NCBI GenBank assembly: GCA_903854305.1
Contig: CAINWC010000405.1
Span: forward strand, 1-8,758
Source: an uncultured Pseudomonadota bacterium
GTDB taxonomy: Bacteria > Pseudomonadota > Gammaproteobacteria > Burkholderiales > Methylophilaceae
Direction of reading: 5' to 3'
Length of the DNA stretch: 8,758 bases
Shown here: positions 1-8,758 of the stretch, one piece after another
Position numbering within the stretch: position 1 is the stretch's first letter
Layout of the letters: each line of letters opens with the position of its first letter
Position numbers and translations under genes: made by a program
Notes under the pieces: model-generated
The model's database searches: none
The model's input: the letters and a program-made list of their open reading frames with translations, nothing else
Told to the model about the DNA's origin: nothing

Positions 1-1093
1 ACAAACCATTATTTTCACGTCCACTAAACGTCATGCTGATTTATTAGCGGATGAGTTATATAACGCAGGTCATAAAACAGGTGCGTTACATGGGGATATG
101 ACGCAAGGGGCTCGTAATCGAACCCTCACTAAATTTAGACATGGTGATATCAGCGTATTAGTCGCAACCGATGTTGCAGCGCGTGGTATTGACGTCGATG
201 GTATTACACACGTGATTAATTACGATCTTCCTAAATTTGCTGAAGATTATGTGCATCGTATTGGTCGTACTGGCCGTGCTGGTAACACTGGTATTGCAAT
301 TTCTTTTGCATCAAATATGGATCGTCATATCTTACGTAAAATTGAACAGTTCACTGGCAACCGTATGGAACCAGGTGTTGTTGAAGGCTTTGAGCCAAAA
401 CGTGCAATGAAAATGGATGGTCCAGGTAATGGCCGTGGTGATATTCGCCGTGATGCCCATAAACCAGGTGGTCGCGGTGGCTTTAAACCACGTGATGACC
501 GTGGTAGCTTTAACGACCGTGGTCCACGTACTGAAAGCCGTGGCGATACTCGCCCTAGCTTTAGCCGTGACAGCGAAAGCCGTGGTAACCGTGAATCAGC
601 ACCACGTGAATCAAATGGCAACTCAGCAGGCTATGCTGGCCGTTCAGATTCAAACCGTTCAGAAAGACCTTCCGGCGACCGTCCACGCAGTTTTGGTGAC
701 CGTAATGCTGGTGGCGACCGTAGTCGTAGTGACCGTCCAAGCGGCGATCGTTCAAGTGCAGCAGCGCCTAACCGTAGCTTTGGTGACAGCGTAGCCTTTG
801 GCAAAAAACCTTTTCCACGTGATGGCGCTAGCGCTCCTCGTGGTGACAGTAATCGTGGCGACAGCCGTGGTGATAACCGCGGTAACCGTCCAGATGCGCC
901 ACGTGGTGACAACCGTGTTTTAGGTCAACGTTACGAAGGCCGTGCTGATGCACCGCGTGGCGATCGTTCATCTGCGCCAGCACGCCGGGACAGCAATGAT
1001 AGCCGTCCAGCACGCCCTAGCACTGATTCACGTAGCTTTGGTAATGCAAATGCTGGTAGCGGTGCTCCACGCCGTCCACGTAGTTTTGCCTAA
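1..1093 (+). CDS. DEAD-box ATP-dependent RNA helicase, RhlE-like, 5'-truncated, with long RG-rich tail
   Basis: This is the C-terminal part of an ATP-dependent RNA helicase; the reading frame is open from base 2, so the gene begins outside the window. About 363 residues are visible. They start in motif IV ([10 protein letters not shown]) and continue through LHGDM, motif V ([10 protein letters not shown]) and motif VI ([10 protein letters not shown], near visible residue 85). This is the second RecA-like domain; the Walker A and DEAD motifs lie outside. The sequence after motif VI ([13 protein letters not shown]) is typical of RhlE-like enzymes. From about base 415 the protein becomes low-complexity for roughly 220 residues, rich in R, G, D, S and N, with seven RGD triplets and several SFGD/SFGN units. 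Such tails in DEAD-box proteins usually bind RNA non-specifically and can promote condensates. The role is probably RNA remodelling in ribosome assembly or mRNA decay. A second helicase gene follows 24 bases after the stop codon. Confidence 0.93.
415..1090 (+). repeat. Low-complexity coding repeat: RGD/RGN/SFGD-rich helicase tail
   Basis: The last two thirds of the first helicase gene are built from short degenerate units based on cgt-ggt-gac/gat (Arg-Gly-Asp) and cgt-agc-ttt-ggt (Arg-Ser-Phe-Gly). The protein units include RGDNRG, DAPRGD (twice) and RSFGD (twice), plus RSFGN near the end. The units are irregular in length and synonymous codons vary, so this is an old, diverged low-complexity tract and not a fresh tandem repeat. 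It also gives long open frames in other phases; I treat these as shadows of the biased codon composition. Confidence 0.75.
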
Positions 1094-1117
1094 ATCAATT
1101 TAATAGTGCCCAACAAC

Positions 1118-2530
1118 ATGACAGAAATAGTAAATTTTGACAGCATCAGTTTTAACGACTTAGGCTTAGCGCCGGAGTTACTTAAAGCACTCACTGATTC
1201 TGGTTACACCACGCCCACGCCAATTCAAGCACAGGCAATCCCTGTGGCCTTGGCTGGGGGTGATTTAATGGCAGGCGCGCAAACTGGCACAGGTAAAACT
1301 GCGGCCTTTGCGTTGCCTTTGCTACAAAAATTACTACCGTTTGCAAACAATGGTGCCTCACCTGCTAAACACCCAGTGCGCGCGTTGATTTTAACGCCAA
1401 CGCGTGAACTGGCCATTCAGGTGGAAGAAAGTGTACGCGCTTATGCAAAACATACGCCGCTACGCTCACTGGTGGTATACGGCGGTGTTGATATCAGAAC
1501 ACAAACCCCGCATTTAAAGACGGGGATTGAAGTTTTGGTCGCCACGCCTGGTAGGTTGTTGGATCACATTGAACAAAAAACAGTACAGCTAAATCAAGTG
1601 CAAATGTTAGTGCTGGATGAAGCAGATAGAATGCTGGACATGGGCTTTATGCCTGACTTGAAAAGAATTTTGGCGTTGCTGCCGAAGCAGCGTCAAAATT
1701 TAATGTTTTCAGCGACATTTTCAAATGATATTAAAAAATTAGCCGATGACTTTTTAACCAAACCACAATTAATCGAAGTAGCGCGTAGCAATGCGACCAA
1801 CGATAACGTGACACAAAAAGTGTATTCAGTGGCTCAAAGCGATAAAGAAGCTTTACTGATACAACTGCTCAAAGCAGCCGATGCAAAACAAGTGATTATA
1901 TTCACCAAAACCAAGATTACCGCCAGCCGCTTAAGCCGTAGCTTAGAGCGTGAAGGCATTGCCGCTGACGCGATTCACGGCGACAAAACCCAACAAGAAC
2001 GCATTAAAGCCTTAGATGCTTTTAAAGCATGCACTGTAACAGCGCTTGTTGCGACCGATGTAGCCGCCCGTGGTTTAGATATTAGCGAATTGCCGATGGT
2101 GATTAACTACGAGATTCCAAGCGCGCCAGAAGACTATGTGCACCGTATTGGTCGTACAGGCCGTGCCGGTGCATCAGGCATTGCGATTTCATTCGTAAGC
2201 CCTGAAGAAGAAAAGTACATGGTGGAAATTGAAAAGCTGATTAAGCGCGAAATCACCAAAGAAATTGTTGTGATTGAAAAACCAATCGCTAGAGCGCGTA
2301 CCAGCTCAACTGCCAGCAAAACTAGTCAGCATAAATCTACTAGCAGTGCATCTAACCAAGATGCTTCTGCCACTAAACGCACACCGTTTAAAAAGAAAAG
2401 TACCGACCCTTGGTTTGATAAACCTTATGAAGCGGTGGTCGCGGCACAACAACAAGTGACTGTGCGATCAAGCTCTACTAGAAAAGCGCCAGTGGCGGCG
2501 TTATTAGGTGGTTTAGTATTGAATAAATAG
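1118..2530 (+). CDS. rhlE: DEAD-box ATP-dependent RNA helicase RhlE
   Basis: This complete DEAD-box RNA helicase of about 470 residues unwinds short RNA duplexes using ATP, probably in ribosome maturation or RNA turnover in the cytoplasm. Counted from the ATG at 1118, the motifs are: Q motif (GYTTPTPIQ, about 29-37), motif I AQTGTGKT (54-61), Ia PTRELAIQ, Ib TPGR, II DEAD (167-170), [28 protein letters not shown] and [12 protein letters not shown]. The tail is Ser/Thr/Lys-rich and ends with DPWFDKPYEA and VAALLGG, both familiar from proteobacterial RhlE proteins. An in-frame GTG at 1106 would add four residues; I prefer the ATG because the family normally starts just before the F-x-x-LGL segment. 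Neither start has a clear Shine-Dalgarno sequence. The gene lies 24 bases after another helicase gene with no terminator between them, so cotranscription is likely. Confidence 0.93.
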   Translation: MTEIVNFDSISFNDLGLAPELLKALTDSGYTTPTPIQAQAIPVALAGGDLMAGAQTGTGKTAAFALPLLQKLLPFANNGASPAKHPVRALILTPTRELAIQVEESVRAYAKHTPLRSLVVYGGVDIRTQTPHLKTGIEVLVATPGRLLDHIEQKTVQLNQVQMLVLDEADRMLDMGFMPDLKRILALLPKQRQNLMFSATFSNDIKKLADDFLTKPQLIEVARSNATNDNVTQKVYSVAQSDKEALLIQLLKAADAKQVIIFTKTKITASRLSRSLEREGIAADAIHGDKTQQERIKALDAFKACTVTALVATDVAARGLDISELPMVINYEIPSAPEDYVHRIGRTGRAGASGIAISFVSPEEEKYMVEIEKLIKREITKEIVVIEKPIARARTSSTASKTSQHKSTSSASNQDASATKRTPFKKKSTDPWFDKPYEAVVAAQQQVTVRSSSTRKAPVAALLGGLVLNK

Positions 2531-2567
2531 TTTAGTTAACAATACGTTAATGTGCGTTTATTAAATT

Positions 2568-2596
2568 AAAAAGGGTTAGCTTAGCTAACCCTTTTT
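2568..2596. terminator. Bidirectional rho-independent terminator between convergent genes
   Basis: A perfect 13-bp inverted repeat, AAAAAGGGTTAGC and its complement, encloses a three-base loop (TTA at 2581-2583). The GGGTTAGC core is flanked by five A on the left and five T on the right, so either strand gives a hairpin followed by U. It lies 38 bases after the rhlE stop codon and 57 bases beyond the stop codon of the convergent globin gene, as expected for a shared terminator. Confidence 0.9.
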
Positions 2597-2606
2597 GCAT
2601 TTTGTC

Positions 2607-2630
2607 GTTGCAAGATTGAAACTTCGCAAC
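2607..2630 (-). other. Weak imperfect hairpin downstream of the globin gene
   Basis: GTTGCAAG (2607-2614) and CTTCGCAAC (2622-2630) can pair as an 8-bp stem with one bulged base and a seven-base loop. It lies between the globin stop codon and the strong terminator. It has no T-run of its own on the minus strand, so it may be only a 3'-end RNA structure or chance. Confidence 0.25.
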
Positions 2631-2652
2631 CAGTAATTTCTGACGAACCGAT

Positions 2653-3072
2653 CTATTGATTACGCATAAAATCAGCAACCCCGTACAATTGCTCCGCAAG
2701 TTTGGTCATCAGCGCATCATCAAAACCCTGTTGATGCATAGCCTTAATCATGCAATACATCCATTGATCCCGTGCGGATTCATCAACAGCAAAAGGCATG
2801 TGGCGCCGACGAAGCATGGGGTGACCGTAACGCTCTATGTATAACTGCGGTCCGCCTGTCCAACCCGATAAAAACATGAATAGTTTTTCTCGCGCCTCGG
2901 TCAGGTCTGCCTGATGCATCGCTCTTAGCGGCACAGCTTTAGGATCAGTATCCATAATGTCGTAGAAAGTCTCGACTAAATTACGTATATTTTCAATGCC
3001 GTTAGTTTCGCCGCCCAGCAACTCAAAAAAAGTGCTTTTGTTACTACCAACTTCTTCTATTTTATTCAGCAT
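2653..3072 (-). CDS. Group II truncated hemoglobin (trHbO/GlbO-like)
   Basis: This 139-residue protein is a small heme-binding globin of the truncated 2-on-2 class, group II. Diagnostic features are LGG near residues 19-21, the FYDIMD helix B with the expected B10 tyrosine (Y37), EAREKLFMFLSGWTGGP (59-75), ERYGHPMLRRRHMPF with the proximal heme ligand His91 (F8), and RDQW with the G8 tryptophan W104 that marks groups II and III. His53 lies near the CD1 position, as in some bacterial group II globins; that assignment rests on by-eye alignment. Family members bind O2 and have been linked to oxidative or nitrosative stress and redox chemistry; the role here is unknown. The gene begins 38 bases after purT with no clear promoter between, so it is probably cotranscribed. 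The start region has no strong ribosome binding site. Confidence 0.93.
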   Translation of the reverse strand: MLNKIEEVGSNKSTFFELLGGETNGIENIRNLVETFYDIMDTDPKAVPLRAMHQADLTEAREKLFMFLSGWTGGPQLYIERYGHPMLRRRHMPFAVDESARDQWMYCMIKAMHQQGFDDALMTKLAEQLYGVADFMRNQ

Positions 3073-3110
3073 GTTATTTAAGCCAATTCAACAAATTTAA
3101 ACAACTTTTT

Positions 3111-4310
3111 TTACACAGCTTTAGGTTTAACCAAACTAGCGGCCAATTTTGCACGTTCACGCGCTTCAGTCACATCTTTACCCGTGGCAAGCGCGACGCC
3201 CATACGACGCTTCACAAATGATTCTGGTTTACCAAATAGGCGAATATCGCTGCTTGGCACGGCCAATGCTGCATCTACACCGTCAAAAATTAAATTATGT
3301 GATTCATATTGGCCATAAATTACAGCACTTGCACCAGCCTCACGTAAGCTAACATCGACTGGCAAGCCTAAAATCGCACGCGCATGTAAATCAAATTCGC
3401 TAAAGCGCTGGCTACACATGGTCACCATACCAGTGTCATGCGGACGTGGGCTAACTTCACTGAACCACACTTTGTCACCTTTAATAAACAGCTCCACACC
3501 AAATAAACCAAGGCCACCCAAGCTATCTGTTACCGCTTTTGCGATGCGTTTAGATTCAACTAATGCGCCAGTTGTCATGGCCTGTGGTTGCCAGCTTTCT
3601 ACATAATCGCCTTTTTCTTGCACATGGCCGATTGGCTCGCAAAAGTAGGTTTGAATTTCACCTTGCGCGTTTTTTGCACGTACAGTGAGCAAGGTAATTT
3701 CATAATCAAAATCAATCTGTCCTTCCACAATCACCACACCTTGATTCACTCGTCCGCCAGTCGCCGCATAATCCCAAGCGGTTTTAACTTCGCTGGCATT
3801 AGTAATCCGTGACTGGCCTTTACCAGAAGATGACATCGTCGGTTTAATAAAGCATGGATAGCCGATACCCGCATCGATTGCGGCTTGTAAGTCAGCCTCG
3901 CTTCTGGCAAACGCATAAGGTGAGGTTGGTAAATTGAGCTCTTCTGCCGCTAATCGGCGAATGCCCTCGCGATTCATGGTCAACTGCACCGCTTTAACGG
4001 TAGGAATCACCGTGGCGATACCGGCGGCTTCAATCTCTGCAAGGGTATTGGTATTAAGCGCTTCAATCTCAGGTACGATCAAATGCGGTTTTTCTTTGGC
4101 GACAAGCTCACGTAGGGCTTTATCATCAGTCATATCAATCGTATAAGCACGGTGCGCAACCTGATGACCAGGCGCATTTTTATAACGATCAACAGCAATC
4201 ACTTCAACGCCTAAACGTTGCAGCGCAATAATCACTTCTTTACCGAGCTCGCCGCTGCCTAGCAACATGACGCGCGTGGCATTTGGGCTTAATGGGGTTC
4301 CAATTTGCAT
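3111..4310 (-). CDS. purT: Formate-dependent phosphoribosylglycinamide formyltransferase (GAR transformylase 2)
   Basis: PurT makes formyl-GAR from glycinamide ribonucleotide, formate and ATP in the third step of purine synthesis, avoiding 10-formyl-tetrahydrofolate. The 399-residue protein is close to the usual length of about 392 and matches the family along its whole length. Visible parts are the N-terminal nucleotide-fold segment [12 protein letters not shown] (15-26), PEIEA (80-84) in the GAR site, [16 protein letters not shown] (110-124), the ATP-grasp loop MSSSGKGQ (159-166), the metal-binding GVELF (E273) and [14 protein letters not shown] (E285), and LFGKPE near the C terminus. The enzyme is cytosolic and homodimeric in known members. 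The ATG has a weak AAAGAA ribosome binding site. It lies 125 bases after the regulator gene and has its own candidate promoter; a globin gene follows. A formate-using step would suit an organism with active one-carbon metabolism, which is inference. Confidence 0.97.
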
Positions 4311-4330
4311 GATATTCTTTCAGTTTTAGT

Positions 4331-4374
4331 TGGCTGAATAATACCATGCAGCGATTATTCAGTCATTTCTGAAT
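4331..4374. promoter_or_regulatory. Array of three alternating CTGAAT/ATTCAG half-sites over the purT promoter
   Basis: CTGAAT (4334-4339), ATTCAG (4357-4362) and CTGAAT (4369-4374) alternate in orientation. The outer inverted repeat 4331-4342 with 4354-4365 pairs at 11 of 12 positions around an 11-base centre; the second pair has a 6-base centre. On the minus strand the half-sites overlap the candidate -35 and -10 boxes of purT. As most of the array lies upstream of the predicted start site, a DNA operator is more likely than an RNA attenuator. No known regulator is recognised. Confidence 0.4.
4338..4366 (-). promoter_or_regulatory. Candidate sigma-70 promoter of purT
   Basis: On the minus strand, ATGACT (4366-4361, four of six matches to TTGACA) is followed by a 17-base spacer and TATTAT (4343-4338, five of six matches to TATAAT). 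A TGG just before the -10 box gives an extended -10 element. Transcription would start near 4331, leaving an untranslated leader of about 20 bases before the purT ATG. Both boxes overlap the CTGAAT/ATTCAG inverted repeats, which suggests regulation. Confidence 0.5.
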
Positions 4375-4435
4375 GGTAACTGCGGGGTGACTTTATTGGA
4401 AAACAGCTGTAATCGATTGCAAAACTTACGAGATA

Positions 4436-5884
4436 TTAATGTCCGATTTGATGCTTATCCATGCGATAACGCATCGTCATACGCGTAATGCCGAGCTTAC
4501 GCGCAGCTTCAGATACATTGTCGTTCGATTCTGCCAGCACTTGCACTAAAATTGCCTTTTCAGCTGCATCCAAAGTAGGCGGTGTAGTTTGATTAGTGTT
4601 AGCTTGAACCGAAAGTTGATTATTAGCGCTGTGCATTGACAAGGCTAAATCAAGCTCGGTAATCTGGCCTTCATGGCACAGCAACATCGCGCGACTGACT
4701 TGATGTTTTAACTCACGCACATTGCCAGGCCAGCTATAGCCACGAATCATTTTTACAGCGTCGGCTGAAAATACCGGACGGGATAAGCCGTAACGTCTAG
4801 CGGTTTGTGCTGCAAAATGACTCGCGAGCAACAAAGCATCACCTTCTCTTGCACGCAGAGGCGGCATAGCAATGCTCATCACATTCAATCGATAATACAG
4901 GTCTTGTCTAAAACTACCAGACTGTGACATTTCATGTAAATCACGATTGGTGGCGGCAACAAAACGTGCAGGCACGGCGCGCTCTTTGGTTGAGCCCAGC
5001 CTGCGCACCACACGACGCTCTAATACGTTGAGCAGTTTGGCTTGCAGCGCTACAGGCAATTCGCCGATTTCATCTAAAAAAAGTGTGCCGTCTTCCGCGG
5101 CCTCAATCAAACCTGGACGCGTAGATTGCGCGCCAGTAAAAGCGCCCTTCTCGTGGCCAAACAACTCACTTTCCATTAAATCTGCAGGCAATGACGCACA
5201 ATCAATATGCACAAATGGCTTATCGCTACGCTTGTCATTATCTTGGCAGGACAAATGCAACAGCCGCGCGGCTACATCTTTACCTGTACCAGTTTCACCG
5301 CTAATCAGAACTGTGGGCGGTACGGTATCGTTAGCCACGAGTTGTGAGATACGCTTGATTTGCGCTTTTACACTTTGCATGACAGGGCTTTCACCCAGCA
5401 ATTCAACATGGTCAATCGCGTGAGCATTGCGCTGGCGCGAATAATCCAAGCTATTACTTTGTACCGCGGCCACTTCAGCTTTTTGTACCGATAACAGTAA
5501 CTCTTCAAGGTCGATCGGTTTTTTAATATAATCGACCGCGCCTTGCTTAATGGCGTTGACGGCATCGCTGACTTCACCATAGGCAGTCATTACAATCACA
5601 ACCGTATTCTTTACGATTAACTCTGAAATTAGATCCAAGCCGTTACCATCAGGCAAACGCATATCCAGTAACACAATGTCTGGCGAAAACTGTTTTGCAC
5701 TGGCACGCGCATCTTGCAAGCTCTCAACATGCGCGCACTCATAGCCAGCCTTTTGCAAGCGCCTCAATACTGCGCGTGCAAACAACACCTCATCTTCAAC
5801 AATGAGTATTTTGGACTGTTGCTTACCTAACATTGAAGTGCTTTCTGCTGAAGCATAGCGAGAGATGAGGTGTGCCAATTGCAT
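4436..5884 (-). CDS. Sigma-54-dependent response regulator, NtrC family
   Basis: This 482-residue protein is a bacterial enhancer-binding protein that would activate sigma-54 RNA polymerase. The receiver domain (about 25-140) has acidic residues E30/D31, phospho-acceptor D74 (LLDMRLPDG), T100 and K122. The AAA+ domain (about 160-400) has Walker A SGETGTGKD (195-203), the sigma-54-contacting loop GAFTGA (247-252), Walker B GTLFLDEIGE (266-275), and arginines in FRQDLYYRL (325-333). A Fis-type helix-turn-helix (about 438-478, NVSEAARKLGITRMTMRYRM) ends the chain. All key residues are intact. I chose the ATG at 5884 because TAAGG precedes it by six bases; a shorter start at M18 (5833) is possible. 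The gene begins 11 bases after the TonB receptor stop codon, with the ribosome site in the gap, so the two are almost surely cotranscribed. No partner histidine kinase is visible. Its likely target is the receptor promoter region. Confidence 0.95.
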   Translation of the reverse strand: MQLAHLISRYASAESTSMLGKQQSKILIVEDEVLFARAVLRRLQKAGYECAHVESLQDARASAKQFSPDIVLLDMRLPDGNGLDLISELIVKNTVVIVMTAYGEVSDAVNAIKQGAVDYIKKPIDLEELLLSVQKAEVAAVQSNSLDYSRQRNAHAIDHVELLGESPVMQSVKAQIKRISQLVANDTVPPTVLISGETGTGKDVAARLLHLSCQDNDKRSDKPFVHIDCASLPADLMESELFGHEKGAFTGAQSTRPGLIEAAEDGTLFLDEIGELPVALQAKLLNVLERRVVRRLGSTKERAVPARFVAATNRDLHEMSQSGSFRQDLYYRLNVMSIAMPPLRAREGDALLLASHFAAQTARRYGLSRPVFSADAVKMIRGYSWPGNVRELKHQVSRAMLLCHEGQITELDLALSMHSANNQLSVQANTNQTTPPTLDAAEKAILVQVLAESNDNVSEAARKLGITRMTMRYRMDKHQIGH

Positions 5885-5886
5885 CT

Positions 5887-5895
5887 AGCGCCTTA
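5887..5895 (-). promoter_or_regulatory. Ribosome binding site at the receptor-regulator junction
   Basis: On the minus strand the receptor stop codon TAA is followed directly by TAAGGCGCTAG and the regulator ATG. TAAGG matches the anti-Shine-Dalgarno core at a six-base spacing. This supports the 5884 start over the internal ATG at 5833 and suggests translational coupling to the receptor gene. Confidence 0.6.
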
Positions 5896-8304
5896 TTAAT
5901 CAACATCCACTGCTGCTGCGGTTTTTGGTTTACCAAAATCATAACGTAAGCCAACCCAACCGGCGCGTGGTGCACCTGGCGCTAGGAATGTTTCATTAGC
6001 ACCAGTACCATTGGCAAATGCACCATTAGCCGTAAAGCCACTGGTTCCAAGCATTGCACTAGTATAATAGCTTGCGTCAAAAACGTTATTGACCTTGGCG
6101 AACAATTGCCAGCCTGTACTAGGTACGGTGTAACGAGTATCCAGATTTAACACACCATAACCAGCCACTTTGCCAGAACCCATGAAATTTACACCATCAG
6201 CTTGATGCTGGTTATTTTCATTGCCACGAGCATATTGGCCTGAGAACAAAACTGCACTAGCACCAATCGTCCAAGTGGGTAATGCACGCCATTCAGTACG
6301 CAATTTGAATTGATGTTTTGGAATGCCTGGAATATTGTCGCCTGGATTGACAGTAATACCCATCACGGCATTGCCATTTAGATCGACTCTTGGAGCTCCA
6401 GCAGCATCTAGCAATTGATAGGCGCTTGAGTTGGAGCCGCTAGCAATATCAAACGAACTTTGATAAGTCGCCTTGATATAGCTGTAGCCTGCTGACCAAC
6501 GGAAATCACCTGTTACACCGCTCAAGCCAAAATCAACCCCTTGACGGCGCGTATCACCTACATTTTGAAAGAAGCCGCTACCTGAAGTATTAGCCGCAAT
6601 AAACTGTAAATCGTTAGAGTTGGTAGCACGATAAACTGACACATTCCATTTAGCATTATCTCCAAATTTACCACGCACACCGCCTTCAAATGTCTTGGCA
6701 ACCACTTGTTTCAACGGTGGGTCACCGGCCATCGCATTAGGTAAATTGCATGGCATCAGAGGGTCTGCGCAGCCCATTTCAATGATAGATGGCGCACGAT
6801 TGCCTTCGTTATAACCTGCGTAGACATTAAGTTCTGGTACAAAACTATAAGTCAAACCTACCGCAGGATTAAAGCGACTATAAGTATCTGAACCGGTAAG
6901 TGAGCCAGTACCAGCGCCACCAACTGGATTAATTAAATCTTCATTATTAATACGTGTGTTGTTATAACGGCCAGATGCGGTTAACGCTAACTTTGGTGTT
7001 GCGTTGTAAGTGTCAGTAGCAAATACACTCCAAGTACGGTTACGGCCTTTCAATAATACATCCTGGCTCACAGCATCCAAAGTACCGCCAACACCACGAG
7101 CAGCATCAAAAGTACTGAATAACTGACTGGTTTGTTCAAAATTGATGCGCGCCAAATCAGCACTTGCACCCGCGGTTAGCTGATTTTTGTCGGTCACCCA
7201 AGTTAATTGAGCACCTAAACCATAGCCTTTTTGGGCGGTGCGACCTTGATTGATAACACCTTCAAAAGTATCAACTGGTGAACCAGGCACAACATTAGGA
7301 TCAGTCGCTGAAGTACCAAAACCAGCGTTCAAATCGCCATTATATGAACTAGTACGATTGCTTCTGTAATACGCATTCGTTGTCAGCAGAAACTCATCCG
7401 AAAGCCATGTACTCACCTTCGCATTAATAAAAGCCAGCTTGTTTTTTGTAATATCAGGTTTGGTGTAGACTGATTGGCGGCCTAAAGTTTGTAGCATGCT
7501 CTGTACCTGATAACCATTACCGGTCAACTGATTATCTGCCCCAGTAAAGCTCACATCTACATCCGTTTTTTCATTACTCCAACCTAACTTTGCAAATCCT
7601 TGCAGAACATCTGATGGTGAGCTATCACGCCAGCCATCTTCTTTAAACTTGTTGCCCGCAAAAAAGTAGCTCACGCCATTATCTAACTTACCGCCGTATT
7701 CGCCTTCAACAGCTTTACGACCCCATGAACCGCCAGACAACTGAATGCCGCCACCAGGATTATGTTCGCCGCTCTTGGTTTGCACAGAAACGGCGCCACC
7801 TAATGTGTTTAAACCAAATAATGGATTAGAACCAGGCATTAGCGCGATACTTGAAATCGCATTTTGTGGAATCAAATCCCAGTTAACCGTATCGCCGAAT
7901 GGCTCATTCACACGAACACCATCTTGATACACTGATAGACCTTGTGGTGTACCCACTAAAGGCGAAGCCGTAAAACCACGAAAGTTAACATCTGGTTGAT
8001 ACGGATTATTTTGCGCTTCGTTGATATTTACGCCAGCCATGTTTTGGTTCAAATAGTCAGCAATACTCAGACCATGTTGATCCTGAATATCTTTACCTTT
8101 TGCAACTTGCACATTAGAAGGTATTTGGTTAATGGGCACGCCAAGGCTAGAAAGTGGCGTAACGCCGACCACTTCAATTTTACCCAGCTCAATGGCCTCT
8201 GCTCGGTTTTCAGCAAAAGCTAACTGCGGCATCGCATAAGCAGCCAAAATTGCCACTAAGATTAATTTTGGTTTTATCGCATTTTCTTGTAATGTTTTTG
8301 GCAT
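5896..8304 (-). CDS. TonB-dependent outer-membrane receptor, substrate unknown
   Basis: This 802-residue protein is a TonB-dependent receptor that imports a scarce ligand across the outer membrane using the TonB-ExbB-ExbD system. It has a signal peptide (1-31; charged start, hydrophobic core, AFA before the cut), then a TonB-box-like IEVVGV (43-48) and a plug domain (about 55-180) with VNFRGF, LSVYQDGVRVNEPFGDT and LFGLNTLGGAVSVQT. The remainder is a beta-barrel rich in aromatic strands. There is no N-terminal signalling (STN) domain, so it is a plain transporter and not a FecA-type transducer. Only two cysteines occur, C512 and C519, in a CADPLMPC loop after NRAPSIIEMG; a disulfide is likely. 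The barrel-ending VGLRYDF is followed by a 12-residue GKPKTAAAVDVD extension. AGGA lies six bases before the ATG. The upstream region has sigma-54-type signals and the next gene is a sigma-54 activator. No ligand can be assigned from sequence alone. Confidence 0.95.
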   Translation of the reverse strand: MPKTLQENAIKPKLILVAILAAYAMPQLAFAENRAEAIELGKIEVVGVTPLSSLGVPINQIPSNVQVAKGKDIQDQHGLSIADYLNQNMAGVNINEAQNNPYQPDVNFRGFTASPLVGTPQGLSVYQDGVRVNEPFGDTVNWDLIPQNAISSIALMPGSNPLFGLNTLGGAVSVQTKSGEHNPGGGIQLSGGSWGRKAVEGEYGGKLDNGVSYFFAGNKFKEDGWRDSSPSDVLQGFAKLGWSNEKTDVDVSFTGADNQLTGNGYQVQSMLQTLGRQSVYTKPDITKNKLAFINAKVSTWLSDEFLLTTNAYYRSNRTSSYNGDLNAGFGTSATDPNVVPGSPVDTFEGVINQGRTAQKGYGLGAQLTWVTDKNQLTAGASADLARINFEQTSQLFSTFDAARGVGGTLDAVSQDVLLKGRNRTWSVFATDTYNATPKLALTASGRYNNTRINNEDLINPVGGAGTGSLTGSDTYSRFNPAVGLTYSFVPELNVYAGYNEGNRAPSIIEMGCADPLMPCNLPNAMAGDPPLKQVVAKTFEGGVRGKFGDNAKWNVSVYRATNSNDLQFIAANTSGSGFFQNVGDTRRQGVDFGLSGVTGDFRWSAGYSYIKATYQSSFDIASGSNSSAYQLLDAAGAPRVDLNGNAVMGITVNPGDNIPGIPKHQFKLRTEWRALPTWTIGASAVLFSGQYARGNENNQHQADGVNFMGSGKVAGYGVLNLDTRYTVPSTGWQLFAKVNNVFDASYYTSAMLGTSGFTANGAFANGTGANETFLAPGAPRAGWVGLRYDFGKPKTAAAVDVD

Positions 8305-8310
8305 GTCATT

Positions 8311-8314
8311 TCCT
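8311..8314 (-). promoter_or_regulatory. Ribosome binding site of the TonB receptor gene
   Basis: AGGA on the minus strand lies six bases upstream of the receptor ATG at 8304 and fixes that start. The signal peptide that follows directly supports the same choice. Confidence 0.7.
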
Positions 8315-8343
8315 AAGTTTTATTTGAAACATCACAATTAAAT

Positions 8344-8360
8344 AGCAATAAGCATTCCAA
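8344..8360 (-). promoter_or_regulatory. Candidate sigma-54 (-24/-12) promoter of the receptor-regulator operon
   Basis: The minus strand reads TTGGAATGCTTATTGCT. Against the sigma-54 consensus YTGGCACGRNNNTTGCW it keeps TTGG, the essential GG-N10-GC spacing and TTGCT; mismatches are confined to three central positions. The predicted start is near 8333, giving a leader of about 29 bases that contains the AGGA ribosome site. A cognate activator is encoded in the same operon, which makes the match more credible than the motif alone. Confidence 0.6.
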
Positions 8361-8373
8361 CCACTGGATATTT

Positions 8374-8401
8374 TAAGTTATTGAATATAATCAATGAGTA
8401 G
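8374..8401. promoter_or_regulatory. IHF-like sites between enhancer and promoter
   Basis: Two sequences each match the IHF consensus WATCAANNNNTTR with one mismatch: AATCAATGAGTAG on the plus strand (8389-8401) and ATTCAATAACTTA on the minus strand (8386-8374). They lie about 41-68 bp upstream of the predicted start, between the palindromes and the promoter, where DNA bending normally helps sigma-54 activation. The region is AT-rich, so chance matches are quite possible. Confidence 0.3.
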
Positions 8402-8441
8402 CATTATCTTTAATTTTATTACTGAGATTTTACACTGCGAT

Positions 8442-8483
8442 ATTGGTTGTATACAACCACCAATTGGTTGTATACAACCACCA
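8442..8483. promoter_or_regulatory. Two tandem 21-bp units, each with a 16-bp palindrome: candidate enhancer (UAS) for the NtrC-type regulator
   Basis: Two identical 21-bp units abut exactly (8442-8462 and 8463-8483). Each contains the perfect palindrome TGGTTGTATACAACCA (8444-8459 and 8465-8480). Centres are 21 bp apart, two helical turns, so bound dimers would sit on the same face of the DNA. Distances to the predicted sigma-54 start are about 119 and 140 bp. That is the usual enhancer geometry of NtrC-family activators, one of which is encoded in this operon. The TTGTATACAA core also resembles some GntR-family operators, so another regulator is possible. No T-run follows, so a terminator for the upstream permease gene is unlikely. 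Confidence 0.65.
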
Positions 8484-8489
8484 CTTAGA

Positions 8490-8758
8490 TTAAATACTGT
8501 TAAGCAGCTGCCTTGCAGGTATATTAAGAAATCCTCGCAACCCCAACCAAGCCGCCAGCGGGATAACGGTTGCTGCGATGAGCATGGTGCTGATTGCGAG
8601 TCTTACATTTAATTGAAACGGAATATTTAATATATATTCACTCATGTAATACGCAAGTAAATTGGCGGCAATGGCAGCAACCAATGCGGCAATTAGCCCA
8701 ATACAGGCAAACTCAGCCACGTAAGCAACACCCACTTGCCGCCTTGAGGCGCCAAACA
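8490..8758 (-). CDS. FtsX/YbbP-like ABC transporter permease, C-terminal fragment
   Basis: Only the last 88 residues are visible; the frame is open to the right window edge, so the gene begins outside. The sequence starts FGASRRQVGVAYVAEF, which matches the conserved (L/F)GA-RRQ coupling segment before the final membrane helices of FtsX-domain permeases. Two hydrophobic segments follow (about visible residues 18-36 and 57-72), and the end WLGLRGFLNIPARQLL resembles the YbbP-type C terminus. Such permeases pair with an ATPase of the MacB/LolD/YbbA type in the inner membrane and often act on lipoproteins or the envelope; the exact substrate here is unknown. The stop codon lies seven bases before the palindromic repeats of the receptor control region. 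Confidence 0.82.
   Translation of the reverse strand, partial: FGASRRQVGVAYVAEFACIGLIAALVAAIAANLLAYYMSEYILNIPFQLNVRLAISTMLIAATVIPLAAWLGLRGFLNIPARQLLNSI

Follow-up and report, generated by a model that had tools for sequence, protein, structure and literature searches.

A predicted sigma-54 circuit places a TonB-dependent receptor of Methylophilaceae under the NtrC-type regulator of its own operon

In a Methylotenera-like genome, paired palindromes and a -24/-12 element precede consecutive genes for a TonB-dependent receptor and an NtrC-type response regulator. Very probably the regulator binds these palindromes to activate sigma-54 RNA polymerase, raising itself, the receptor and a small uptake regulon. 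The window analysed here, 8,758 nucleotides long, is one whole contig (G000:C405) of that genome, which is in 445 contigs; over the best segment, its receptor is 81-83% identical to receptors from records named Methylotenera. In the proposed mechanism, a kinase encoded elsewhere would phosphorylate the regulator, which would bind the palindromes. IHF would bend the DNA between these sites and the promoter, and sigma-54 RNA polymerase activated by the regulator would produce receptor and regulator on one transcript and raise the other members of the regulon. Judged from sequence, the best account is a sigma-54 uptake regulon that activates itself in Methylophilaceae and likely serves lanthanides.

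Organization of the receptor-regulator locus

On the minus strand, an FtsX/YbbP-like permease gene comes to its end and is followed by two palindromes, an IHF-like site, the promoter TTGGAATGCTTATTGCT, the receptor, the response regulator, purT and a truncated globin (Table 1). Receptor and regulator are separated by 11 bases. The elements named in the original prediction (palindromes, promoter, ribosome site, receptor, regulator and this gap) were all recovered in place, and the transcription start predicted near 8333 from the -24/-12 position agrees with the GG and GC spacing on the minus strand. An Rfam scan of the window found no family. Elsewhere in the window, two DEAD-box helicase genes adjoin one another (2-1093 and 1106-2530), the first with a long Arg/Gly/Asp/Ser-rich tail that gives rise to long alternative reading frames on both strands. 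PADLOC gave nothing beyond generic RtcR-like AAA+/HTH matches and a weak match to SduA, which were not counted as defence.

Table 1. Coordinates of the circuit and its neighbours in the window
Feature	Position	Strand	Basis
Distal palindrome GGTTGTATACAACC, predicted enhancer half	8466-8479	.	14/14 match; pair conserved in 53/62 regions
Proximal palindrome GGTTGTATACAACC, 21 bp from the distal one	8445-8458	.	14/14 match
IHF-like site AATCAATGAGTAG	8389-8401	+	8/9 consensus bases, read from sequence
Predicted sigma-54 promoter TTGGAATGCTTATTGCT, TTGG-N10-GC	8360-8344	-	GG 8358-8357, GC 8346-8345
Ribosome-site-like AGGA ahead of receptor ATG (8304-8302)	8314-8311	-	Sequence
TonB-dependent receptor, 802 aa, plug PF07715 and barrel PF00593	8304-5896	-	Pfam
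NtrC-type response regulator, 482 aa	5884-4436	-	PF00072 receiver, PF00158 AAA+, PF02954 Fis-type HTH
purT, conserved downstream neighbour, outside the claimed circuit	3111-4310	-	Profile matches
FtsX/YbbP-like ABC permease gene end, upstream neighbour	8490-8756	-	Profile matches

The palindrome pair and -24/-12 element are conserved across Methylophilaceae

Upstream regions were analysed in 67 sequences, namely 66 fetched loci and the window, and a receptor start was obtained for 62 of them (none for L137, L143, L260, L266 and L280). A palindrome pair was called where at least two palindromes, each with at most three mismatches, lay 15-45 bp apart; a -24/-12 element was called where GG-N10-G[CA] scored at least 9/12 at 40-150 bp downstream of the pair. 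The pair was found in 53/62 Methylophilaceae receptor upstream regions and in 0/6200 dinucleotide shuffles of these regions. Pair and -24/-12 element occurred together in 50/62, which runs against the outcome named beforehand as fatal to the circuit, that orthologous receptor-regulator pairs would lack both elements. Three regions from one genus (L141, L274 and L276) have the pair and a failing -24/-12 element, with GT at -12. Nine of the 62 regions are without a full pair: L278 and L287 are truncated, and in L025 the measurement covered 110 bases ahead of the first of two tandem receptors, the second of which has the full element, while truncation does not explain the missing pair in L146, L259, L272, L282, L285 and L286.

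Control regions lacked these features. Receptor relatives without this regulator nearby, one of them a Methylophilaceae receptor 68% identical to the window's (L047), had the pair in 0/66 cases and a strong -24/-12 element in 0/66, although many of these loci presumably come from GC-richer bacteria, going by their names, which makes this an easier control to pass. Neither pair nor strong -24/-12 element was detected in purT regions (0/23).

The arrangement of the elements is regular. Successive palindromes are 21-23 bp apart in 46/66 spacings and 31-32 bp apart in 9/66, and the distance from the last palindrome to the -12 base is 74-141 bp (median 106, 53 regions). An IHF-like site matching at least 8/9 of the consensus lies between palindromes and promoter in 37/53 regions, compared with 24% of mononucleotide shuffles; these predicted sites are weaker evidence than the other elements.

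TonB receptors are commonly transcribed by sigma-70 polymerase under Fur-type metal control. Were that the case here, with Fur or another common metal regulator, the -24/-12 match would be incidental. We regard this as very improbable, since the element stands at a set place in 50 of the 62 regions and since only 5 sigma-70-like sites were detected in 4200-8758, compared with 8.5 expected, none of them upstream of the start. The only minus-strand sigma-70-like site near the start (8309-8281) overlaps the receptor start codon.

The palindromes might instead serve as operators for a repressor or some other regulator encoded elsewhere, with the cotranscribed response regulator acting on other genes. 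Palindromes of 14 bp suit many regulator families, and binding by this particular regulator is deduced from sequence. Nevertheless we consider such operators unlikely: the pairs accompany the receptor-regulator pair and are absent from the 66 receptor relatives without this regulator, the spacing near two helical turns and the distance to the -12 base suit an enhancer, and the helix-turn-helix segment of the regulator is conserved along with the site.

Single palindromes were also considered as regulon markers and rejected. With at most three mismatches, 70 matches were found genome-wide versus 94 for a reversed control pattern; with at most two, the counts were 11 versus 6 in the window's own genome and 6-15 versus 2-14 in eight relatives. 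Because single palindromes are not above chance genome-wide, only pairs are informative.

The regulator has the domains of a sigma-54 activator and appears to control its own gene

The regulator contains a receiver domain (PF00072, 90.7 bits) whose phosphoacceptor, Asp74 within LLD[ML]RLPD, is kept in 25/25 aligned regulators. It is followed by an AAA+ domain (PF00158, 211.8 bits), with a GAFTGA loop at 247 in the window regulator and GAFTSA or GAFTNA in many orthologues, and by a Fis-type DNA-binding domain (PF02954, 41.6 bits), in which the helix-turn-helix segment GITRM.MRYRM is kept in the 25 aligned regulators. With a predicted -24/-12 target promoter and paired upstream sites, the protein has the characteristics of a sigma-54 response regulator. 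NtrC, AtoC, ZraR and PrsR share this domain order (receiver, AAA+ with GAFTGA, Fis-type helix-turn-helix), as well as paired upstream sites and a -24/-12 promoter. The present system differs from them in that no kinase gene adjoins, the target is a TonB receptor, and sister lineages carry GAFTSA or GAFTNA. The window regulator falls below every NCBIfam cut-off listed, its best match being PEP_resp_reg TIGR02915 (PrsR) at 368.8 of 502.6 bits. In PfeR-PfeA of Pseudomonas, too, a response regulator activates a TonB receptor encoded by the adjacent gene, but PfeR is an OmpR-type activator with a kinase alongside.

A regulator orthologue (E <=1e-100) was found in 103/187 Methylophilaceae genomes, representing 14/24 genera. 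Receptor and regulator genes adjoin in 18 of 20 neighbourhoods taken from other genera; in this set purT follows the regulator in 19/20, and a ybbP-like gene precedes the receptor in 15/20. Among these neighbourhoods, one receptor is cut by a contig end, one is split into three frames, one is absent (L143, genome G042), and the receptor region of L145 was read separately. Whole receptors there are 42-51% identical to that of the window and regulators 59-70%, so that by sequence the regulator is the more conserved member of the pair. In L138 (G056) and L148 (G058), the receptor genes are split into several frames and the regulator is still open.

The G042 genome, having lost the receptor, carries the -24/-12 element TTGGAATGTATTTTGCT directly before the regulator gene, as autoregulation predicts, although its palindromes are degenerate. 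The original prediction was of an activator driving its own receptor operon through sigma-54. Its architecture stands, being conserved across the family and with the promoter kept in G042, while binding, activation and autoregulation are what we infer from it. The circuit was also described as self-contained, and this has to be given up: the same composite element precedes other genes in the same genome, and neither the open reading frames nor the Pfam hits of the window include a sensor kinase, so the signal must enter from elsewhere.

The activator loop and the promoter -12 base vary together

Loop and promoter were read in 77 genomes, the promoter being picked with the -12 base left unscored; G118, G040 and G042 were dropped for want of a receptor start, and G048, G037 and G043 because the upstream sequence was too short. 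Genomes with Gly or Asn in the fifth loop position (GAFTGA or GAFTNA) have C at -12 in 55/55 cases, including G036, which has no palindrome pair and a doubtful promoter. The 21 genomes with Ser (GAFTSA) have A in 17, T in 3 and C in 1. This last genome, G058, has a receptor followed by a separate short receptor-like frame and may be decaying. In G152 the loop was unread owing to a stop in frame, and -12 is C. The window itself shows the canonical combination, a GAFTGA loop with C at -12.

Changes in GAFTGA usually weaken activators, according to the available passages of PMC3162934. The altered loop, together with GT (three genomes) or GA (17 genomes) in place of GC, makes the use of sigma-54 less certain in those lineages, to which the window does not belong.

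One explanation is that regulator and receptor promoter co-evolved into a private sigma-54 channel, with activator-specific reading of -12, inside a family-wide lanthanide-uptake regulon; we put this forward tentatively, as the doubtful side of possible. Shared ancestry, by which two branches of the family would merely differ in two fixed traits that have no bearing on each other, is moderately probable. On a tree built with the loop residue masked, the Ser state needs two changes and non-C at -12 needs three. A single Ser clade is unrejected (p-AU 0.055), and good support exists for only one independent contrast. The coupling is thus suggestive: the association, striking and with a structural rationale, rests on about one evolutionary event.

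Other observations count against shared ancestry. Five Ser-loop genomes yielded 41 activator domains, and 30 loci were retrieved; two of these loci hold the present regulator, with GAFTSA, one was unread, and the other activators keep Gly in 27/27. Sigma-54-like sites between genes flanking those activators have C at -12 in 5/5 under a strict cut and in 16/22 under a looser one, compared with 1/12 inside genes. In addition, a solved complex shows the L1 loop inserted into the groove immediately past -12 on the downstream side (PMC9770992). In NorR, laboratory mutagenesis of this loop glycine left D, N, Q, S, C and M as the sole tolerated replacements, with constitutive activity for N and D (PMC2941729). 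A search of literature text, as far as it was accessible, found GAFTDA or GAFSGA and did not find GAFTSA or GAFTNA. The natural series GAFTGA, GAFTNA and GAFTSA, with C, A or T at -12, asks how an enhancer-binding protein reads the base at which melting starts. If the coupling is true, promoter reading at -12 would depend on the activator in a natural system.

The receptor may import a lanthanide complex

The Pfam hits of the receptor comprise plug and barrel only, with no STN signalling domain, and no sigma or anti-sigma factor was hit among the six window proteins scanned; an arrangement of the FecA/FpvA type was not found. The receptor matched no lanthanide receptor model and, by sequence, no solved structure at E 0.001. 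Its nearest NCBIfam model is PqqU NF041535, at 97.3 of 1200 bits far below the cut-off, and the names given by sources are Fe transport or BtuB.

Across 80 receptor loci (L020-L099, many truncated), kin of a NarL-type regulator were found at 50, its kinase at 46, a quinoprotein relay metallohydrolase at 20 and a PQQ dehydrogenase at 18. The residue two places after the catalytic Asp separates lanthanide-type from other dehydrogenases, and 19 loci were examined for it. A dehydrogenase lies about 3 kb before the receptor in 15/19, with WDFD in 15/15; L044 reads WDFD and L077 WDLD, L031 and L187 gave none, and a second, farther dehydrogenase reads WDFS in 7. Two dehydrogenase fragments with WDYD occur in the window's own genome. 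The lanthanide ligands of XoxF include two Asp two places apart, as given in the available passages of PMC11845868.

Since PQQ dehydrogenases carrying WDFD, the lanthanide-type motif, are encoded near receptor relatives, lanthanide uptake is predicted, and the chances are about even that the receptor imports a lanthanide complex for a PQQ-dependent methanol dehydrogenase. With the circuit otherwise as described, import of PQQ, iron or cobalamin complexes instead is also quite plausible, if a little short of an even chance. The PqqU match and the names given by the sources favour such substrates, and in E. coli YncE-like propellers lie beside the PqqU gene. The WDFD dehydrogenases and quinoprotein relay metallohydrolases near the relatives speak for lanthanides instead, but such neighbours would be expected of PQQ supply as well.

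LutH and LanA, by their description in the part of PMC12482762 available, are likewise TonB receptors in methylotrophs with lanthanide-type dehydrogenases. The accessible passages on LutH and LanA make no mention of sigma-54 control (PMC11845868, PMC12482762); in the same passages the lanthanide response is under other two-component systems, with no sigma-54 example. Of these, as partly described, the lanthanide switches MxaY/MxaB and PedS2/PedR2 likewise tie a response regulator to lanthanide-dependent alcohol oxidation, whereas the present regulator is a sigma-54 AAA+ protein encoded inside the receptor operon. Within the texts that it covered, a literature search found no sigma-54 activator of this kind over an outer-membrane receptor in methylotrophs. 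The parts are familiar and the wiring looks new: the predicted circuit puts an outer-membrane receptor under a sigma-54 activator, and perhaps with it the means by which a common family of methylotrophs obtains lanthanides.

NarL-type relatives adjoin receptor relatives outside Methylophilaceae, and the sequences suggest that Methylophilaceae swapped one regulator type for another at receptor loci. In Rhodocyclales and kin (L028-L069), receptor relatives lie beside TonB or ExbD, a quinoprotein relay metallohydrolase, a PQQ dehydrogenase and a kinase/NarL-type pair. The tandem receptors of L025 are 51% and 84% identical to the window's, with TTGGAATACTTATTGCT upstream of each.

Further genes lie behind the same element in a lineage-dependent manner

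In the window's own genome, three palindrome pairs were found among the 50 of 70 places listed. Besides that of the receptor operon, one pair (C313:17539/17561) precedes a YncE-like beta-propeller gene (PF21783), with CAGGCGCACTTCTTGCA, and one (C274:465/483) precedes the gene of a 1046-aa autotransporter-like protein, with TGGCAAGATTATTGCAT. The C-terminal half of this protein is 75% identical to a relative with the autotransporter domain PF03797, and autotransporter genes of G158, G142 and G143 are also preceded by the element. In some relatives, though less regularly, the element stands before exbB-exbD-tonB (L187, L192) and mxaR-like genes (L181; partly L246). The idea that the circuit sets the level of one outer-membrane transporter is therefore too narrow.

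Under strict criteria, propeller loci had the pair in 9/30 and the promoter as well in 3/30. The propeller gene occurs in 166/187 genomes, including small genomes of genus g2 for which no regulator was listed, and on these counts it was rejected as a family-wide partner. At mxaR loci, two of 30 having fewer than 100 bases upstream, the pair was found in 3/30 and the full element in 1/30; G158 mxaR has kept the promoter and one palindrome. Pair and promoter occurred at 1/30 exbB loci (L192), and L187/L190, which are one locus, have three imperfect palindromes and a GG-N10-GC seen by eye. By sequence, the constant predicted target is the receptor-regulator operon, and other targets vary by lineage.

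Before two mxaR-like genes (L181 5320-5910, minus strand; L246 6300-6700), a terminator-like hairpin lies within about 100 bases after the sigma-54 element, and the gene begins about 200 bases later; the interval may hold a small RNA or form an attenuated leader. In L182 (4100-4400), a set of three imperfect palindromes with TTGGCATGCTTATCGCT is directed into sequence that has a terminator-like hairpin and no 100-aa frame, adjoining an XoxF-like (WDYD) gene and a gene with two PepSY domains. PepSY-domain genes, possibly kin of LanPepSY, also lie near exbB-exbD-tonB and a kinase with a NarL-type regulator in L185 and L187, and the PepSY gene of L185 has a palindrome pair upstream, with no obvious -24/-12 element.
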